Of a stretch of DNA of 64,000 bases, positions 1 to 64,000 are shown piece by piece. This DNA comes from Dongia rigui. GTDB taxonomy: Bacteria; Pseudomonadota; Alphaproteobacteria; Dongiales; Dongiaceae. The notes below the pieces were generated by a model that was not told where the DNA came from, did not search any database, and saw only the letters and a program-made list of their open reading frames with translations. Each line of letters begins with the position of its first letter. Position 1 is the first letter of the stretch. The translations under genes and the position numbers were made by a program. The DNA is taken from the NCBI RefSeq assembly GCF_034044635.1, contig NZ_JAXCLX010000003.1, positions 603,789-667,788 of the forward strand, read 5' to 3'.

Positions 1-213
1 ACTCTGTCTCAGCCGGCGGCCGGCGGGCTCAGCTGCAAGCTGCCGAGCGGCACGACCGTCAGTTGCTCGTTCAATGGCGACGGCTCGGCTTTCTGCAACT
101 GGACGACACGGCTGACCCCAGCACAGTCGCGCGACCTCCTTGGCACCAGGCTCGATGGGACGACGACCCGGCCGCCCAAGGAGACGACGCCCGGCAGCGA
201 TACAGTGAACTGA
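1..213 (+). CDS. 3' end of an unknown gene (partial)
   Basis: An open frame runs from the window edge to a TGA at 211-213 and gives the last 70 residues of a protein whose start lies outside the window. The tail is rich in Ser, Thr, Gly and Pro and has three cysteines within about 20 residues (SCK, SCSFNG, FCNW). This would suit an exported or surface protein, but no family was recognised. It ends one base from the end of bioA on the other strand, so the two genes converge without room for a separate terminator. A frame on the opposite strand is also open here, so the call depends on protein-like composition only. Confidence 0.45.
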   Translation, partial: TLSQPAAGGLSCKLPSGTTVSCSFNGDGSAFCNWTTRLTPAQSRDLLGTRLDGTTTRPPKETTPGSDTVN

Positions 214-214
214 G

Positions 215-1516
215 CTAAGCCCGCTCGCGCGACCACAGCGCCGTCACCTCGGTGACGGCGCTGGTGAGCTGGCGCAGATCCAGCTCATCGATCACGAAGG
301 GCGGCGCCAGATAGACGATGTTGCCGAAGGGCCGGATCCACACGCCGCGCTTCAGGAAATGCGGCCGCAGCCAGGTTCCTTCGCCGGCACGGTCAAGTTC
401 GACGACACCAATGGCGCCTTTGACGCGCACATCGACGACGCCTTTGAGGGCGCGGCAAGGTTCCAAGTCGGTGCGCAACTGCCGCTCGATCGCCGCCACC
501 TGCGCCAGGCGCGGCTCGCGTTCGAACAGATCGAGCGAGGCGTTGGCGGCCGCACAGGCAAGCGGGTTGCCCATATAGGTCGGGCCATGCATCAAGGCCG
601 TCTCGGCGCGGTCTGACAGAAAGGCCTCGAACACGTGTCGCCTTGCGATGGTGGCGGAAAGCGGCAGCGTCCCGCCTGAGAGCGCCTTCGAGAGCGTCAT
701 GATATCCGGGACGATTCCCGCCTGCTCGCTGGCGAACATGGTGCCCAGCCGACCGAAGCCGGTCATGATTTCATCGAGAATCAGCAGCTGCCCGCGCGCA
801 TCGGCGGCCTGGCGCAGAAAGCGCAGGACCGACGGATCATGGAACTTCATGCCGCCCGCACCCTGCACCAGCGGCTCCACGATGATGCCGGCGATCTCGC
901 CCCCGCGCCGGTCGAGCATGTCGTTGAAGGCCGCTTCGCCGGCCGCATCGCGCGGCAGCGGCACCACGATCTGCTCCGGCAGATAGCCTTTGAAATGACC
1001 ATGCATGCCCTCATCCGGATCGCAGATCGACATGCAGGCCATCGTGTCACCGTGATAACCATGGCGGAAGCTGACAAAACGGGTGCGGCCACGGGTGCCA
1101 CGGTTGATCCAGTACTGGATCGCCATCTTCATCGCCACTTCGACCGAGACCGACCCGGACTCGCAAAAGAAGACATGATCGAGATCGCCTGGCGCCAGCT
1201 TGGCCAGACGTGTCGCCAGCGTCATCGCCGGTTCGTTGGCAAGCCCGCCCAGCATCACATGGGCAAGCTTGCCCAATTGCGCCGAGACGCTGTCCCGGAT
1301 ATGCGGGTGGTTATAGCCATGGGCCTGCGTCCACCACGAGGCGATTCCGTCGACCAGGCTGGAACCGTCGGCCAAATAAAGCCTTGCCCCTTCCGCCCGC
1401 AGGACAGGCAAGGGTGTGGGTGCCGTCCGCATCTGCGCATAAGGCAGCCACAGATGCTTGGAGCCTTCCTGCAGCCAGTCCGGCTGCACTTGGGCCGGCT
1501 GCACTTGTTCAGGCAT
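215..1516 (-). CDS. bioA: Adenosylmethionine-8-amino-7-oxononanoate aminotransferase
   Basis: BioA is a PLP enzyme that uses S-adenosylmethionine as amino donor to turn 7-keto-8-aminopelargonate into 7,8-diaminopelargonate, the third-last step of biotin synthesis. The 433-residue protein is of normal family length. It has the N-terminal LWLPYAQM and GIASWW segments that shape the substrate pocket, [14 protein letters not shown] around the PLP-binding Asp, and the Schiff-base lysine in TLSKALSGG. The start overlaps the end of bioB by 8 bases, so bioB-bioA is a translationally coupled leftward operon. bioD lies divergently just beyond bioB. bioF, bioC and bioH are not in the window, so the rest of the pathway must be elsewhere. 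Confidence 0.96.
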
Positions 1517-2489
1517 GATGGCGATGAACCGGCATCGGCTTCAAGCCCAGCTTGTCGAACAAGGCTTCGTCCTTGGGCTGGGTCGGGTTGGCGGTGGTCA
1601 GCAGCTTGGGCCCGCAGAAGATCGAATTGGCACCGGCGAGGAAAGCCAGCGCCTGGATCTCCTCGCTCATCGTCTCACGCCCCGCCGAGAGGCGCACCAT
1701 CGAGGCCGGCATCATGATGCGGGCGACCGCGATCGTGCGCACGAATTCCAGTGGCTCCAGCTGGTCGGTGCCATGCAGCGGCGTGCCCTTCACCTGCACC
1801 AGCATGTTGATCGGCACCGATTCCGGATGCTCGGCCATGTTGGCGAGCGTCACCAGCATGCCGGCTCGGTCGCGGCGGCTTTCGCCCAGGCCCACGATGC
1901 CGCCGCAGCAGACCTTCATCCCCGCATCGCGTACATGCTGCAGCGTCTCGAAGCGGTCCTGGATCGTGCGTGTCGTGATGATCTCGCCGTAATACTCCGG
2001 CGAGGTATCGATGTTGTGGTTGTAATAATCGAGCCCGGCATCGGCGAGGCGCCCGGCCTGCGGCTCGGTCAGCATGCCGAGCGTCATGCAGGTCTCAAGG
2101 CCCAGATCCTTCACGCCTTTCACAATCTCGCAGATCGCATCGACGTCGCGGTCCTTCAGCTCGCGCCAGGCAGCACCCATGCAATAGCGCGAGGCACCGC
2201 CCTCCTTGGCGGCCTTGGCCGCGGCGACCACGGCCTGCACCTGCATCAGCTTGTCGGCTTCGACGCCGGTCTGGTATTGCGCCGCCTGCGGGCAATAGGC
2301 GCAATCCTCGGCGCAACCACCCGTCTTGATCGAGAGCAGCGTCGACATCTGCACTTCATTGGCATCGAAGCGCCGGCGATGCGTTTCTTGCGCACGGAAA
2401 ATGAGGTCGTTGAAGGGCAGCGCGAACAACGCCTCCACCTCTTCGACCGACCAATCGTGCCGCAAATCGAGTGCCTGCGGATTATCCAT
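1509..2489 (-). CDS. bioB: Biotin synthase
   Basis: BioB is the radical-SAM enzyme that inserts sulfur into dethiobiotin to make biotin. The 326-residue sequence carries the radical-SAM cluster motif as CAEDCAYC within [12 protein letters not shown], binding the 4Fe-4S cluster used to cleave SAM. It also has the family segments [20 protein letters not shown] and SAGRETM. The start at MDNPQAL follows a purine-rich GAGGGAAAGG stretch. It is the first gene of a leftward bioB-bioA pair overlapping by 8 bases, and faces bioD across about 120 bases. No BioR- or BirA-type operator was recognised in that gap. Confidence 0.97.
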
Positions 2490-2609
2490 GGGGCGACGGC
2501 CTTTCCCTCTTAACCTAGATCGGGGCGGACGCTAAGCTCGGCCCCGCAGGGTGTCAAGCGATGCCGCCTTGCTTTCAGGCAACCTTGTGCAAGCGAATAC
2601 CACCCGATC

Positions 2610-3281
2610 ATGACTGGCTATTTCGTCACTGCCACCGGCACCGATATTGGCAAGACCTATGTCAGCGCTAACTTGCTGCGCCATTGGCGCCGCGAAGGCC
2701 TGGCGATCGCTGCCCTGAAGCCGGTGATGAGCGGTTTCGACCCGCGGGAGCTCGGCGCCAGCGATGCCGGCCAACTGCTGCTGGCCATGGATGCGCCGAT
2801 GGACAAGGGCGGCCTCAACCTCATTTCGCCCTGGCGCTTTGCTGCCCCCCTGTCGCCCGACATGGCGGCGGCGCGCGAAGGCAAGACCGTGCCCTATGAC
2901 AAGCTGGTCGAAACCTGCCGGTCTGTGGCCGGCATGATGCCGGCGGAGGGGCGCCTGATCATCGAAGGTGTCGGTGGCGTGTTCGTGCCGCTCGACGACA
3001 AGCATACCGTCATGGATTGGATGCAGGATCTGGGCATGCCGATCCTGCTTGTGGCCGGCTCCTATCTCGGTACCATCAGCCACACGCTCTCGGCCATCGC
3101 GGCGATGAAGCTGAATGATCTTGCTCCGCATGCCATCATCATCAACGAATCACCGACGAGCCCGGTGCCCGTCGCCGAGACAGTCGCGGTCCTGCAGCGC
3201 CATGCGCCCGGCCAACACATTCTGACATTGCCGCGCCATGCCGATGCGGCAGCCGTCGGCGCACTCGCCGCCCAACTATGA
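2610..3281 (+). CDS. bioD: ATP-dependent dethiobiotin synthetase
   Basis: BioD closes the ureido ring of dethiobiotin from diaminopelargonate, CO2 and ATP in the cytoplasm. The 223-residue protein begins with the family's characteristic P-loop segment (YFVTATGTDIGKT), in which GTDIGKT binds the ATP phosphates. Further on are LKPVMSG with the substrate-side lysine, and IEGVGGVFVPL. It is transcribed away from bioBA, so the pathway is split over a divergent promoter region. The stop overlaps the start of the flavin oxidoreductase by 4 bases (ATGA), which links that enzyme to the biotin gene in one transcript. No good Shine-Dalgarno sequence precedes the ATG. Confidence 0.95.
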   Translation: MTGYFVTATGTDIGKTYVSANLLRHWRREGLAIAALKPVMSGFDPRELGASDAGQLLLAMDAPMDKGGLNLISPWRFAAPLSPDMAAAREGKTVPYDKLVETCRSVAGMMPAEGRLIIEGVGGVFVPLDDKHTVMDWMQDLGMPILLVAGSYLGTISHTLSAIAAMKLNDLAPHAIIINESPTSPVPVAETVAVLQRHAPGQHILTLPRHADAAAVGALAAQL

Positions 3282-4492
3282 GCCGCATCGCCATTATCGG
3301 CGGTGGCGCCGCCGGAATCGCTGCTGCCCGATGCCTTGCCGAGCACGGGAAGGATTATGTGCTGCTCGAGGCGAAACCCTTCACTGGTGGGCGCTGCGTC
3401 ACCGATCATGCAACGCTTGGCGCGCCGATCGATCTTGGCGCGCATTGGCTTCACTCGCCGGCACTCAATCCGCTGGTCGGTTACGCCGATCGATTGGGCA
3501 TTCGCTACAGCCGCGCGGCGCTTGCCGGGCGCTACAGCCGCAACGGCGCCTGGCTGAATGCCAAGGAACAAGCCGCCTGTGAGACTTACGTCGAGGAATG
3601 CTTCGCCCGCATCGCCGCCTGCGACGGTGACGTCGCCATCAGCGCGCTTTTTCCCGACACCAACTCGCCCTGGCATGACGTGTTCCTGGCCGAACAGGGT
3701 GCCAAGCAGGGTGTTGCAGCGGCGACCAGTTCCAGCCGCGATTTCGCGAACTATGTCTGGGAAGGCGATGATTGCCCGGTGACGGATGGTTTCGGCACAT
3801 TGCTCAGCCAACTCGCCGACGGCCTCAACATCCGCGTCGACACGCCGGTCAATCGCATTGACTGGTCCGGGCGCGATATCAAGCTTACCACCCCCGACGG
3901 CATCCTCGTCGCCCAGCGGATCATCCTCGCCACATCGACGGCCATCCTTCATGACGGCATCGAATTTGCGCCCGCCTTGCCGGATTGGAAGCGCCGCGCC
4001 ATCGCCGATCTGCCCTTGGGCTCCTGCAACAAGGTGGCCCTGCGCTTTTCGCGGCCTGTCTTCGGTGATTGCCCGCCCAGCCTGATCCTGCCTTTGCGCG
4101 GTGCCCATGAGGCGGTGGAAATCGTTGTGCGTGAAAGCGACCTGGAAATCGCGACCTGCCTCTTCAACGGGCCGTTCGCCAAGGAATTGGCGGCGGCGGG
4201 TCACCCGGCGATGGCCAATTACGCGTTGGAACGCTTGAGCGAGATATTCGGCAGTGACGTGAAGCAAGCCTCCATGCCGCAGTACATCATCGCCGATTGG
4301 GATCACGACCTGCATATCCGTGGCTGCTACGCGGCCGCCCGGGTGGGCCGCGCCGATGCGCGCGCTGAATTGGCTCGCCCCATCGACGACCGGCTCTTCT
4401 TTGCCGGCGAGGCTTGTTCGACGAATTACATGGGCGACGTGCACGGCGCCTGGTTCAGCGGCATCGCCGCCGCCGAGGCAGCCTCAGCCTAG
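3278..4492 (+). CDS. FAD-dependent amine-oxidase-family oxidoreductase
   Basis: This 404-residue protein has the fold of flavin monoamine oxidases and related NAD(P)/FAD oxidoreductases. Visible features are the N-terminal dinucleotide motif IGGGAAG at residues 7-13, the FAD-contacting GGRCVT near residue 38, the substrate-face DLGAHWLHS, and the C-terminal FAD-binding LFFAGEACST with GAWFSGIAAA. There is no signal peptide, so it is probably cytoplasmic. The substrate is not evident. Amine oxidases of polyamines or tryptophan look alike at this level. It starts within the last codons of bioD and ends converging on the metallo-hydrolase gene with a 4-base overlap. The coupling to bioD is unusual but no role in biotin metabolism can be claimed. 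Confidence 0.8.
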   Translation: MSRIAIIGGGAAGIAAARCLAEHGKDYVLLEAKPFTGGRCVTDHATLGAPIDLGAHWLHSPALNPLVGYADRLGIRYSRAALAGRYSRNGAWLNAKEQAACETYVEECFARIAACDGDVAISALFPDTNSPWHDVFLAEQGAKQGVAAATSSSRDFANYVWEGDDCPVTDGFGTLLSQLADGLNIRVDTPVNRIDWSGRDIKLTTPDGILVAQRIILATSTAILHDGIEFAPALPDWKRRAIADLPLGSCNKVALRFSRPVFGDCPPSLILPLRGAHEAVEIVVRESDLEIATCLFNGPFAKELAAAGHPAMANYALERLSEIFGSDVKQASMPQYIIADWDHDLHIRGCYAAARVGRADARAELARPIDDRLFFAGEACSTNYMGDVHGAWFSGIAAAEAASA

Positions 4493-5325
4493 GCTGCTTC
4501 GAGGATGCGGAAGCCCTCGATTTCCTTGACGATGGGGAGCTTGGGCCAGCGCTTGCTGTCGTGAAGGATGATGAGCCGGTCGAGATCGCCGCCGATCTCG
4601 GTGTTGATCCGGTCCATCGTCTTCAGCTGTTCCCAGATGCTGCCCACCCCATTGGCGAGCGGCACATAGACGCCGTCATGGTTATGGCCCTTGATGTTGC
4701 GCCCGTCATAGACGCAATCGCCGGAGATGACGAGCCGCCCCTTACTTGTTTCCAGTATGGCGAATTGCTGGCCCATCGTGTGGCCTTGCCCAAAGCGCAC
4801 ATGGAGGCCCGGCAGGATATTGTCCTTATCGCCTTCGAGCAGCGTCAAGCGATGCTGCACAGAGGCGTCGAACGCGTTCCTGAGATCGTCCGGGTTGATG
4901 ATGGCGGTCAGGAAACCGAATTGCGGCGGCAGCGCCATCGCCTCGATCCAGGACAGGATCTCGGCCTTCTGTACCCAGATATGGGCCTTGGGGAATTTGC
5001 CGATCGAGCCCATATGGTCGAAATGCGCATGAGAGATGACAATGTCGGTGACCATCTCCGGCTTGACGCCCAGTTCCGCCAGCATCCGCACCGGCGAAAC
5101 CCAATCGGGGATGCCGAACTTGACGCCCATTTCGGCGCCGATCCCTTCCTTCATGAAGCCGGTATCGATCAGAACGATCTTGTCGCCGCGCCGCGCCATG
5201 ACGAAGGAGAACGGCAGATCGACCACGCCGTCGTCATGGGCGCCACTGATCAGCCCGTCAAGCGGCTGGTCCTTCGAGCGAGCAAATTCGATGACGAAGA
5301 CGTTCCAGAACTGATCGGCACCCAT
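4489..5325 (-). CDS. Metallo-beta-lactamase-fold hydrolase, N-acyl homoserine lactonase type
   Basis: This 278-residue MBL-fold enzyme has the dinuclear zinc motif SHAHFDHMG (His99, His101, Asp103, His104). Other metal or core segments are IDTGFM, GHTMGQQ, ISGDCVYD and a late ILHDSKRW. The layout resembles AHL lactonases and related lactone or ester hydrolases. It is the last gene of the leftward sugar ABC operon, 12 bases after the permease stop, so its substrate may be something the transporter brings in, such as a sugar lactone or ester. A true quorum-quenching role is possible from the fold alone but is not supported by anything else here. Confidence 0.78.
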   Translation of the reverse strand: MGADQFWNVFVIEFARSKDQPLDGLISGAHDDGVVDLPFSFVMARRGDKIVLIDTGFMKEGIGAEMGVKFGIPDWVSPVRMLAELGVKPEMVTDIVISHAHFDHMGSIGKFPKAHIWVQKAEILSWIEAMALPPQFGFLTAIINPDDLRNAFDASVQHRLTLLEGDKDNILPGLHVRFGQGHTMGQQFAILETSKGRLVISGDCVYDGRNIKGHNHDGVYVPLANGVGSIWEQLKTMDRINTEIGGDLDRLIILHDSKRWPKLPIVKEIEGFRILEAA

Positions 5326-5337
5326 GGCGACCCCTTT

Positions 5338-6333
5338 TTAGTTTTCCGCCATCTGCCGGCCGAGGCTGGAAAGCCCCACCGCCACGATCAGGATGGCGCC
5401 CTGCAGAATATATTGCGAATAGGTCGGCGCACCGAAAATATTGAGGCCATTGAAACCGAAAGCGATGATGAGGGCGCCGACAAAGGTGCCGACGATGTGG
5501 AACTCGCCATCCCGCAACGTCGCCGAGCCTAAGAAGACGGCGGCAAAGGCGGTGAGCAGATAGGAATCGGCCGCACTCGTCGTCCCGCTGCCGAGCCGCG
5601 AGGCCAAGAGCGTGCCGGTCAAGGCCGCGCAAACGCCGGAGAGCACAAAGCCGAGGATCTTGATGCGGTCGACATTGATGCCGGCCAATCGCGCTGCCGC
5701 AGGATTGCCGCCCACGGCCTGGATCTCCTGGCCGATGGCGCTCTTCTCAACGAGCAGCCACAGCCCGCCCAATACCAGCACCATGATGACGATGTTGTTC
5801 GGGATGCCGAACAGCCAGCGGCCCAGGGACAATTGAAAGAATGCCTCCGGCACGCCGGCAACGATGGGCGCGCCGGCCGAATAGGCGAAAGACAGCCCCA
5901 CCAGGATGGTGCCGACGCCGAGCGTCGCAATGACCGAATTGACCTTCGCCTTGGTGACGATGAGGCCGTTGACGACGCCGATCAGCGCACCCGCCAGCAG
6001 AATGACCGCAATTGCCGCCGGGATCGGCAAGCCGTGCCGCACGATGAGGCCGGTCACCAGCACGCCATGGAGGCTGGCGGCAAAACCGATCGAAAGATCC
6101 AGTTCGCCGACGATGACGGCGAGCGTCAGCCCGCCGGCGATGATCATGGCAAGCGACGCCTGGTTGATGACATTGGTGAAATTCCCGATGGTTGGGAAGG
6201 CCTGCGGCGACAGGATGGAGAAGGCGCCCAGCATCATCACCAGCCCGATGATGGTGGCATAGCGCGCAAAGAGGCTAAGCGCGCGCTTGGTTTCCGGCGA
6301 CAGGCGGCGGTTGGCAAGGGCGGTGTCGCTCAT
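5338..6333 (-). CDS. Sugar ABC transporter permease, RbsC/XylH family
   Basis: This is a 331-residue polytopic inner-membrane protein of the branched-chain/ribose-type permease family. Visible family segments are GGLTLAVIVGELDLSIG in the third membrane span, GLIVTKAKVNSVIATLG, and the C-terminal region DSYLLTAFAAVFLGS. Such permeases form a homodimer that accepts sugar from a periplasmic binding protein and is driven by a tandem ABC ATPase. Its start overlaps the ATPase gene end by 4 bases, so the two are translationally coupled. The binding protein lies first in the operon and the metallo-hydrolase last. The exact sugar cannot be read from the permease. Confidence 0.92.
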   Translation of the reverse strand: MSDTALANRRLSPETKRALSLFARYATIIGLVMMLGAFSILSPQAFPTIGNFTNVINQASLAMIIAGGLTLAVIVGELDLSIGFAASLHGVLVTGLIVRHGLPIPAAIAVILLAGALIGVVNGLIVTKAKVNSVIATLGVGTILVGLSFAYSAGAPIVAGVPEAFFQLSLGRWLFGIPNNIVIMVLVLGGLWLLVEKSAIGQEIQAVGGNPAAARLAGINVDRIKILGFVLSGVCAALTGTLLASRLGSGTTSAADSYLLTAFAAVFLGSATLRDGEFHIVGTFVGALIIAFGFNGLNIFGAPTYSQYILQGAILIVAVGLSSLGRQMAEN

Positions 6334-7892
6334 GACTTTACTGTTCCTTCCTGTGCCACCTGCTGGCCATAGCTGGCCGCAACGATGGCATTGCGCGTGA
6401 TGGCATCGCCGGCAAGTTCGCCGACGATGCGTCCTTCCGCCATCACCAGCACGCGGTCGCAGAGATCGGGGAGTTCGTCGGGTTCGGAGGAGACGACCAG
6501 TACCGCCATGCCATCCGCAGCCATACGGCGGATGAGGCGATGGATTTCACCGCGCGCGCCGATATCGACACCCCGCGTCGGCTCATCGAGAATGAGAATG
6601 CGCGGGTTGCGGCGCAGCCAGCGGCCGATCACGACCTTCTGCTGATTGCCGCCGCTCAAGGAACCCACCGGCGCGTGGATGCCGTTTGTTTTGACCGCCA
6701 ATTCGGCCACCGTTGCCAGCGCCATCTGCCGGCTTTTGGCCGAACTCACCATCGGCAGCAGCGGCGAAAAGACCAGCTTGCGCAGATTGCCGAGCGACAG
6801 GTTGAAAGCGACGCTCTTGGTCAGCAGCAATCCCTCGCTGCGCCGTTCTTCCGGCACCAGACCGATGCCGGCGCGATAGGCGGCGTTGGGACTTCGCGGC
6901 GCGAATGGCGCGCCTTCCAATTGCATCGTCCCGCCATCCAGGCGATCGGCGCCGTAAATCAGATGCATGAGTTCGGAGCGCCCGGCACCGACCAGCCCGC
7001 CGATGCCGAGCACCTCGCCCCGAAAGAGATCGAACGACACGTCGTCGACCTTGGGGTATCGAACCAGATGAGAGACAGTGAGAAGTGGCGCGCCTTGCGG
7101 GCGCCGCCGCTCGATGACCGTTTCCGCCGCGGCACTATGACCGACAATGGCTTCGACCAGCACCGCCCGGTTGAGTTCATAGCGTGCGAAGTTTGCGACT
7201 GTGCGGCCGTCGCGCAAGACTGTCACCCGGTCACAAAGGCGCAAGATCTCGTCCAACCGGTGCGATACATAGAGCACCGCGACGCCGGAGCGCGACAGAT
7301 CCTCGATGATCTCGAATAGTTTTTCGCACTCCGCCGCCGAGAGCGACGCCGTCGGCTCGTCCATGACGATGAAGCGCGCCTTGCGCACCAGGGCCCGGCA
7401 GATGCTGACCAGCCAGCTTTCCGCGGTCGACAATGTAGCCACCTTGGCATCAAGCGGGGCACGAATACCGATTCGGGTGGCAATCGGCGCCACGTCGCGG
7501 GCAATGGCCTTCCAGTCGACCAGGCCCGCCCAGGTTTTCTTCTCCACCCCCAGCATGATGTTCTGCAGGATGGTCATGTTGGGGACCAGCGCCACGTCCT
7601 GGTGAATGAAGCTCATCCCCAGTTCCGTGGCGACATGCGGCGTGGTGATGGCGACGGCCTTGCCGTCAAGATGAACCGTGCCGTTATCCGGCGTTACGAG
7701 GCCGGCCAGCACCTTGATCAGGGTGGATTTGCCGGCGCCATTGGCACCGACCAGCCCATGCACTTCGCCGGGTGCGATTTCCAGCGTGGCCACTTTAAGG
7801 GCCTGGGCACCGCCGAAGGATTTCGCAATGCCTTCGGCAGAGAGGAAGGGGAGCGTCACGGCTTCCTGCGATAAAGGCGAAAGATTGTTCAT
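6330..7892 (-). CDS. Sugar ABC transporter ATP-binding protein, RbsA/MglA type
   Basis: This 520-residue cytoplasmic ATPase has two tandem ABC cassettes, the hallmark of ribose/galactose-type importers. The N-terminal cassette has Walker A GANGAGKST and Walker B FIVMDEPTASLS. Its signature region reads LSTAESWLVSICRAL rather than a clean LSGGQ, as is common in the first half of this family. The C-terminal cassette has GLVGAGRSEL in place of a classical Walker A, then a clear SLSGGNQQKV signature and ILILDEPTRGVD. ATP hydrolysis is thus expected mainly in composite sites. It follows the binding-protein gene by 45 bases and overlaps the permease start. Confidence 0.93.
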   Translation of the reverse strand: MNNLSPLSQEAVTLPFLSAEGIAKSFGGAQALKVATLEIAPGEVHGLVGANGAGKSTLIKVLAGLVTPDNGTVHLDGKAVAITTPHVATELGMSFIHQDVALVPNMTILQNIMLGVEKKTWAGLVDWKAIARDVAPIATRIGIRAPLDAKVATLSTAESWLVSICRALVRKARFIVMDEPTASLSAAECEKLFEIIEDLSRSGVAVLYVSHRLDEILRLCDRVTVLRDGRTVANFARYELNRAVLVEAIVGHSAAAETVIERRRPQGAPLLTVSHLVRYPKVDDVSFDLFRGEVLGIGGLVGAGRSELMHLIYGADRLDGGTMQLEGAPFAPRSPNAAYRAGIGLVPEERRSEGLLLTKSVAFNLSLGNLRKLVFSPLLPMVSSAKSRQMALATVAELAVKTNGIHAPVGSLSGGNQQKVVIGRWLRRNPRILILDEPTRGVDIGARGEIHRLIRRMAADGMAVLVVSSEPDELPDLCDRVLVMAEGRIVGELAGDAITRNAIVAASYGQQVAQEGTVKS

Positions 7893-7937
7893 CGCTGGAA
7901 CGCGCCGCTCCCCGCTCGATTACGCAAGGACGCCAAA

Positions 7938-8879
7938 TTACTTGATGGCGTCAGGATGGTCTTTGATGAACTGGTCGACGCTGTCCTTGGTGACGACAAC
8001 CGCCGGCACTTCGGCAGCTTTGGGCTGCCAGCCGTCGCCCGCCTTTTTGATCTCGTCCAGCATCTTCACCATGTTATAGCCCTCGGTGTAGCTGTCCTGC
8101 CAGGCGGTCGCGGTCATATGCCCGTTGCGGATGTTCTCCAGCGCCTGGGCGTTGCCGTTGATGCCATAGACCTTCACGTCGTCACGCCCCTGCGCCCGCA
8201 GCGAACCGATGGCGCCGATCGCCGGATCGTCCCAGCAGCCCCAGATCGCCAGCGGTTCGGAACCGGCCGGATGCGAGGTGAGCCAGGCATTGGCATACTG
8301 CGCACCGTCCTCGAAATAGCCGGGGATGCGGACTTCGTTCTTGGTCACCTTGATATCGGGATGTTGCGCCAAGATCTGGTCCATCACCACCTCGCGGTTC
8401 CGGCACACCTCGCCGGTCCGATAGGTAAGCGCGAGGACACTGCCCTTGCCGCTCATTTCCCTGGCCATCATCTCGACAATCGGTTCGGCCATCGGGCCGC
8501 CCGAACCATTGGTCGCGGCGACGGTCGACCCCAAACCGCCACCCCAGGTCACGACCGGGATGCCGGCGCTCTTGGCGGCATCAAGCCCCGCGCCGATCGA
8601 CGAGAACGGGAACACCATGTCGATGATCACATGCGCGCCGCGCTGGGCGAAATTCTGGATGCCGGAATTGGCCTGGTCGGCGCTGCCGGCGGCATCGATG
8701 ACCGAGACCTCCCAGCCGAGCTCGGCGGCGGCGGCTTCCGCACCTTTGATGTAGCGAACATTGTTCGCTTCCGTGGCGGCGATGGAAACGATCCCCACCA
8801 GCGGTTTGTCAGCGGCCGCAAGTTGCGCGCCGCCCGTCAGGGCCGCGCTGAGCACGCATAGAGCCAGTATCTTTCTCAT
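7938..8879 (-). CDS. Periplasmic sugar-binding protein of ABC importer
   Basis: This 313-residue protein begins with a Sec signal peptide (positively charged MRK, a hydrophobic run, then AAA around residue 23). It continues as a type I periplasmic binding protein fold of the ribose/LacI superfamily, shown by PLVGIVSIAATEANN, GWEVSVIDAAGSADQANSG and the late VYGINGNAQALENI. It captures the sugar and delivers it to the permease. It is the first gene of the leftward operon and its upstream region contains the probable LacI-family operators. The cysteine in TGEVCRNRE is unusual for a pocket loop. The ligand is unknown. Confidence 0.9.
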   Translation of the reverse strand: MRKILALCVLSAALTGGAQLAAADKPLVGIVSIAATEANNVRYIKGAEAAAAELGWEVSVIDAAGSADQANSGIQNFAQRGAHVIIDMVFPFSSIGAGLDAAKSAGIPVVTWGGGLGSTVAATNGSGGPMAEPIVEMMAREMSGKGSVLALTYRTGEVCRNREVVMDQILAQHPDIKVTKNEVRIPGYFEDGAQYANAWLTSHPAGSEPLAIWGCWDDPAIGAIGSLRAQGRDDVKVYGINGNAQALENIRNGHMTATAWQDSYTEGYNMVKMLDEIKKAGDGWQPKAAEVPAVVVTKDSVDQFIKDHPDAIK

Positions 8880-8936
8880 GTCTTTTCCCTCCCACAGGAA
8901 ACACGGGGCTGTGCGCCTTGATGTTTAGCGAACATG

Positions 8937-8952
8937 TCCTAACCGTTTCGCT
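8937..8952. promoter_or_regulatory. Probable LacI-family operator, site 1 (imperfect)
   Basis: The right 12 bases, AACCGTTTCGCT at 8941-8952, exactly match the reverse complement of part of the perfect palindrome at 9025-9040. The left arm here is degenerate. A further AGCGAA half-site is at 8927-8932. The site lies about 58 bases upstream of the binding-protein start, where a repressor would block the operon promoter. Confidence 0.6.
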
Positions 8953-9024
8953 AGAATTGCGCATCACCTGAGACTGATCAAGCGGATTCTATCGGTAGAC
9001 TTTTAGTTTTGGCGCGTTAAATTG

Positions 9025-9040
9025 AGCGAAACGGTTCGCT
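9025..9040. promoter_or_regulatory. Probable LacI-family operator, site 2 (palindrome)
   Basis: AGCGAAACGGTTCGCT is an inverted repeat with 6-base arms AGCGAA and TTCGCT around a central ACGG, the 16-base form typical of LacI-family operators. It ends 9 bases before the regulator's ATG, so binding here would repress the regulator itself. Together with site 1 it suggests control of both divergent units by the adjacent LacI protein. This is inference from position and symmetry. Confidence 0.7.
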
Positions 9041-9049
9041 GGACGGAAA

Positions 9050-10084
9050 ATGGCAACGATTCGGGACGTAGCAAAGGCTGCCGGGGTATCGATCGCGACG
9101 GTTTCCGCCGTGATCAACGATTCCGCCTATGTCAGCCCGGAACTCAGGAAGCGCGTCCAGGCGGCGATCGACGAACTCAATTATGTGCCCTCGGCGGTCG
9201 CGCGCAACCTCAACCATGGGCGCAGCCAGCTCATCGCCATGGTGGTGGCCGATCTTGCCAACCCCTTCTACAGCCATCTGGTGTGCCTGGCCGAAGCGGC
9301 GGCGGCCGCCTGGGATTATTCGCTGGTGGTCTTCAACAGCGACGAAAAGCCGGAAGCGGAAAAGCGCATCATGTCGCGCATCCGCCAGCTCTCCTGCGAC
9401 GGCGTCGTCCTGGTGCCCGTGGGTGAGACGGCGCAGCACCTGCAGCGCGACCACAGCGGCAAATCGATCCCGACCGTGCTGTTCGGCCGCGTCTTCGAGG
9501 ACAAGAAATCGGACACGGTCACCATCGACAACGAATCCGCCGGCCGGCAGGCCACCAACTACCTGCTCGACCTCGGCCATCGCCGCATCGGCTCATTGAT
9601 CGGCCCGCAGCACCTGACGACGGGGCGCGGCCGCTATGAGGGCATGATGCAGGCCTTGCAGGCGCGCGGGGTGACACCCCTGCCCCATCACATCCGCCAG
9701 GGCGAGTTCCGCGAGGAAGTGGCCTATACGATGGCGCGCGAGATGCTGCAGGCGCCGGACCGGCCGACGGCGCTTTATGTCGCCAACGGGTTGATGGCGC
9801 TGGGGCTGATGCGGGCGCTGGCCGATCTGGGATTGAAGTGCCCGGACGACATTTCCATCGCCTCGACCGACACGATCACGGGTATAAGCGGGTTGCGACC
9901 GCGTCTCACCCGTACCGAGCACCCGATCGGCGACATGGTCAATGAATCGTTCCGCATGCTGGTCGGCCGCATCACCAACAGCGCGCCGCAACAGCAGCCG
10001 CGCCATGTCATCTTCCAGCCGACCCTCGTCGTCGGCGAAACCTGCGCACCGGTGACCGGCGCGCCGGCATCGTTGGTGGGTTGA
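9050..10084 (+). CDS. LacI-family transcriptional regulator
   Basis: This 344-residue regulator has the LacI-family helix-turn-helix in the first 25 residues (ATIRDVAKAAGVSIATVSAVIND). The hinge YVPSAVARNL follows, then a periplasmic-binding-protein-like effector domain (IAMVVADLANPFYSHL, HRRIGSLIGP and DISIASTDT). It is divergent from the sugar ABC operon. The effector domain and the transporter's binding protein share an ancestral fold, so the effector is probably the transported sugar or a metabolite of it. A 16-base palindrome just before the start codon suggests autoregulation. A GGACGG stretch precedes the ATG as a weak ribosome-binding site. Confidence 0.94.
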   Translation: MATIRDVAKAAGVSIATVSAVINDSAYVSPELRKRVQAAIDELNYVPSAVARNLNHGRSQLIAMVVADLANPFYSHLVCLAEAAAAAWDYSLVVFNSDEKPEAEKRIMSRIRQLSCDGVVLVPVGETAQHLQRDHSGKSIPTVLFGRVFEDKKSDTVTIDNESAGRQATNYLLDLGHRRIGSLIGPQHLTTGRGRYEGMMQALQARGVTPLPHHIRQGEFREEVAYTMAREMLQAPDRPTALYVANGLMALGLMRALADLGLKCPDDISIASTDTITGISGLRPRLTRTEHPIGDMVNESFRMLVGRITNSAPQQQPRHVIFQPTLVVGETCAPVTGAPASLVG

Positions 10085-10090
10085 AAAAGA

Positions 10091-10192
10091 CCCCTCACCC
10101 CAACCCCTCTCCCCAGAGGGGCGAGGGGCTTTGCGTTGAGCTCGTTCGAAACTCCCTCGCCCCGCTTGCGGGGAGAGGGCCGGGGTGAGGGG
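10091..10192. repeat. Intergenic palindromic repeat (REP-like)
   Basis: The outer arms CCCCTCACCCC (10091-10101) and GGGGTGAGGGG (10182-10192) are exact reverse complements. Inside are two further hairpin-forming segments, CCCCTCTCCCC-agag-GGGGCGAGGGG-like and CCCCGCTTGCGGGG. The element fills almost the whole gap between the LacI gene and msrP, which converge on it, and could fold on both strands as a shared terminator. C/G-rich elements of this style are common dispersed repeats in proteobacterial genomes. Confidence 0.75.
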
Positions 10193-10194
10193 CC

Positions 10195-11169
10195 TTAGTA
10201 GAAATAGTTCCGGTCGTTGAGATCGGGATAAAGGCTGGCAACGAACTCGCCATAGCCGTTGAAGATCTTTGTCGGTACACGCTCGCCCGACCCCAGCACG
10301 CGTTCCGATTCCTGGCTCCAGCGTGGATGCGCAAAGGCCGGGTTCACATTGGCGTAAAAGCCGTACTCGCTGCTCTGCAAGGCCTGCCACAACCCCACCG
10401 GCTGTTCGTCGGTGAAGGTGATGCGCTGGATGGCCTTGGCGGATTTGAAGCCGTATTTCCACGGCAGCGCCAAACGGAAGGGCGCGCCGTTCTGCTTGGG
10501 CATCGCCTTGCCATAGATGCCGGTCGCCACGAAGGCGAGATCATTGGTCGCCTCGGCAAGCGTCAGGCCTTCGATATAGGGCCAGGGATAAAGCGGGTCG
10601 CTTTGCCCCGGCGCCACATCGGCATTCATGAAGGTCTCGAAGCGCAAGAATTTGGCGCCCGATTGCGGCTCCGCCATCTTCACCAAGGCGCTCAAGGGGA
10701 AGCCGCTCCACGGCACCGCCATCGACCACGCCTCGACGCAGCGATGGCGATAAAGGCGCTCTTCGAGCGGCATCGCCTTCAGCAGTGCGTCGATGTCGAT
10801 GGTCTGCGGCTTGGCCACCAGCCCATCGATGGTGATGGTCCAGGGGCGGATGGGCAGGGCCTGCGCTGCATCATAGATGTCCTTGGATGTGCCGAATTCG
10901 TAGTAATTGTTATAGGTGGTGGCGTCCGCTTCGGCCGTCAGGTCGCGATCGAGCGTGTATTTGGGGTTGCGCTTGACCGGATAAAGGCCGGCACTGGGAT
11001 CAGGGGTCGCATCCCCTTCGGCCGCCGCCTTCTTCTCACAAGCGAGCAAGGCGGGGGCGAACATGGCGCCGGCCGCCCCGGCCAGGAACCGGCGTCGGTT
11101 ACGGAAGACGCTTTCCGGCGTCGCCAGCGATTCCTTCATTTCCCAGCCGCGAGTCTTCCGGATCCACAT
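10195..11169 (-). CDS. msrP: Protein-methionine-sulfoxide reductase, molybdenum catalytic subunit
   Basis: MsrP (YedY) repairs oxidised methionines in periplasmic proteins with a molybdopterin cofactor. The start at 11169 is preferred because the protein then begins MWIRKTRGWEMKES, matching the usual family N-terminus, and a GGAG lies 6 bases upstream; an ATG two codons earlier is also possible. A twin-arginine signal follows (NRRRFLAGAAGAM), so the folded cofactor-loaded enzyme is exported by Tat. The molybdenum-ligating cysteine is in RHRCVEAWSM, and GIYGKAMPKQNGAP and PWKYGFKSAK are family signatures. The heme membrane partner msrQ is not adjacent, which is unusual since the two are commonly paired. 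Confidence 0.92.
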   Translation of the reverse strand: MWIRKTRGWEMKESLATPESVFRNRRRFLAGAAGAMFAPALLACEKKAAAEGDATPDPSAGLYPVKRNPKYTLDRDLTAEADATTYNNYYEFGTSKDIYDAAQALPIRPWTITIDGLVAKPQTIDIDALLKAMPLEERLYRHRCVEAWSMAVPWSGFPLSALVKMAEPQSGAKFLRFETFMNADVAPGQSDPLYPWPYIEGLTLAEATNDLAFVATGIYGKAMPKQNGAPFRLALPWKYGFKSAKAIQRITFTDEQPVGLWQALQSSEYGFYANVNPAFAHPRWSQESERVLGSGERVPTKIFNGYGEFVASLYPDLNDRNYFY

Positions 11170-11239
11170 CTTCATCTCCGTTGAGGTGCTACGACGTGAT
11201 ACGTGGGCGCTGGGCGATAGATTACAGCCACAAAGGCAA

Positions 11240-11267
11240 GCGGCGCGGGAAAGTTTCCCCGCGCCGC
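11240..11267. terminator. Hairpin after dps
   Basis: GCGGCGCGGG and CCCGCGCCGC form a perfect 10-base stem around an 8-base loop, placed between msrP and the 3' end of dps. It could end leftward dps transcripts before msrP. There is no strong U-run after it, so intrinsic termination is only probable. Confidence 0.5.
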
Positions 11268-11290
11268 CCTAACCCAATGATCTGGATGGA

Positions 11291-11761
11291 TTACTTGCTC
11301 AACAGGGCACGCAGCATCCAGGCCGTCTTTTCGTGCACCTGCATGCGCTGGGTGAGGAGATCGGCCGTCGGCTCGTCGCCCGCCTTGTCCGCCGCCGGGA
11401 AAACCGAGCGCGCCGTCTTCACCACCGCTTCCTGGCCGATGACCAACTGGCGGATCATGTCTTCGGCGGAAGGAACGCCCTGCTCTTCCTTGATCGAAGA
11501 GAGCTTGGCATAGGCCGCATAGGTGCCGGGTGCCGGATAACCCAGGGCGCGGATACGCTCGGCGACGAGATCGACCGCCAGTGCCAGCTCCGTGTACTGC
11601 GTCTCGAACATCAGATGCAGGGTGTTGAACATCGGCCCTTCCACGTTCCAGTGGAAGTTGTGCGTCTTCAGATAGAGCGTGTAGGTGTCGGCGAGAAGGC
11701 GCGACAAGCCATCGGCGATGGCTTTGCGGTCCTTCTTTGAAAGGCCGGTATCGATGTCCAT
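11291..11761 (-). CDS. dps: Dps-family DNA-protection ferritin-like protein
   Basis: This 156-residue protein is of Dps length and contains the ferroxidase helix segment [17 protein letters not shown], followed by FETQYTEL and the helix [14 protein letters not shown]. Dps proteins form 12-subunit shells that oxidise and store iron and shield DNA in starved or peroxide-stressed cells. The start at MDIDTG is chosen because AAAGGGTGG lies just upstream. The frame stays open for 43 more codons upstream without a recognisable domain. MsrP, SodC and Ohr elsewhere in the window also serve oxidative defence, though they are not linked in one operon. Confidence 0.9.
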
Positions 11762-11861
11762 GGGTGCCACCCTTTTGATTGGTTTATTCGGCTCTAAATT
11801 TGGCCCTAAACCATGACAATCGCAAGACTTCGGTGGCAGATCCGGCGATGAATATTGCCGC

Positions 11862-11892
11862 AGGTGGTGATCGATCCGCTCGATCACCACCT
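11862..11892. terminator. Strong hairpin after the aminotransferase gene
   Basis: AGGTGGTGATCGA (11862-11874) and TCGATCACCACCT (11880-11892) pair perfectly over 13 bases with a 5-base loop. It sits 14 bases beyond the aminotransferase stop on the minus strand. The following bases are only moderately T-rich, so it may be a terminator or an mRNA-stabilising 3' structure. Confidence 0.6.
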
Positions 11893-11906
11893 CGGCGCAA
11901 GGGATA

Positions 11907-13193
<1,287 letters not shown>

Positions 13194-13233
13194 TCAACGC
13201 AAAGCGGCAATGCGTCGCCGATGATGTGACGCC

Positions 13234-14136
13234 TCAAGCGTAGCGCCTGGCCTTGGCCACCGAAATTGTCACCATGACACTGCCGATAAGGATCCCCCAC
13301 CCCACCTGCTCGCCCAGGAAAACGGCAGCCAAACCTAGGCCGATGAAAGGCTGGAAGAGCTGGATCTGGCTGACCCGGGCGGTGCCGCCCAGAACCAGGC
13401 CGCGGTACCAGAACAGAAAGCCGATAAACATCGAGAACAAGGTCACATAGCCAAGCCCGATCCAGGCCGAAACAGCGACCGTTTGCGGTGCGGCGGGCCA
13501 GGTTAGAATGAGGGCCGGCAGCGAGAGTGGCAGGCACACCACCAGCGCCCAGGAGATGACGGCCGCCGGTTTCATGTGATGGGACAATCTGGCCCCCTCG
13601 GCATAGCCGATGCCAGTGACGGCGATGGCGCCGACCATGAGGAGGTCCGCCGGCCCGAAATCACCGCCGCCCTGCAAGATCGCATAAGCGGCGACCGAGA
13701 CGGCACCCACGGCCGCCCACAGCCAGAAGGGCCGCCGCGGCCTCACCGTGCCGAGCAATGCACCCACGAGGCAGGTCGCCAGCGGAATGAGGCCAACGAA
13801 GAGAATGCCATGGCTCGCCGGCACCCATTGCATGGCAAGGCCCGTGAGGACGGGAAAACCGACGACGACACAAAGGCCGACGACCACCAGCCCCAGCCAA
13901 TCGCGGCCGCTGGGAAGGGGGGCGCGCTGTGCCAGAAGCCAGCCCATCCCCAGCAAGGCCGCACCCACGGCACGGGCCGAACTGACGAACCAAGGATCGA
14001 GCGCCAGAACGGCCGCCCGCGTCGCCGGCAGCGAGCCACCGAAGATGATGACGCCGATGAGGCCATAGATGAGGCCGCGCGTGGCGGGTGCGAGGCCAGC
14101 TGTGGGCCTTGGGGTGGTGAGTGCTTCCGAGCTCAT
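13234..14136 (-). CDS. EamA-family (DMT) membrane transporter
   Basis: This 300-residue protein has about ten hydrophobic spans and the two-repeat layout of EamA transporters. A glycine-rich first helix (LIYGLIGVIIFGGSLPATR), an AMQWVPASHGILFVGLIPL segment and the second repeat ending in FLGEQVGWGILIGSVMV are visible. Such carriers usually export amino acids or metabolites. The frame stays open far upstream, but the start at MSSEAL is the first before hydrophobic sequence begins and avoids overrunning the divergent regulator. It is divergently paired with a MocR regulator, which commonly controls a neighbouring exporter. Confidence 0.85.
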   Translation of the reverse strand: MSSEALTTPRPTAGLAPATRGLIYGLIGVIIFGGSLPATRAAVLALDPWFVSSARAVGAALLGMGWLLAQRAPLPSGRDWLGLVVVGLCVVVGFPVLTGLAMQWVPASHGILFVGLIPLATCLVGALLGTVRPRRPFWLWAAVGAVSVAAYAILQGGGDFGPADLLMVGAIAVTGIGYAEGARLSHHMKPAAVISWALVVCLPLSLPALILTWPAAPQTVAVSAWIGLGYVTLFSMFIGFLFWYRGLVLGGTARVSQIQLFQPFIGLGLAAVFLGEQVGWGILIGSVMVTISVAKARRYA

Positions 14137-14209
14137 GGGTATCCAATGTGCGAAACGGGCCGATGCGGGGCAGCATCCGGCAGCAGCGTCTGGCGCGACA
14201 GACACACAT

Positions 14210-14257
14210 CCGATACAATCCATCAATCTATACCAGTACAATGACCGATACAGATGG
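14210..14257. promoter_or_regulatory. Direct repeats and promoter region of MocR gene
   Basis: Three related 12-base units lie in the same orientation: CCGATACAATCC (14210), CCAGTACAATGA (14233) and CCGATACAGATG (14245), the last covering the start codon. MocR regulators generally bind direct repeats next to their own genes. Both TACAAT hexamers (14214 and 14237) could serve as -10 boxes. From the second, transcription would begin almost at the ATG, and no Shine-Dalgarno is present, so a leaderless mRNA is possible. Confidence 0.5.
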
Positions 14258-15678
14258 ATCTCGACCTCACCTTGGAAAGCGGTTCGCTCACCCAGCGCAT
14301 TGCCGGGGCGCTCGGCAAACGCATGGCGAATGGTGCACTTGGCGCCGGTGAACGCCTGCCCTCGGTGCGGCGCCTCGCCGGGCGTCTCGGGGTCAGTCCC
14401 TTCACCGTGGTCGCCGCCTATGACCGGCTGGTGGCGGATGGGCTGGTGGTGGCGCGGGCGAAATCCGGCTTCTTCGTCGCCGGCCGCACCCAGACCCCAC
14501 CTTTGTCGCTCGACCCGCTGCCCAGCGCCAAAATGGGCGTCAACCCGATCTGGATGATGCGCCGGTCGCTGACCCTTGACCCCAAGCAGCCCAAGCCCGG
14601 CTGCGGCTGGCTGCCCCAGGACTGGCTGCCGGATGCCGCCTTGCGCTCGGCCCTGCGTGCCCTGTCGCGTGCGCCGGAAGCCGGCCTTCTCGAATACGGC
14701 GTGCCGCTGGGTTTCCGCCCTTTGCGCGATCTCCTTGCCCGGCGCCTCAACGAGATCGAGGTGCCGGCGGTCCCCGAACACATCCTGCTGATGGATGGCG
14801 CCTCCCAGGCGATCGATCTCGTGTGCCGCTATCTGATCCAGCCCGATGATGCGGTGCTGGTCGACGATCCCGGCTATTTCAACTTCCACGCCGCCGTGCG
14901 GGCCCAGCGCGGGCGCCTACTGCCGGTGCCGATGACACCGCAGGGGCCGGACCTCGCCGCCATGGAGCAGCTCGCCAAGACACACCAGCCCAAGCTCTAT
15001 CTGACCAATGCAGGTCTGCAGAATCCGACCGGGGCCAAGATCAGCCTTGCCGTCGCACATCGGCTTCTCGCTCTGGCGCAGCGTTACGACTTCCGCATTC
15101 TCGAGGACGACATCTTTCGCGACTTCGAGAGCCAGCCTTCCCCGCGCCTCGCCGCGCTCGACGGGCTGCAGCGCGTCATCCATATGGCAAGCTTCTCGAA
15201 GACCTTGTCGGCGGCGACGCGCATCGGCTATCTCGCCGCCGATCCAGCGACCATCGCCGATCTTGCCGATCTGAAGCTTGCCATGAGTTTCGGCAACAAC
15301 GAATTGTCGGCGCAGCTGGTGCACCATCTGCTGATCGACGGCAGCTACCGCAAGCATGTGGCGGCGATAAGGGACCGCCTGGCCAAGGTCCGCTTCCAGG
15401 TCGCCCGGAAGCTGGCATCTCTCGGCTTCTCGCCCTGGCTTGGGGCGGGGGCCGATACCGGCGAGGGGCTGTTTCTGTGGCTCGCGCTACCACCGGACAA
15501 GAAAGGCCGGCAACGCCTGGCCGTCGAGACGGCGCTGGCGGCGCAGGAAGCCGGCATCGTCCTGGCGCCCGGCAATGTCTTCAGCGCCGAGGCGGTCTGG
15601 CCCCACCACCTGCGCTTCAACGTGGCCCAGAGCCAGGATTCGCGGACATTCGCCTTCCTGAAATCGTATCTTTCCTGA
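14254..15678 (+). CDS. MocR/PdxR-type regulator: GntR helix-turn-helix fused to aminotransferase fold
   Basis: This 474-residue protein has an N-terminal winged-helix DNA-binding domain (residues about 10-80, with LPSVRRLAGRLGVSPFTVVAAYDRL). The rest is a class-I aminotransferase-like domain that binds PLP, with the lysine in MASFSKTLSAATRIGY and NPTGAKIS and EDDIFRDF segments. MocR proteins sense PLP or PLP-amine adducts and activate or repress nearby genes. The divergent EamA carrier is the likely target. No ribosome-binding site precedes the ATG. The regulator's effector could be PLP itself (PdxR) or an amino compound exported by the neighbour; the sequence does not decide. Confidence 0.92.
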   Translation: MDLDLTLESGSLTQRIAGALGKRMANGALGAGERLPSVRRLAGRLGVSPFTVVAAYDRLVADGLVVARAKSGFFVAGRTQTPPLSLDPLPSAKMGVNPIWMMRRSLTLDPKQPKPGCGWLPQDWLPDAALRSALRALSRAPEAGLLEYGVPLGFRPLRDLLARRLNEIEVPAVPEHILLMDGASQAIDLVCRYLIQPDDAVLVDDPGYFNFHAAVRAQRGRLLPVPMTPQGPDLAAMEQLAKTHQPKLYLTNAGLQNPTGAKISLAVAHRLLALAQRYDFRILEDDIFRDFESQPSPRLAALDGLQRVIHMASFSKTLSAATRIGYLAADPATIADLADLKLAMSFGNNELSAQLVHHLLIDGSYRKHVAAIRDRLAKVRFQVARKLASLGFSPWLGAGADTGEGLFLWLALPPDKKGRQRLAVETALAAQEAGIVLAPGNVFSAEAVWPHHLRFNVAQSQDSRTFAFLKSYLS

Positions 15679-15838
15679 GACGCCGCTTTAACCGGCGGTC
15701 GAAGAAATACCCCAGGTCCGCGGTCGGGCTTGGGCAGTATTCGATGACGTTTTTCTGTCACCCTTGACCATCTATACGTCAATCCGTCACTTTGGCGGCG
15801 GGGACGACCAAAAAATCCAATACTTTCCGGAAGTAGCA

Positions 15839-16756
15839 ATGTCAGGCCGACTGAAATTGAAGCTGCTGGTGTTCGTGATCGCCTTCCTGCTCGGCTTGGC
15901 GGCCCCCCTCATCGGTTCCAACAACCCCAACATGCTGCTGGCCTTCGGGGCCATGATCGGCATCATCATGGGCCTCGTCGCCGCCATGGCGGTGGAACGG
16001 CCCGAGCCGCTCGCCAAGCAGTTCACCCGTGCGATCGAGGAAGGCGGGCTTTCCATGGCCTACCAGCCGATCGTGACACTGGATGCCAACCACACCGTGA
16101 TCGGCGCCGAACCCTTGCTGCGCTGGACGACCGAGGTGGGCGATGCGATTTCGCCCGCCGACTTCCTGCCCATGGCGAAGGCGCTGGGCTTGACCTCGAC
16201 GCTCAACCAGCGCGTCATCGACATGGTCCTGAGCGATCTCAAGCCGGCACTGACGGGTGAGCGCGAGATCTGTGTGACACTCAATCTGGAACCCGACGAG
16301 TTCGCCGACCTCACCAAGCGCGAAGCGCTGGCGCGCAAGGTGACGGAGGCCGGCATCCCGCCGCACCGCATCGCCATCGAAGTGAACGAGGTGGATGCCA
16401 GCGACCGGCAGATCCGCCCCGCCGTCTGGGACATGAAGCAGCGCGGCTTCCGCATCTCGATCGATGATTTCGGCATCGGCGGCGGCGACAGCGAATATCT
16501 CTCCTCGCTCAACCCCGACATGGTGAAGCTCAACCGCCGCTTCGTCTCGCTCTCAGGGAATGGCGGCCCGGTCGCTGGCCTCGTCGCCGAACTCGTGCGT
16601 CTTGCCAAGAAATGCAACGGGCGCATTGTCATGGTCGGCATCGAGAACCCCGACGTCGCTAGGCGGGCGAGCGCTCTGGGTGCCGACCTCGGCCAGGGCT
16701 TCTACTGGCACAAGCCCATGACGGCGAAGGAATTCCTGGAAGTGCTGCGCGGGTGA
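15839..16756 (+). CDS. Membrane-anchored EAL-domain protein with degenerate active site
   Basis: This 305-residue protein has two N-terminal membrane spans (about residues 8-25 and 32-52) followed by an EAL domain. EAL enzymes hydrolyse cyclic di-GMP. Many catalytic residues remain: Glu91 (in EPL rather than EAL), Asn149, Glu181, Asp209-Asp210, Lys230 and Gln286. However, the motif normally read AEGVE is MVGIE (265-269), replacing the first glutamate by Val, and the usual KID is KLN. It may therefore bind cyclic di-GMP as a receptor, or be a weak enzyme. The start is set by GGAAG 8 bases upstream; an earlier in-frame ATG at 15764 lacks such a site. No GGDEF domain is present. Confidence 0.85.
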   Translation: MSGRLKLKLLVFVIAFLLGLAAPLIGSNNPNMLLAFGAMIGIIMGLVAAMAVERPEPLAKQFTRAIEEGGLSMAYQPIVTLDANHTVIGAEPLLRWTTEVGDAISPADFLPMAKALGLTSTLNQRVIDMVLSDLKPALTGEREICVTLNLEPDEFADLTKREALARKVTEAGIPPHRIAIEVNEVDASDRQIRPAVWDMKQRGFRISIDDFGIGGGDSEYLSSLNPDMVKLNRRFVSLSGNGGPVAGLVAELVRLAKKCNGRIVMVGIENPDVARRASALGADLGQGFYWHKPMTAKEFLEVLRG

Positions 16757-19641
16757 TGCTCGCCTGCGATACATATACTCTGGCGTTAGGATGTGACTGT
16801 TAATACTCTTTAAGATTGCTTTTGTTTTTTTAGACTCTTAAAAGTAGCAGATTAGATTGCCTTATTGCGTCTTCCTTTGGGGGATGAAACGCGATGTTAG
16901 AGCAACTCCTCAGCTACTTTCTTCCCAATGCTGGCGATGTCCGGCAGCGCGTCGCCGCCAAACCGGTCGCGATTTTTCTCGGCATTCTTATCCTCGCCGT
17001 CACGCTGACCTACGGCGCTGACACGGTCGATATCCTCGGCAACATAGCTGGGGACAGATTCAGCAAGATCGACCTGGATTGGTCATTTACCACGACCACT
17101 GTCTCGGTCACGCTCCTCGTTGTTTTTGCCATTCTCGTCTACTTGTTCTACTTCACCACTAAATGGCAGATCGCGCTTTGGTCTCGAAGCGTCTTTTCCG
17201 GATATAGATCTGTACCCGGCCAATCGAACAAAAGCGCCAGGCCGGTATTCGGGGTGGAGAACATTGAGCTGCTTGGCGGCGTGGAGGCTTTGTTCGAACA
17301 ATTTGACACAAGCACCCATGCCGAAACGGACGCCAAGCTTCCCTTGCAGGAGCTCTACGAACGGCGACTCAAAGACGAGTTAAATAAGTGGCAGGAATCC
17401 CAGAGGGCTGTCGAGCGCATTGGCCGCATTTTCAGAGTCGCCAGGCCCGGGATCTGGGGTGCCGTAACGAATCTTCTTTCCTATTTGCAGCCGAACAAAT
17501 TCAGCGATTTCATAGAATATCGGCGCCAGCGAAAAGATGCACGAGCCCTGGATCCGCGAGGTGCGATTTACCAGAAGACGCAAGAAGAGCAAGCCAAAGC
17601 GCTCATCGCTGCGGCCGCCGGACTGCTGCAGGAGCTTAGGCGTCTGAATGTCTATTTGCGATCACTGCGATCAAGGGAAGAGCGGAAGAAGTCGACTGAA
17701 GCCAACGATATACCTGATCAGACTTCAGACGCTCAGACTTCAAATACTCCGGCTCCAAACGGTCAGGTTTCAAATGTGCAGATTCCAGTTGAGAAGCTGA
17801 CACTTCGTTGGCAAGGCGCAGAGCTCTGCCGCGATTATCTTGAGCGGCTGAACGAGATACTAAGCGACCCGAACCTCCGCGCCGACGCGGTAAAGAGCTT
17901 CGGCGAATTTCTGCACAGGGAAATGCCAGGCGGCGACTTTCTTGAGCATCTGAATTCTCTACGCCAGGAAATTGACACCGCAATTCAAGATACACCTTTT
18001 TTGCCGACGTCCCGATGCATGGATGTCAGTCGGCAATTTTCGCAATTGGGCGCGCTACTTAAGGCAACGAGCCTCGGGTCTGGCGAAAGTAAGCTCGATG
18101 AGTACCCGATTGACTATTACATCGACGCTCGACATCAGGAACCACCGGATTCCACTATTCTCGAGGCGAAAGCAGACATACTGGCGCCAGAACAGCTGAA
18201 ACAAAACGAAACGGCTCGAGAAAATGTCCGGCAATCCGTCATTTCGCTCACTCTATTCACATTGTCAGCGTTCATTCTTGCTGTTGCCGGTCCCATAATC
18301 TTTCGCCCGAATAGCTGGGCGATAGCACTTTGGCCCGTCGCTGCAGGCCTATGTGCCGTGTTCGCCCATATACATTACTTGTCGGCATGCCGATCTGCCG
18401 TGCGTCTGGCGGCTATAGAAAGCTACCTGTGGCAACTGGCCATCTACCGCTCGGCTGCACCCAAGCCCTTGCTGGTGACGCGCAGGCGGCTTGGGGATCT
18501 TCAAAAGTGGCGCCTGTGGTTTGTGTTCTGGCTGATCATCTTCACTCCAAGCTGTGCTGGTGCTCTTTTGCTCAGACATGATTTTGGCACTTCTCAGACG
18601 GACGCACCTACTGCTTCCCAAACGGACGAACGATCTCCTGTCGGCCGAAGCTATCGCTACCTTTACATCAAACATCACATCATCGGGCCATTCAAAGTGA
18701 CTGCCGACAATGTCGGCAATGTCGTCGGCTGGAAGGTTGCTTGGCTAAAAAATCCTCCCGAGGTGCGCAGCAAGGACAGTCTGATCGGCACGACTATTGT
18801 CGGCGAGTGCGGCAAAAATAGTAGAGTTGCATCGCCAGTTTCCTGGTCGGAATGGCAAAAAACAGTGGGGCTGATCGACAACAAAAACACCTGTTCACCC
18901 GTCATCGATTTTCCAGTCGTCAATGACGCCAAGCTCGGAACGGGAGGACCGGTGCCAGTTTCAGTATTCATTGACCGACCTGTTCTGCTCTCCGCTTCTA
19001 CGTTGGCGGAAACACGCGAGGAAGGTGCGACGACAAACCCGGACCAGCCGACGCTGGAAGTACCATCACCGCAAATCAAGTTTGTAGGCCCAACAACGCC
19101 CGCAGAATTGACTGTGAAGGTTGATCATGGCTCGTGTGGACAGGCATGCCCGACCGGTACGTCTGGTGCCGCTGCAGCACCTATGGAGACAAATATCTGG
19201 CTGCCTCGTCGCGGCGCAAAGGCCATTTCACTTTGGTTCAAGGTCAATTGCCCGCAACGCGAGGAGGCCACGAAGAAGGCTGCAAGTTCCAGTCACTGTG
19301 CGGACGAGAAAAAGCCTTTTAATGAAGAATTGAACCGCACGATGCACAGCTCGGCGGATGATCTGGCACAGTTCGTAAAGGCCAATGCAGGCGCTAGTTT
19401 TGTTGTCATTGGTTACACCGACGATCTGGGCAGCCGGCTTTACAACAAGATGCTGTCTCAAGAGCGTGCCAATTTTGTTATCGATCTCATGCGCGCTCAG
19501 AACACCGGTCAGTTGGAAATCGACAGCTTTGCCGTGGGCAGCGACTTTCCCTGGATCAGACAGGACTCACCGACCGAGTTTCAGTCGCTCAATCGACGGG
19601 TCGATATCCTAGCGCTTCCGCGAAATCCCCCGACGAAGTAG
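16757..19641 (+). other. AT-richer block of probable foreign origin
   Basis: From the end of the EAL gene to the amber codon at 19639-19641 the base composition and codon use change: the leader is visibly AT-rich (a T-run around 16825-16832) and the single gene uses A/T-ending codons much more than its neighbours. At 19642 the sequence returns abruptly to GC-rich chemoreceptor coding sequence lacking its 5' part. No transposase, integrase, terminal inverted repeat or target duplication was found at the edges. The left edge is only placed approximately. Confidence 0.6.
16894..19641 (+). CDS. Large five-span membrane protein with C-terminal OmpA-like peptidoglycan-binding domain
   Basis: The 915-residue protein was not matched to a named family. 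In order it has two membrane spans (about 24-42 and 68-88), a long, largely helical, charged cytoplasmic region (about 90-445) with a Gln/Ser/Thr/Pro linker near 270-298, three more spans (about 449-470, 475-497, 540-560), a periplasmic region with six or more cysteines, and an OmpA C-terminal domain (about 776-908). That domain keeps the Asp and Arg that bind diaminopimelate (Asp843 in GYTDD and Arg858 in LSQERAN) and the closing NRRVDI. It therefore probably ties the inner membrane to the cell wall. GGGGGAT precedes the start by about 11 bases. Its composition differs from the neighbours, and its stop codon abuts a truncated chemoreceptor. Confidence 0.75.
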   Translation: MLEQLLSYFLPNAGDVRQRVAAKPVAIFLGILILAVTLTYGADTVDILGNIAGDRFSKIDLDWSFTTTTVSVTLLVVFAILVYLFYFTTKWQIALWSRSVFSGYRSVPGQSNKSARPVFGVENIELLGGVEALFEQFDTSTHAETDAKLPLQELYERRLKDELNKWQESQRAVERIGRIFRVARPGIWGAVTNLLSYLQPNKFSDFIEYRRQRKDARALDPRGAIYQKTQEEQAKALIAAAAGLLQELRRLNVYLRSLRSREERKKSTEANDIPDQTSDAQTSNTPAPNGQVSNVQIPVEKLTLRWQGAELCRDYLERLNEILSDPNLRADAVKSFGEFLHREMPGGDFLEHLNSLRQEIDTAIQDTPFLPTSRCMDVSRQFSQLGALLKATSLGSGESKLDEYPIDYYIDARHQEPPDSTILEAKADILAPEQLKQNETARENVRQSVISLTLFTLSAFILAVAGPIIFRPNSWAIALWPVAAGLCAVFAHIHYLSACRSAVRLAAIESYLWQLAIYRSAAPKPLLVTRRRLGDLQKWRLWFVFWLIIFTPSCAGALLLRHDFGTSQTDAPTASQTDERSPVGRSYRYLYIKHHIIGPFKVTADNVGNVVGWKVAWLKNPPEVRSKDSLIGTTIVGECGKNSRVASPVSWSEWQKTVGLIDNKNTCSPVIDFPVVNDAKLGTGGPVPVSVFIDRPVLLSASTLAETREEGATTNPDQPTLEVPSPQIKFVGPTTPAELTVKVDHGSCGQACPTGTSGAAAAPMETNIWLPRRGAKAISLWFKVNCPQREEATKKAASSSHCADEKKPFNEELNRTMHSSADDLAQFVKANAGASFVVIGYTDDLGSRLYNKMLSQERANFVIDLMRAQNTGQLEIDSFAVGSDFPWIRQDSPTEFQSLNRRVDILALPRNPPTK

Positions 19642-20046
19642 GCCACGATCGAGGCGGCGCGGGCCGGCGAGGCCGGCAAGGGTTTTGCCGTGGTGGCGTC
19701 GGAAGTGAAAAGCCTCGCCGTGCAGACCTCGAAGGCGACCGAAGAGATTTCCGGCCAGGTCGGCGCCATTCAGGGGGCAACCGGCGGTGTCGTCTCCGCG
19801 ATCCATGAATTCGGCAGCACGATCGACACCATCAACGATGTCACCAGTGCGATTTCCGCGGCGGTCGAGGAGCAGAACGCGGCAACGCAGGAAGTCGCCC
19901 GCAACATCGACCAGGTGACGCAGGCGTCCAACGAAAGCGGCGCCGATGCCGCCAAGGTCCTGACCGCCGCCAACGAGCTGGCCGAAAACGCCCGGATATT
20001 GTCGGACGCTGTCGACAATTTCCTGAAGCAGATTAGGGCGATGTAG
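19642..20046 (+). pseudogene. 3' remnant of a methyl-accepting chemotaxis protein gene
   Basis: These 134 codons encode only the descending arm of a chemoreceptor signalling hairpin, beginning exactly inside the universally conserved tip ([23 protein letters not shown]) and running to a normal stop. The ligand-binding domain, membrane spans, HAMP and ascending arm are absent and are not found upstream. The remnant is in the same reading frame as the preceding 915-codon gene and follows its TAG directly, with no start codon or ribosome-binding site of its own apart from an internal GTG at 19690. It is unlikely to make a working receptor. The remnant has the host-like GC-rich codon use. Confidence 0.88.
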
Positions 20047-20133
20047 CGACCTTCACGAAAAATAAACCATCCTCCGGGATCATGGCGGCGATCGCGGCCC
20101 CTTCGGGCCGCTGCTACGGATGGCAACACCTTG

Positions 20134-21189
20134 ATGCCCGATACCGGCCACCCGAAGCCCCAGCGGCCACGCAAGCCCGGGGTGAAGAATATCAGCCTGG
20201 CGCTGCAGGGCGGCGGGTCGCATGGCGCCTTCACCTGGGGCGTCATGCATCGCCTCATCAGCGAGCCGCGCTTTTATATCGACGGCCTCTCCGGCACCAG
20301 CGCCGGCGGCATGAATGCCGCGGTCTTTGCCGACGGATTCTTGAAAGGCAAGCGCCAGGGTGCCATCGACGCACTGCAGGCCTTCTGGATGGGTGTGTCG
20401 GAGCTCAATCCCCTGCCGCGCGCGATCCCCCGTGGCATTCCCGGCATCTCCGAAGGCTGGGATGTGGACCGTGACCCGACCTTCATGTGGCTCGATTATG
20501 CGACAAGGCTTTTGGCGCCACGCCAGATGAATCCGTTGAAAGTCGATCCACTCGGCAATCTGCTGCGCGAGCTGGTCGATTTCGAAAATCTGCGGGCGCA
20601 CCCGGAAGTGAAGATGTTCGTCACCGCGTCCAACGTGCGCACCTGCCGCTCGCGCATCTTCCGCACGCCGGAGATTTCGGCCGAGGCCTTGATGGCGTCC
20701 GCCTGCCTGCCGCTGCTGTTCGAGGCGGTCGAGGTCGAGGGCGAGTTCTATTGGGATGGCGGCTATCTCGGCAACCCGGCGATCCATCCCCTGATCCACG
20801 AATGCGACAGTTCCGATGTCGTCATCGTGCAGATCAACCCGATGAACCGCCCCGATGTGCCCGTCAGCGCCCGCGACATCCTCAACCGCATCAATGAGAT
20901 GACCTTCAACGCCAGTCTGGTGCGCGAGATGGAGGGCTTTGCCACCATCACGCGGCTCATCGAAAGCGGCGAGCTGCACAACGACCGCTACACCGCCGTG
21001 CGCTTCCATGAGATCAGCGCAGAGGTGGAACTGGCCGAGATGGGCTCCCTGAGCAAGATGAACACCGAGCGGGCGTTCCTCGAGCACCTGCACCAGCTCG
21101 GCTATGAAACCGCCGACAAATGGGTCACGACGAATTTCGACCGCATCGGCTGGGAAAGCACGATGGATCTCACCGCCAAGTTTGGCTGA
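20134..21189 (+). CDS. Patatin-like phospholipase
   Basis: This 351-residue patatin-family lipid acyl hydrolase has the oxyanion-hole motif GGGSHGAF (residues 26-33), the nucleophile Ser56 in GTSAGG and the catalytic Asp208 in YWDGGY, forming the Ser-Asp dyad. No signal peptide is present, so it acts in the cytoplasm or on the inner leaflet. Related proteins release fatty acids from phospholipids; some take part in polyhydroxybutyrate turnover. ATG at 20134 is preferred over a TTG one codon earlier. It is probably its own transcription unit, with a palindromic repeat immediately after the stop. Confidence 0.9.
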   Translation: MPDTGHPKPQRPRKPGVKNISLALQGGGSHGAFTWGVMHRLISEPRFYIDGLSGTSAGGMNAAVFADGFLKGKRQGAIDALQAFWMGVSELNPLPRAIPRGIPGISEGWDVDRDPTFMWLDYATRLLAPRQMNPLKVDPLGNLLRELVDFENLRAHPEVKMFVTASNVRTCRSRIFRTPEISAEALMASACLPLLFEAVEVEGEFYWDGGYLGNPAIHPLIHECDSSDVVIVQINPMNRPDVPVSARDILNRINEMTFNASLVREMEGFATITRLIESGELHNDRYTAVRFHEISAEVELAEMGSLSKMNTERAFLEHLHQLGYETADKWVTTNFDRIGWESTMDLTAKFG

Positions 21190-21205
21190 GGTCCATCCTT
21201 TTTCC

Positions 21206-21313
21206 GCGTCATGCCCGGGCTTGACCCGGGCACCCACTCTCCCAACTGCACCAGTGGATCCCCGGTCCCGCCGACGCATGTCGGCATGCGCCGACAGGGC
21301 CCGGGGATGACGT
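21206..21313. repeat. Dispersed palindromic repeat, copy A
   Basis: The element opens with CGTCATGCCCGGGC, continues TTGACCCGGGCACCCAC, and closes with GGCCCGGGGATGACG, giving complementary ends and internal hairpins. A second copy with the same opening and closing words is at 50088-50178. The centre carries an extra GCCGAC/GTCGGC-rich palindrome absent from the other copy. Both lie between genes, just after a stop codon. Confidence 0.8.
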
Positions 21314-21332
21314 CAACAAAAGTTCAAGCCCC

Positions 21333-22082
21333 TCACCCCTTCGCCCGCGTCTTCTTCTTCCTGGCCCACATGTTGAGGAACTCGACCAGCGCCGAGAAGG
21401 CGATGGCGAAGTAGAGATAGGCCTTCGGGATGTGGAAGTGCAGGCCCTCGCCCAGGAGCGCCATGCCGATGAGCAGCAGGAAGGAAAGACACAGCATCTT
21501 CACGGTGGGATGCTCGTCGACGAATCGACCAACCGCACCGGCGGCCAAAATCATGACGATCATCGCGGCGACGACGGCCGCCACCATGACGGAGAGATGA
21601 TCCGCCATGCCGACCGCGGTGATGACGCTGTCCAGCGAGAAGACGATATCGAGGATGGCGATCTGCACGATGGCGGCGGCAAGGCTCATATATTTGCCGC
21701 TCTTGGTCGCTTCGCTGCCGCCTTCGACATGATGGTGAATTTCGGTCGTCGCCTTGGCGAGCAGGAACAGGCCGCCGCCCAGCAGGATGACGTCACGCCA
21801 GGAGAGGTCGAAGACATGCTCCGGCCCGAACCAGTCAATGCTGAAGATCGGCGTGGTGAGGCCCGCCACCCAGGCGATGGAAGCAAGCAGCAGCAATCGG
21901 GTGCCCAAGGCCAGCAACAGGCCGACGCGGCGCGCCAGCATCTGCTTTTCCGGGGCGCAGCGGCTGGCGACAATCTGGACGAACAGCAGATTATCGATGC
22001 CGAGCACGATCTCAAGCGCGGCCAAGGTGAGGAAACTCAAGATCACATTCGGATCGGTAAGCAATTCGAGCATCGCCTGCAT
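21333..22082 (-). CDS. TerC-family integral membrane protein
   Basis: This 249-residue protein has about seven to eight membrane spans and the two acidic family motifs, EIVLGIDN in the first span and DIVFSLDSV in the central span, whose aspartates are proposed metal-binding residues. TerC-family proteins are implicated in tellurite resistance and, in better-studied members such as Alx and MeeF/MeeY, in manganese export. A short histidine-bearing loop (EIHHHVEGG) follows the third span. The C-terminus is basic and cytoplasmic (ARKKKTRAKG). The leader contains a small hairpin, but the manganese riboswitch often found before such genes was not recognised. Confidence 0.88.
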   Translation of the reverse strand: MQAMLELLTDPNVILSFLTLAALEIVLGIDNLLFVQIVASRCAPEKQMLARRVGLLLALGTRLLLLASIAWVAGLTTPIFSIDWFGPEHVFDLSWRDVILLGGGLFLLAKATTEIHHHVEGGSEATKSGKYMSLAAAIVQIAILDIVFSLDSVITAVGMADHLSVMVAAVVAAMIVMILAAGAVGRFVDEHPTVKMLCLSFLLLIGMALLGEGLHFHIPKAYLYFAIAFSALVEFLNMWARKKKTRAKG

Positions 22083-22382
22083 CGCCCCTAATTTATTGAA
22101 TTAATTTGCTATTCCCCCGGGTGGCCGTGCCTGGCTGAACAAAGCCAGACGCACTGCCGCATGTGGGGCCACAGATAAGGAGCCGCTCCGAAAAGTCAAT
22201 GCGGGCAGGAATCTATCAGTGACGCGCTGACAGCCTCAGTCAACCGGCGTATGCTTTCTTGGTTGCTTTTTCATGTCACTTATCGAGCTTGGGTCGCGAT
22301 TGCATCAGCTGCGGCGCCCGCAAGGACCTCGAAGTCATGACGCGAACGTGCCCCTCGCTCTATCATCCGAGGAGGCGTGACC
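22083..22382. other. Intergenic region between divergent TerC and DUF2189 genes
   Basis: These 300 bases hold the promoters of both divergent genes. An AT-rich patch (22090-22112) lies just before the TerC start, with a perfect hairpin CTGGCT-gaacaa-AGCCAG at 22131-22148 in the TerC leader. An AGGAGG ribosome-binding site at 22370-22375 serves the rightward gene. No convincing gene or riboswitch was seen. Confidence 0.5.
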
Positions 22383-23255
22383 ATGGCAGAATCCATCCGC
22401 AACCCGCTGGAATGGGGCTGGGACCAAATCCGACACGGTGCCCATGCGATCGAAGCGCTGAGCGAATCCGCCAACCGGCCCCATGAAGAGGTGACGGCAC
22501 CACCGCATGTGCGGTCGATTGAAATCGGCGATTTCCGCGAAATCTTCCAGCGCGCCTGGAGCGATTTTGGCGCCTATCGCACCGATGTCTTCTTCTTGGT
22601 CGTCGTCTATCCCATCATCGGCATCGTCATGGCGCGCATGGCCTTCGGCTATGACATGCTGCCACTGCTCTTTCCCATGGCCTCCGGTTTTGCCCTCATC
22701 GGTCCCTTTGCGGGCCTGAGCCTCTATGAAATGAGCCGACGCCGCGAGCTGGGCGAAGAGGTCAGCTGGCGCAATGCCTTTGGCGTGCTGGACTCACCCG
22801 CCATCGGCTCGGTCCTGCTGCTGGGCCTCGTCCTCTGCGCCGTCTTCGTCTGCTGGATGGCCACGGCCTGGGCGCTCTACACCACCATCATGGGGCCGGA
22901 AACGCCCCTCAACATGACGCAGTTCATCGACAGCGTGTTCAGGACACAACAGGGCTGGGCTTTGATCGTGGTGGGCTGCGGCGTCGGCTTCCTCTACGCC
23001 TGCCTCGCCTTGGCGGTCAGCGTCGTCTCGTTCCCGCTGCTGCTCGACCGCGATGTGGGATTGGGGATGGCGATCCAGACCTCGTTCCGGGCGGTCGCAC
23101 AGAATCCGCTGCCGATGGCCGCCTGGGGCATCATCGTCGCCGCGCTGCTGGTCCTCGGCTCGCTGCCCTTCTTCGCCGGATTGATTGTGGTGATGCCGGT
23201 GCTGGGTCATGCCACCTGGCATCTCTATCGCCGCGTGGTGCGGCCGCGCCTCTAG
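22383..23255 (+). CDS. DUF2189-family integral membrane protein
   Basis: This 290-residue protein has about six membrane spans after a hydrophilic N-terminus of roughly 60 residues. The segment RTDVFFLVVVYPIIGIVMARMAFGYDMLPLLFP, read in pieces, and the following SGFALIGPFAGLSLYEMSRRRE match the DUF2189 family, whose function is unknown. Start choice is firm: AGGAGG at 22370-22375 is 7 bases from this ATG, while the in-frame GTG at 22377 is too close to it. The gene ends 6 bases before the end of the convergent SulP gene. Confidence 0.85.
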   Translation: MAESIRNPLEWGWDQIRHGAHAIEALSESANRPHEEVTAPPHVRSIEIGDFREIFQRAWSDFGAYRTDVFFLVVVYPIIGIVMARMAFGYDMLPLLFPMASGFALIGPFAGLSLYEMSRRRELGEEVSWRNAFGVLDSPAIGSVLLLGLVLCAVFVCWMATAWALYTTIMGPETPLNMTQFIDSVFRTQQGWALIVVGCGVGFLYACLALAVSVVSFPLLLDRDVGLGMAIQTSFRAVAQNPLPMAAWGIIVAALLVLGSLPFFAGLIVVMPVLGHATWHLYRRVVRPRL

Positions 23256-23261
23256 GCTAAT

Positions 23262-24962
23262 TCAAGCCTTCTCCTCGGCGATCGCGGCGCGCGCGGTTTC
23301 GACCGCCGCGTCGCGGTCGGCGGCGAAGCGTACCATTGGCCGCTTCACGCCGAAGGATTTCAACGTATGACGCACGGACGCATCAGCCGCCGAGATGACG
23401 ATATGGGCACCGCGCTTATGCGCCTTCTTGAGAAACGCCTCGATGGTGGCGGCGGCGGTTGAATCGAGAATGGGGACGGCCGCGAAATCGACGATGACCG
23501 CCTTGGGCTGCGCGCCGATGCGGTCGAAGGCGGCGCCCACACTGGCCGCGGCGCCGAAGAAGAAGGCCCCGGAAATGCGACAGATGAGGATATCGCGGTC
23601 CAGCCCCTCGTAACGCTCGCGCGTGCCACTCGCATCATCCGCCTGATCCTCGGCAAAGAGCGGCCTACTATGCGTCTCGACCGCCACCGCCTGGGACATC
23701 CGGTGCAGCATCAGCAGCGCCGAGAGGCAGAAGCCGGTGAGGATGCCGTTGATGAGATCGCTGAAGATGGTGACGAGGAAGGTCGACATCAGCACCAGCG
23801 CATCGGCGCGCGAGGCTTTCAGCAACGCCGCAAAGGCGTGTTTCTCCGCCATGTTCCAGGCAACGGTCGCGAGCACACCCGCGAGGGCTGCGAGCGGGAT
23901 GAAGGATGCCAAGGGGGCTGCCACCAGCATGAAGACAAGGAGGAACCCCGCATGCAGCATGCCGGAGATCGGTCCCCGCGCGCCGGCGCGCACATTGGTG
24001 GCAGTGCGCGCGATGGTACCGGTGACGCAGATGCCGCCGAAAAGGGCCGAGGCGATGTTGGCCACCCCTTGCGCCACCAATTCGCAATTCGACCGATGCC
24101 GCCGTCCCGTCATGCTGTCGGCAACGACGGCGGAGAGCAGGCTTTCGATGCTGCCGAGGAGGGCAAAGGACAGTGCCGCCGGCAGCATTTCGACGATGCG
24201 GTCATAGCTGATCGGCGGCAAGGCTGGCAGCGGCAAGGTGCTGGGGATACCGCCAAAGCGCGTGCCGATGGTCTCGACCGGCAGACCCAGCAGGGCCGCA
24301 CCCACCGACGCGGCACCCACGGCGATGAGGAGGCCCGGCCAATTGGGGCGGTAGCGGCGCAAGCCGACGATGAGGATGATGGTGAGGAGCGCCAGCGCGA
24401 AAGCGGCGACATTGAAACTCGGCGCAGCAGCGATGAGCGCCGGCACCTTCTCGATCAACTCGCCAGGTTCCTTGCCCTGGAGCGTCAGGCCGAAGAGATC
24501 CTTCACCTGGCTTGCAAAGATGATGACGGCGATGCCGGCCGTGAAGCCGATCGTCACCGGATAGGGGATGTATTTGACGAAGGTGCCGAGCCTCAGCAAC
24601 CCCACCGCGAGCAGGATGATGCCCGACATCAGGACGGCGAGCAGCAGCCCGTCGACGCCATGCACGGTTACCGTCGCCGCCACCAGCACGATGAAGGCAC
24701 CGGCAGGCCCGCCGATCTGGAACCGGCTGCCGCCCATTGCCGAAATAATGAACCCGCCGACGATGGCGGTATAGAGACCACGATCCGGCGTGACGCCGGA
24801 GGCGACCGCGATGGCCATGGAGAGCGGCAGGGCGACAATGGCCACGGTCAGCCCGGCAATGACATCGGCGCGGAAATCGGCGGCGCGGTAACCTTCGCGC
24901 AGGACCGTCACCAGCTTCGGGGTGAAAAGCTCGACGAAACTGGGCTGATGCACGGTGTTCAC
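23262..24962 (-). CDS. SulP-family inorganic anion transporter with STAS domain
   Basis: The 566-residue protein has a membrane domain of the SulP/SLC26 family (residues about 30-410; signature ADVIAGLTVAIVALPLSMAIA and TGTIARTATNVRAG) and a C-terminal cytoplasmic STAS domain (about 435-560). SulP carriers move sulfate, bicarbonate, nitrate or C4-dicarboxylates such as succinate by proton or sodium symport or exchange. No carbonic anhydrase gene is nearby to suggest bicarbonate. The start is a GTG with AGGCG upstream. It is convergent with the DUF2189 gene. Confidence 0.9.
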   Translation of the reverse strand: MNTVHQPSFVELFTPKLVTVLREGYRAADFRADVIAGLTVAIVALPLSMAIAVASGVTPDRGLYTAIVGGFIISAMGGSRFQIGGPAGAFIVLVAATVTVHGVDGLLLAVLMSGIILLAVGLLRLGTFVKYIPYPVTIGFTAGIAVIIFASQVKDLFGLTLQGKEPGELIEKVPALIAAAPSFNVAAFALALLTIILIVGLRRYRPNWPGLLIAVGAASVGAALLGLPVETIGTRFGGIPSTLPLPALPPISYDRIVEMLPAALSFALLGSIESLLSAVVADSMTGRRHRSNCELVAQGVANIASALFGGICVTGTIARTATNVRAGARGPISGMLHAGFLLVFMLVAAPLASFIPLAALAGVLATVAWNMAEKHAFAALLKASRADALVLMSTFLVTIFSDLINGILTGFCLSALLMLHRMSQAVAVETHSRPLFAEDQADDASGTRERYEGLDRDILICRISGAFFFGAAASVGAAFDRIGAQPKAVIVDFAAVPILDSTAAATIEAFLKKAHKRGAHIVISAADASVRHTLKSFGVKRPMVRFAADRDAAVETARAAIAEEKA

Positions 24963-25058
24963 AGCGGCGCCTGACCGGATTGCCAGTGGATGACTGTATT
25001 ACAGTTAGTCGGTGTTGAAACTGGAAGTCAAGCGAATGGGTGTGGCGCCGCAGCGGTA

Positions 25059-25757
25059 TCAATCGTCGTGCCGGTCACGCGCGTTCATGGTCTTGCGCCA
25101 TTTGGCGCGCAGCACCGCCGGGCGTTCGGGGAAGCGCTCCTCCAGCACCTCGACCGCCTGGATGCGGTCGGTGCGGAAATGGCGGAAATCGGTGCGCAAC
25201 TCGCACCAGGCAACCAGCAGCCTGACCGCTTCGAGATAACCGATGGTGATGGGCCAGACGCAGCGGGCCGAGGGGCGCGCCTGCTCGTCGCGATAATCGA
25301 TCCGGAGCTTGCGGCCGCTATGGATCGCGGCACGGATCGCTGTCACATCAACGATATCTTCGGGCAGGGCCTTGCGCTGTGTGGCGAGGCTCGCCGGCTC
25401 CAGCACGATGGGGCGGAGGCGTTCGGGTACGGCAGCGGCGATCTTGGCGATCAGGTCCTGCGCGGCACGGGCAAGCCCCGCATCGCCGCGCACCTGCACC
25501 AGCTGCGCCCCCAGCACCGCGGCCTCGATCTCGTCGGCGGTCAGCATCAAGGGCGGCATGTCGTAGCCCCCTTCCAGCACATAGCCCACCCCAGCTTCGC
25601 CGCGGATGGGCACGCGCTGGGCCATCAGGGTCGCGATATCGCGGTAGATCGAACGCTTTGAGGTCTCCAGTTCCAGCGCGATCGCGTCGGCGGTCAGCGG
25701 TTTCCGGTGGCGGCGCAGGATCTGGATGATCTGGAACAGCCGGTCGGCGCGGCGCAT
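25059..25757 (-). CDS. WYL-domain transcriptional regulator (YafY type)
   Basis: This 232-residue regulator begins with a winged helix-turn-helix (RADRLFQIIQILRRHRKPLTADAIA with SKRSIYRDIATLM) and carries a WYL-like ligand-sensing domain in its C-terminal half (LRIDYRDEQARPSARCVWPI and YLEAVRLLVAWCELR). WYL domains bind nucleotides or small molecules. The start is placed at MRRADRL, 8 bases after an AAGGGGGA ribosome-binding site; an upstream extension of 11 residues is less likely. It is divergent from the GST-like gene, a pairing that suggests it regulates that gene. Confidence 0.9.
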   Translation of the reverse strand: MRRADRLFQIIQILRRHRKPLTADAIALELETSKRSIYRDIATLMAQRVPIRGEAGVGYVLEGGYDMPPLMLTADEIEAAVLGAQLVQVRGDAGLARAAQDLIAKIAAAVPERLRPIVLEPASLATQRKALPEDIVDVTAIRAAIHSGRKLRIDYRDEQARPSARCVWPITIGYLEAVRLLVAWCELRTDFRHFRTDRIQAVEVLEERFPERPAVLRAKWRKTMNARDRHDD

Positions 25758-25855
25758 GGCTTTCCCCCTTCGTTCTAACGCTGCTGACACTAGGCTGGCA
25801 GCAGGGTGGCAGTAAAGCTTTCCCGACCCGACCGCTCAATCGAAGGAACGCCACG

Positions 25856-26599
25856 ATGACCCGCCTGAAACCGACCCAGCCCCTGATCCTCTATACTTTC
25901 GGCCCCGGCTTCGGCCTGCCCGAGGTGAGCCCCTATTGCATGAAGACCGAGATCCAACTGCAGATGGCGGGCCTCCCTTACCAGAAGGATTTGACCGGCT
26001 ACCCGACAGCGCCCAAGGGCAAGCTGCCCTATATCAAGGACGGCGACGCGCTGATCGCCGATTCGACCTTCATCCGCCAGCACATCGAATGGTCCTACGG
26101 CGTCGATTTCGATGCGGGATATGACCTGAAAGACCGCGCTCTCGCCTGGGCCGTCGAACGGATGCTGGAAGATCATCTGGGCTGGGCCGCCACGAAGTAT
26201 CGCTGGCTCGATCCGGTCAATTTTGCGAAGGGCCCGGCGCATTTCTTCGACGAGGCGCCTGAAGCCATGCGCGAGAAGCTGCGCAAGGATACGGTTGCTG
26301 AAGTGAAGGAACGGCTCCATGGGCATGGCCTTGGCCGCCATTCGGATGAGGACATCCTCTTCCTCGGCACCCGCTCGCTTTATTCTTTTTCGCAGCTTCT
26401 GGGCGACAAGCCGTATTTGCTGGGTGACACGCCCTGCGGTGTCGATGCCACGGCCTGTGCCATGCTGGCCACCGTGATGACGCCGTTTTTCGAGACGGAT
26501 CTCAGAAAAGCCGCCGAATCCTGCAGCAACCTCAAGCCCTATGTCGATCGCATGATGGCGCGCTTCTATCCGGCGTTCGAGACCGCGAAAGCGGCGTGA
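25856..26599 (+). CDS. Glutathione S-transferase-fold protein (metaxin/Faxc-like)
   Basis: This 247-residue protein has an N-terminal thioredoxin-like GST domain (ILYTFGPGFGLPEVSPYCMKTEIQLQMAGLPY in pieces, with KGKLPYIKDGD and an ADSTFI stretch for the gamma-glutamyl site). A helical C-terminal domain with LGDKPYLLGDTPCGVDATACAML follows. The SPYC motif and the layout resemble the metaxin/failed-axon-connections branch of GST-like proteins rather than classical detoxification GSTs. It is cytoplasmic and divergent from a WYL regulator. The substrate is unknown. Confidence 0.85.
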   Translation: MTRLKPTQPLILYTFGPGFGLPEVSPYCMKTEIQLQMAGLPYQKDLTGYPTAPKGKLPYIKDGDALIADSTFIRQHIEWSYGVDFDAGYDLKDRALAWAVERMLEDHLGWAATKYRWLDPVNFAKGPAHFFDEAPEAMREKLRKDTVAEVKERLHGHGLGRHSDEDILFLGTRSLYSFSQLLGDKPYLLGDTPCGVDATACAMLATVMTPFFETDLRKAAESCSNLKPYVDRMMARFYPAFETAKAA

Positions 26600-26604
26600 G
26601 GGAT

Positions 26605-27633
26605 TTAAGCAGTCAGCTCATCGGTGAAGACCTTGAAGCCGGTGAGCTGATTGGGCCCGAAGGTGTAGGTCAGCGGCACATCGGCCGCATCACGACCGCG
26701 CGCAATGAGGATGCGGCCGACGCGGGCGGCATTGTTGCGCGGGTCGAAGGTGTGCCAGCGGTCGCCGAGATAGACTTCCATCCAGGCCGCAAGATCCATC
26801 GGTTCATAAGGCGGTGGCAGGCCGATATCGCTGATATAACCCATGCAATAGCGGGCCGGGATGTTCAGGGCGCGGCAGAAAGCGACGCCAAGATGCGTGA
26901 AATCGCGGCACACGCCACGCCCCTCGGCGTAGGTTTCAGCCGCGGTCCGGGTCGGGCGCGAGAATTTGTATCCGAAATCGACATGAGTGTGGACGAAGTC
27001 GCAGATCAACTGCACGCGCGCCCAGCCGGGGGCCGACCCGCCGAACAGGCGCCACGCCTCGTTCGACAATGTGTCGCTTTCGCAATAGCGACTGGGCAGC
27101 AGGAAGGCCAATGCTTCCGTCGGCAAGTCTTCGACCGGGTTCTGGCGGGCATCCAATGCCACCGGATCGCTGCAGCCGGCATCGCGGATGATGCCATCGG
27201 TGCGCAGGACGAAGCGGCCGCGCGGCGCCACAAAGCGGCAGCAGATATTGCCGAAACCATCGCGATAGGTCTCGATCGGGACGACAGGGTCAGTCGAGAT
27301 CCGGTCCGGCACCTCCAGATCGGCAGCGCGGCTTTCATGCACATTGAGCATGACGATCATCGGCGTCGGCACCGGCAGCTGATAGATGAATTCGGAACCG
27401 ATATGGATGCGCAGCGGCCGGTTGGGCGCTATGGCATCGATGCGCTCATGGGAAATGGCCGGCATCGGCACTTGCTGCATCGGCGGCGGCAGATCGCTGG
27501 CGTGGGAGAAATCCACCCGGTCATGAGCGACAAGATCATTGCCAGCGCAGCTTGGCGTGCCTCCGCGCCACAACCGGCGCGGCGTAAAAGGCCCTTGCGG
27601 CACATGACCAGGCAACCCCATGTGGAATTCCAT
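26605..27633 (-). CDS. Transglutaminase-like cysteine-protease-fold protein
   Basis: The approximately 342-residue protein has the bacterial transglutaminase-like N-terminal beta domain (LRIHIGSEFIYQLPVPTPMI) and the core with the nucleophile cysteine in GRGVCRDFTHL. The C-terminal acid is in HTFDPRNN, followed by the family tail RILIARGRDAADVPLTYTFG. At the position usually occupied by the catalytic His (HAW) the sequence reads DLAAW, so the canonical triad is incomplete by this reading. Start is uncertain: ATG at 27633 follows GGAG by 8 bases, GTG at 27648 is possible, and the conserved domain begins only about 70 residues in. Convergent with the GST-like gene. Confidence 0.8.
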   Translation of the reverse strand: MEFHMGLPGHVPQGPFTPRRLWRGGTPSCAGNDLVAHDRVDFSHASDLPPPMQQVPMPAISHERIDAIAPNRPLRIHIGSEFIYQLPVPTPMIVMLNVHESRAADLEVPDRISTDPVVPIETYRDGFGNICCRFVAPRGRFVLRTDGIIRDAGCSDPVALDARQNPVEDLPTEALAFLLPSRYCESDTLSNEAWRLFGGSAPGWARVQLICDFVHTHVDFGYKFSRPTRTAAETYAEGRGVCRDFTHLGVAFCRALNIPARYCMGYISDIGLPPPYEPMDLAAWMEVYLGDRWHTFDPRNNAARVGRILIARGRDAADVPLTYTFGPNQLTGFKVFTDELTA

Positions 27634-27789
27634 CTGACGCTCCGCCACCGGCTGAAAGGAAAGGAAGTACGTCAGTAACGGAGGAATAGGCTTTTAAGTT
27701 CCGTGGGCTATGCCGGCAACGCGGATTGACATCCTTGGCGCCCCCCACCATTTCTTCCAATCGTGACTGATTTGTATAAGCTTGAGCCC

Positions 27790-29985
<2,196 letters not shown>

Positions 29986-30160
29986 CCGGCAGGCACCGGT
30001 TCATGGCCGAACGCCGGCCTGTGACCCCGCGCACAGGTATTCCCTGCAAGCATTCCTATTTCAGCTGGGTGCCGGGATGACGAATCCCAGCCGCCGGCCG
30101 GTGTCCTTGCCGCAGGCTGACCCCCTGGGACGACGGCAAGGAGACGGGACCAAAGCAGGC

Positions 30161-30189
30161 GGCCCGGGAAGTTCAGAACTTCCCGGGCC
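30161..30189. terminator. Perfect hairpin between uvrB and the ABC permease gene
   Basis: GGCCCGGGAAGTTC and GAACTTCCCGGGCC are exact complements separated by one base (effective loop of 3 to 5). It lies between two convergent genes, 12 bases beyond the permease stop, so it can act for leftward transcripts and, further off, for uvrB. No clear U-run follows on either strand. Confidence 0.65.
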
Positions 30190-30201
30190 GTTGCACCGAT
30201 C

Positions 30202-31344
30202 CTATCCCTGGCGCGCCAGCATCAGGCGGAAGCGGCTGAGCGCAAGCGCCAGGAACACGGCACCCTCACCGGCCATCAACAGCATCTGCGGCCAGATGAT
30301 ATCGGCGCCGGCCCCGCGATAGAGCACGGCCTGTGCTGCCGCCACGAAATGGGTCGAGGGCAGCACCTTCATCACGACCTGAAAGAATTGCGGCATGGAT
30401 TCGATCGGCGTCGTTGCGCCGGACAGCAGGTTCATCACCACGAAGCAGGGGATCGCCATCATCGCGAATTGCGGCATGGAATTGGCGATGGTGGCGAGCA
30501 GCACGCCCAAAGCCGTCGTGGCGAAGAGATAGATGGCAGCGGCGGTCAGGAACAGCGGAACCGATCCCAGGATCGGAACACCGAGCCATAACTGCACCAC
30601 GAAATGCAGCGACAGGGCGACCGACACCAGGATGACCAGGCCATTGGCCCAGATCTTAGCCGCCGCGATCTCGCTCGCCGTCACCGGCATGACCAGCAGA
30701 TGCTCGATGGTGCCCCGCTCGCGTTCGCGGATGACGGCGGCGCCGACCAGGATGATCGACAGAATGGTGACGTTCTGCACCACCTGCATCACCGACATGA
30801 ACCAGGCGGAATCGAAATTGGGGTTGAAATAGGCACGGATCACCACCTCGACCGGCACCAGGCTGCTGGTGGCACTCTGCCCCAGAAAGGCCGTGACCTC
30901 GCGATCGATGATATTGCTGATATAGGTCGTGCCGACGCCCGCCTGGGTCATGGCCGTGGCATCGACCGCCAGGCCGATGGTCGGCTGGCGGCCGGCGGTG
31001 AGATCGGATTCAAGGCCCGGCGGCAGATCCAGCACGAAGGTAAAGGCGCCCCTATCCAAGCCGGCATCGGCTTGGCTGCGGTCGATCAGGATGGGCGGCA
31101 GAAAGTAGGGTGGTTGCAGCGCCTGGACGATGCGGCGCGACACTTGCGAGCCGTCGCCATCAATCACGGCAACCGCCGCATTGCGTACCTCGGTCCGCAC
31201 GCCATGCGCCACGGAATAGACCGAGAAGGTGAAGCAGAACAGCATCAAGGTCAGCAGCACGGGGTCACGCGCCAGCGACATCAATTCCTTGACGCCCAGG
31301 CGATAGACATTGGCGAACCAGCGTGTGAGGCGCGCGTTGCCCAT
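30202..31344 (-). CDS. ABC-2 type transporter permease (YhhJ-like)
   Basis: This 380-residue membrane protein has one N-terminal span (LARDPVLLTLMLFCFTFSVYSV), a large extracytoplasmic domain of about 150 residues and five C-terminal spans containing IRERERGTIEHLLVMPVTASEI, the coupling-helix region of ABC-2 permeases. It matches the small permease found after rbbA in yhiI-rbbA-yhhJ-type operons. The start follows AGGAGC by 7 bases, and there is one base between the rbbA-like stop and this ATG. The longer open frame upstream is a shadow of the preceding gene. Substrate unknown; such systems are annotated as exporters. Confidence 0.88.
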   Translation of the reverse strand: MGNARLTRWFANVYRLGVKELMSLARDPVLLTLMLFCFTFSVYSVAHGVRTEVRNAAVAVIDGDGSQVSRRIVQALQPPYFLPPILIDRSQADAGLDRGAFTFVLDLPPGLESDLTAGRQPTIGLAVDATAMTQAGVGTTYISNIIDREVTAFLGQSATSSLVPVEVVIRAYFNPNFDSAWFMSVMQVVQNVTILSIILVGAAVIRERERGTIEHLLVMPVTASEIAAAKIWANGLVILVSVALSLHFVVQLWLGVPILGSVPLFLTAAAIYLFATTALGVLLATIANSMPQFAMMAIPCFVVMNLLSGATTPIESMPQFFQVVMKVLPSTHFVAAAQAVLYRGAGADIIWPQMLLMAGEGAVFLALALSRFRLMLARQG

Positions 31345-31345
31345 C

Positions 31346-34096
31346 TCAGCGCTCCTGCTTCGAAACGCACAGACGCGCCAGAATGAGAAACGCGACGCCG
31401 AAAGCAGCCAGCGCCAGGAACTCCTTGGTGAAAGACGCGAAGCCGAGGCCCTTGGTGAAGACGCCAAGGCTGACGGTCTGGTACCAGGACGCCGGAAAGC
31501 AAAGGCCGATCCATTTCGCGGCCCCTTCAAGCGTCGCGGTCGGGTAGAGTAGGCCCGAGAAATTGACGGCCGGGATGATGGAGAGAATCGAGGCCGCGAA
31601 CAACGCCGCCACCTGGCTGTTGCAAAAAGCCGAGATCAGCAGACCATAACCTGTGGTCGCCACCTGATAGAGCACCACCGCCAGGATGAGGGCCGGGATG
31701 CTGCCCTTGGGATAAATGCCAAAGACCGGGATGGCGACCAGCGTCATCAGGGCAAAGGCAATGCACCCCACCCCGATATAGGGCAGTTGCTTGCCGATGA
31801 GATATTCGCCGATCCCGGCCGGCGAAGCATAGAGATTGGCGATTGTGCCGAGCTCCTTTTCGCGCACCACGCCCAGCGCCGTCAGCATGGCGGGGATGAG
31901 CACCAGCAGCAGCATCATGATGCCGGGGACGATGGCGACGACGCTTTTGAAGTCCTGGTTGTAGCGAAAGCGCGGTTCCAGCTTATAGGGCGTCGGATCG
32001 GCGAACTTGCCGATCGTCTGGCGCGCCCGTTCCATCGCCTGTTTCAAGGCGATGCCCTGCACATAGCCCCGCGCCGTCTCGCCGCGGAAGGGGAAGCTGC
32101 CATCGATGAAGACGCCGAGCTGGGGTTTGCGCCCCTGCAGCAAGTCGCGCCCGAAATTGGGTGGCACCTCGACCGCCACCTGCACATCGCCTGAGCGCAG
32201 GCGCTGGTCGAGGGCGTTGAAATCCTGGATCGCGGGCATTTCGGTGAAATAGGCCGAGCCGCCGAAACCCTCCATCAATGTCCGGCTTTCCAGCGAGCGG
32301 TCCCGGTCGAGTGCCGCATAGCGCAGATGCTCGACATCGAACGACATGCCGAAGCCGAAGCAGATCATGAGAAAGAGCGGCGCCAGCAGCGCGAAGGCAA
32401 GGCGGATCGGGTCGCGACGCAGTTCCAACATCTCGCGCCGGGCAAAGACGCCGATGCGGCGCAGGGCATTGGCGCGGGCGACAACCGGCGCATCGGTCTT
32501 GGCGGCCGTGGCGGGTGCCTGCGCCTGCCGGCCAATGCCCTCTGCCATCTCGATAAGATGCACGAAGGCATTCTCGAGATCGCCATCGCCATGCCGGGCC
32601 GCCAACTCCGTCGGCGTGCCCACGGCCAGGGTGCGGCCGCGATGCATGAAGGAGATGCGGTCGCACCGCGCCGCCTCGTTCATGAAATGGGTCGAGATGA
32701 AGATGGTGACGCCGTCTTCCCGCGACAGCTGGCCGATCTGGCGCCAGAAGGCGTCACGCGCCTCCGGATCGACGCCGGAGGTCGGCTCGTCGAGAATGAG
32801 GACCTTGGGTCGGTGCAAACAGGCCGCCGCCAATTGCAGACGCTGGCGTTGCCCCAGCGACAGATCGCGCGGCAGGCGATCAACGATATCGGCAAGGTCG
32901 AAGCGCCGCACGGCATCGTCGATACGCGCTTGGAGTTCTGCTTTGGGCACCTGATAGAGCCGAGCGTGGAGAGCCAAATTGGCGTGCACCGACAGCTCTT
33001 CGTAAAGCGAAAAGCTCTGCGACATGTAACCGATGTTCAAGCGCGACAGCGGATCTTGTGCCGCGACCGGCTGGCCCAGCAGGCTCGCTTTGCCCGCCGT
33101 CGCCGGCAACAAGCCGGTCAGCATCTTCATCGTCGTCGTCTTGCCGCAGCCATTGGAGCCGAGAAAGCCGAAGATCTCGCCGGCCTCGATGCGAAAGCTC
33201 ACCCGGTCGACGGCGGTAAAATCGCCGAACCGGCAGGTGAGGTCGCTGGCTTCAATCGCCGGCGGCCCGTCACGATGCGGTCGCGGCGGCAGAACCAGCG
33301 CGCGTCGTTCGGCGGCGGCACCGGCAAGGCCGGCCCGATGGCGGAGCGCCACGAAGGCTTCTTCCAATGTTGCGGCGCCGGCACCAGCCACGACATCCGG
33401 CGTCGGCCCGCTGGCCAGCAGCCTCCCGGCATCAATGGCAATGAGCTGGTCAAAGCGCGCCGCCTCTTCCATGTAGGCGGTGGCGGTAATGAGGGTGAGC
33501 CCTGGTCGCTCAGCGCGGATGTCATCGATCAGCTGCCAGAACTGCCGGCGCGACAGCGGATCGACGCCGGTGGTGGGTTCGTCAAGGATCAACAGGTCCG
33601 GGTCATGGATGAGCGCACAGCAGAGCCCCAGCTTCTGCTTCATGCCGCCCGAGAGCTTGCCGGCCGGCCGGTCGGGGAAGGGGTCGAGGCCGGTCGCGCG
33701 CAGCAGACGCGCACGGCGATCTTTCGCGGCGTTGCCATGCAGACCGAAGAGGCCGGCGAAGAAGTCGATATTCTCGGTGACCGACAAGGTGGGATAGAGA
33801 TTCTTGCCTAAGCCCTGGGGCATATAGGCGATGCGTTCGGCAATCCGGTTGCGGTGCCGGCGCGATGCCATGTCGCCACCCAGGACCGACACCTCACCCT
33901 GCTGGATGCGGCGCGTACCGGCGATGAGCGACAGCAAGGTCGATTTGCCGACACCGTCCGGACCGATCAGCGCCGCCGTGCTGCCGGGCGCGATATCGAA
34001 CGACATGTCATGTAGCGCGAAATGCCGATTGTTTCTGTGTTGCAGGCCCGTCAGCCGCACCGCAGGCAGAACCGGCCCGGCGCCAGCCTCACTCAC
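31346..34096 (-). CDS. rbbA: Fused ABC ATPase/permease, RbbA family
   Basis: The 916-residue protein has two ABC cassettes (about 10-235, Walker A GPDGVGKST, signature KLSGGMKQK; and about 260-490, Walker A GSNGCGKTT, signature DLSLGQRQR). A six-span ABC-2 permease domain (about 540-916) is on the same chain. This is the RbbA architecture; E. coli RbbA (911 residues) was described as a ribosome-associated ATPase although its fold and operon suggest membrane transport. The start is a GTG overlapping the HlyD-like stop as GTGA, giving translational coupling. Second gene of a three-gene exporter operon. Confidence 0.92.
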   Translation of the reverse strand: MSEAGAGPVLPAVRLTGLQHRNNRHFALHDMSFDIAPGSTAALIGPDGVGKSTLLSLIAGTRRIQQGEVSVLGGDMASRRHRNRIAERIAYMPQGLGKNLYPTLSVTENIDFFAGLFGLHGNAAKDRRARLLRATGLDPFPDRPAGKLSGGMKQKLGLCCALIHDPDLLILDEPTTGVDPLSRRQFWQLIDDIRAERPGLTLITATAYMEEAARFDQLIAIDAGRLLASGPTPDVVAGAGAATLEEAFVALRHRAGLAGAAAERRALVLPPRPHRDGPPAIEASDLTCRFGDFTAVDRVSFRIEAGEIFGFLGSNGCGKTTTMKMLTGLLPATAGKASLLGQPVAAQDPLSRLNIGYMSQSFSLYEELSVHANLALHARLYQVPKAELQARIDDAVRRFDLADIVDRLPRDLSLGQRQRLQLAAACLHRPKVLILDEPTSGVDPEARDAFWRQIGQLSREDGVTIFISTHFMNEAARCDRISFMHRGRTLAVGTPTELAARHGDGDLENAFVHLIEMAEGIGRQAQAPATAAKTDAPVVARANALRRIGVFARREMLELRRDPIRLAFALLAPLFLMICFGFGMSFDVEHLRYAALDRDRSLESRTLMEGFGGSAYFTEMPAIQDFNALDQRLRSGDVQVAVEVPPNFGRDLLQGRKPQLGVFIDGSFPFRGETARGYVQGIALKQAMERARQTIGKFADPTPYKLEPRFRYNQDFKSVVAIVPGIMMLLLVLIPAMLTALGVVREKELGTIANLYASPAGIGEYLIGKQLPYIGVGCIAFALMTLVAIPVFGIYPKGSIPALILAVVLYQVATTGYGLLISAFCNSQVAALFAASILSIIPAVNFSGLLYPTATLEGAAKWIGLCFPASWYQTVSLGVFTKGLGFASFTKEFLALAAFGVAFLILARLCVSKQER

Positions 34097-35112
34097 GGCG
34101 CGCCACCGCCATCGGTGGCGATGCCATTGCTGGGCGGCGGCAGCTTGACGGTGAGGAAATCCGGCCACGCGGCATCCGCCTCGACCTTCAGATAAGCATT
34201 GCCGGTGAGACCCGCCTTCACATAGTCGCGGTACTTCACCAGCAATGCGTGATCGATCGCCACCTTGATGCGATAAGTGAGTTTGTCACGCTCGGTCTTG
34301 GTCTCGACGAATTTCGGCGTGAACTGTGCCTCGGCTGCCACGAAGCTGACCTTGGCCGGCACGACGAATTCGGGTGCGGCGTCGAGGACGATGCGGGCCT
34401 CCGACCCGATGCCGACACGGCCGGCAACTGACGTCGGGAAGAACACCACCATATGCACATCGGCGAGGTCGAGCAGGGTTGCCACCTGCCCGCCTGCCGC
34501 GAGGACCTCGCCCGCCTTCACCAACCGGTATTCCACGCGGCCGTCGGTGGGGGCTTTCAAATCCATGTCGGCAATGACCGTTGCAAGGCGCGCGACCCGT
34601 GCGGCGGCGGCCAGCGTCGCTGCCCTGGCATCCTCGACGCCCGCCTCCGCGCCCTTGAGTGCCGCCACGGCGACATCGCGCTGCGCCCTGCGACGATCGA
34701 CCTCGGCGGCCGTGCCGGCATCTTTCTTCTGCAATGTGCTGGCCCGTGTCAGCTCGATTTCGGCCAGTGCCAGATCCGCCTTGCGGATGCCGATCTCGGC
34801 CTGGGCCTGGTCGATGCCCTGTTCAGCCTGTCGCTGTCCGGCCTCAGCCTCGGCCAATTCGGCCTGCAGCTCGGCCGTATCCATGCGGGCAACGACATCG
34901 CCCTTCTTCACCAGATCGCCTTCATCCACCAGGATCTCGGCGACGCGGCCGGCGTACTTCGTGGCGACGGCGACGCGCTCGACCTCGATCCGGCCATTGG
35001 CGACGGCAAAGCCTTTGAGCGCCGCTTCGCTCTGGCGCTCCTGCCAGAAGACATAGCCCGCGGCAGCGGCGCCGATGAGGACAAGAAGGGCAAGAACGGT
35101 CGAAAGGCGCAT
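34093..35112 (-). CDS. HlyD-family periplasmic adaptor (YhiI-like)
   Basis: This 339-residue membrane-fusion protein has a single N-terminal membrane anchor (residues about 5-25), a lipoyl/biotinyl-like half-motif (GRVAEILVDEGDLVKKGDVVARMD), a long alpha-helical coiled-coil hairpin (about 75-170) and a returning lipoyl half (MDLKAPTDGRVEYRLVKAGEVL). Beta-barrel segments follow. Such adaptors bridge an inner-membrane pump to an outer-membrane channel. It leads the operon with the RbbA-type ATPase/permease and the ABC-2 permease. No outer-membrane factor gene is nearby, so a shared TolC-like channel would be needed. Confidence 0.9.
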   Translation of the reverse strand: MRLSTVLALLVLIGAAAAGYVFWQERQSEAALKGFAVANGRIEVERVAVATKYAGRVAEILVDEGDLVKKGDVVARMDTAELQAELAEAEAGQRQAEQGIDQAQAEIGIRKADLALAEIELTRASTLQKKDAGTAAEVDRRRAQRDVAVAALKGAEAGVEDARAATLAAAARVARLATVIADMDLKAPTDGRVEYRLVKAGEVLAAGGQVATLLDLADVHMVVFFPTSVAGRVGIGSEARIVLDAAPEFVVPAKVSFVAAEAQFTPKFVETKTERDKLTYRIKVAIDHALLVKYRDYVKAGLTGNAYLKVEADAAWPDFLTVKLPPPSNGIATDGGGAP

Positions 35113-35229
35113 GAAAAACCGCCGGTCTGGATCATGGGAAGCGGGTCGGTGTGCGACCCCATCTTCTCATGCCCGGAACCGGCGGCAAGCCTCTTGATAT
35201 GAATCAAATACCCCCGGGTTGCGTCCGCC

Positions 35230-36906
<1,677 letters not shown>

Positions 36907-37130
36907 TTTTTGCTCCGACCCGATATGCGCTGCCAACCACCGAGGCCGGCGCGCGGCTTTCTTAGACGATTGGGGCCGGTGTTGGAAGGGGCGCAGCTCC
37001 AGGTGGCCGCCGACCACATCGCCGGATACCCTCTTAAGTATTATGAACCTGTTGTATATACCTATAAGTCGCACTAGCCTTTCGCCGCTGGATCACCGCG
37101 ATGGAGTGGCGGCAAAGGCAGGGGGACGTC

Positions 37131-37931
37131 ATGACGGACGAAGTGCAAATCCTGACAGGCAGTCTGCAACAGGTCGGAATCATCATCGGTGCCGTGGCCG
37201 CCTTGGGTGCGGCTGCACAGGGCCTCGTTGACGTGACGAAGGGCGTGTGGATCCGCTCCGACGCCGTTGGCTTCTTCTTCGTCAAGGATGCGCTGCAGCC
37301 CTTCGATGCCGCACTCTCGACCGCCCTGGGCCAAGGTCAGGTTTGGCAAAAAGTGCTCTGGGCGCATTGGCTGAACGGCCGCGATACGGCGGATCAGAAG
37401 GGTATTGCCAAGGCGCTCATCAAACTGGGCCTCTCGCCGCGCAACAGTGCCGATGTCGCCAAGGCGCTCGCGATCGATGCTAAGGCCTTTGCCGACACGA
37501 TCGACGCGCTCAACCAGGGCGCCGCCCTGACCGAAGTCCAACTCAATATCCTCGGCCGTTTCGATGCCACGATCGATGCGCGGCTGGACGCAGCCTATGA
37601 ACGCGCCGATCGCCGATATCGCAGCACGGCACGCAATATCGGCGCCGGCATTGCCGTTCTCCTCGCCGTATTTGCGGGCGCGTTCCTTTATGCCGATGCA
37701 TGCGCCGCGGCCGCCGGCAATGCGGCAGATGCCAGCAACATGGCGGGCGGGGTCTGTGCCGCCGGCAGCAGTCTCGCCTTTGGCGATCTTCTTTGGGGCT
37801 ATCTCGGTTCGCGCTACTTTCCGCTCAGCATTCTCATCGGCTTGATCGCGGTCCCGTTGGCGCCGGTCAGCAAAGACCTTGTCTCGGCCATCGGCGCCGC
37901 AGCCCGCGCGGTGAAGTCGGTGAAGGAATAG
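37131..37931 (+). CDS. Unknown membrane protein, first gene of a two-gene unit
   Basis: No family was recognised in this 266-residue protein. It has one probable span near the N-terminus (about 12-32), a hydrophilic helical middle with WQKVLWAHWLNGRDTADQKG and a DALNQGAALTEVQLNIL segment, a second span at about 170-190 and a third near 229-246. Two cysteines (191 and 209) lie in the loop between the last two spans. The start at MTDEVQIL follows an AGGGGGA ribosome-binding site. The stop is 4 bases before the start of the alpha/beta-hydrolase gene, so the two are almost certainly co-transcribed and may act together. Confidence 0.75.
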   Translation: MTDEVQILTGSLQQVGIIIGAVAALGAAAQGLVDVTKGVWIRSDAVGFFFVKDALQPFDAALSTALGQGQVWQKVLWAHWLNGRDTADQKGIAKALIKLGLSPRNSADVAKALAIDAKAFADTIDALNQGAALTEVQLNILGRFDATIDARLDAAYERADRRYRSTARNIGAGIAVLLAVFAGAFLYADACAAAAGNAADASNMAGGVCAAGSSLAFGDLLWGYLGSRYFPLSILIGLIAVPLAPVSKDLVSAIGAAARAVKSVKE

Positions 37932-37935
37932 CGCC

Positions 37936-38793
37936 ATGACACTCTATGTCAGCCTGCGCCAATCGCTGCGCGCCGGCTCTGTCACGACGGCGCGTGTCTT
38001 CGCCGGCCGGGCCGGTTCGACCGATCTCACCCCTGTTGAAGCCAGCACGTATCCGACACTTTTCCGTGGCAAGGATGTATTGCTCGCCGCGCATGGCTTC
38101 AATGTCAGCGGCGCTGAGGGGATCAATGCGCTGGGCTGGTTGGAGGCGCGCCTGCAGCCGCGTGCCGGTGAATGCTTTGCCGGCGTGCTGTGGCCGGGAG
38201 ATTGGTGGATACCCGCCGTCAATTATCCGGCCGAGGCTGCCGATGCCGTGCAGAGCGGGAAGCATCTGGCGGCCTTCTGCAATAAGCACCTGAAGGACGC
38301 GCGCAGCCTATCCCTTCTCTCCCACTCTTTGGGTGGGCGCGTGATGCTTGAGACCGCCAAACGACTGGTCCCGGTCAGCGGGCGCGAGACGCCCGCGCGG
38401 GTCATCTGCCTCACGGCCGCAGCGGTCGACAATGATTGTCTCACGAGACAATACGCGACGGTACCAGGTCAGTGCCGGACCTTCGCCAATCTCGCCTCCA
38501 ACAATGACCGCGTTCTCAAATACGCCTATCCGGCGGGCGATTTTTTCAGTGATCTTTTTGGCGACAATGACAGCCCATGGTCGGGGGCGCTTGGGCTGAA
38601 GGGCCCAAAGGGTGCCGTGGGCAGCAATGTCCACGCCAGCCAGATTCCGGACACACCGCCCTATGACCACGGCAATTACCTGCCGCCATCCGCGAGCACC
38701 CCGCCGGCGGCGACAAACCCGCCGCAGCTTTGGGAACGGGCCGCGGATTTCATGGCCCGCGCGTTCCGCGATCAGACGCAGACCTGGCCCTGA
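37936..38793 (+). CDS. Alpha/beta-hydrolase-fold protein
   Basis: This 285-residue protein has the marks of an alpha/beta hydrolase: a strand with the oxyanion region LLAAHGFNV (49-57) and a nucleophile elbow LLSHSLGGRV with Ser131 (Ser-x-Ser-x-Gly in place of the usual Gly-x-Ser-x-Gly). Later a DND/DSP-containing region and a His in YDHGNYLPP could supply the acid and base. It lacks a signal peptide. The C-terminus is Pro-rich. It resembles the DUF900-like group of cytoplasmic esterases/lipases, but the substrate is unknown. It is co-transcribed with the unknown membrane protein. A TTGTCTC-ac-GAGACAA palindrome lies inside the gene at 38436-38451 and is probably accidental. Confidence 0.75.
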   Translation: MTLYVSLRQSLRAGSVTTARVFAGRAGSTDLTPVEASTYPTLFRGKDVLLAAHGFNVSGAEGINALGWLEARLQPRAGECFAGVLWPGDWWIPAVNYPAEAADAVQSGKHLAAFCNKHLKDARSLSLLSHSLGGRVMLETAKRLVPVSGRETPARVICLTAAAVDNDCLTRQYATVPGQCRTFANLASNNDRVLKYAYPAGDFFSDLFGDNDSPWSGALGLKGPKGAVGSNVHASQIPDTPPYDHGNYLPPSASTPPAATNPPQLWERAADFMARAFRDQTQTWP

Positions 38794-38873
38794 TGATTTG
38801 CCACAGTTCGCTCTGGCGGTGGTGATCCTTCGAGGCTAGGTTGGCAATCTTTTTGCACAGCCCAGCAGCCGCA

Positions 38874-39779
38874 ATGTCAACCGATCCAGCGCCCCCCAGA
38901 CCTCTCCTTGGCATCGGCCTGATGCTCTGCGCCATGGGCATCCTGCCATTCCTCGATGTCTGCGCCAAGGAGCTGGGCCGCCAGGGCGTGCCGGTGGTGC
39001 AGATCGTCTGGGCACGCCTCTTTTTCGGCATGCTGCTGACCTTGCCTTTCGCCCTGCGCATTGTGGGTCCAAAGGGGTTGATGCCGGATCCGCCGGTCAT
39101 GCACACCTTTCGCGGCCTGTTCCTGTGCGGGGCGACGTTCTTCTTTTTCTGGGGCCTGAAATTCCTGCCCATCGCCGATACGCTGGCGATCTTCTTCGTG
39201 CAGCCGCTGATCATCACGATGCTGTCGCCGATCGTGCTGGGCGAAAAGGTCGGCATTCGCCGCTGGATGGCCGTCATCATCGGCTTCATCGGCACGCTGA
39301 TCATCATCCGGCCCGGTTTTCAGGCGTTCAATCCGGGCATGGTGCTGGCCCTCATGGCCGGGCTTTGCCTTGCCATCTACATGCTGCTCACGCGCAAGAT
39401 GTCAGGGCGCAACCATGCCATGGTCACGACCTTCCACACCAATGTCTCTGGCGCTATGCTGATGAGCGTTGCGGTGATCTTCGTCTGGCAACCACCGACG
39501 CCGCAGCAATGGCTGCTCTTTGCGCTGATGGCAGCGATCGCGACCTTTGGCCATTTCCTCATCGTCAAGGCCTATGACCATGCCGAGGCGTCGCTGCTGG
39601 CGCCCTTTGCCTATGCCGAGATGATCATGGCGGTCGTCGCCGGCTGGTATTTCTTCGGCGATTTCCCCGACCGCTGGACCTTCGTCGGCGTCGGCATCCT
39701 CATCGCCTGCGCGCTCTACATCTCCTACCGCGAGCGGCTGCGGCAGGTACCGCCAACGGTGACCGGCGAGCATAGTTAG
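38874..39779 (+). CDS. EamA-family (DMT) transporter
   Basis: This 301-residue protein has ten predicted spans and the two EamA repeats, the first seen in LGIGLMLCAMGILPFLDVCAKEL and FFFWGLKFLPIADTLAIFFVQPLIITMLS, the second in LIVKAYDHAEASLLAPFAYAEMI and GWYFFGDFPDRWTFVGVGIL. It is related to S-adenosylmethionine/drug-metabolite carriers of the DMT superfamily. ATG at 38874 is chosen over a TTG 11 codons upstream because the extension reads like non-coding sequence. No strong ribosome-binding site is seen. Substrate unknown. Confidence 0.85.
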   Translation: MSTDPAPPRPLLGIGLMLCAMGILPFLDVCAKELGRQGVPVVQIVWARLFFGMLLTLPFALRIVGPKGLMPDPPVMHTFRGLFLCGATFFFFWGLKFLPIADTLAIFFVQPLIITMLSPIVLGEKVGIRRWMAVIIGFIGTLIIIRPGFQAFNPGMVLALMAGLCLAIYMLLTRKMSGRNHAMVTTFHTNVSGAMLMSVAVIFVWQPPTPQQWLLFALMAAIATFGHFLIVKAYDHAEASLLAPFAYAEMIMAVVAGWYFFGDFPDRWTFVGVGILIACALYISYRERLRQVPPTVTGEHS

Positions 39780-39879
39780 GGGCAATTTTTGCACGGTGGA
39801 TCGAGGTGACACGCCTTCGTCTGCCGACCATGTCCGAAAACCGCGAGCGGCGGGTGCCGAAGACTGGCAGGATGACGCC

Positions 39880-41466
39880 ATGGACCAGACTACAGACCGG
39901 CACAATCGGCATTTGGGCGATGTGGGCGAGACGCCGGACGGCGCCGCACCTCGCCTGGACCCCGTCGCCTGCTATCGCGCCCTGACGGCACGCGATGCCC
40001 GTTTCGACGGGCGCTTCTTCGTCGGCGTGACCTCGACCGGGATCTATTGCCGCCCCACTTGCCCGGCACCGTCGGCAAAATTCGCCAACTGCCGCTTCTT
40101 CCGCAGTGCTGCCGCCGCGCGTGAGGCGGGCTTTCGTCCCTGCCTGCGCTGCCGCCCAGAGACGGCGCCAGAGATCGGCACTCCCGAAACGGGCGCCTGG
40201 GCCGGGACGTCGAACACCGTGCGCCGCGGCCTCGCCCTCATCGCCGAAGGCGCACTTGATGATGAACGGCACAGCATCGCGCATCTGGCATCACGCCTGG
40301 GGCTCGGTGAGCGGCAACTCCGCCGCCTGTTTCAGGAACATCTCGGCGCCTCGCCCATTGCCGTGGCACAGACACGGCGCATTCATCTTGCCAAGCAGCT
40401 GATCCACGAGACGCGCCTGCCGATGGCCGAGATCGCGCTGGCCGCCGGCTTCGGCAGCGTGCGTCGCTTCAACGAGACGTTCCAGGCACTCTATCAGCGC
40501 CCTCCTTCGTCTTTGCGGCGCAAGAACCAGATGGCGCTGTCTGCCGGCTCGGTAGCGGTGAGCGGCGTGGTCGTGCGCCTCCCTTACCGGCCGCCTTATG
40601 ACTGGCCCTTCATGCTGTCCTATCTGGCTGCCCGCGCCATTCCCGGTATCGAAGTGGTATCGGGCGAGCGTTATCTGCGCACTGTCGAAATCGACGGCGA
40701 GGTCGGCAGCATCGAGGTCGCGCATGACCCGGCATCATGTTGCCTCGGCGCGACGCTGCGCTTTCCCTGCGTGAAGGCCTTGCCGACACTCATCGCGCGC
40801 ATCAAGCGTGTCTTCGACCTTGGCGCCGATCTGGGCCTCATTGGCCAGCATCTGGCGCAGGATGCCATCCTGGCCCCGCTCATTGCCAAGCGACCGGGCC
40901 TGCGGGCGCCGGGTGGCTGGGACGGCTTCGAACTCGCGATCCGGGCTGTTCTCGGCCAGCAGGTGACTGTCACCGCCGGCAGACAGCTTGCCGCCCGCCT
41001 GAGCGCGATCTGCGGCAGCGAGATACCCGCCAGCGCGCAACATGACGGTGCGCTCACCCGCGTCTTCCCCAGCGCCGCACAGGTGGCGGGCGCCGATCTC
41101 AGCAGCCTGGGCATGCCCGGCGCCCGAAAGCGGACATTGATCACCCTGGCGGAGGCCGCCTTGCGCGACCCGGATCTTTTCCGCGCCGCCGCCGACATCG
41201 ACGCGACGATCGACAGGCTGCGTGCCATCAAGGGCATCGGCGACTGGACCGCGCATTACATAGCCCTTCGCGTCGTGCGCGAGCCCGATGCCTTCCCGGC
41301 GAGCGATATCGGCATCCTGCGCGGCGCCACGCCCCCTGGCGGCGTGCGACCCACGCCCCAGGCGCTGCTGAAAATGGCCCAAGCCTGGCGTCCCTGGCGC
41401 GCCTATGCGGCCCAGCATCTTTGGGCGGAGGACGAGGCGCGCATCATGGAGACATCCCATGGCTGA
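39880..41466 (+). CDS. Ada N-terminal / AraC / AlkA fusion: alkylation-responsive regulator and 3-methyladenine glycosylase
   Basis: The 528-residue protein joins an Ada-type zinc domain (four cysteines near residues 57, 61, 88 and 91, in GIYCRPTC and RPCLRC, the first accepting methyl groups from DNA phosphotriesters), an AraC-type DNA-binding domain (SIAHLASRLGLGERQLRRLFQEHLG) and a C-terminal AlkA glycosylase with helix-hairpin-helix GIGDWTAHYIAL and the catalytic Asp in FPASDIG. It lacks the Ada methylguanine-methyltransferase domain, which is supplied by the overlapping ogt gene. Expected role: sensing methylation damage, activating repair genes, and excising alkylated purines. ATG with AGGATGA upstream; an earlier GTG is less likely. 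Confidence 0.92.
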   Translation: MDQTTDRHNRHLGDVGETPDGAAPRLDPVACYRALTARDARFDGRFFVGVTSTGIYCRPTCPAPSAKFANCRFFRSAAAAREAGFRPCLRCRPETAPEIGTPETGAWAGTSNTVRRGLALIAEGALDDERHSIAHLASRLGLGERQLRRLFQEHLGASPIAVAQTRRIHLAKQLIHETRLPMAEIALAAGFGSVRRFNETFQALYQRPPSSLRRKNQMALSAGSVAVSGVVVRLPYRPPYDWPFMLSYLAARAIPGIEVVSGERYLRTVEIDGEVGSIEVAHDPASCCLGATLRFPCVKALPTLIARIKRVFDLGADLGLIGQHLAQDAILAPLIAKRPGLRAPGGWDGFELAIRAVLGQQVTVTAGRQLAARLSAICGSEIPASAQHDGALTRVFPSAAQVAGADLSSLGMPGARKRTLITLAEAALRDPDLFRAAADIDATIDRLRAIKGIGDWTAHYIALRVVREPDAFPASDIGILRGATPPGGVRPTPQALLKMAQAWRPWRAYAAQHLWAEDEARIMETSHG

Positions 41467-41983
41467 ACCGCTGGCGCTCAAGATCGACCGATTTGCGACG
41501 CCCATTGGCGAGCTGATCCTCATCGTCGACGCGCAAGATCGCCTGAGGGCCATCGATTGGCACGATCACGAGGATCGCATGCTGAAACTTCTTGGCCGCT
41601 ATTGCGGCAAGGCCGGCTTCACCTTGACCCTCGCCAAGGATCCGGGCGGCCTGCGTTCGGCCCTGCAGGCCTATTTCAAGGGCGATCTCAAGGCCATCGA
41701 CAAGCTTGTGACCGACACCGGCGGCACCGACTTCCAGCGCAGGATCTGGCGCGAACTCCGGCGCATCCCCTGCGGCAAGACGATCAGCTATGCCGAGCTT
41801 GCAAGGCGCATCGGCAAGCCGGCCGCCATGCGCGCCGCAGGTCTTGCCAATGGCGCCAATCCGGTCAGCATCGTCATTCCCTGCCACCGCGTCATCGGCA
41901 GCGACGGCTCGCTCACCGGCTATGGCGGCGGGCTCCATCGCAAGCAATGGCTGCTGGCCCATGAAAACGCGATCGCACGATAA
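41459..41983 (+). CDS. ogt: Methylated-DNA--protein-cysteine S-methyltransferase
   Basis: This 174-residue suicide enzyme removes methyl groups from O6-methylguanine by transfer to its active cysteine, here Cys142 in the invariant IPCHRVIG. The preceding helix-turn-helix (GKTISYAELARRIGKP with NGANPVS) positions the flipped base. The start overlaps the glycosylase gene by 8 bases and follows GGAG. The two therefore make an alkylation-damage operon in which the Ada-type regulator and its missing methyltransferase function are on separate chains. Confidence 0.95.
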   Translation: MAEPLALKIDRFATPIGELILIVDAQDRLRAIDWHDHEDRMLKLLGRYCGKAGFTLTLAKDPGGLRSALQAYFKGDLKAIDKLVTDTGGTDFQRRIWRELRRIPCGKTISYAELARRIGKPAAMRAAGLANGANPVSIVIPCHRVIGSDGSLTGYGGGLHRKQWLLAHENAIAR

Positions 41984-41996
41984 AAGGAACGATCCC

Positions 41997-42809
41997 ATGT
42001 CCGCACGTCCCGATTCCGCCGCCCTCTTTCACCAATTGCATCAGGGCCCGGCGCTGTTGACCCTGCCCAATGCCTGGGATGCCGGTTCCGCCCGCATCAT
42101 TGAAAGCCTGGGCGCCCAGGCGATCGCCACCACCAGCGCCGGCTTTGCCTGGAGCCTCGGTTACCCCGACGGCGATGCCTTGCCCCTGAGCGAACTGGTG
42201 CATGGCGTCGGCCTCATCACCCGCGCCGTCAGCGTGCCCGTGACAGTCGATATGGAAAGCGGCTTCGGCCGCACGCCGGACGAGGTGGCGGCGGCAGTGA
42301 CCCAGATTATCGGCGTGGGCGCTGTCGGCATGAATATCGAAGACGGCTCCAACCCGCCCGAACAGCTCGCCGCCAAGATCGCGGCCGTTGCCAAGGCTGC
42401 CCAGCGCGCCGGCGTCGATTTCTTCATCAACGCGCGGGTCGATGTTTACTTGCGCCAGCTGGTGCCGCCCGCCGAACGGGTCGCCGAGAGCCTCCGTCGC
42501 GCCAAGATCTATCGCGACGCGGGGGCCAGCGGCATCTTCGTCCCCGCCATCGTGGCACCGGACGAGATCCGCAGCGTTACCACCGGCATCGACCGGCCCT
42601 TGAATGTGCTGGGCTGGACGGGCCTCCCCGCAGCGCCCGATCTGGTGAAGCTCGGCGTCAAGCGCCTCAGCGCCGGCGCCGGCCTCACCAAGCTCGCCTA
42701 TGGCAAGACTGCCGCAGCGGTGAAGGCCTTCCTCGCCGACGGCAGTTCCGGGATCTTCAATGAAGGGGCGATGGATTCCGGCGCCCTCAACGGGATGATG
42801 AAGCGATAG
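41997..42809 (+). CDS. Isocitrate lyase / PEP mutase family enzyme
   Basis: This 270-residue TIM-barrel enzyme begins with LPNAWDAGSARIIESLGAQAIATTSAGFAWSLGYPDG (read in pieces), as in the oxaloacetate-decarboxylase/phosphonomutase-like group. It has the metal-binding VDMESGFGRTPDEV and GMNIEDGSNPPEQL. Members cleave or rearrange C-C or C-P bonds next to a carboxylate; the specific substrate cannot be told, and these short proteins lack the isocitrate-lyase KKCGH loop. Start has AAGGAAC upstream. It lies 13 bases after ogt and may be read with the repair genes. A strong hairpin follows the stop. Confidence 0.85.
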   Translation: MSARPDSAALFHQLHQGPALLTLPNAWDAGSARIIESLGAQAIATTSAGFAWSLGYPDGDALPLSELVHGVGLITRAVSVPVTVDMESGFGRTPDEVAAAVTQIIGVGAVGMNIEDGSNPPEQLAAKIAAVAKAAQRAGVDFFINARVDVYLRQLVPPAERVAESLRRAKIYRDAGASGIFVPAIVAPDEIRSVTTGIDRPLNVLGWTGLPAAPDLVKLGVKRLSAGAGLTKLAYGKTAAAVKAFLADGSSGIFNEGAMDSGALNGMMKR

Positions 42810-42845
42810 TCCTTCAGGCGGCGACAGCCCCCCCAGATAAAGAGA

Positions 42846-42869
42846 GGGCCCTGTCTTGCGACAGGGCCC
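42846..42869. terminator. Hairpin between PEP-mutase-family and MFS genes
   Basis: GGGCCCTGTC and GACAGGGCCC form a perfect 10-base stem with a TTGC loop between two convergent genes. It probably serves as a bidirectional transcription barrier. The U-run expected of a classical intrinsic terminator is weak. Confidence 0.75.
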
Positions 42870-42900
42870 GGAGGGGGAAAGTCTTAGCCGGTGACTTGTC

Positions 42901-44565
42901 TCACCAGACTTCCATGCGGTGATCCTTGGTCTCGTGGATGAAGAGAACACCCACCACCAGCGTCATCGCGGCGATGACGATCGGGTACCACAGGCCGTAA
43001 TAGATATCGCCGCTGGCCGCCACCATGGCGAAGCTGACCGTCGGCAGGAAGCCGCCGAACCAGCCGTTGCCGATGTGATAAGGCAGCGACATCGAGGTGT
43101 AGCGGATGCGGGTCGGGAACAATTCGACCAGCATGGCCGCGATCGGGCCATAGACCATCGTCACCAGGAGGACGAGGTAGAGCAGCAGCAGGAAGGTCAT
43201 GACGTGATTGATCTGCGCCGGGTCCGCCTTGGCGGGATACCCCGCCGCAGTGACCGCCGCCGTCATGGCAGCCGTAAAGGCCTCTGTCTTGGCCTTCAGT
43301 TCCTCGGCCGGCAACCCCTGCCCTTCAAAGCTGTCGATGACCGTTTCGCCGACCTTCACCTGGGCCACCGCGCCCGCAGGTGCGGCTTCATTGGCATAGT
43401 TCACCGACCCCTTGGCCAGGAAGGCCTTGGCGATATCGCAGGAGGTCAAGAACTTTGCCGTGCCGACGGGATTGAACTGGAACGAGCAGCTGTCCGGATC
43501 GGCAACGACCGTCACTGGGGCAGTCGCCTGCGCTGCTTCCAATGCCGGGTTGGCAAAGTGCGTGATGCCCTTGAAGACCGGGAAGTAGGTCACCACCGCG
43601 AGCGCGCAACCCGCCATGATGATCCGCTTGCGGCCGATCTTGTCAGAAAGCCAACCGAACAGGATGAAGGCGGGCGTGCCAACCAAGAGTGCCGCGGCGA
43701 TGAAATAGTTCGCCGTGACGGGGTCGATCTTCAACGTCTGGGTCAGGAAGAAAAGTGCGTAGAACTGGCCCGTATACCACACCACGGCCTGACCGGCAGT
43801 GAGGCCGAAGAGGGCCAGCAACACAATCTTCAAGTTGTCCCAGCGGCCGAAGCTTTCGGTCAGTGGCGCCTTCGAGCCTTTGCCTTCAGCCTTCATCTTC
43901 TGGAAGGTCGGCGATTCGCTGAGCTTCAAGCGGATCCAGACCGAGATCAGCAACAGCAGCAGGGAAATGAGGAACGGAATGCGCCAGCCCCAATCGGCAA
44001 AAACTTCTTCACCGAGTGTCGTCCGCGTCACCAGGATGACGATGAGCGACAGGAAGAGGCCCAGTGTCGCCGTCGTCTGGATCCAGGCCGTGTGCAGGCC
44101 GCGCTTGCCGGCGGGTGCATGTTCGGCGACATAGGTTGCCGCACCACCATATTCGCCGCCCAGCGCCAGACCCTGCAGCAACCGCAGCAGGACCAGGATG
44201 ACCGGCGCCGCGATGCCGATCGAGGCATAGTTTGGCAGCAGACCGACGATGAAGGTCGAGATGCCCATGATGGTGATGGTGACGAGGAAGGTGTATTTGC
44301 GCCCGACCAGATCGCCGATGCGGCCAAAGACGATGGCGCCGAACGGGCGCACCGCGAATCCGGCGGCAAAAGCCATCAGCGCGAAGATGAAGGCCGCCGT
44401 CGGGTTGACGCCGGCGAAAAACTGCTTGGCGATGATCGCCGCCAATGAGCCGTAGAGATAGAAATCGTACCACTCGAAGACGGTGCCGAGCGATGAGGCA
44501 AAGACCACCATCTTGGTGTCTGCCGGCTCGCCGGTGCGACCCTTCTGGTCCGCAACTGCTGACAT
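42901..44565 (-). CDS. MFS transporter, metabolite:proton symporter (MHS/ProP-like) type
   Basis: The 554-residue protein has 12 spans and MHS-family marks: VFEWYDFYLYGSLA at the N-terminus, FGRIGDLVGRK between spans 2 and 3, LLQGLALGGEYGGAATYVAEHAP, and LFGWLSDKIGRK in the second half. Relatives carry carboxylates, betaine, shikimate or similar metabolites with protons. An extra segment of about 115 residues (about 336-452, with cysteines 360 and 376) lies between spans 8 and 9 and would be extracytoplasmic. It accounts for the greater length than the usual 430-500. The divergent hybrid kinase may share its control region. Confidence 0.88.
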   Translation of the reverse strand: MSAVADQKGRTGEPADTKMVVFASSLGTVFEWYDFYLYGSLAAIIAKQFFAGVNPTAAFIFALMAFAAGFAVRPFGAIVFGRIGDLVGRKYTFLVTITIMGISTFIVGLLPNYASIGIAAPVILVLLRLLQGLALGGEYGGAATYVAEHAPAGKRGLHTAWIQTTATLGLFLSLIVILVTRTTLGEEVFADWGWRIPFLISLLLLLISVWIRLKLSESPTFQKMKAEGKGSKAPLTESFGRWDNLKIVLLALFGLTAGQAVVWYTGQFYALFFLTQTLKIDPVTANYFIAAALLVGTPAFILFGWLSDKIGRKRIIMAGCALAVVTYFPVFKGITHFANPALEAAQATAPVTVVADPDSCSFQFNPVGTAKFLTSCDIAKAFLAKGSVNYANEAAPAGAVAQVKVGETVIDSFEGQGLPAEELKAKTEAFTAAMTAAVTAAGYPAKADPAQINHVMTFLLLLYLVLLVTMVYGPIAAMLVELFPTRIRYTSMSLPYHIGNGWFGGFLPTVSFAMVAASGDIYYGLWYPIVIAAMTLVVGVLFIHETKDHRMEVW

Positions 44566-44656
44566 GCTGCAATCTCCCCTAAAATTGTCGACCCGGCGCC
44601 GTTTGTTCCGGCTGTTGAAAGCGGGTCTCTGGTTTGCCCCTCATGCGGTTCCTCGG

Positions 44657-44673
44657 GCGACTCACGGAGTCGC
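44657..44673. promoter_or_regulatory. Inverted repeat in the MFS-kinase divergent region
   Basis: GCGACTC-acg-GAGTCGC is a perfect 7-base inverted repeat with a 3-base centre, about 90 bases upstream of the MFS start. It could be a hairpin in the MFS leader or an operator. No known regulator matches it by eye. Confidence 0.35.
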
Positions 44674-44735
44674 GCGTGTCCATGCATCAAGGTCCAGTCT
44701 CGCTCTTAAGCTTTCGCGCGGATGATTGGACCCCA

Positions 44736-44780
44736 GACCTTCGTATAGGCGACCTTCGTATGGGCGACTTTCGTATGGGC
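44736..44780 (+). repeat. Three tandem 15-base repeats upstream of the hybrid kinase
   Basis: Units GACCTTCGTATAGGC, GACCTTCGTATGGGC and GACTTTCGTATGGGC follow one another without gaps, with a broken fourth copy beginning GACCTTGG at 44781. They end about 70 bases before the kinase start. An open frame in phase with the kinase crosses them, but the downstream ATG before the first membrane span is the better start. They may be repeated regulator-binding sites or a slippage-prone tract. Confidence 0.7.
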
Positions 44781-44848
44781 GACCTTGGCCCAATGGACAC
44801 TGCCCGGACGCGCATGCATTAATCATTCGTCCAATTGGCATTCATGAG

Positions 44849-47800
44849 ATGTCGCAGAGCAGCCTTACGCTTCTATTGTCGCTGGCCTATCTGGGCCTGC
44901 TCTTCCTGATCGCCCATACCGGCGAGCGGAAGGCGGCGCATTGGTCGCAAGGGCGCCTGGGGCCGTCGATTTATGCCCTGTCGCTGGCCATTTACTGCAC
45001 GTCCTGGACCTTCTACGGCTCGGTCGGCCGCGCCGTCACCAACGGCCTCGATTTCGCCCTCATTTATGTCGGGCCGATCCTGGTCATCATCCTCGCCTGG
45101 CCGGTCATGTCGCGCATTATTGCACGTGCGAAGGAACAGAACGTCACCTCGATCGCCGACATCCTGGGGGCCCGCTATGGCCGCAGCCGCGCGGTGGCGG
45201 TCATCGCCACGCTCATCGCCGTGGTGGGCGCCATGCCCTATATCGCGCTGCAGCTGCAGGCGGTCTCGTTCAGCTTCGAGGCCCTTTCAGGCAAGATCGG
45301 CGCCGGTGAGCTGGCAGGGAACAGCATGCTGCATGTGCCGGTGTGGCAGGATACCGCCCTCATCGTCACGTTGATGATGGCGGCCTTCACCATTCTCTTC
45401 GGCGTGCGCCATGTCGAGGCCAGCGAACAGCATCGCGGCATGATGCTGGCGATCGCGCTCGAAAGCCTGGTGAAGCTCTGCGCGCTTCTCGCTGGCGGCA
45501 TCTTCATCGTCTGGGGCGTGTTCGACGGGCCGGGCGCCTTGCTCACTGAAGCAAGGTCGCTGCCCGCCGCCAGCCACATGCTGAGCCCCGACATCAACGC
45601 CAATTGGCTGGCGCTCACCGTGCTCTCGGGCTTTGCCTTCCTCTGTCTGCCGCGCCAGTTCCATGTGGCGGTGGTCGAGCATGATCACCCGAAAAGCCTC
45701 AAGACCGCGCGCTGGATGTTTCCGCTTTATCTGGTCGCCATCAATCTTTTCGTGGTGCCGATCGCGATGGCGGGCTTGGCCCGGCTCGATCCCAGCCATG
45801 TCCCCGATTTCTTCGTCCTCACCTTGCCGCAATCGGCCGGCGCCGATTGGCTGACGGCCTTCATCTTCCTCGGCGGCCTCTCGGCTGCCACCAGCATGGT
45901 GGCGGTCGCCTGCATGGCGCTCTCCGGCATGGTCGGCAACGAGCTGGTCATGCCCTGGCTGCTGAAACGCGGCCATGCCGAGGGCGACAATCTCGGCCAG
46001 CTTGGCCTGCTGGTGCGGCGCCTCGCCGTCATCGTCATCTTGCTCGCGGCCTATGCCTATTACCGCACCATCGCCGGGCTGCTGCCGCTGGTGACGATCG
46101 GCCTCATCTCGTTTTGCGCCGTCGCCAATTTCGCCCCGCCCTTGCTCATCGGCCTCTATTGGCGCCGCGCCCATCGCTACGGTGTCATCGCGGGGCTCCT
46201 CGGTGGGTTTGCCGTCTGGTTCTGGGCGATCCTGTGGCCGACCATCCAGCCGATGGAGGCGCCGACCCTGCCGCCGATCGGGCCGCTGGCCTGGTTCGAT
46301 CCGCTGCTGCGCGGCTTCGTCGTCGCCATGGCGGTCAACCTGCTGTTGCTGATCACGGGATCATTGCTTGCCAAACCCCAGGTCCGCGACCGGCAGCAAG
46401 CTGCGGCCTTCTGCGGCGATGCGGTGGAAAAGCAGCGCAGCAAGCCGGTCTCCCCGGCCCGGACCGAACTGGAGCAGTTGAAGGAACTGGCCGCGCGCTT
46501 CATCGGCCCGGAACGGGCGGAGGAGGCTTTCGGCACGCTCAACCTCTCCGGCGCCGCCGCTGTCGAATTCACCGAACGGCTGCTCTCCGGCACGATCGGC
46601 GCCGCGTCCGCGCGCGTGGTCGTCACCACGGCCCGGCGCAAGGGCTTGTGGATGCCGGGATCGATCCGCGAGATGCTGGATGAAGCCACGGCCGCCATCC
46701 GGTACAATGCCGATCTCCTCCGGCGCACACTCGATCACATGGGGTTGGGGCTCGCCGTCTTCGATGCCGACGGCAAGCTCGAGGTCTGGAACGAGCGCTT
46801 TGCGATCTTGAGCGGTATCAGTCGTGACGCGTTGGAAATCGGCGTCAACATCGCCAACCTGCCGTCGCAGATTCCCTCCCTGGCGGCTGCCCTCGACATC
46901 GGCCCGGTCGCCCTGCGCGAATTGAAGCTGGGCGACGGGTCCGTGACCGAGCTCCGCGCCGACCCCTTGCCTGAGGGTGGCGTCGTCATCACGGCCAATG
47001 ACGTGACCGCGCGGGTCCGCGCCGCCGAGGCCCTGCGCGACAACGAACGGCGCACCCGCATCGTCACTGACAATGTCCCCGTCCTCATCGCCTATATCGA
47101 TCGCGAGGAGCGCTATCGCTTTACCAACCGGCCCTACCAGACCTGGCTCAAAGATGGCGCCAACGCCACCGAAGGCCGCCATGTGCGCGACGTATTGGGC
47201 GAGGCGCGGTACCAGCGGCTGAAACCGCATATCGACGGCGCGCTGGCCGGCCAAGTCCAGGTGTTCGAGATCGACTTCCCCAGCAACGATGCCGGGATCG
47301 AAGTGGCCCGCGGCACCTATATCCCGCACCGCGATGAGAATGGCGATGTGGTGGGCTTCTTCATTCTCTATGTCGATACCACCGAACGGCGGCATGCCGA
47401 AGAAGCCTTGCGCATTGCCAATGAAAGCCTGGAGCGCCGCGTCGCCACCCGCACCGCTGAACTGGAAACGGCCCGCGCCCGGGCCGAGGAAGCCAATATC
47501 GACAAGACGCGTTTTATCGCCGCGGCCAGCCATGATCTGCTGCAGCCGCTGCACGCAGCAAGGCTCTTTGTGGCGGCACTCTCCGAACGGCATATCGCAG
47601 ATGAACTGGTGGCCAAGGTCGATCTCGGCCTCTCTTCCGTCGAGGCATTGCTCGATGCGCTGCTCGATATCGCCAAGCTCGATGCCGGGGCGATCAAGCC
47701 GGAACCGCGCGCCATTCCGCTGGGGCCTTTGCTGCAATCTTTGGCCGATGCCTTCGCGCCATTGGCGGAACGTGGCGGCATGACCTTGCGCATCGTCCCC

Positions 47801-48610
47801 AGCAAGGCCTGGGTCACGACCGACCCGGCGCTGCTGCGCCGCGTGCTGCAGAATTATCTCTCGAACGCCATCCGCTATGGCCGCAGCACCAATGCGCGGC
47901 CGCGCGTCCTCATGGGCTGCCGACATGTGGGCGATCATATCCGCATCGAGGTGCGCGACAATGGCCCCGGCATCGCACAGCACCAGCAGGATCACATCTA
48001 TCAGGAATTCATCCGCCTCAAGCCAGCCAGCGTCGGCGGCGAGCGGGGCTTGGGCTTGGGGCTCGCCATCGTCGACCGCATCGTCCGCATGCTGGGCCAC
48101 ACCCGTGGCCTGGTCTCGGCCCCCGGCAAGGGTGCGGCCTTCAGCATCGATCTGCCGCTCGCCGTCGCCGATCACGCCTCGCTCAAGGATTCGGCACCCG
48201 ATCAGGCGGGGCCCGAAGCCCTCACCAAGGCGCCCTTCATCATCTGCATCGATGACGAGGAACAGGTGCGCGAAGGCATGGATGTGCTGTTGAAGAGCTG
48301 GGGCTGCGACGTCATCACCGCCGCCAATGCCGACCAGGCCCTCGCCGCATCGGCGGGGCGTGCGGGATCACCGGATCTGCTGCTGATCGACCTGCATCTG
48401 GGTGACGATCAGCCGGACGGCATCGCCGAGATCGCCAAATTGCGCGATGCCTGGGGCGATGCCCTGCCGGCCGTTCTCATCACCGCCAACCGCGACCCGA
48501 TGGCGCTGGCACGCGCCAAGGCCTTGAGCCTCGATGTGCTGCACAAGCCGGTGAAGCCGGCGCGGTTGCGGGCGCTTATCGCCCAGCGGTCACAGCGTTC
48601 CGTGGCGTAG
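44849..48610 (+). CDS. Hybrid sensor histidine kinase with sodium/solute-symporter-like N-terminus
   Basis: The 1253-residue protein has an N-terminal polytopic domain of the sodium/solute symporter fold (about residues 5-520, with SIYALSLAIYCTSWTFYGSVG and FLCLPRQFHVAVVEH). Two PAS-like sensor modules follow (about 640-850). The HisKA domain has the phospho-acceptor His895 in AAASHDLLQPLHAARL, and an HATPase domain (EVRDNGPGI and GERGLGLGLAIV) follows. A C-terminal receiver has Asp1181 in LLLIDLHLG. This resembles the NahK/ErcS'-type kinases. The start at MSQSSLT immediately precedes the first span. No response-regulator gene is directly adjacent; the NarL-type regulator about 2.7 kb downstream is a possible partner. 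Confidence 0.93.
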   Translation: MSQSSLTLLLSLAYLGLLFLIAHTGERKAAHWSQGRLGPSIYALSLAIYCTSWTFYGSVGRAVTNGLDFALIYVGPILVIILAWPVMSRIIARAKEQNVTSIADILGARYGRSRAVAVIATLIAVVGAMPYIALQLQAVSFSFEALSGKIGAGELAGNSMLHVPVWQDTALIVTLMMAAFTILFGVRHVEASEQHRGMMLAIALESLVKLCALLAGGIFIVWGVFDGPGALLTEARSLPAASHMLSPDINANWLALTVLSGFAFLCLPRQFHVAVVEHDHPKSLKTARWMFPLYLVAINLFVVPIAMAGLARLDPSHVPDFFVLTLPQSAGADWLTAFIFLGGLSAATSMVAVACMALSGMVGNELVMPWLLKRGHAEGDNLGQLGLLVRRLAVIVILLAAYAYYRTIAGLLPLVTIGLISFCAVANFAPPLLIGLYWRRAHRYGVIAGLLGGFAVWFWAILWPTIQPMEAPTLPPIGPLAWFDPLLRGFVVAMAVNLLLLITGSLLAKPQVRDRQQAAAFCGDAVEKQRSKPVSPARTELEQLKELAARFIGPERAEEAFGTLNLSGAAAVEFTERLLSGTIGAASARVVVTTARRKGLWMPGSIREMLDEATAAIRYNADLLRRTLDHMGLGLAVFDADGKLEVWNERFAILSGISRDALEIGVNIANLPSQIPSLAAALDIGPVALRELKLGDGSVTELRADPLPEGGVVITANDVTARVRAAEALRDNERRTRIVTDNVPVLIAYIDREERYRFTNRPYQTWLKDGANATEGRHVRDVLGEARYQRLKPHIDGALAGQVQVFEIDFPSNDAGIEVARGTYIPHRDENGDVVGFFILYVDTTERRHAEEALRIANESLERRVATRTAELETARARAEEANIDKTRFIAAASHDLLQPLHAARLFVAALSERHIADELVAKVDLGLSSVEALLDALLDIAKLDAGAIKPEPRAIPLGPLLQSLADAFAPLAERGGMTLRIVPSKAWVTTDPALLRRVLQNYLSNAIRYGRSTNARPRVLMGCRHVGDHIRIEVRDNGPGIAQHQQDHIYQEFIRLKPASVGGERGLGLGLAIVDRIVRMLGHTRGLVSAPGKGAAFSIDLPLAVADHASLKDSAPDQAGPEALTKAPFIICIDDEEQVREGMDVLLKSWGCDVITAANADQALAASAGRAGSPDLLLIDLHLGDDQPDGIAEIAKLRDAWGDALPAVLITANRDPMALARAKALSLDVLHKPVKPARLRALIAQRSQRSVA

Positions 48611-48899
48611 GCCCGCGCAGCTCGTTGATCACCGCCTCGACCTTGCCGTGATTGCCGCTGGTGAGGGCGCCTAGTTGCTGGAACACGCCGGCGGCACCTT
48701 CGGCCACATTGTGGAAGAACGCGCCGATTGCCTCGTGACGCAGTTCATGCGCCCGCTGGCGATAGAAATCGATCGTGTGCTCCACGGTCGGGCTGTAATA
48801 GTCAGGCATATAATCCTCACCCTTTGGGCTCGGGCTGGGATTGGCCTTACTGGCATTCTTGTCGAGCCAGGTCTGTTCGTCGTCGGTATACGCCCACAT
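48576..48899 (-). CDS. Small unknown protein, converging on and overlapping the kinase gene
   Basis: This 107-residue protein was not recognised. It starts MWAYTDDEQTWLDKN, has a low-complexity NPSPSPKGED turn, and then a helix-rich part with a YRQRAHELRHEAIGAFFHN stretch. No membrane span or signal peptide is seen. The start is well supported by AGGAGG 8 bases upstream. Its last 35 bases overlap, antisense, the end of the hybrid-kinase gene. Confidence 0.6.
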   Translation of the reverse strand: MWAYTDDEQTWLDKNASKANPSPSPKGEDYMPDYYSPTVEHTIDFYRQRAHELRHEAIGAFFHNVAEGAAGVFQQLGALTSGNHGKVEAVINELRGPTPRNAVTAGR

Positions 48900-49017
48900 T
48901 TGGAAGACCTCCTGAAAACATTGGATCTTCCTCCCGTGCTTCGGCATTTCTGATTGCTACCGATTGCTGCACTGCAGTAGCGATTATATGGCGCAGAGGC
49001 GCTGATTTTCAATATTC

Positions 49018-49042
49018 CTTTCGCATTGCAACATTGCGAAAG
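49018..49042. promoter_or_regulatory. Inverted repeat upstream of the epimerase gene
   Basis: CTTTCGCA and TGCGAAAG are perfect 8-base arms around a 9-base centre, lying in the 293-base gap between the divergent small gene and the epimerase gene, about 150 bases before the latter. It has the size and symmetry of an operator. A second weaker symmetry (GCTAC...GTAGC at about 48956-48981) is nearby. The rest of the gap shows no gene. Confidence 0.4.
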
Positions 49043-49192
49043 CAGCGGGGCTCGGAAACGAAACTGACCCGTCCTGGCAATTGTCAGACATAAAATTGCG
49101 GCGCCGCTGTTTCCGCGCTGGCAAGGCGGCGGCGCGCGGCCTAATTTCCTGCTGAGAACGCTGTCGCGAAAAATCACCATTGGGAGGAATGC

Positions 49193-50071
49193 ATGAACAA
49201 GATCGGTGTCCACGCCCTGGTCTGGGTCGGTGGCTGGAGCCATGCCGAGGCGACGAAGGCGATCGAGCGCAGCGCCGCCCTTGGTTACGACATCATCGAA
49301 ATCCCGGCCCTCGACCCCACCACCATCGACCCTGAGCATACCCGCCGCACGGCCGAGGCGAACGGCCTTGGCATCACGGTGTCGCTCGGCCTCGACGGCA
49401 GCGCCGACATTTCCAGCGAGGATCCGGAGAAGGTGAAGCGCGGCGAGAAATTGCTGCGGGACGCACTCAGCGTCACCCGCGACATGGGCGGCACGCATAT
49501 GTGCGGCATCCTCTATTCCGGCTTCATGAAATATGCCGACCCCACCACCGAGCGCGGCAAGGCGAATTCGGCCGAGGTGCTGCGCCGGATCTGCGACGAA
49601 GCGGCCAAGAGCAACATGACCATCGGCCTCGAGGTCGTGAACCGCTATGAGAGCAACGTGCTCAACACGGCGGCGCAGGCGGTCGATTTCTGCAAGCGCA
49701 TCGGCGCCCCCAATGTGAAGGTGCATCTCGACACCTATCACATGAACATCGAGGAAGCGGATATCGAGCAATGCATCGTCGATACCGGCGACTATCTGGG
49801 TTATTTCCATATCGGTGAATCGAACCGCGGCTATCTCGGCGCGGGCTCGATCGATTTCGACAAGATCTTCCGCGGCCTCGCGCGCGCCGGCTACAAGGGC
49901 CCGATCACCTTCGAAAGCTTCTCGTCGACCGTCGTCAACAAGCAGCTTTCCGGCATTCTGGCGATCTGGCGCAACCTGTGGGAAGACAGCAGCGATTTGG
50001 CCGGCCACGCCCGCGACTTCATCCGCGCCAATCTGAAAGCCGCGCTCGAAGCACAGAAGCGGCGGGGGTAA
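49193..50071 (+). CDS. Sugar phosphate isomerase/epimerase-family protein (ketose 3-epimerase-like)
   Basis: This 292-residue TIM-barrel protein of the xylose-isomerase-like/AP-endonuclease-2 superfamily resembles D-tagatose/D-psicose 3-epimerases. Metal and substrate residues are visible in GLEVVNRYESNVLN (Glu), VHLDTYHMNIEE (Asp and His), YFHIGESNRGYLGAG (His, Glu and Arg) and FESFSS (Glu). Such enzymes epimerise free ketohexoses at C3 using Mn or Co. GGGAGGA lies just upstream of the start. It appears monocistronic. A link with the sugar ABC importer 40 kb away is only a thought. Confidence 0.85.
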   Translation: MNKIGVHALVWVGGWSHAEATKAIERSAALGYDIIEIPALDPTTIDPEHTRRTAEANGLGITVSLGLDGSADISSEDPEKVKRGEKLLRDALSVTRDMGGTHMCGILYSGFMKYADPTTERGKANSAEVLRRICDEAAKSNMTIGLEVVNRYESNVLNTAAQAVDFCKRIGAPNVKVHLDTYHMNIEEADIEQCIVDTGDYLGYFHIGESNRGYLGAGSIDFDKIFRGLARAGYKGPITFESFSSTVVNKQLSGILAIWRNLWEDSSDLAGHARDFIRANLKAALEAQKRRG

Positions 50072-50087
50072 TCCAACCAACTCACAC

Positions 50088-50178
50088 GTCATCCCCGGGC
50101 TTGGCCCGGGGATCCACGAGTCTGTGTGCGGCTGAAGAAAGCAACTCGTGGATGCCCGCACCAAGTGCGGGCATGACG
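50088..50178. repeat. Dispersed palindromic repeat, copy B
   Basis: The element begins CGTCATCCCCGGGC, continues TTGGCCCGGGGATCCACGAG, and after a 23-base centre returns as CTCGTGGATGCCCGCACC and GCGGGCATGACG. Its ends and word order match copy A at 21206-21313. The arms pair to give a long stem with side hairpins. It lies just after the epimerase stop and before the convergent ohr gene, so it may also end both transcripts. Confidence 0.82.
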
Positions 50179-50200
50179 ATCGAGATTGCGGCTTAACGCC

Positions 50201-50626
50201 TTAAATCACGTTCAACTTCACATCGATATTGCCGCGCGTTGCATTGGAGTACGGGCAAACCTGGTGGGCCTTCTCGACCAGCGACTGCGCCGTCGCCTTG
50301 TCGAGGCCGGGCAGCGAGATGTCGAGCGAGACGGTCAGGCCGAAGCCGCCTTCCGACCGCGGGCCGATGCCGACTTCCGCGGTGATGCTGGCATCGGCCG
50401 GCACTTTGATCTTTTCCTGGCCGCCGACAAATTTCATGGCGCCGATGAAGCAGGCCGAATAACCGGCGGCAAAGAGCTGTTCCGGGTTGTTGCCCGGGCC
50501 ACCGGCACCGCCCAATTCCTTCGGCGTCGCGAGATTAACGCTGAACGTGCCGTCCGCTGTCTGCGCCTTGCCGTCGCGACCGCCGGTGGCTGTAGCCTTC
50601 GTCTTATAGAGAACGTTGACGCTCAT
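50201..50626 (-). CDS. ohr: Organic hydroperoxide resistance protein
   Basis: Ohr is a thiol peroxidase of the Ohr/OsmC family that reduces organic and lipid hydroperoxides using lipoylated proteins as electron source. The 141-residue protein has both catalytic cysteines, Cys59 in GYSACFIGAM and Cys124 in VCPYSNATRGN, and the family N-terminus VLYKTKATATGGRDG. The start is at MSVNVLYK; the open frame upstream is not family sequence. It is divergent from an OhrR-type regulator, with AT-rich inverted repeats between them that look like OhrR operators. Confidence 0.96.
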   Translation of the reverse strand: MSVNVLYKTKATATGGRDGKAQTADGTFSVNLATPKELGGAGGPGNNPEQLFAAGYSACFIGAMKFVGGQEKIKVPADASITAEVGIGPRSEGGFGLTVSLDISLPGLDKATAQSLVEKAHQVCPYSNATRGNIDVKLNVI

Positions 50627-50728
50627 GATCTCTTCCTTTCCTGGCTCGCCCTGTCTTTGGGGCCCTGCATCTCGCGTGGGCTTGATTGCCCGCCGCCGAT
50701 GACCGAGATATTGGCACGAATTAGATTG

Positions 50729-50747
50729 TGCACAATTTAATTTTGCA
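50729..50747. promoter_or_regulatory. Probable OhrR operator, site 1
   Basis: TGCACAATTTAATTTTGCA is an imperfect AT-rich palindrome with TGCA ends, in a region of the ohr-ohrR gap much richer in A/T than its surroundings. It lies about 100 bases upstream of the ohr start. OhrR/MarR operators commonly have an AATTTAATT-type core. Confidence 0.65.
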
Positions 50748-50767
50748 TGCATGATCTGCATGGCTGG

Positions 50768-50791
50768 ATTGCGCAATTAAATTGCACACAA
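50768..50791. promoter_or_regulatory. Probable OhrR operator, site 2
   Basis: The core GCAATTAAATTGC at 50773-50785 is a perfect 13-base palindrome, flanked by ATTGC on the left and ACACAA on the right. It is nearer the regulator, about 65 bases before the ohrR start, consistent with autoregulation. With site 1, spaced about 40 bases away, it fits the usual divergent control of ohr and ohrR. Confidence 0.72.
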
Positions 50792-50853
50792 GCTATTCCC
50801 CAACGCACCGTGGGGACTTACATTAAGGAAAGCACGAATCCTGAGGCCCGATC

Positions 50854-51306
50854 ATGAAGCAAAGCCATGACACCGATATGCTGAAGCTGTCGCAGCAGCT
50901 CTGCTTCGCCCTCTATTCGACCAGCCATTCCTTCACCCGGGCCTACAAGCCGCTGCTGGAGCCCTTGGGGCTTACCTATCCCCAGTATCTGGTCATGCTG
51001 GTGCTGTGGGAGGAGGATGGGGTCACGGTGAAGGAGATCGGCGCCAAGCTGCAGCTCGATTCCGGGACCCTGACCCCGCTTTTGAAGCGCCTTGATGCCG
51101 CCGGCCTCATCACCCGCACGCGCGATTCAGGCGACGAGCGTCAGGTGCGCGTGACGCTTACCGATGCCGGCCGGGCCCTGCGCGCCCGGGCGGAAGGCAT
51201 CCCCAAGCGCCTTGGCGAGGTGATCGGCGAACCGCTTGATGCGATCATTGCGTTGCGCGAGCGCCTCAATGCCATCCGCGCCAACATGGCCGCCGCCGCC
51301 GAATAG
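50854..51306 (+). CDS. ohrR: MarR-family organic-peroxide sensor (OhrR)
   Basis: This 150-residue winged-helix regulator has the conserved sensing cysteine Cys17 in LSQQLCFALYS, where oxidation by organic peroxide releases the protein from DNA. The recognition region is VTVKEIGAKLQLDSGTLTPLLKRL, followed by the wing TRDSGDERQVRVTLT. It matches OhrR in length and in the DNA-binding YPQYLVMLVLWEEDG segment. It is divergent from ohr and ends 3 bases from the end of the convergent response-regulator gene. One reactive cysteine near the N-terminus plus possible others decide one-Cys or two-Cys type; only Cys17 is seen here, suggesting the one-Cys form. Confidence 0.94.
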   Translation: MKQSHDTDMLKLSQQLCFALYSTSHSFTRAYKPLLEPLGLTYPQYLVMLVLWEEDGVTVKEIGAKLQLDSGTLTPLLKRLDAAGLITRTRDSGDERQVRVTLTDAGRALRARAEGIPKRLGEVIGEPLDAIIALRERLNAIRANMAAAAE

Positions 51307-51309
51307 CGC

Positions 51310-52020
51310 CTATTCCTCCTGCCCCACCGGCAGCGGCTTCGTTACCGGGTCCAGCGACAGGCGCTGCGCCAGGATGACGGCCTGGGTGCGCGACGTCACA
51401 CCCAGTTTGCGCAGGATTTCGGTGACATGGGCCTTCACCGTCGGTTCGCTGATCTGCATTTCATAGGCGATCAATTTGTTCGGCATGCCTTCGGCCAGCA
51501 ACGACAGCACCCGGTGCTGCTGCGGCGTCAATTGTGCCGCGCGCTGGGCAAGATCACGGTCGCGGCTGGCCAGGGCATCGTCCCGCGCCGCCTCGGGCAG
51601 CGCCACGGCACCGGCCAAAATCATCCGCACCGCATCCAGGAACCGGTCGGCGGCGGCGAGCTTGGGGATGAAGCCGGCGGCCCCCATCTCAATGGCCTGG
51701 CGCATGGCGGCGGAATTGGTGGTCGCCGAGACGATGGCGATCGGCAAGGCAGGATGCTGCGCCCTGAGCGCCGAGAGGCCGGCAAGGCCCAGCATCCCCG
51801 GCATATCGAGATCGAGCACGACCAGGTCGGTCTCGGGCGCTGCTTCGATTGCCGCTTGAGTCTCCGCCAGGCTGCCGGCAAAGCCGATCTTGGCATGCGC
51901 AAACGCCCCTTTCAGGGCCGCGGCCAGGGCATCTCGCACCATAGGGTGATCGTCTGCCACGACGAAGGCGAGGCTTGCCGCCTCGTTTGCTGATTCCGGA
52001 CCATGGTCCCTGGCTGCCAT
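51310..52020 (-). CDS. NarL/FixJ-type response regulator
   Basis: This 236-residue protein has an N-terminal receiver (acidic pair Asp23-Asp24 in VADDHPMVRD, phospho-acceptor Asp70 in VVLDLDMPG, conserved Lys120 in GFIPK) and a C-terminal LuxR-type helix-turn-helix (LTPQQHRVLSLLAEGMPNKLIAYEMQISEPTVKAHVTEI in pieces). GGAGG lies 7 bases before the chosen ATG. No kinase is adjacent; the hybrid kinase at 44849-48610, whose class usually works with NarL-type regulators, is the nearest candidate. Converges with ohrR. Confidence 0.9.
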   Translation of the reverse strand: MAARDHGPESANEAASLAFVVADDHPMVRDALAAALKGAFAHAKIGFAGSLAETQAAIEAAPETDLVVLDLDMPGMLGLAGLSALRAQHPALPIAIVSATTNSAAMRQAIEMGAAGFIPKLAAADRFLDAVRMILAGAVALPEAARDDALASRDRDLAQRAAQLTPQQHRVLSLLAEGMPNKLIAYEMQISEPTVKAHVTEILRKLGVTSRTQAVILAQRLSLDPVTKPLPVGQEE

Positions 52021-52273
52021 GCCGCCGCCTCCCCCTTGTACCCGGTTCTTATCTGGCACTCTGTCGGCGCCATCTGTTGGGGTCAGCATACACACCGGGC
52101 GGGGGATAGGAAAAGTGCCGGCAGGACTGTGACGGCCCTCTCACCCCGGCCAATTTGCGCGCCAGCCGCTGTTGCTGCCGCCAAAGACCGCGGGCTAGAG
52201 TGCCGGCCACACCAAAAACAGGCATGTTCATGATTCTCTCGGCCTACCAGCTGGATTTTGAGGCCACCCGCCC

Positions 52274-54055
52274 ATGAGCGGCAACACCGCCGACAAGCCC
52301 GCGGTGGCCGATCTGGCGACAGATGCCGATACCGGCGCGCTCAATTTCGCGGCGAGCCTGGCACGGTCCTTCGCCGCCTCGCTCAATGTCGATGCGACGG
52401 TCGGCCAGGCCTTGGGCAGCATCATCCATTTGCTGGAGACGGAGGCCGGCTCCCTGTTCCTGCTCGACGATGCGGGCACGACCCTGGTCTGCCGGGCGAG
52501 TGTCGGGCCGGTCAAGATCGACGGCCTGCGCGTGCCGATGGGCCAGGGTATCGTCGGCCGCACAGTGGCCGAAGACCGCCTCCTCGTCATCGAGAACGCC
52601 TATGAGGATAAGAATTTCTTCAAGGCGGCTGACGAGCGCACCGGCTTCGTCACACGTTCGATCCTCTGCGCCCCCATGCGTGTCGGGGACAAGCTGATCG
52701 GCGCCGTCCAGGTTCTCAACAAGCGTTCCGGCATCCCCTTCGACGGCGAGCATGGCAAGGATGCCAACATGCTGCAGGTGATGGCGAATGCCGCGGCCCT
52801 CGCCATTTCCAATGCGCGCCTGGCCGATCAGCTGCTGGAGCAGGAGCGCATCAAGCGCGAGCTGGAACTGGCATCCGAAATCCAGCGCAGCCTGTTGCCA
52901 AGCGAAGACGACGACCTGCCGATCTGCGGCATCAACCGCCCGATCCGCGAGGTTTCCGGCGATTTCTATGACTATTTCGACTTGCCCGACGGCACGATTG
53001 CGTTTGCCCTTGGCGATGTCTCGGGCAAAGGCATGAATGCGGCCTTGCTGATGGCAAAGACCGCCAGCCTCTTCCGCTGCCTTGGCAAAACCATCCGCGA
53101 TCCGGCGCGCCTCCTCTCCATTCTCAACCGCGAGATCTGCGAGACGACCAGCCGCGGCATGTTCGTCACCATGGTGGCCGGCCTCTACGAACCGGCGACC
53201 GGCCTGCTGCGCTTTGCCAATGCCGGGCACCTGCCGCCGCTCATCAAGTTTCCGGATCATCTATATGAAACCGTGATGCCGGATGCGCCGCCGCTCGGCA
53301 TCCTGCGCGACACGCATTTCGTCGATCACGAGATCAACCTCAAAGGCGGCCTGTTCGTCGCCTTCTCGGATGGCCTGACCGAGTTTCGCTATGGCGACGA
53401 GGAACTGGGTGTCGATGGGCTCAACCAGCTCCTCGAATACGCCCATACCGGCACGCTCAGGCAGCGCCTCAACATGGTCCTCGCTGAGCTCGACCAGGGC
53501 GGCTGGGAAGCCCGGGACGATTTGACCCTGCTCGCCATCGACGATCAATCGGCCGGCAAGGCCTGGCAGCGCGAGCACCCTTCTGAAATGGCGATACCGC
53601 CGGAGGGGGATTTCCTCTTCGGCATCTCCTTCCCGGCCGATCCCAGCCGCCTCAAACTGATGCGCCCGGCCCTGGAAGCGGCCGCCAGGGCCTGCAAATT
53701 CGCCGAGGATGAGATCCAGGACCTGGTCCTGGCGGCCGGGGAAGCCATCGAAAACATCATGGTTCACGCCTATGGTGGGCAGGCCAAGGGCGAAATCACA
53801 CTGGCGGTACATCGTTTGCCGGACGGAATCATGCTCCGTTTGCGCGATTTTGCACCCCGGGTCGATACCGGTAAGATAGAACCTAGGCCGCTTGACGAGC
53901 TAAGACCCGGTGGATTGGGGACGCATTTCATCCGGGCCATCATGGACGATGCCAGCTTCATCCCCCTACCGGACGGGGAGGGGAACCTGTTGGAACTTGT
54001 CAAACGACGCCGCCCCACGGACGAGTCCGGGGCGGACAACAAGGGTGGGAATTAG
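52274..54055 (+). CDS. GAF / SpoIIE-type phosphatase / RsbW-like kinase fusion
   Basis: The 593-residue soluble protein has three modules. A GAF sensor domain spans about 30-185. A linker helix (QERIKRELELASEIQRSLLPSE) leads to a PP2C/SpoIIE serine phosphatase (about 210-425) with metal-binding acids Asp230, Asp248, Asp366 and Asp415-416. An RsbW/SpoIIAB-type HATPase domain (about 450-580) has the N-box in GEAIENIMVHAY and a G-rich GGLGTHF. Such proteins phosphorylate and dephosphorylate a STAS partner. The next gene, 3 bases on, encodes a STAS protein, so both activities acting on it are likely in one chain. The rest of the operon is a lipid ABC transporter rather than a sigma factor. Confidence 0.93.
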   Translation: MSGNTADKPAVADLATDADTGALNFAASLARSFAASLNVDATVGQALGSIIHLLETEAGSLFLLDDAGTTLVCRASVGPVKIDGLRVPMGQGIVGRTVAEDRLLVIENAYEDKNFFKAADERTGFVTRSILCAPMRVGDKLIGAVQVLNKRSGIPFDGEHGKDANMLQVMANAAALAISNARLADQLLEQERIKRELELASEIQRSLLPSEDDDLPICGINRPIREVSGDFYDYFDLPDGTIAFALGDVSGKGMNAALLMAKTASLFRCLGKTIRDPARLLSILNREICETTSRGMFVTMVAGLYEPATGLLRFANAGHLPPLIKFPDHLYETVMPDAPPLGILRDTHFVDHEINLKGGLFVAFSDGLTEFRYGDEELGVDGLNQLLEYAHTGTLRQRLNMVLAELDQGGWEARDDLTLLAIDDQSAGKAWQREHPSEMAIPPEGDFLFGISFPADPSRLKLMRPALEAAARACKFAEDEIQDLVLAAGEAIENIMVHAYGGQAKGEITLAVHRLPDGIMLRLRDFAPRVDTGKIEPRPLDELRPGGLGTHFIRAIMDDASFIPLPDGEGNLLELVKRRRPTDESGADNKGGN

Positions 54056-54058
54056 GGG

Positions 54059-54394
54059 ATGTCCGTATCCAGCGTTAGGGAAGAGCAGGGCAAGATCGTG
54101 ATCGCCCTTGAGGGCGACATCGATCTCGAAAATGCCGGCGAGGTCAGGAAGGCGCTGCTTGCCAACCTGAAGCAGAAGAAAGACCTGCTGATCGATCTAT
54201 CCGCCGTCACTTATATCGACTCCTCCGGCATCGCCAGCCTGGTCGAGGGCCTGCAGGTTGCCAGAAAGCAGAAGAACGAGCTGTCGCTGGTGTCGGTCAG
54301 CGTGCGGGCAAGGCGCGTCCTCGAACTGGCGCGCCTCGACAAGGTCTTTGCCATTCACGGCGACGTCGCCGCCGCTCTCGCGGCGCGGCCCTGA
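54059..54394 (+). CDS. STAS-domain protein (anti-sigma-factor-antagonist type; possible MlaB counterpart)
   Basis: This 111-residue single STAS domain has the conserved loop YIDSSGIASL in which Ser55, the first serine after Asp54, corresponds to the phosphorylated residue of SpoIIAA/RsbV proteins. It lies between the phosphatase/kinase gene (3 bases) and mlaE (15 bases). In canonical Mla systems a STAS protein, MlaB, binds the MlaF ATPase and is needed for activity, so this protein may be MlaB, a phospho-switch, or both. GGGTGGGA and AGGGG stretches precede the ATG. Confidence 0.88.
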   Translation: MSVSSVREEQGKIVIALEGDIDLENAGEVRKALLANLKQKKDLLIDLSAVTYIDSSGIASLVEGLQVARKQKNELSLVSVSVRARRVLELARLDKVFAIHGDVAAALAARP

Positions 54395-54409
54395 GGGCGA
54401 CGTTTGGCA

Positions 54410-55219
54410 ATGGCAAACCCACTTAAACTTCCCGGCAAGTTCTTCGAAGGCATCGGCCGACGCACCGTCGCCGGCCTCGACGAGATGGGTTATGCCGCCG
54501 CCATTTTCTTCGAGGCGATCTATTGGACCCTGACCGGCTGGCGCTATCGCCAACCGGTACGCATCACCTCGGCCTTTGCCGCGATGATGCAGTTCGGCGT
54601 CACCGCCCTGCCGATCGCCACCCTGCTTGCCGCCACCATCGGGCTCATGCTGGCGATCCAGAGCCTCTACAGCCTCGGCCTCTTCGGTGCCGAGCAATAT
54701 GCCTATATCGGCATCGCCCTTTCGGTGGTGCGCGAATTCAGCCCGATGATCATGGGAATCCTCATCGCCGGCCGCTCCGGTTCCGCGATCGCCGCACGCC
54801 TTGCCACCATGAGCATCAACCAGGAGGTCGATGCGCTGCAGGTGATGGGCATCAACCCGGTGCGCTTCCTGGTCTCGCCGGTCCTCATCGCCCTCATCCT
54901 GATGATGCCCTGCCTTGCCATGTGGGCGAACCTTGTGTCGATCCTCGCCGCCGGCCTCTATGTCTCGGCGCAGCTCCACCAATCCTTCGGCGCCTATCTC
55001 AACGACACGATCGAGGTGCTTAAGACCGGCGATGTCTGGCATGGCCTGGGCAAGGCGACGCTGTTCGGCGTCATCATCGCTCTGGTCGGTGTGGTCAACG
55101 GCTCGATGGTGCAGGGTGGTGCCGAAGGTGTCGGCAAGGTGACGACGCGCTCGGTGGTCATCTCCATCACCCTCATCGTCGTCGCCGACATGATCTTCGC
55201 CTATATGACGACGAAGTGA
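54410..55219 (+). CDS. mlaE: Phospholipid ABC transporter permease MlaE
   Basis: MlaE is the inner-membrane permease of the Mla phospholipid-transport complex. The 269-residue protein has an N-terminal amphipathic part, about five spans and the family signature EFSPMIMGILIAGRSGSAIAARLATMSINQEVDAL (read in pieces), plus VVNGSMVQGGAEGVGKVTTRSVV near the C-terminus. It is third in a six-gene unit and precedes mlaF by 4 bases. ATG at 54410 is preferred to TTG at 54404. Confidence 0.94.
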   Translation: MANPLKLPGKFFEGIGRRTVAGLDEMGYAAAIFFEAIYWTLTGWRYRQPVRITSAFAAMMQFGVTALPIATLLAATIGLMLAIQSLYSLGLFGAEQYAYIGIALSVVREFSPMIMGILIAGRSGSAIAARLATMSINQEVDALQVMGINPVRFLVSPVLIALILMMPCLAMWANLVSILAAGLYVSAQLHQSFGAYLNDTIEVLKTGDVWHGLGKATLFGVIIALVGVVNGSMVQGGAEGVGKVTTRSVVISITLIVVADMIFAYMTTK

Positions 55220-55223
55220 CGCC

Positions 55224-56081
55224 ATGACGAACGAAGCCCTCACCGCCGAAGCCGTCAATCAGGCCAACCGCCCCAGCGCCGAAGACCTGGCCGCACGCAA
55301 GAAGGTGATCGAGGTCAACCGCCTCGACTGGTCCTTCGGCACGCGCCAGGTCCTTTACGACATCAATCTCGATGTGCGTGAGGGCGAGATCATGGTGATC
55401 ATGGGCGGGTCTGGCTCCGGCAAGACCACCTTGCTGCGCCATCTCGTGGGCCTGATGCCGCCGCTCCCCGGCAAGATCAAGCTGCTGGGCAAGGATATGG
55501 GCGCATTGTCGCGCATGCAGCTCCTCGAGCTGAAGCGCCGCATCGGCGTCGCCTTTCAGTTCGGCGCCCTCTTCTCCTCCATGTCGGTTTCCGAGAACGT
55601 GAAGCTGCCCTTGCGCGAGCTCACCGATCTTGAGGAACGCACCATGGACATCATGGCCAATATGAAGCTGGAGGTGTGCAACCTCTCCGGCTTCGGCCAT
55701 CTGATGCCCTCCGACCTTTCCGGCGGCATGATGAAACGCGCCTCGATCGCGCGCGCTATCGTCATGGACCCCAAGCTCATCTTCCTCGATGAACCCTCAT
55801 CTGGCCTCGATCCCGTCGTCTCCTCGGCGCTTGACGACCTCATCCTCAAATTGCGCGATGCGATGGATATCTCGGTCGTCGTCGTCAGCCACGATGTCGA
55901 GAGCGCCTATAAGATCGCCGACCGCATCACCATTCTGGACAAGGGCCACATTCTGGCCTGCGACCGCGTCGACGCGGTCCGCAATTCGACCAACGAACGG
56001 GTGCAGAATCTGCTGCACCGCCGGTCTGAACAGGCCGAGATCGATCCAACCGAATATCTGCGTCGCCTCGCGGGGGATTAA
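55224..56081 (+). CDS. mlaF: Phospholipid ABC transporter ATPase MlaF
   Basis: This 285-residue ATPase has Walker A GGSGSGKTT, the Q-loop region FQFGALFSSMSV, the signature LSGGMMKR and Walker B LIFLDEPSSGLDP, followed by the switch histidine in VVSHDVESA. The MlaF-like FQFGALF and GGMMKRA words identify the lipid-transport branch. An N-terminal extension of about 30 residues precedes the cassette. It starts 4 bases after mlaE and ends 6 bases before mlaD. The C-terminal region after residue 240 would be where a STAS MlaB-type partner docks in known complexes. Confidence 0.95.
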   Translation: MTNEALTAEAVNQANRPSAEDLAARKKVIEVNRLDWSFGTRQVLYDINLDVREGEIMVIMGGSGSGKTTLLRHLVGLMPPLPGKIKLLGKDMGALSRMQLLELKRRIGVAFQFGALFSSMSVSENVKLPLRELTDLEERTMDIMANMKLEVCNLSGFGHLMPSDLSGGMMKRASIARAIVMDPKLIFLDEPSSGLDPVVSSALDDLILKLRDAMDISVVVVSHDVESAYKIADRITILDKGHILACDRVDAVRNSTNERVQNLLHRRSEQAEIDPTEYLRRLAGD

Positions 56082-56087
56082 AAGACG

Positions 56088-57110
56088 ATGCGTAATCATT
56101 TTCTCAACTACACGGCCGTCGGCATCTTCGTTGCCGCCATGATCGTGGCGCTGGTGGTCATGCTCTCCATGCTGGCAGGGCGCACGGGACCCACCGACAG
56201 TTACTCGATCGTGCTCGACGATGTGACCGACGTGAAATACGGCACCGCCGTGCGTTTTGCCGGCTTCCCGATCGGCCAGGTCGAGGAAATCTCGCCCGAA
56301 TACAATGCCGGCAAATATCGCTTCCGCCTCCATGTCGCGGTGAAGCAGGGCTGGAAGTTCCCGGCCGATTCCATCGCCCGCATCGCCGCTTCAAGCTTCC
56401 TTGCCGGCAAGACCATCGAGATCAATGGCGGCCAGGCGCAAGAGACCATCGCCCCCGGCGGCGAAATTGCCGGCGGCACGGCAGCCGACATGTTCACGCT
56501 GATGGCACAGGTCGCGGGCGAGATCGGCGATCTATCCAAATCCTCACTGAAGCCCTTGGTCGCACGCATCGGCGAGATCATCGACCGCATCGGCGCCACG
56601 ACCGAGACCAATCTGCAGCAGCTGATGGGCTCGTTGAATGCGATCGCCAGCGAGGTCAATGCCAAGACCCCGACGATCATGAGCAACGTCCAGGACTTCT
56701 CCAGCCAGATCAATGTCGAGATGGGCAAGGTCGACAAGATCCTGTCCGAGAAGAACATCGGCGCCATCGACAGCTCGCTCGCCAACATCCAGAAGGCGAC
56801 CGCCAATGCCGAGGTGGCGAGCCGCGATCTGAAATCGTTGGGCGCCCGCATCACCGCAGTGGCCGACGAGATCCAGGGTATGGTGGCCGACAACCGCAAG
56901 GGCGTCGACAAATCGGTGGCCGATCTCGAATACATCCTGCGCGCGGTCGCCCAGAACATCGATTCCATCACGCATAATCTCGATGGAACGACCCGCAACA
57001 TGAACGAGTTCAGCCGACTCATCCGTCAGAATCCGGGCCTGCTGCTCTCTGGCAGCAATCCGGAAACCGACAAGGGCTTGAAGCAGAACAGCGGAGATGA
57101 AGAAGAATGA
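56088..57110 (+). CDS. mlaD: MCE-domain substrate-binding protein MlaD
   Basis: This 340-residue protein has a single N-terminal membrane span (about 10-28) and an MCE domain (about 38-120, with DVTDVKYGTAVRFAGFPIGQVEEI). A long helical C-terminal region (about 140-320) follows, with motif-like repeats rich in Asn, Glu and Asp. MlaD forms the hexameric lipid channel in the periplasm. The extended helical tail is typical of the longer MCE proteins that may bridge further into the periplasm and is longer than in E. coli MlaD (183 residues). Overlaps the lipoprotein gene start by 4 bases. Confidence 0.92.
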   Translation: MRNHFLNYTAVGIFVAAMIVALVVMLSMLAGRTGPTDSYSIVLDDVTDVKYGTAVRFAGFPIGQVEEISPEYNAGKYRFRLHVAVKQGWKFPADSIARIAASSFLAGKTIEINGGQAQETIAPGGEIAGGTAADMFTLMAQVAGEIGDLSKSSLKPLVARIGEIIDRIGATTETNLQQLMGSLNAIASEVNAKTPTIMSNVQDFSSQINVEMGKVDKILSEKNIGAIDSSLANIQKATANAEVASRDLKSLGARITAVADEIQGMVADNRKGVDKSVADLEYILRAVAQNIDSITHNLDGTTRNMNEFSRLIRQNPGLLLSGSNPETDKGLKQNSGDEEE

Positions 57111-57712
57111 AGATGATGCTGGCACGCCGCCTGTTGCTGGTGACCCTGGCGCTATCGCTCAGCGCCTGCTTCGGCTCCGCCCCGCCGGTGCCCAAGGAGC
57201 AGTATTTCCGCCTCATCGCCAACAGCACGCCCGCAACCGCAGCAAAGCCCGTCGACGGCGTGGTCGAAGTGCCGCCGCTGCAGGCCGAAGGTGTCATGGG
57301 CGAGCGGCCGCTGCTCTTCACCAAGGATGGCGGGCAGAAACTGGAACAGCGCAACTACGCCTATTGGACCGACCCGCCGCCCGCCATGCTGCGCGACCAG
57401 ATCGTCGCCTATCTGCGCACAGCCAAGCTTGCCAAGGACGTGGTGCCGAGCGAACTGCGCGTGCAGGCGCAATACCGCGTCGAAGGCCGCATCAAGCGCC
57501 TGGAGCAATTGAGCGGGGCCAAGAATGCCGCGGTGATCGCGCTGGAGCTTGCCCTCATCGACAAGACCACGGATTCGATCGTCGCCTCCGGCAGCTATGA
57601 AGTCACCAAGGAGGCAAGCGGCCCGGATATCGATGATGCGGTCCACGCCCTCAATGCCGGGCTCAACGAGATTCTGGCGAAATTCGTGGCTGACCTTGGG
57701 AGCGCCGGCTGA
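57107..57712 (+). CDS. ABC-type transport auxiliary lipoprotein (PqiC/LptE-like family)
   Basis: This 201-residue protein has a lipoprotein signal peptide ending in the lipobox LSAC, placing it on a membrane facing the periplasm, then a domain resembling ABC-transport auxiliary components (YFRLIANSTP with LEQRNYAYWTDPPPAMLRDQIVAYL and a VEGRIKRLEQL strand). Such lipoproteins accompany MCE transporters and probably link the MlaD hexamer to the outer membrane. It is the last gene of the six-gene unit and takes the place of mlaC/mlaA, which are absent here. Confidence 0.85.
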   Translation: MKMMLARRLLLVTLALSLSACFGSAPPVPKEQYFRLIANSTPATAAKPVDGVVEVPPLQAEGVMGERPLLFTKDGGQKLEQRNYAYWTDPPPAMLRDQIVAYLRTAKLAKDVVPSELRVQAQYRVEGRIKRLEQLSGAKNAAVIALELALIDKTTDSIVASGSYEVTKEASGPDIDDAVHALNAGLNEILAKFVADLGSAG

Positions 57713-57813
57713 TCGATATTGAACTTGGAGCCCGATCGCCATAGATAGGCCCCCATTGCCACACCGGCCCAGCCCAGAACGGGCTGGCGCAACGACCTGA
57801 AAGGATAAGGAAG

Positions 57814-58293
57814 ATGTCCCGCGGCGACCTCAAGGTGCATGACCTGCCCCCGGAGAAGATCAAAAGCCTGAAGCACTGCACCATCTCGACCTCCAAGGGC
57901 GACATGAAGCTGGAGATGTTTCCGCAAGAGGCCCCCAATACCGTCGCCAATTTCTATGTGCTGGCAAACGACAAGTTCTATGACGGCCTCAACTTTCACC
58001 GCGTGATCCCGGGCTTCGTCGCCCAGGGCGGCTGCCCCACCGGCACCGGCACCGGTGGCCCCGGCTGGCGCATCGCCTGCGAAACCAAGGGCAACCCGCA
58101 CAAGCATGTCGAGGGGTCGCTCTCCATGGCCCATGCCGGCCGCGACACCGGCGGCTCGCAATTTTTTCTGGTACTCGACCCGCAGCCGCATCTCGATGGT
58201 GGCCATACGGTGTTCGGCCAGATCGTCGATGGACTTGATGTCCTACAATCCCTAGAGATGGGCGACGAGATCAACCACATCCGGTTCGAATAA
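57814..58293 (+). CDS. Peptidyl-prolyl cis-trans isomerase (cyclophilin)
   Basis: This 159-residue cytoplasmic cyclophilin (no signal peptide) catalyses proline cis-trans isomerisation in folding proteins. It has the catalytic arginine in [14 protein letters not shown], the substrate-binding GSQFFLVL with [11 protein letters not shown], and a [14 protein letters not shown] segment. The length matches small bacterial PpiB-type enzymes. It starts about 100 bases after the lipoprotein gene, so it probably has its own promoter. A clear hairpin follows the stop. Confidence 0.94.
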
Positions 58294-58309
58294 TCGCAAA
58301 AACCTAAAA

Positions 58310-58331
58310 GGCCGGACTTCACAGTCCGGCC
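58310..58331. terminator. Hairpin after the cyclophilin gene
   Basis: GGCCGGACT and AGTCCGGCC form a perfect 9-base stem with a TCAC loop, 16 bases after the stop codon. No strong U-run follows on the plus strand. Confidence 0.7.
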
Positions 58332-58440
58332 AACGGGTTAGCGTGTTCTCCGAAACTTGTTGTTAAGAAATTGCGCCTAAAGTGTACGCATCAGGTCAGA
58401 GGCGTGGTGCCGCGACCGGTCTATTCGCAGGGGCGCAATT

Positions 58441-58725
58441 ATGGGGCGAGCACTTCTCAACTGGCTGCCGTGGCATCGCGATGCCAATGTTCTCCACGAC
58501 GAGGAAATCGACCAGTTGGACGTCGGTTCGGTCCTGGTGGAGATTTCCGACAAGCTGCCACAGCACATGTACCCGCATTGGCGCATCGAAAAGCGCTTCA
58601 AGGGTCCAGGCGACATGCCCCATGTGGCCTTGCGCAATGTCAGCGACCCGCACGCCCACAAGCTGCTCGCGGTCTCCTCGCTGGTTTCGGCGCGCCGCTT
58701 CCAGTTGCAGCAGCACCACGCCTGA
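58441..58725 (+). CDS. Small unknown protein
   Basis: This 94-residue protein was not recognised. It begins MGRALLNWLPWHRDANVL and contains MYPHWRIEKRFKGPGDMPHVALRN, with no membrane span or signal. AGGGG 7 bases before the ATG is the main evidence of translation. Overlapping frames on both strands are also open here, so expression is less certain than for its neighbours. Confidence 0.45.
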   Translation: MGRALLNWLPWHRDANVLHDEEIDQLDVGSVLVEISDKLPQHMYPHWRIEKRFKGPGDMPHVALRNVSDPHAHKLLAVSSLVSARRFQLQQHHA

Positions 58726-58782
58726 ACAACGCCTGCGCAACGGCGCGACAGCGCCGGGCTTTGCCGTCTCAGATACCCATCC

Positions 58783-59793
58783 TTACGGATTGAAGAGTTG
58801 TGTCCCAGGCGTCGACGGCGCCGTTGACGTCGGCAGCGGCGCATCCGATTTGGGCGCTGCAGCCGGTTGTTGCGCCGCTGGCTGTTGAGCGGCCGGCTGC
58901 GAATTGGCCGGCTGCGAATTGGCCGGCTGCGAATTCGCGGGTGCCGCCGTCTCTTGCGCTGCCTCATTGGTCAGGCTGTTGAGCAGCGTCGAGAATGACG
59001 CATCCCCCTCATCCGCGGCGGGCTTGGGCTTAGCCGCCGCCTGCTTGGGCTTCTCGGCCGGCTTGGCCTTCTTCTCGGCCGCCTGCTTGGGCTTCTCGGC
59101 CGGCTTCACCGTTTTCTTTTCCGCAGCCTTGGGCACCACTGGCACGGCATCCTTTTTTTCCACCGCCTGCGCAGCTGGTGCCGCCGGCTGTGTGGCGGCT
59201 GGGGCTGGGGCTGGGGCTGGGGCCGGTGCCGGGACGGGTGCCGTCGCCTGAACCGGGGCCGGCGCTGGTGCCGCCGGCTGCGCGGGTGCTGCCGCTTGAA
59301 CCGGAGCAGGGGCTGGCGTTGGGGCTGGCGCCGCTACCGGCGCGGCCGTTCCGACCGGCGGCTTGTTCTCGGCCGCCACCGAGAAATCGGTGGCCGTCGT
59401 CGCGGGCGTGGGCGTCGGCGATGCGAATATGGCGAAATTGCCGCTGCCCTGCTGCGTCCAGGTGACGACCGCGGCGATCGCGGCGACGGCCACCACCACG
59501 ACGATGAGGGGGACCAGCGACGCACGGCGGCGCTCCGCTCCAATCACCGGCAGGACGCGGTCCGAGGGGTCGATTTCAAGGGTCGGCCCGCCGCCGAGGC
59601 GGCTCGACGCCGCGGGGGCCGGCGGCGCCATGGGCGGATCGTCCTTGAAGCCATTGCCGTGGCGCTCGCCAGCGCCATGGAGCGGGACCCGGGCTTGCGC
59701 CCGCACTCCCGGCTCGGCCAGGGCCTGGCGTTGTTTCTCGCGAATGAGGTTTTCGAGGTCCGCGTCTGGCAGATCCTTGGCCGAAGCCGACAT
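58783..59793 (-). CDS. Unknown single-span protein with long Pro/Ala/Lys-rich extracytoplasmic region
   Basis: This 336-residue protein has about 90 cytoplasmic residues, one span (about 93-112, ASLVPLIVVVVAVAAIAAVV) and then a low-complexity stretch of PAPAPAP-type repeats (about 130-210). Lysine-rich PAEKPKQAAEKK repeats follow, and near the C-terminus PANSQ repeats (three) and QPAAQ. The rest is Ser/Thr/Pro-rich. The Pro/Lys-rich extension suggests a periplasm-spanning or wall-binding part, as in TonB-like proteins, but no TonB domain was seen. The start at MSASAKDL lacks a good ribosome-binding site. The next leftward-oriented gene encodes a protein of the same layout. Confidence 0.65.
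   Translation of the reverse strand: MSASAKDLPDADLENLIREKQRQALAEPGVRAQARVPLHGAGERHGNGFKDDPPMAPPAPAASSRLGGGPTLEIDPSDRVLPVIGAERRRASLVPLIVVVVAVAAIAAVVTWTQQGSGNFAIFASPTPTPATTATDFSVAAENKPPVGTAAPVAAPAPTPAPAPVQAAAPAQPAAPAPAPVQATAPVPAPAPAPAPAPAATQPAAPAAQAVEKKDAVPVVPKAAEKKTVKPAEKPKQAAEKKAKPAEKPKQAAAKPKPAADEGDASFSTLLNSLTNEAAQETAAPANSQPANSQPANSQPAAQQPAAQQPAAAPKSDAPLPTSTAPSTPGTQLFNP
58891..58935. repeat. Three perfect tandem 15-base repeats inside the Pro/Ala-rich gene
   Basis: GGCCGGCTGCGAATT is present three times without change. On the coding strand each unit encodes one five-residue PANSQ-type repeat. Perfect identity suggests recent or ongoing copy-number change by slippage. Confidence 0.85.
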
Positions 59794-60061
59794 CGTTTCT
59801 TGTCCCGCAATCCAAAATAGGGCCCCAAACCAGGCCGATTTGCGCACACCTTTGCGCCACCGGCCACGGACGTCCACAAAAAAAGCCGTGATCGGCACAC
59901 TAGGCATCCAGATGCGGAAAGCCAAGCGCGGATGGCGACTGCCGCCCCGTCGCGATGGCGACGCTCTCTGCCAAGGCAGGTGACGGCGGTGCTGGCATGT
60001 CGCCCAGAACGGGCTGCGGCCGCACCCGCAAGCCACAGAAGGATTGCAGGGCAGCGGCGAT

Positions 60062-60910
60062 TTACCGGCCGGAACGGTCCTTGGGGGCTGGTGCGCGATG
60101 CTTGCCACGCGCGACCTCGCCATGGAGGAGGTCGAGCAAGGGCTGCCAGAAGCCACCTTCTTCCTTGGCCGATGGACGCGTCGGCTTGGCCGTTGTCTTC
60201 TGCGTCTTCTGCGCTTTGGCGGCCACCTTGGCAGGTTCCCCAGGCGCTGCTGCGGCTTTCTTCTTGGCAACCGGCGCTTTTGTTTTAACGGAGGGCGTTT
60301 CTCCCTGCTTTACCGCTGGGACAGGAAGTGCAACGGCTGCCTCGGCTGCGGCCGGCAATAGTTCAACCCTTTCCGGTAGAGGGGGCGGCGGCGACAGCGC
60401 CGTGTCGAAATGGGCGGGCATCAGTGCCACATCATCCCCGGGTGGGATCAAAAACGGCATCTCCTCCGTATTCGTGATGACCAGTGCCACCGGCAACCCC
60501 TCGCCAGTCAGCGGTGCCGCCACCGCTTCGCCGGCATTGGGCAAGACCACGCCATCGGGCCGGTCCTTGAACATATCGGCGACGAGCACCACAAAGACCA
60601 GGGCGATGGGCACGACCACCAAGCTCGCCCAGGCGATGCGTTTGGCGTCGGCGCGGTCGGTCTTCGTCTGGGGCCGAGCCGCCGGCATATCTTCGACGCC
60701 CCGCAACTCCGCCGCCTTGCGATTGAGGGCAGCGACATAGGCGTCATAGGAGAGGTGCTCGGCCGCCGGCAGTCCGGCTGCACGGAGTGCCTCGCTGCCG
60801 ATCCCCTGTTTGACGCGTAGGAAGCTCTCATAGGATAGGCGCCCCGATGCCGGGGGCGCCATGGCGGCGGCAGGGGCGGGATCCGAGGTTGAGGAAAGGG
60901 TGCTGCTCAT
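60062..60910 (-). CDS. Unknown single-span protein with duplicated N-terminal motif and basic tail
   Basis: This 282-residue protein has a cytoplasmic N-terminus with a duplicated motif (LSYESFLRVKQ at 25-35 and LSYDAYVAALN at 53-63). One span (about 92-112) is followed by a short Pro-rich extracytoplasmic region and a Lys/Ala-rich tail (KTKAPVAKKKAAAAP) ending in basic residues. Family not recognised. The layout (soluble N-terminus about 90 residues, one span at the same position, Pro/Ala/Lys-rich tail) matches the gene 0.27 kb beyond it, so the two may be related or work together. The gap between them shows no gene. Confidence 0.65.
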   Translation of the reverse strand: MSSTLSSTSDPAPAAAMAPPASGRLSYESFLRVKQGIGSEALRAAGLPAAEHLSYDAYVAALNRKAAELRGVEDMPAARPQTKTDRADAKRIAWASLVVVPIALVFVVLVADMFKDRPDGVVLPNAGEAVAAPLTGEGLPVALVITNTEEMPFLIPPGDDVALMPAHFDTALSPPPPLPERVELLPAAAEAAVALPVPAVKQGETPSVKTKAPVAKKKAAAAPGEPAKVAAKAQKTQKTTAKPTRPSAKEEGGFWQPLLDLLHGEVARGKHRAPAPKDRSGR

Positions 60911-61064
60911 ACGCGTTCATGCCGAAAGAATGGCCGGCGCGATACCTCTGCGCCGCGCCGCCTTGGACGGGGCTTCCTAGCACGCGCCCCATCCCTCCAG
61001 CAGTGACAACAACGGCGCTACAGAAAAGTTTCAGAACGCTGTCGCATTCGGAAAATCCGCCCGG

Positions 61065-61946
61065 CTAGTGCAGCAGGACGGCCCCCAGCGCCACCAGGCT
61101 GACCGAGGCATAACGGCGCTTGCGGAAGCGCTCCTTCAACAGGAACGTGCTCATGATGGCGGCAAAAATGACGCTGGTTTCGCGCAAGGCGCTCACCTGG
61201 GCGAAAGCGCCGCTCTTCATGGCGAAGATCGAGATGCCATAGGCCCCGGCCGAGAGACAGCCGCCGGCAAGGCCCAGCTTCCATGCAGTGGACCAATAGC
61301 CGAGCGCCGGTTTCAGCCCCCGCCGCCACAGGCAGAACAGCACCAGCATCGGCGCGTCGAGGGCAAACAGCCAGGCGATATAGCCGAATTGCTGCGCCTC
61401 GGTTTCCCCGGCGGCGCGCACACCCAGCCCGTCGCACAGCATGTAGCCCATGATACAGATGCCAGTGAGCAGGCCGAATGCCACCGGCTCCCATTTATGC
61501 GCACCCGAGAGCGGCTTTTCCACCGACAGCGACAAAATGCCGATCGAGATCGCGGCAACGCCCGCCATCTGCCACAGCGCCAGCATCTCATAGGGCGGCA
61601 GCAGCCAGGCCGAGACCGCGACCAGCAACGGCGCCGAGCCACGCGCGATCGGATAGACCTGGGACAATTCGCCATGCCGGTAGGCCAGCACCAGGAACAG
61701 GTAATAGCCAAGATGCGTCACCAGCGAGCCCAGAAGATAGATCCAGCTCGCCGGATCCGGCACGTCGGTCACAAACAGGAACGGCACGGCCACGAACCCG
61801 GCGAGGCCCATGGTGAGCCCCATATTGAGCAGGGTGTCGTTGCCGATCTTGACCATCACGTTCCAGCTGGCGTGCATCACGGCCGCGAGCAGGACAAGGA
61901 GGGTCATGGAGAGGGAAAGCGTATGCTGCATGATGGGCCGGACCAT
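61065..61946 (-). CDS. EamA-family (DMT) transporter
   Basis: This 293-residue protein has ten spans and EamA repeats (MTLLVLLAAVMHASWNVMVKIGND at the start, YPIARGSAPLLVAVSAWLLPPYEML in the first half, and AQVSALRETSVIFAAIMSTFLLKERFRKRRYASV near the end). It is of the DMT type, substrate unknown. An ATG at 61931 is also possible and would shorten the protein by five residues. It faces no obvious regulator. Confidence 0.83.
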   Translation of the reverse strand: MVRPIMQHTLSLSMTLLVLLAAVMHASWNVMVKIGNDTLLNMGLTMGLAGFVAVPFLFVTDVPDPASWIYLLGSLVTHLGYYLFLVLAYRHGELSQVYPIARGSAPLLVAVSAWLLPPYEMLALWQMAGVAAISIGILSLSVEKPLSGAHKWEPVAFGLLTGICIMGYMLCDGLGVRAAGETEAQQFGYIAWLFALDAPMLVLFCLWRRGLKPALGYWSTAWKLGLAGGCLSAGAYGISIFAMKSGAFAQVSALRETSVIFAAIMSTFLLKERFRKRRYASVSLVALGAVLLH

Positions 61947-62076
61947 GACATATCGGTGACAGCCTGCCCAATCGCTTGTTTCGATGGTGCCATAGATAAA
62001 ACCGCATAGGTCAGCGCCGACCGATAGATGAGACGCATAAAATGCGGCGGATTTGCGGCGTTGGTGGCCGGACCCT

Positions 62077-62553
62077 CTAATTCAGCGGCACCACCGAAAT
62101 CGAATTGTAGGGCGAACCGTCGATGAGCTTGGTCGACCACACCAGATAGACCAGCACGTTCTTCTGCGTGTCGTAGAAGCGGCTGATGCGCAGTTCCTTG
62201 AACATGATCGACGTGTCTTCCGAGAACACCACCTCGCCCTTCTTGTCGGTGGGGATCTTGCCTTTCATCGTCACGGGCCCGACGGCGCGGCAGGCGATCG
62301 AGAAGCGGCTGGGATCTTCCGCCAATCCCATCGCCCCGCTCCAGCCACCGGTCTCGGCCCGCGACAGATAGCAGGAGACGTTGTCGACCTTGGGATCGTC
62401 ATAGCGTTCGATGACGACCTTATCGTTGGGACTCATCAGGCGGAACGTGGTAGAGACCGCGCCGATCTCTTGCTGCGCCAGGACCAGATTGGGTAAGGCA
62501 CCCATCCCGGCCACAGTCAGTAAAGCCGCCGACATCAACTGCAACAGGCGCAT
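62077..62553 (-). CDS. creA: CreA-family periplasmic protein
   Basis: This 158-residue protein has a signal peptide ending near ALPNLVLAQ and a CreA domain with VIERYDDPKVDNVSCYLSRAETGG, SIACRAVGPV, and a terminal NVLVYLVWSTKLIDGSPYNSISVVPL. CreA proteins are common in proteobacteria but their function is unknown; they may be periplasmic. Two cysteines (in VSCYL and IACRA) could form a disulfide. It is divergent from sodC across about 120 bases. Confidence 0.92.
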   Translation of the reverse strand: MRLLQLMSAALLTVAGMGALPNLVLAQQEIGAVSTTFRLMSPNDKVVIERYDDPKVDNVSCYLSRAETGGWSGAMGLAEDPSRFSIACRAVGPVTMKGKIPTDKKGEVVFSEDTSIMFKELRISRFYDTQKNVLVYLVWSTKLIDGSPYNSISVVPLN

Positions 62554-62674
62554 CGATCAGTCATCCTTTCCAGGTAAGGCCGGTGTCAGGAACGAAGGCC
62601 AAGACTGCGGCGTTCCCTTCCCGGCGATGCATCACAAGATCGGCGGCTGACCCGCTTATTTCAAGGAGAGCTTC

Positions 62675-63217
62675 ATGACCCCCTTTTTGCGCCTTCCGCT
62701 TCTGACCGGTCTTCTCAGTGCAATCGTCGGTGTGCTGGCGCCCCTCGCTCTGGCCGATGAGCCGCAACATCTGACATCCGACTTGAAGAGCACGGACGGC
62801 GCCGTTCTCGGTACGGTCACGGTCACAAGCGCGCCCAAGGGTGTGCTCCTGCGGGTCGAGGCCAAGGGCCTGCCCGCTGGCTGGCATGGCATGCATTTTC
62901 ATGAGAAGGGCGATTGCGGCGACGCCAAATTCGCCAATGCCGGCGGTCACGTCCACCGCGGCGACAAGGTCGTCCATGGTCTTCTCAACAACCACGCCAA
63001 TGACGCCGGCGACCTGCCCAATGTCTTTGTCGCCAGCGACGGCAGCCTCAATGTCGAACTCTATTCGACCCTCTCGGCGGTGAAGGGCGGCCACCACCAA
63101 GCCAAGCTTGCCGATCAGGACGGCTTTGCCATTGTCGTTCATGCGGCCCCCGACGACTACACCAGCCAGCCCATCGGCGGTGCCGGCGCCCGCATCGCCT
63201 GCGCCGCCTTCAAATAA
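62675..63217 (+). CDS. sodC: Copper/zinc superoxide dismutase
   Basis: SodC dismutates superoxide in the periplasm. The 180-residue protein has a signal peptide (PLLTGLLSAIVGVLAPLALA) and metal ligands at His74 and His76 (GMHFHEKGDC), the shared His92 (AGGH), further histidines 101 and 107, Asp113 and His156 (VVHAAPDDY). Cys81 and Cys176 form the conserved disulfide. AAGGAG precedes the ATG by 7 bases. It is followed 65 bases later by the PNPOx-fold gene. Confidence 0.96.
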   Translation: MTPFLRLPLLTGLLSAIVGVLAPLALADEPQHLTSDLKSTDGAVLGTVTVTSAPKGVLLRVEAKGLPAGWHGMHFHEKGDCGDAKFANAGGHVHRGDKVVHGLLNNHANDAGDLPNVFVASDGSLNVELYSTLSAVKGGHHQAKLADQDGFAIVVHAAPDDYTSQPIGGAGARIACAAFK

Positions 63218-63282
63218 GCCGCCAGCGGAACCACCGCAGCATCCTTTGCGTTGCCAAGTGACAGTGCAAAGGAAACGGCAGC

Positions 63283-63765
63283 ATGGATCAGGCTAAGAAA
63301 TTTCAGGATATCGTCGCGGGGATCGACACGGTCATCCTGGTCAGCGCGCGTCGGGACGGGACATTGCATGCCCGCCCCATGGCGCTGGCCAAACTGGAAC
63401 CGAACGGTCGCGCCTATTTCGCCAGTGCTATCGACAGCCCCAAGATCGCCGAACTCGACGCCAACCCGCAGGCGGTTGCAACGTTCCAAGGCGCGAAGAC
63501 CTTTGCGACGCTGAGCGGAACAGTCGCGCTCTCGCGCGACGCCGGTCTGATCGACAGCCTGTGGCAGGATGATTGGGCCCCCTGGTTTCCCGGCGGCAAG
63601 ACCGACCCGCAGCTCTGCATTCTGGTGCTCACCGGGACGATCGGCGAATACTGGGACAGCAGCGGATTAAAGGACGTCGCTTATCGACTGGCCGCCATAG
63701 GCGCGGCGATGACGGGTGGCGACCCAGCGCAACCCCGTGAAGACCATGGAACAGTGACCTTCTAG
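63283..63765 (+). CDS. Pyridoxamine-phosphate-oxidase-fold protein (general stress protein 26-like)
   Basis: This 160-residue split-barrel flavin-binding protein resembles the general stress protein 26 / PNPOx-like group, with RDGTLHARPMALAK (FMN-binding region), AYFASAIDSPKIAELDANPQ and SLWQDDWAPWFPGGKTDPQ. FMN-dependent redox or a small-ligand reductase role is likely. AAAGGAAA precedes the ATG. It probably shares the sodC transcript or its own weak promoter in the 65-base gap. Confidence 0.88.
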   Translation: MDQAKKFQDIVAGIDTVILVSARRDGTLHARPMALAKLEPNGRAYFASAIDSPKIAELDANPQAVATFQGAKTFATLSGTVALSRDAGLIDSLWQDDWAPWFPGGKTDPQLCILVLTGTIGEYWDSSGLKDVAYRLAAIGAAMTGGDPAQPREDHGTVTF

Positions 63766-63804
63766 GGGGCTCTTGCTGCAAAGGCCCTAAACGCCGTCAC
63801 CAGC

Positions 63805-64000
63805 TTAGGCGACGTCCATCAAGGAGCGGGCGAATTCCTGTGCGGCGAAGGGCTTCAGATCGTCCTGGCCCTCGCCGACGCCGATGGCCACCACGGGAAG
63901 GCCGAAGCGTTCGGCAAGAGCCACGAGGACGCCGCCTTTGGCCGAGCCGTCGAGCTTGGTGATGACCAAGCCACTCACCTGGCAGATCTGCTTGAAGATA
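63805..64000 (-). CDS. ftsY: Signal recognition particle receptor FtsY, C-terminal part (partial)
   Basis: The last 65 residues of FtsY are visible: the SRP-GTPase motif VITKLDGSAKGG (G4 and adjoining closing loop), followed by PVVAIGVGEGQDDLKPF and a C-terminal helix. FtsY binds the SRP-ribosome complex at the inner membrane and hydrolyses GTP together with Ffh to hand nascent membrane proteins to SecYEG. The 5' part lies beyond the right edge of the window. Confidence 0.95.
   Translation of the reverse strand, partial: IFKQICQVSGLVITKLDGSAKGGVLVALAERFGLPVVAIGVGEGQDDLKPFAAQEFARSLMDVA

Follow-up and report, generated by a model that had tools for sequence, protein, structure and literature searches.

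A lipid-transport operon of Dongia rigui with a putative built-in partner-switching module

The Dongia rigui window (the whole stretch of DNA analysed, 64,000 nt) holds six intact, tightly packed reading frames on the forward strand, at 52274-57712. Judged from sequence, this operon quite probably encodes an inter-membrane lipid ABC transporter together with a dedicated partner-switching module that switches its ATPase, MlaF. The pump probably carries lipids between the cell's two membranes, and the recurrence of the set in many distant bacteria suggests that this lipid traffic has an on/off switch of its own. The partner-switching reading is well supported, being borne by comparison and short of proof.

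Components of the operon

The six genes are, in order:
52274..54055, forward strand: fusion of a GAF domain, a SpoIIE PP2C phosphatase and an RsbW-like HATPase_c_2 kinase, 593 aa (Pfam, conserved catalytic residues)
54059..54394, forward strand: STAS protein, 111 aa, presumed phosphoacceptor Ser55 (Pfam STAS and NCBIfam TIGR00377, above cut-off)
54410..55219, forward strand: MlaE-type permease of a distinct subfamily, 269 aa (Pfam MlaE, 218.9 bits)
55224..56081, forward strand: MlaF-type ATPase, 285 aa, C-terminal tail with DPTEYLRRL (Pfam ABC_tran)
56088..57110, forward strand: MlaD/MCE protein, 340 aa (Pfam MlaD; AlphaFold; Foldseek)
57107..57712, forward strand: PqiC-like lipoprotein (ABC_trans_aux), 201 aa (Pfam PF03886; PDB 13hr/13hs/13hq)

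The intergenic gaps are 3, 15, 4, 6 and -4 bases, and the domain calls for all six genes are matches above the Pfam cut-offs. Coordinates, frames and domains thus all agree with the initial annotation, which had described six genes with gaps of -4 to 15. Its assignment to an MlaEFD operon stands as far as the MlaE, MlaF and MlaD homologues go. The set is not a canonical Mla system, in which mlaC and mlaA accompany the transporter genes: the operon carries neither (MlaC homologues are found elsewhere in the host genome), its MlaD is long and a PqiC-like lipoprotein is added. The AlphaFold model of MlaD (pLDDT 66.7 over the whole chain, a low confidence that makes it an outline only) comprises an N-terminal helix, an MCE domain and a helical C-terminal part of ~180 residues, and its Foldseek matches are Mce1 and MlaD. 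The lipoprotein bears, as judged by eye, a lipobox-like LSAC near its N-terminus.

The fusion protein assembles a GAF domain (residues ~37-180), a SpoIIE domain (238-422; 136.6 bits in Pfam) and a HATPase_c_2 domain (453-577; 82.1 bits). It thereby combines the PP2C/SpoIIE phosphatase of RsbU/RsbW/RsbV-type modules with a HATPase_c_2 serine kinase possessing the N-box E..N and the glycine-rich box. A phosphatase-based scan confirmed 532 relatives, the best 80 of which were used for residue and linkage counts. Among these best 80 of 532, the SpoIIE residues D230, D248 and D366, which we take to be metal ligands together with D416, are present in 80/80 and D416 in 79/80; the kinase residues E490, N494 and D525 and the GGLG segment (546-549) are found in 80/80. 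In the GAF domain, an N-K...F...D pattern is conserved, which makes cyclic nucleotides the first candidate ligands. The sensor varies among relatives, as an HDOD domain can replace GAF.

The STAS protein is RsbV-like. Its model (pLDDT 93.2) finds its best PDB match by Foldseek in RsbV within the RsbV/RsbW complex, the fold being closer to RsbV than to MlaB. MlaB is described as a minimal STAS domain devoid of the fifth strand and the last helix in the available part of the MlaFB structure paper (PMC7367683); the present model has a strand at 98-100 and a helix at 103-108. Against the mlaB equivalog NF033618 the protein scores 31.1 bits for a cut-off of 90. The DSSG loop pointed out initially does begin at residue 54, which makes its first serine Ser55, and this residue aligns with Thr52 of E. 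coli MlaB. A serine occupies the position in 80/80 STAS proteins (best 80 of 532 relatives), a conservation that points to the phosphoacceptor expected in a partner-switching module. At the same position, the STAS domains fused to module-less MlaE carry Thr in 17 cases, Ser in 2, Val in 1 and Ile in 1 (n=21).

These residue counts bear on the proposal that the STAS protein serves constitutively as a structural subunit resembling MlaB, the kinase and phosphatase being vestigial or governing its turnover only. Such a role has a precedent in E. coli MlaB, which works while phosphorylation of its Thr52 is without experimental evidence in the available part of the structure paper (PMC7367683). It is nevertheless very improbable here, given that catalytic residues and acceptor serine are kept in 79-80 of 80 diverged loci (best 80 of 532) and that the module-less fused domains carry mostly Thr.

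Conserved linkage and the search for other partners

Module, STAS gene and mlaE follow each other in the same order on one strand in 80/80 loci (best 80 of 532 relatives). mlaF is also present in 74 of them, a count that leaves out an unrelated ABC gene at L092; in the remaining 6, the contig ends within ~1 kb after STAS. The operon of Dongia mobilis lies at L060. Of the 17 genomes of the window's own family, 11 combine the module with the mlaE subfamily and 5 lack both; in the discordant one (G016, 68% complete), an mlaE match sits where a contig begins and the module gives none. Class-wide, the mlaE subfamily occurs in 14/385 genomes, with the module directly upstream in 12, convergent beside it in 1, and cut by a contig end in 1. 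The co-occurrence of phosphatase and mlaE, which a comparison of gene order in relatives had been proposed to check, therefore holds (80/80 of the best 80; 16/17 family genomes concordant). Conserved order and matched presence/absence rule out a chance neighbourhood of module and mla genes. At the level of sequence, the parts, their motifs, their linkage and the co-inheritance of the STAS protein with MlaF are established.

This co-inheritance is seen in six loci of other bacteria (L110, L245-L248 and L250), in which the module is joined to a canonical-type mlaE-D-A-C set while MlaF is module-type. Their MlaFs score 314-318 bits against the window MlaF versus 165-184 against that of E. coli, whereas their MlaEs score 91-100 bits against the window MlaE versus 182-197 against the E. 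coli protein. mlaC and mlaA accompany the transporter genes in L110, L245, L247, L248 and L250 according to Pfam, and in L246 according to phmmer only. The MlaF tree, however, unites these six loci at a node with a support of only 0.497, and, as rooted, its long branches put the E. coli protein within the module group. At another locus, L260, mlaF alone comes after STAS.

Some modules stand apart from mla genes. In G356, phosphatase, kinase and STAS genes occur together but lack an adjacent mlaE. In the second class examined, 8 of the 30 matches listed are without a STAS plus neighbouring mla gene (flanks of 1.5 kb), and at a further locus, L254, STAS is present and mla absent. In another family of the phylum, no mlaE was found at 12/12 GAF-SpoIIE loci within flanks of up to 1.5 kb, nor in the wider stretches covering 9 of them; these proteins look unlinked to mla. 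To note, one of the 12, L143, carries a STAS gene.

In the host genome, STAS matches above the Pfam cut-off are confined to the window STAS protein and a SulP-type frame. Further PF13466 matches are weak, and one of them is the N-terminal part of a fused MlaE. Neither another free-standing STAS protein nor a second SpoIIE domain was found in this genome by the Pfam searches, and a separate true mlaB, which would have spoken against the STAS protein taking its place, did not emerge from them (Pfam STAS, PF13466). The host genome also bears a separate fused-STAS set (L054). HATPase_c_2 gives 7.1e-24 at the fusion and 7.5e-9 or weaker elsewhere; a second RsbW-like kinase/STAS pair was sought by Pfam searches in the genome and none was found. 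The SigB/F/G model has two genome-wide matches, both below cut-off, the frames being 662 and 321 aa long. A sigma-factor output of the SigB/F/G kind is therefore unlikely, and the other anticipated counter-example, a sigma factor as STAS partner, finds no candidate above cut-off in this search, which covered the SigB/F/G families.

The STAS protein might still serve another target, such as a transcription factor, a cyclase or another enzyme, the module being merely co-expressed with the transporter. The orphan modules (G356, the loci of the second class and L254) are in line with this, as are the coverage of SigB/F/G alone in the sigma search and the STAS-only proteins that act in gene regulation in the available part of a review (PMC8256260). 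Yet near-complete linkage, matched presence/absence, an MlaF that stays module-type even beside a canonical-type MlaE, and a genome devoid of SigB-type sigma matches above cut-off and of a comparably scoring RsbW-like kinase make such a target improbable.

A putative MlaF contact and a possible switch

The C-terminal tail of MlaF displays the motif Y-[LMVI]-x-x-L, defined after inspection of module MlaF tails, in 71/71 complete module MlaFs versus 0/22 module-less ones, and in 13/13 further module MlaFs. The tail occupies the position at which MlaF of E. coli touches MlaB. The E. coli tail does not fit this motif letter for letter; its Tyr261, Leu265 and Leu266 sit between MlaB and MlaF, and Thr52 of MlaB is close to the middle of the interface, as described in the available part of the structure paper (PMC7367683). 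The same source reports that MlaF fails to join the complex stably without MlaB.

We infer that the STAS protein is phosphorylated, that it binds MlaF, and in which direction the switch acts. It would occupy the place of MlaB on MlaF. In its unphosphorylated form it would dock through the helical face bearing Ser55 and be held by the MlaF tail, so that the ATPase stays assembled and active. The RsbW-like kinase domain would bind the STAS protein and phosphorylate Ser55; the phosphorylated or kinase-held protein would depart from MlaF and transport would stop, until the SpoIIE domain, under control of the GAF sensor, dephosphorylates it. With the STAS protein switching between kinase and MlaF, the latter would therefore be the counterpart of the sigma-factor branch in classical partner switching.

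The sign might also be the opposite, the phosphorylated STAS protein activating MlaF and the phosphatase switching transport off. Indeed, the T52A form of E. coli MlaB still binds but does not function, and ATPase activity is far lower with it (PMC7367683, available part), indicating that the hydroxyl matters and fitting poorly with a simple phospho-off control; furthermore, phosphorylation of BtrV promotes its binding to BtrW according to the available part of the review (PMC8256260). This reversal is unlikely, however, as T52E weakens MlaF binding and a phosphate at this site is expected by the structure authors to repel MlaF (PMC7367683, same part).

Beyond the Dongia operon, we lean slightly towards a regulatory class that is widespread among Alpha- and Gammaproteobacteria and has no name as yet, in which phosphorylation would control lipid traffic and STAS and MlaF would form a fixed partner-switch core. 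Evolution would have swapped the sensor, either GAF or HDOD, as well as the transporter half, either of the Mla-Pqi type or a full Mla set that includes MlaA and MlaC; a cytoplasmic signal would quickly set the outer-membrane lipid balance, and MlaF would replace the sigma/anti-sigma target.

Comparison with known systems

E. coli MlaFEDB shares with this operon the MlaE, MlaF and MlaD homologues, the aligned Thr52/Ser55 pair and a hydrophobic MlaF C-terminal tail. It differs by an mlaC in its operon and by the absence of any annotated kinase or phosphatase in the 8 kb examined, whereas the Dongia set has a longer STAS protein (extra strand and helix), an MlaD of 340 instead of 183 aa and the PF03886 lipoprotein. 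The RsbU/RsbW/RsbV and SpoIIE/SpoIIAB/SpoIIAA systems exhibit the same PP2C phosphatase, HATPase_c_2 serine kinase and STAS protein with acceptor serine, but their target is a sigma factor and not, as we infer here, an ABC ATPase. SiaABC and HsbRAD follow the phosphatase/kinase/STAS logic with a non-sigma output, in their case biofilm signalling as opposed to lipid transport.

The nearest known set is Mpc, the chimeric Mla-Pqi system of Brucella abortus, which, in the available part of its description, combines MlaE and MlaF homologues with a long MlaD-like protein (331 aa versus 340 here) and a Pqi-like part, matched here by the lipoprotein (PMC12436622). MpcE carries its STAS domain as an N-terminal fusion (PMC12436622, same part), whereas here the domain has its own gene beside a 269-aa MlaE, bears a serine and has its own kinase and phosphatase. 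In Vibrio fischeri, SypE likewise unites serine kinase and phosphatase activities and acts on the STAS-only protein SypA (Ser56); the available part of the review gives no link to a transporter, does not know the SypA output as a sigma factor and calls its target unknown (PMC8256260).

A literature search, judged mostly by title, returned no account of SpoIIE with MlaE, nor of partner switching with phospholipid transport. In the available part of their paper, the MlaFB structure authors leave open how active MlaB is controlled and call phosphorylation an intriguing possibility, without experimental evidence (PMC7367683). This question becomes directly testable, because many species encode kinase, phosphatase, sensor and equivalent serine together with the transporter; if the proposal is true, the operon would be a partner switch that has an ABC transporter as its output.

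The operon and its candidate partners in the genome

The six genes of the operon (52274-57712) have intact reading frames and are tightly packed, with gaps of 3, 15, 4, 6 and -4 bases, as the initial annotation had it. Pfam searches bear out the domain content read there: a fusion protein of GAF, SpoIIE and HATPase_c_2 domains, followed by STAS, MlaE, ABC_tran, MlaD and ABC_trans_aux. Ser55, the presumed phosphoacceptor of the STAS protein, is indeed the first serine of D-S-S-G. The fusion, or its split phosphatase and kinase counterparts, is referred to below as the module. The operon is flanked by two genes, both named by eye from their translations:

51310-52095, opposite strand, upstream of the operon: response-regulator-like gene
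57814-58293, downstream of the operon: cyclophilin-like gene

The genome is 99.75% complete, and the domain search finds a single SpoIIE domain in it, that of the operon. The only STAS domains over the Pfam cut-off are those of the operon protein and of a 578-residue SulP-type frame (window 23325-23597, minus strand); further STAS_2 matches are weak, one of them being the N-terminus of a fused MlaE. The proposal that the STAS protein occupies the MlaB place agrees with this picture, as the STAS and STAS_2 searches found no separate mlaB in the genome, only fused or weak matches beyond the operon protein. HATPase_c_2 yields 26 matches, the operon fusion at 7.1e-24 and the remaining 25 at 7.5e-9 or weaker; these other frames are taken for histidine kinases and similar proteins. 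A search with the model of SigB/F/G-type sigma factors gave no match over the cut-off in the genome; two frames below it, of 662 and 321 residues, are taken for housekeeping sigma factors.

The genome holds three MlaE loci. One (L053) has MlaE and MlaF, with nothing more of the set within the stretch read. Another (L054:4451-7982) is a separate set in which MlaE carries a fused N-terminal STAS-like part and is followed by MlaF, MlaD and a PF03886 lipoprotein.

Linkage of the module to mla genes

Of 96 genomes searched with the fusion protein, that of the window included, all seven from the window's genus have full-length orthologues, as do members of some other genera and families; module, STAS and mla genes are together wherever the contig permits. 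In the window's family (17 genomes), the module and the mlaE subfamily of the operon are both present in 11 and both absent in five; the last genome, 68% complete, has an mlaE match at a contig start and no module match. The subfamily (threshold above 270 bits, the next match among those listed being at 209) occurs in 14 of 385 genomes of the class. The module lies directly upstream of its mlaE in 12 of these 14; in one it is cut off by the contig end, and in another (G227) it is convergent, beside mlaDFE.

A scan of named genomes via the SpoIIE domain gave at least 532 confirmed relatives, of which the best 80 loci were compared. Their record titles name Rhodospirillales, other Alphaproteobacteria, Gammaproteobacteria and a few others, mostly metagenome-assembled. 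The expected co-occurrence of phosphatase and mlaE holds across these genomes: STAS and mlaE follow the module on the same strand in 80/80 of the best loci. Among the same best 80, kinase and phosphatase are fused in 78 and split in two, and mlaF is found in 74 (at L110 on the opposite strand), the six others ending within about 1 kb past STAS. MlaD is encoded in 69 of these 80 and the lipoprotein in 64; two loci, L110 and L122, have no lipoprotein match within more than 6 kb of sequence each. In family f59, tandem STAS genes lie between kinase and mlaE (L050:1276-2009, both with DSSG, and L176:6321-7054); one copy may serve signalling and the other a structural role.

At L110 and at five loci of a second class of the phylum, presumably Gammaproteobacteria (L245-L248, L250), the module stands beside canonical-type MlaE, MlaD, MlaA and MlaC. 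Pfam identifies MlaA and MlaC at five of these six, and at L246 they are matched by phmmer alone. The mlaF gene adjoins STAS at L250 and is convergent at the other five. The six MlaEs score 91-100 bits against the window MlaE and 182-197 against that of E. coli, while their MlaFs score 314-318 bits against the window MlaF and 165-184 against E. coli MlaF. FastTree phylogenies place the MlaEs with those of E. coli and L053 (support 0.999). For each MlaF, the closest neighbour of non-canonical type is that of the L252 module. Support for the node uniting the six MlaFs is weak (0.497), and the E. coli and L053 MlaFs, on very long branches, fall within the module group under the rooting used, so that pairwise scores are relied on here. 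A further locus (L260:3829-7377) has the module with STAS and then mlaF only, with no mlaE within the stretch read. HDOD replaces GAF in 8/8 tested second-class fusions or phosphatases without GAF (L250, L252-L255, L259-L261). The simplest reading of these comparisons is that STAS and MlaF would form the functional pair, with transporter and sensor exchanged around it.

At E <= 1e-70, 52 of 369 second-class genomes have matches; of the 60 places listed, 37 were looked at. STAS together with mlaE or mlaF lies in reach at 22 of 30 returned loci and not at the other eight, within flanks of at most 1.5 kb (L227, L232, L236, L238-L242). Six of these eight encode a GAF-SpoIIE protein that neither contains a kinase domain nor directly adjoins one; in one of the six a kinase-like gene lies about 2 kb upstream. 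Among seven further places, five combine STAS with mla genes (mlaF only in one case), L254 has STAS but no mla gene, and the sequence of L253 ends past the kinase. Genome G356 likewise has a module with no mlaE nearby. The module can thus have other uses, or be encoded away from its transporter. At L249:5259-7658, an orphan module with no adjoining mlaE in the stretch read lies beside FHA-like and PP2C-like genes, and at L251:53-3645 a GAF/SpoIIE/HATPase fusion without an adjoining STAS gene is near a cyclic-nucleotide-binding-like protein (all neighbours named by eye).

STAS protein, MlaF tail and active-site residues

The STAS protein is RsbV-like: in fold it matches RsbV of the RsbV/RsbW complex best, MlaB coming at rank 38, and it scores 31.1 bits against the mlaB family model (cut-off 90). 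Its site reads DSSG in 79 of the best 80 loci and ESSG in one, whereas STAS-like domains fused to MlaE have Thr (17), Ser (2), Val (1) or Ile (1) at this position. These 21 domains, from 20 loci in the upper part of the MlaE match list plus the genome's own, are mutually related, so the figures contrast two groups and do not represent independent events.

In the 593-residue fusion, phosphatase residues D230, D248 and D366 are conserved in 80/80 of the best loci and D416 in 79/80; kinase residues E490, N494, D525 and G546-G547-L548-G549 are invariant in all 80. Both enzymes are thus predicted to be active.

According to the E. coli MlaFB structural study (PMC7367683), Tyr261, Leu265 and Leu266 of a C-terminal MlaF extension lie between MlaB and the adjacent MlaF; MlaB Thr52 is close to the interface centre, T52E weakens binding, and T52A is bound yet inactive. 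Ser55 aligns with Thr52. A tail motif Y-[LMVI]-x-x-L, defined after inspection of module tails, occurs in the last 40 residues of 71/71 complete module MlaFs against 0/22 others (the 20 fused-STAS loci, L053 and L054), and in 13/13 further module MlaFs. The E. coli tail, D-Y-H-A-D-L-L, is comparable but does not fit this motif letter for letter.

Proposed switch and known systems

The best reading is that the STAS protein would shift between the kinase and MlaF, governed by the sensor-phosphatase; that phosphorylation and binding take place, and with which sign and signal, is all inferred. The bound yet inactive T52A of E. coli cautions that this site may have more than a single mode of action. 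A lead as to the signal comes from the sensor domain:

52274-54055, residues 149-163: GAF pattern N-K...F...D, conserved over the best 80 loci of at least 532

Within these 80, N149 and F156 are invariant, K150 is found in 71 and D163 in 79. Cyclic-nucleotide GAF domains carry the pattern NKxnFxxxDE, and the likeness is a lead only.

In the low-confidence model of MlaD, an MCE domain follows an N-terminal helix and precedes some 180 helical residues; the nearest folds are Mce1 and MlaD. The lipoprotein matches PDB entries 13hr, 13hs and 13hq, and MlaD matches another chain of 13hr. The transporter would be an envelope-spanning bridge, with phospholipid as its presumed cargo.

No description of the module-mla arrangement was found among the papers listed from a literature collection without most subscription journals and bioRxiv. 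Both halves, partner switch and lipid transporter, are known; as far as seen, their union is apparently new. The closest likeness is the Brucella Mpc chimera, described (PMC12436622) as having a long MpcD and an MpcE with a fused STAS domain: the operon transporter resembles it in its long MlaD, but it is the L054 set that shares the fusion of a STAS-like part to MlaE.
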